5,039 nucleotides of DNA from an uncultured Spirochaetaceae bacterium (GTDB taxonomy: Bacteria > Spirochaetota > Spirochaetia > Treponematales > Treponemataceae), in NCBI GenBank assembly GCA_902766345.1, contig CACXDK010000218.1, forward strand, positions 1 to 5,039, given 5' to 3'. Of the stretch, positions 1 through 5,039 are shown piece by piece. The stretch's first letter is position 1, and each line of letters opens with the position of its first letter. The notes under the pieces are model-generated. The model was given only the letters and a program-made list of their open reading frames with translations. It ran no database searches and was not told the origin of the DNA. Position numbers and translations under genes: made by a program.

Positions 1-975
1 AAGTTTTGCGTTGTAAAACTGCTCAGCATCTTTTTTTTTTTTTTTTTTTGCGGCTTCCTCATTATAAACTGCGTTTGTAGTCCAATATTTAAAGCAGGTC
101 TGAAGTCGAGTAGGGTCTTCGCCTAAAAATGTTTTAAGCGATTCTGCAGGAAGTTCGTAGCCTACATCACGCTGTTCACAGCGATACACAGGATTCGACA
201 TGAAGCCGTCTTGTCCTGAAATGTCTTTAGGTGTGTCGTTGTCGCGGCCAAATACAACAAGGGCATTTTTAGTGCGTGCAGGTGTGAATATTCCTGTATC
301 GCACTGCTTTTCGGCAAACATAATTGAACGTGCGTCAATAATAGTGTAGTTGACACCGTAAGAATGAAGCACCTTATCAATGCCTTTTGCCCAGCCCATG
401 TATGGCAGGAAAAAGCCATCGCCAGTTTCGCCAAAGAAAGTTTTATGAGCAAAAAGCCCTGTTTCTACCTGTGCATTCAAGATTTCTTTTAAGTCTTCAT
501 AATGCGGCATGTAGATGTTTGTTGCAGCCGTAGGAATGAGTTCCAAAAGTCCCTTGTCTGCAAAACGACGGAAAGCCTTTACAAGATTGCTGTTGTAAGT
601 TTTCATAAAGTCAATCTTGTCTTTCTGGAGCTTTTTCAGACACAGCTGAACATTCTTTAATATATCAGGATTGTCTTTGTTGCGTTCAAGTTCTACATCT
701 CCAAAAGCAATTCTTTTATCAAGCCATGCAATATACTGCTGCTGAGTGTGTGCGTCTGATAAAAGAGTACACAGCGAAGGATTAAGTACCATGCCAAGCT
801 TAACGGCAATTCCTTCTTCTTCAAGCTTTGCAAGGAGATTTAGAAGTGGTATGTATGTGTTTGAAATTGATGTGAAAAGATATTCATTGCCAAAAGAAAA
901 ATCAATATCTGATTTTGAATTGTGGATATAACCTTGTTCCGTTGCTAAAACCAATAATAAATTCTTTTTTGACAT
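1..975 (-). CDS. GH57-family (DUF1957-like) protein, probably catalytically inactive; 3' end cut by window
   Basis: 325 codons are visible from the ATG at 973-975; the stop lies beyond base 1. The family is recognised from the ordered pattern of GH57 alpha-glucan branching enzymes: a short N-terminal strand (LLLVL, residues 6-10), LELIPTAAT (about 144-152), FLPYMGWAKGID (188-199) followed by SYGVNYTIID, then VVFGRD, NPVYRCEQRDVGYELP and a KYW segment near residue 300. Family members normally read HAH in the first motif, ATHG in the second and LPE(C) in the third, where Glu is the nucleophile. Here these are ATE (11-13), ATN (N153) and LPY (Y192). The acid/base Asp motif would lie past the window edge. 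A purine-rich ribosome site (AAGGGAAGAG, 980-989) precedes the start, 17 bases after the DUF4912 stop, so the two genes are probably co-transcribed. Fold assignment is firm; loss of hydrolase or branching activity is inferred from the missing residues. A glucan-binding or regulatory role is possible but not shown. Confidence 0.85.
   Translation of the reverse strand, partial: MSKKNLLLVLATEQGYIHNSKSDIDFSFGNEYLFTSISNTYIPLLNLLAKLEEEGIAVKLGMVLNPSLCTLLSDAHTQQQYIAWLDKRIAFGDVELERNKDNPDILKNVQLCLKKLQKDKIDFMKTYNSNLVKAFRRFADKGLLELIPTAATNIYMPHYEDLKEILNAQVETGLFAHKTFFGETGDGFFLPYMGWAKGIDKVLHSYGVNYTIIDARSIMFAEKQCDTGIFTPARTKNALVVFGRDNDTPKDISGQDGFMSNPVYRCEQRDVGYELPAESLKTFLGEDPTRLQTCFKYWTTNAVYNEEAAKKKKKKDAEQFYNAKL
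31..49 (-). repeat. A19 homopolymer tract inside the GH57-like gene
   Basis: Nineteen consecutive T on the plus strand read as A19 in the coding strand. They supply the last base of an Ala codon and six Lys codons (AAKKKKKKD). The frame after it (DAEQFYNAKL) still resembles the helix expected at this place in the family, so the sequenced length is probably the in-frame length. Gain of one A, or loss of two, would bring a TGA in frame at 23-25 within three codons; loss of one A gives another frame that stays open to the window edge. Tracts this long are typical slippage sites, but sequencing or assembly error in the run is also possible. Confidence 0.9.
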
Positions 976-992
976 TAAACTCTTCCCTTTTT

Positions 993-1673
993 CTAATAAT
1001 GTAATGATTCTCTATGTGTTAAATAGTATTCCCTCAATAATTCTTCCATGCCCGAAAGCCGTACCAATGGCGGAACATCAAGCCTTCTACCAGGCTGTAA
1101 GTCTGCAAGCTGTGGACAGAAATTTGGAATTGTAATCATTTCTGTATGTGCAATGATACGGTGACTTGTGCCGTTATTAACAGCAAGATTTACAATAAAG
1201 TGCTTTCTTGCAGAAGAAAGAAGCACATACTGCATTCTGTCTTCAAGCGAAATCTTTGTATCTATTGTATCTACAGGTTTTTCGTCAGTTTCATTTTCAT
1301 AAAATGCAACATGAAGCAAAAGATTCTTAAAGTTCTGATTACTTCTAAGGTTTTCAAGCTCGGATGCACTAATGTCCCAGAATACAAAAACCCAGGCAGG
1401 ATCGTGAATAATGGCATGAATAGAAGTTTCATTGTATGACGTAGGAAGATTAGGATTAATATTCATTTCTTCGTCAGTAAGGTTTACTTCTGGCACTACT
1501 GGCTGGTCTTCCTGTTCATCTGAAAATTCAAGAAGTTCTTCAATAATAAAACGTCTGTTTAAATCTTCAGGAATGTCAATTCCAAAATCGTCAGATAAGT
1601 CTAGTAAATCCTGTGTTGAAAGAGATTCAAGCTGCTGACGTGAAAGAATTTGTGTTTCCATATCCATTTTCAT
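993..1673 (-). CDS. DUF4912 domain protein with N-terminal SAP/Rho-N-like segment
   Basis: 226 residues from the ATG at 1671-1673. The DUF4912 core begins near LPTSYNETS (76-84) and has the family hallmark of an Asp-Pro followed by aromatic residues: HDPAW (90-94) then FVFWDIS (96-102). A predicted beta-rich stretch follows to the ITIPN region near residue 180. The N-terminus (about 10-50, with STQDLLDLSDDFGIDIPEDL, then a charged helix) resembles the short SAP/Rho-N helix-turn-helix segments found before some DUF4912 domains; residues 51-75 are an acidic linker. DUF4912 genes are commonly found beside GH57 genes, as here, which suggests a role in alpha-glucan metabolism or sensing, but the biochemical function is unknown. 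No Shine-Dalgarno is visible before the ATG, and Met3 or Met5 could be used instead. The protein has no signal peptide or membrane segment, so it is probably cytoplasmic. Confidence 0.85.
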   Translation of the reverse strand: MKMDMETQILSRQQLESLSTQDLLDLSDDFGIDIPEDLNRRFIIEELLEFSDEQEDQPVVPEVNLTDEEMNINPNLPTSYNETSIHAIIHDPAWVFVFWDISASELENLRSNQNFKNLLLHVAFYENETDEKPVDTIDTKISLEDRMQYVLLSSARKHFIVNLAVNNGTSHRIIAHTEMITIPNFCPQLADLQPGRRLDVPPLVRLSGMEELLREYYLTHRESLHY

Positions 1674-1683
1674 GATACTGTTT

Positions 1684-1712
1684 ATAATATAGAAAAAAAC
1701 ACCTTATATCAA
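1684..1712 (-). promoter_or_regulatory. Sigma-70-like promoter for the DUF4912-GH57 pair
   Basis: On the minus strand TTGATA (1712-1707, five of six consensus bases) is followed after exactly 17 bases by TATTAT (1689-1684). The expected transcription start, about 7 bases on, is near 1676-1678. That leaves a leader of only a few bases before the ATG at 1673. The -35 hexamer lies inside one copy of a 13-base direct repeat. Confidence 0.55.
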
Positions 1713-1751
1713 TAGATTTAATAAGAGATTTATCAATAGATTTGCAGATTT
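1707..1751 (-). repeat. 13-bp direct repeat and array of AAATCT boxes upstream of DUF4912 gene
   Basis: AAATCTATTGATA occurs twice without mismatch on the minus strand (1743-1731 and 1719-1707), 24 bases apart. The shorter box AAATCT occurs four times, at 1751-1746, 1743-1738, 1731-1726 and 1719-1714, with spacings of 8, 12 and 12 bases. The array overlaps and precedes the candidate -35 element, a position suited to a DNA-binding regulator. The regulator is unknown, and the AT-rich background makes chance repeats easier. Confidence 0.6.
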
Positions 1752-1760
1752 AATATATTT

Positions 1761-2786
1761 TTAATATTTTATAAACCTGTCGTCAGGCTGTTTTATAAAA
1801 TAGTCCAAAATGCGTTCTTTGCTTTCCTCTACAGACTTAGCATTGAGCATCTGAGTTTGAAAATAGTGCCCAAACGTGAAATTCTGGCAGTAATAGGCAA
1901 AAAAACGCTGTAAGCGGGTCTTGTAAAATTCTGGTGGCTGATATTTCATTACATCATCTATAAATTCCAAAGCCAAAGCCTGACAGTCCACGGTTGTTTT
2001 GGTGTCATCGCAGGCAACGCTGGCATTGCCAACATCGCTTTCACCAGAAAGCCCTTTTTTTATTTCACTGAAAATCCAAGGCTTTTGAGCCGCCATTCTT
2101 GCAATCATAAGTCCTGCACATGACGGAGCTTTGGAAAGTGCGTATTTTGCACTTGCAGTGTCTTTAATTTCTCCATTGAGAATTATTGGAACAGAAACCC
2201 GCTCAGCAAGCTTTTGAGCATAGTCATATTTTGGAAGTCCTCGGTATTTTTCCTTTATTGTACGCGGATGAAGGGTAATAAGCTCAACTCCTTCTTCCAA
2301 AAGCATGTCTGTAAATGCAAAGAACGAGTTTTCTGTAAAATCTTCCGCACCAAGCCTGCACTTTACACTAAGCCTTACATGGCGGTTTTCTTTAGAGCCG
2401 TATTCATCCAAGGCCTGTTTTACAAGACGTACAAGGTTTCTTGTTTCGTCCAAAGGCTTAAGCATCCATGCAATGCCTGCTCCTGTTTTGTATATCTGCG
2501 GAGCGGAACAGCCCATGTTTAAGTCAATGCCTATTCCTCCCTGACTTGCTGCTACAACGCTTGCTTCCGCCATGGACTGGGCATTGTTGCCTGTAATTTG
2601 CCATACAATTTTTTCGGGGCATGGTCCGCTCATAAGGTAATACTTTTCAAACGGCCCCATGTTCAAAAGGGATGTGGCATTAATCATTTCTGTAAAGTAT
2701 TCATCACAGCCACCAAACTTTTCTATTGCATGGCGGAAAGCTTCGTGACTCAGGGTTGCCATTGGTGCGCAGATTAAGCGTGTCAT
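1761..2786 (-). CDS. tRNA-dihydrouridine synthase (Dus family)
   Basis: 341 residues. Dus enzymes are FMN proteins that reduce specific uridines of tRNA to dihydrouridine with NAD(P)H. Visible marks in order: APMATLSHEAFR (7-18, FMN-binding start of the TIM barrel), WQITGNN (62-68), DLNMGCSAPQIYKTGAG (88-104) with the catalytic Cys at 93 and Lys at 100, VKCRLG (141-146, FMN-contact Lys142), LHPRT (172-176, His173), ILNGEI (202-207), and LMIARMAAQKPWIF (225-238), the phosphate-binding end of the barrel. The remaining hundred residues fit the C-terminal helical tRNA-binding domain. Some consensus positions differ: PMAG is PMAT, GCP is GCS, GR is AR. The Dus subtype cannot be assigned, so no symbol is given. 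The ATG overlaps the stop of the upstream gene (ATGA, 2783-2786), implying translational coupling. Confidence 0.92.
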   Translation of the reverse strand: MTRLICAPMATLSHEAFRHAIEKFGGCDEYFTEMINATSLLNMGPFEKYYLMSGPCPEKIVWQITGNNAQSMAEASVVAASQGGIGIDLNMGCSAPQIYKTGAGIAWMLKPLDETRNLVRLVKQALDEYGSKENRHVRLSVKCRLGAEDFTENSFFAFTDMLLEEGVELITLHPRTIKEKYRGLPKYDYAQKLAERVSVPIILNGEIKDTASAKYALSKAPSCAGLMIARMAAQKPWIFSEIKKGLSGESDVGNASVACDDTKTTVDCQALALEFIDDVMKYQPPEFYKTRLQRFFAYYCQNFTFGHYFQTQMLNAKSVEESKERILDYFIKQPDDRFIKY

Positions 2787-3280
2787 TTTTCTATGCCGTT
2801 TTCGTTAAGGTAGCTCTGGAAAATTTCTGCCGCACATGCACACAGCTTAGGGCAGGGGCGTTTTTTATAGTATTCTTCCGTGCGTGCTTCTGAAACTGGC
2901 GATGTTGACGCAGCAGCGTCTGCAACTTCTTTTATTGGAACAAGCCCTAAAAGCTCTTTGCAGATAATGCTTCCGTTAAGTTTTGTAAAGCGTGCGGCAA
3001 GCTCCTGACCATGAGCGTAAATGTTGTCTTTTGCTTTTTTGTCAGAAGGGTTATTACTTCCTTCAAGCAGACCAAGTGAAAGAAACATTCCGGATACTGT
3101 GCCGCAAGTTTCCCTTAAACGGCACATACCACCGCCAAAAGGCTGAGAAATCCTCATTGCTTCCTGCTCGCTAAGACCGAGCCTTTCGGCAAATGTGCAG
3201 AACACAGCCTGTGCACAGTTGTATCCCTTCTTGAAATTTTCTTCTGCAATTAAGCCTGCTTTTTCAGGTGTCATGCTCAT
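2783..3280 (-). CDS. C_GCAxxG_C_C family cysteine-rich protein (putative redox protein)
   Basis: 165 residues from the ATG at 3278-3280. The family pattern is clear: GYNCAQAV (19-26) near the start, PFGGGMCRLRETCGTVSGMF (47-66) with Cys53 and Cys59, CKELLG (107-112), and a C-terminal RPCPKLC (141-147) with Cys143 and Cys147. Members are small soluble proteins, common in anaerobes, annotated as putative redox-active or metal-binding; no reaction is established. The gene overlaps the ATPase stop upstream by ATGA (3277-3280) and the dus start downstream by ATGA (2783-2786). Sitting between an Fe-S carrier and a flavoenzyme, it may take part in cluster or electron transfer, which is inference. 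Met3 (3272-3274) is a credible alternative start, because the AAAGAG ribosome site is only one base from the first ATG. Confidence 0.88.
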   Translation of the reverse strand: MSMTPEKAGLIAEENFKKGYNCAQAVFCTFAERLGLSEQEAMRISQPFGGGMCRLRETCGTVSGMFLSLGLLEGSNNPSDKKAKDNIYAHGQELAARFTKLNGSIICKELLGLVPIKEVADAAASTSPVSEARTEEYYKKRPCPKLCACAAEIFQSYLNENGIEK

Positions 3281-4143
3281 ACTCTTTTTATGAGGGATTC
3301 CACAGCCTCGGCTGCTTCGTTTACATAAGGAACATCAAGAGTTTCTATTTCGCCATTGTCCACTGCAACAGACATGTTCTGTTCTATAGGAATGCGAGAA
3401 AGCACTTTAAGACCAAAATCCTTGGCAATGCCATCAATATTGTTTTCGCCAAAGATTCTCATTTCCTTTCCGCAGTCTGGGCATTTTACATAGCTCATGT
3501 TTTCTACCAGTCCCAAAATAGGAACGTTCATCATGTTTGCCATGTTTACAGCCTTTTCTACAATTACACGTACAAGCTGCTGTGGAGAAGCAACTACTAT
3601 AATGCCGTCAATTGGAATTGACTGGAACACTGTAAGTGGAACGTCACCTGTTCCAGGAGGGCAGTCAACTAGCATAAAGTCAACGTTTTCCCATACTACG
3701 TCTGTCCAAAACTGTCTTACTGCACCAGAAATTACAGGACCACGCCAGATTACAGGATCGGTTGCATTTGGCAGAAGGAAGTTCATAGACATAATCTGAA
3801 CGCCGTTCTTGCTCTTTACGGCTTTGAGGAAATCTTCCTGCTTTCCTTCTTCATTTGTAAGGCTTCCTGCTTCTGCTTTTTCGCCTTCAAGACCATAGGC
3901 TGTAGGAATTGAAGGACCTGTAATGTCTGCGTCAAGAATGGCTGTATTGTAACCGTCTTTATGAATCTTAGAAGCTAAAAGGCTTGTAACCATAGATTTT
4001 CCTACACCGCCTTTTCCGCTAACAACAGCTATTACTTTTTTTACAGATGAAAGCTTATGAAGCTTTTCATGCAAGTCTCTTTTTTCGCATCCGTCTTTAG
4101 AACAACCTGAACAGTTGCCGCTGCAGTTTGAATTTTCTGCCAT
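3277..4143 (-). CDS. mrp: Mrp/NBP35 (ApbC) family iron-sulfur cluster carrier ATPase
   Basis: 288 residues. This P-loop ATPase family binds and transfers Fe-S clusters to apoproteins in the cytoplasm, usually as a dimer with a bridging cluster. Visible marks: deviant Walker A GKGGVGKS (43-50), LDADITGPS (70-78, Walker A'), VDCPPGTGD (159-167, switch II/Walker B), and a CPDC motif (221-224), the expected cluster-bridging CxxC. The N-terminus has four cysteines, C7-x3-C11-x2-C14-x4-C19, resembling the extra N-terminal cluster site of NBP35-like members from anaerobes. The open frame extends to an ATG at 4212, but the 23 extra residues are hydrophobic and non-conserved, and a GAGG ribosome site lies five bases before the ATG at 4143, so that start is chosen. 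It is the first gene of a coupled operon with the C_GCAxxG_C_C and dus genes. The protein also resembles MinD/ParA, but the CPDC and PPGTGD motifs favour Mrp. Confidence 0.93.
   Translation of the reverse strand: MAENSNCSGNCSGCSKDGCEKRDLHEKLHKLSSVKKVIAVVSGKGGVGKSMVTSLLASKIHKDGYNTAILDADITGPSIPTAYGLEGEKAEAGSLTNEEGKQEDFLKAVKSKNGVQIMSMNFLLPNATDPVIWRGPVISGAVRQFWTDVVWENVDFMLVDCPPGTGDVPLTVFQSIPIDGIIVVASPQQLVRVIVEKAVNMANMMNVPILGLVENMSYVKCPDCGKEMRIFGENNIDGIAKDFGLKVLSRIPIEQNMSVAVDNGEIETLDVPYVNEAAEAVESLIKRV
3282..3287 (-). promoter_or_regulatory. Ribosome site that favours Met3 of the C_GCAxxG_C_C protein
   Basis: AAAGAG on the minus strand ends one base before the ATG at 3280 but seven bases before the next in-frame ATG at 3274. 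Spacing favours the second ATG, making a 163-residue protein. Re-initiation at the ATGA overlap would favour the first. The site alone does not settle it. Confidence 0.4.
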
Positions 4144-4148
4144 AGTAT

Positions 4149-4152
4149 CCTC
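4149..4152 (-). promoter_or_regulatory. GAGG ribosome site fixing the mrp start
   Basis: GAGG on the minus strand is followed by ATACT and the ATG at 4143, a five-base spacing. No comparable site precedes the ATG at 4212, and the candidate promoter -10 lies downstream of that ATG. Confidence 0.75.
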
Positions 4153-4183
4153 GATGATTATTATAATATGGTATGTTTTCAAT

Positions 4184-4212
4184 AATATACTGAAATTACA
4201 GTAAATAGGCAA
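4184..4212 (-). promoter_or_regulatory. Candidate promoter of the mrp operon
   Basis: TTGCCT (4212-4207, four of six consensus bases) and TATATT (4189-4184, five of six) are 17 bases apart on the minus strand. A start near 4177 would give a leader of about 34 bases containing the GAGG site. The region is AT-rich, with another TATAAT at 4165-4160 that lacks a good -35, so the exact promoter is uncertain. Confidence 0.4.
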
Positions 4213-4227
4213 ATGTGTGGGTAAAAA

Positions 4228-5039
4228 TCAATAATCCTGTTCAAGTGGAGTTCCGTAGAATGCACTTTCTCCGATGAATTCAATGCCTTGCGGTAAGTTT
4301 ACAGTCTGTAGATTTTCGCAGTAATAAAATGCAAAATCTCCTATGCTTTTTACTTCTTGCGGAAGGTCAATTCTTTCCAAAGAGGTACAGTCGCCGCAGC
4401 AACATTCGGGAATTTCCTGTAGGCATGCAGGAAAATGAATTCTTTTAAGCTTTGCGCATCCACTAACAATTCCCTGCGGAAGACTTTTAATGTTGTCGTC
4501 AAAGTCAATTTCTTCTAGGGAAGGGCAGTCTGAAAAAGCAGATTCTCCTAGTTCCGTTACCGTATCAGGAACTATAAACTGTGTTACATGTTTGTTAAAT
4601 GCAAGGGCATGGTGGCATATTTCCCTGACGTTGCCAGGAATGCGTATTGTACCGCTCAAAGAAGATTCCTGTAGATTTTCTATAACTGTTACAGGCAAAT
4701 CATTTATGTACGATGGAATTTGTGTAAAGCTGGAATTCTTTTTGCTTCCAGTGATGTGAACCTGTCCATTTTTGATAATATATTTTATGCCGTCCTCGGT
4801 AACTTTTGTGAACGTAAAAAAGAATCGGTTTTGCTTTTTCTTTATGAAAATAAAGAATGTAATTCCGATTATAATTTCTATTAAGACCACCCCTGTTGCA
4901 CAAAGGATTCCAATATCAATAACTGTTCCAAACACTGTGATAGTCTTTCCACTAAATTCATAATAAAGGACACTCGGTATTTTAAAAGGTAAGGTTATCA
5001 GAATAATACCTAAAACAGCAAGAAAGACTTCCTTTGGAA
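4228..5039 (-). CDS. Membrane-anchored BspA-type leucine-rich-repeat protein; 5' end cut by window
   Basis: 269 residues are visible, counting from the first full codon (5035-5037). The frame has no stop up to the edge and no ATG in its first part. A GTG at 4933-4935 lies inside continuous coding sequence, between two hydrophobic segments, so it is unlikely to be the start. Residues about 3-21 and 37-65 are hydrophobic segments, the second ending in KKK, fitting two membrane helices with the rest cytoplasmic by the positive-inside rule. From residue 129 to the end run six 23-residue repeats with the LRR_5/BspA pattern (I-x-x-aromatic-P-x-x-V-x-x-I-G-x-x-A-F-x-x-C-x-x-L), preceded by a partial unit with IPSYINDLPVTVI. 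BspA-type LRR proteins mediate binding or scaffolding, often at the cell surface in oral and gut bacteria. The short array and N-terminal anchor here make a classical secreted adhesin less likely. Its partner is unknown. Confidence 0.8.
   Translation of the reverse strand, partial: PKEVFLAVLGIILITLPFKIPSVLYYEFSGKTITVFGTVIDIGILCATGVVLIEIIIGITFFIFIKKKQNRFFFTFTKVTEDGIKYIIKNGQVHITGSKKNSSFTQIPSYINDLPVTVIENLQESSLSGTIRIPGNVREICHHALAFNKHVTQFIVPDTVTELGESAFSDCPSLEEIDFDDNIKSLPQGIVSGCAKLKRIHFPACLQEIPECCCGDCTSLERIDLPQEVKSIGDFAFYYCENLQTVNLPQGIEFIGESAFYGTPLEQDY
4231..4653 (-). repeat. Six tandem 23-residue LRR_5 units
   Basis: Protein-level repeats in register every 69 bases: units begin GTIRIP, TQFIVP, EEIDFD, KRIHFP, ERIDLP and QTVNLP. 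The first five are exactly 23 residues; the last runs three residues on, to the C-terminus (EQDY). Unit 4 has three cysteines in a row plus a fourth (ECCCGDC) where the others carry Ala-Phe. DNA identity between units is low, so this is an old repeat, not a recent duplication. Confidence 0.85.

What the first reader, a model, noticed from the sequence alone, without database searches (positions are those of the whole stretch)
1..975. GH57 protein that has lost every visible catalytic landmark
The family alignment pattern is preserved across 300 residues, yet three separate active-site motifs are altered together: HxH to AxE (11-13), ATH to ATN (N153), and the nucleophile Glu of LPE to Tyr (Y192). 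Frame and conserved non-catalytic positions (VVFGRD, YR, DVGYELP) are intact, which argues for a maintained pseudoenzyme rather than a decaying gene. It could be a glucan sensor, a scaffold or an allosteric partner of an active branching enzyme.
Basis: partly seen in the sequence, partly recalled or inferred. Interest (0 to 1): 0.72.

Follow-up and report, generated by a model that had tools for sequence, protein, structure and literature searches.

The report
Dead sugar enzyme kept by treponemes
This gene from a Treponema bacterium is a former glycogen-branching enzyme that has lost its cutting residues and, judging from its relatives, most of its sugar-gripping ones, yet relatives keep it intact and next to the same partner gene wherever that could be checked, so it now probably does a different, non-enzymatic job.

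The parts
1..975 (-). GH57 branching-enzyme-like ORF, residues 1-325 of about 524; continues beyond the window's left edge
943..945 (-). A11, in place of His10 (polarizer of the acid/base in AmyC)
   Evidence: alignment; residue role from PMC6616209 Table 1 (passage)
937..939 (-). E13, in place of His12 of HxH
880..882 (-). Y32, in place of the aromatic gatekeeper Trp29
   Evidence: role from PMC6616209 Table 1 (passage)
517..519 (-). N153, in place of the His of ATH (AmyC His146)
400..402 (-). Y192, in place of the catalytic nucleophile Glu185
   Evidence: sequence
175..177 (-). E267, in place of the groove residue Phe261
   Evidence: role from PMC6616209 Table 1 (passage)
993..1673 (-). DUF4912 protein (226 aa), 17 bases upstream of the GH57 start: helical N-terminal region plus fibronectin-III/immunoglobulin-like sandwich (residues 82-183); directly upstream of GH57 in 54 of 54 testable loci
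31..49 (.). 19-T homopolymer coding KKKK where P0001 has TEQA; possible artefact near the window edge

Best explanation
The gene is the orthologue of the spirochaetal GH57 glycogen-branching enzyme, which across treponemes has become a non-enzyme. Shown: the barrel fold is predicted to be kept; in the treponeme clade the first His of HxH and the ATH His are lost almost throughout, the nucleophile and acid/base are each lost in more than half of the rows, and most residues known to hold glucan in the groove are gone; the gene stays under purifying selection and directly behind a DUF4912 gene, also where the neighbourhood differs and where glycogen synthase and phosphorylase are not found. Inferred: the protein works as a structural (binding) subunit of a two-protein module with the DUF4912 protein, with the barrel and C-terminal helices serving as protein-binding surface. 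The job is not glucan sensing and probably already existed beside the enzymatic role in the ancestor, which would explain why the gene survived the loss of catalysis.
Against: No experiment shows a complex with DUF4912; constant adjacency may only mean co-expression. 55 of 244 treponeme-clade rows still have both E and D, so weak catalysis in some members is not excluded, although in those 55 W29, W356, W411, D463 and F466 are all absent. 35 of 36 treponeme genomes surveyed do have a glycogen synthase match, so a glycogen-related job is not excluded outside G023. Some outside rows also lack E or D (7 of 53), so partial loss is not unique to treponemes. A DUF4912 match rings in 3 of 14 control genomes (B. 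subtilis, S. elongatus, T. maritima), where its context was not examined.
Confidence: 0.6

Rival explanations
1. A glucan-binding sensor or glycogen scaffold: the dead barrel still binds glycogen or maltodextrin and tunes glycogen synthase or phosphorylase.
For: 35 of 36 treponeme genomes have a glycogen synthase match and 34 of 36 a phosphorylase match; the fold is that of a branching enzyme.
Against: The groove aromatics are gone; the gene is kept in G023 where neither enzyme was found. The DUF4912 model resembles fibronectin-III and other Ig-like domains, which says nothing for or against glucan binding.
Confidence: 0.13
2. An enzyme still, with new or residual chemistry, using other residues in the same pocket.
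For: 55 of 244 clade rows keep E and D; polar residues such as E95, D270, R290, E357 and E506 are near-invariant in the clade; 23 positions are fixed in treponemes but found in at most 35% of outside rows.
Against: The named polar residues are as conserved in the outside rows, so they may be structural; the nucleophile position varies freely (E, Y, F, A, H, S, C, D, N, M), unlike a reused catalytic site.
Confidence: 0.14
3. A decaying relic on the way to loss, or a sequencing or assembly artefact.
For: One treponeme genome (G021, L102) has the gene split in two frames.
Against: dN/dS 0.04-0.15; the same kind of substitutions in many relatives; 29 of the 30 clade rows from genomes were read as one open frame, G021 being the exception; kept in a 1.14-Mb genome.
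Confidence: 0.03

Closest known systems
GH57 glycogen branching enzymes (T. maritima AmyC 2b5d, T. thermophilus TT1467 1ufa/3p0b, T. kodakarensis TK1436 3n8t)
   Same: Whole-length fold, domain order PF03065 + PF09210, 26% identity to AmyC over 505 structurally aligned residues
   Different: HxH, ATH His, nucleophile and (in P0001) acid/base replaced; groove aromatics lost
'Alpha-glucan branching enzyme-like' GH57 proteins of Martinovicova and Janecek 2018 (PMC6037648)
   Same: [quoted passage not shown] 60 bacterial sequences reported (passages and section 9 read)
   Different: That paper's main text does not name Treponema (0 occurrences), and the passages read give no partner gene, selection test or function; its supplementary list could not be read
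GH57 '4-alpha-glucanotransferase-like' proteins of the same paper
   Same: The second GH57 gene of treponemes fits this description: PF03065 + PF09095 (2 proteins scanned) with the nucleophile lost in 29 of 33 loci
   Different: A separate subfamily and gene, not the window's; its acid/base column was not read here

Membership tests
GH57 glycogen branching enzyme (active) | GH57 barrel plus C-terminal branching-enzyme domain PF09210 | tested here: met
   [not shown]
GH57 glycogen branching enzyme (active) | HxH and ATH histidines | tested here: not met
   A11, E13, N153
GH57 glycogen branching enzyme (active) | Catalytic nucleophile Glu (AmyC E185) | tested here: not met
   Y192
GH57 glycogen branching enzyme (active) | Acid/base Asp (AmyC D349) | tested here: not met
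   P347 in P0001; the window does not reach this position. HMMER placed a gap nearby; MAFFT puts Pro opposite Asp
GH57 glycogen branching enzyme (active) | Aromatic gatekeepers of the groove | tested here: not met
   Y32, E354, C400 and L409 in place of W29, W356, W402 and W411 (P0001); only Y32 lies in the window
GH57 glycogen branching enzyme (active) | Measured branching activity | not testable with these tools
   needs biochemistry
GH57 'branching enzyme-like' group (PMC6037648) | GH57 regions recognisable, one or both catalytic residues lacking | tested here: met
GH57 'branching enzyme-like' group (PMC6037648) | Listed or clustering with the 60 named sequences | not testable with these tools
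Decaying pseudogene | Broken frame or relaxed selection | tested here: not met
   open frame; window-L001 pN 0.118 vs pS 0.806 (dS saturated); 8 other treponeme pairs dN/dS 0.04-0.15

The most novel reading that the evidence does not exclude
DUF4912 plus GH57 is an old two-protein spirochaetal module with a non-glycogen job that predates the loss of catalysis: in non-treponeme spirochaetes the mostly intact enzyme already sits with DUF4912, in 17 of 24 loci just upstream of MraZ and/or MraW genes of the cell-division and wall cluster. Treponemes kept the module, threw away the chemistry and the glucan groove, and retained it even in a reduced genome in which glycogen synthase and phosphorylase are not detected. 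It would be a conserved non-enzymatic complex, possibly in envelope or division biology.
Probability: 0.3. Interest if true: 0.75.

Novelty: new variant of a known kind. Interest (0 to 1): 0.5.

Why it matters
It gives a well-sampled natural case of a glycoside hydrolase turning into a non-enzyme: a mostly intact sister group, members with both, one or neither catalytic residue, and a fixed partner gene to test. Some database records call relatives of this protein '1,4-alpha-glucan branching protein' (names listed), which is probably wrong for the clade. It also raises a testable question: 35 of 36 treponeme genomes surveyed have a glycogen synthase match, yet all but one lack a GH13 branching enzyme above the cut-off and the GH57 orthologues read here have stripped active sites, so either their glucan is unbranched or an unrecognised enzyme makes the branches.

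Tried and rejected
Sequencing error at the nucleophile: rejected, close relatives share Y/F/C. Another Glu taking the nucleophile's place: not seen in the sequence alignments; the structural match gives no residue pairs, so this was not tested residue by residue. An intact second GH57 as partner: not supported, the second gene has lost its nucleophile in 29 of 33 loci (six second copies of genomes already counted were removed by hand; L015 and L131, both from the broken gene of G021, gave no nucleophile residue and were left out). Four of the 33 keep the Glu (L013, L014, L025, L034). A starch-binding fold for DUF4912: the 50 rows shown by Foldseek and by VIA-align are mainly fibronectin-III and other Ig-like chains, and no starch-binding domain stands out, which is not proof of absence. 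The acid/base and HxH columns of the 4-alpha-glucanotransferase-like proteins were not read: the pattern for them found no anchor.

Literature, seen as search listings unless said otherwise: GH57 proteins lacking catalytic residues (29 papers, 20 listed); DUF4912 (1 paper, a cotton transcriptome); Treponema with GH57 or pseudoenzyme (14); the recalled locus names TP0357, TP0358 and TP0147 (1, unrelated); Treponema with glycogen and branching enzyme (13, 12 listed); T. denticola with glycogen and synthase (29, 10 listed); glycoside-hydrolase pseudoenzymes (4); T. pallidum with 4-alpha-glucanotransferase (1, unrelated by title); Treponema with DUF1957 (none). The titles and abstracts shown do not describe this protein, but only an open-licence library was searched and most of these papers were not opened.

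Biases: the 244 clade rows are the window, 213 proteins from two searches seeded with the window and P0116, and 30 genome loci, so the counts are not a random sample; among the 30 genome rows 14 keep E, 11 keep D, 8 both and 13 neither. The 53 outside rows are AmyC and 52 loci from the class draw, 28 of them taken from the 30 best BE_C scores and so leaning to intact enzymes. Row L112 joins the clade with support 0.22. Dropped before the alignment: 6 proteins under 480 aa, ORFs under 400 aa (L061, L062 and the second pieces of L056 and L102) and 4 duplicate loci. The eight dN/dS pairs share members, and the window pairs were saturated. The 61 genomes and the 58 were chosen by hand.

Full report
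What is there. The window carries, on the minus strand, a run of genes ending in DUF4912 (993-1673) and then, 17 bases on, an ORF of 325 codons that runs off the window's left edge. The ORF is a GH57 protein: Pfam PF03065 4.2e-15, and the best solved relatives are the GH57 branching enzymes, first T. maritima AmyC 2b5d at 2.3e-36. The 98%-identical full-length relative P0001 is 524 aa and adds the branching-enzyme C-terminal domain PF09210. The three genome records found are metagenome assemblies named Treponema (two) and Spirochaetaceae (one). No whole genome is held for the window.

The substitutions. Aligned to AmyC, H10 and H12 of HxH are A11 and E13, the His of ATH (H146) is N153, and the nucleophile E185 is Y192; in P0001 the acid/base D349 is P347. 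The roles of these AmyC residues, except H146, are from PMC6616209 (passages read). P0001-P0018, 18 proteins, have Y in 16, F in 1 and C in 1 at the nucleophile and P in all 18 at the acid/base, so a sequencing error is excluded. Window and P0001 differ at 6 residues, four of them in a 19-T run at 31-49.

How far the losses go. I aligned 297 proteins: AmyC, the window, 213 homologues of at least 480 aa from two database searches, and 82 genome loci of the family and class of the L001 genome. A tree built without the five motif columns groups 243 rows, including every family-drawn locus but one, with support 1.0; the last (L112) joins at 0.22. In these 244 rows H10 is kept in 1 (L102, a broken gene), H12 in 108, the ATH His in 4, E in 102 and D in 97 (the window has no letter there); both E and D in 55, neither in 99, and all five in none. 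In the 53 outside rows all five are kept in 38 and E plus D in 46. Parsimony over the whole tree needs 14 changes at E and 31 at D (reversals and alignment noise count too). My reading, an inference: H10 and the ATH His were lost near the base of the clade, and E and D then decayed repeatedly. The nucleophile column holds ten different residues in the clade, the picture of a site no longer under constraint.

The glucan groove. Of the residues listed for AmyC and its relatives (PMC6616209 Table 1, passage), treponemes keep W29 in 7 of 243 (outside 53 of 53), W356 in 0 of 242 (46 of 53), W402 in 2 of 241 (52 of 53), W411 in 0 of 242 (52 of 53), F261 in 1 of 243 (43 of 53), F466 in 1 of 242 (42 of 52), D463 in 41 of 242 (52 of 52), S462 in 83 of 242 (50 of 52) and R237 in 105 of 243 (50 of 53). 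Of the four tryptophans together, 235 of 243 rows keep none, 7 one and 1 two; outside, 45 of 53 keep all four. Of 119 columns conserved in at least 90% of outside rows, 11 are active-site columns, and none of these keeps its residue in most treponemes, against 66 of the other 108 (Fisher p 7e-5; rows share ancestry, so the p value is only a guide). In the 55 rows with E and D both present, W29, W356, W411, D463 and F466 are all absent. This argues against a glucan sensor, and against much activity even where E and D survive.

Glycogen context. In 36 treponeme-family genomes chosen by hand from those, a glycogen synthase match (PF08323) is found in 35, phosphorylase (PF00343) in 34, and a GH13 branching enzyme above the TIGR01515 cut-off in 1 (G021); in 25 outside genomes chosen the numbers are 24, 24 and 0. 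Some matches are weak: four of the outside phosphorylases are under 90 bits, one outside synthase (G364) is 34 bits, and G001's synthase 121 bits. Two outside genomes (G288, G319) have branching-enzyme matches of 205-225 bits, below the cut-off of 464; the best of the other treponemes is 68 bits. That cut-off is passed by only 4 of 14 control genomes, so it does not cover every GH13 branching enzyme. Two 720-aa ORFs were confirmed as the debranching enzyme GlgX (766 and 738 bits); one lies beside the phosphorylase (L143). Treponemes with glycogen synthase thus appear to lack any intact known branching enzyme. G023, one contig of 1,139,633 bases, shows no match to glycogen synthase, phosphorylase or GH13 branching enzyme, yet keeps the DUF4912-GH57 pair (L111; PF16258, PF03065 and PF09210 all over cut-off; E kept, acid/base Pro) and the second GH57 gene (L010). 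Its length and G+C of 53-54% in two stretches fit Treponema pallidum; that name is recalled, not from a call.

The second GH57. Of 245 genomes of the family, 239 have a PF03065 match, mostly two. The second gene is a 4-alpha-glucanotransferase homologue (PF03065 + PF09095 in the two scanned) whose nucleophile is kept in 4 of 33 distinct treponeme loci. Of 13 loci outside the family 9 keep it.

Explanation. The protein is best read as a retired branching enzyme kept for a non-catalytic function tied to DUF4912. Shown: loss of catalytic and groove residues, predicted fold, selection, constant pairing in the loci tested, persistence where glycogen synthase and phosphorylase are not found. Inferred: a physical complex, a protein-binding role, and that this role is older than the loss. 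Rivals are a glucan sensor, a new or residual enzyme, and decay.

Known or new. GH57 proteins related to branching enzymes but lacking catalytic residues were reported as a group of 60 bacterial sequences (PMC6037648, passages and section 9 read); whether treponemes are among them could not be checked. A 2024 review, of which the first 300,000 of 445,374 characters are held, has no occurrence of pseudoenzyme, spirochaet or Treponema there (PMC11046441, passages only). The kind is therefore known; the stripped groove, the fixed DUF4912 partner and the persistence without detected glycogen synthase and phosphorylase make it a variant that I did not find described in the searches listed under Tried and rejected.

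Noticed in passing
L004, L005, L010-L039 (part), L125-L139 (part): The second GH57 gene of treponemes, a 4-alpha-glucanotransferase homologue, has also lost its nucleophile Glu in 29 of 33 distinct loci, and in 4 of 13 loci outside the family (L119, L121, L123, L126) too.
   Followed up: partly
36 treponeme-family genomes: Glycogen synthase and phosphorylase matches are common, but a GH13 branching enzyme passes the cut-off in 1 of 36 and the GH57 one is degenerate: who branches the glycogen?
   Followed up: partly
window 31-49: A 19-T homopolymer codes KKKK where P0001 has TEQA, with the frame kept; perhaps an assembly or sequencing artefact.
   Followed up: partly
L102 and L015 (both G021): The one surveyed treponeme genome with a GH13 branching enzyme over the cut-off has its branching-enzyme-like GH57 gene split in two frames and stops inside its other GH57 gene.
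   Followed up: no
L070, L075, L080, L081, L084, L086, L087, L107, L109: Outside the treponeme clade a divergently oriented gene of about 770-830 aa sits beside the DUF4912-GH57 pair in 9 of 24 loci; the one scanned (L080) is yet another GH57 protein, with a DUF3536 domain.
   Followed up: partly
window 1761-4212: Dus (tRNA dihydrouridine synthase), a C_GCAxxG_C_C redox protein and an Mrp/NUBPL-type ATPase lie upstream; Dus-like and ATPase neighbours lie in the same order in L001-L003.
   Followed up: no
window 4228-5037: A BspA-type leucine-rich-repeat protein with an N-terminal hydrophobic stretch (hydrophobic stretch by inspection; repeats).
   Followed up: no
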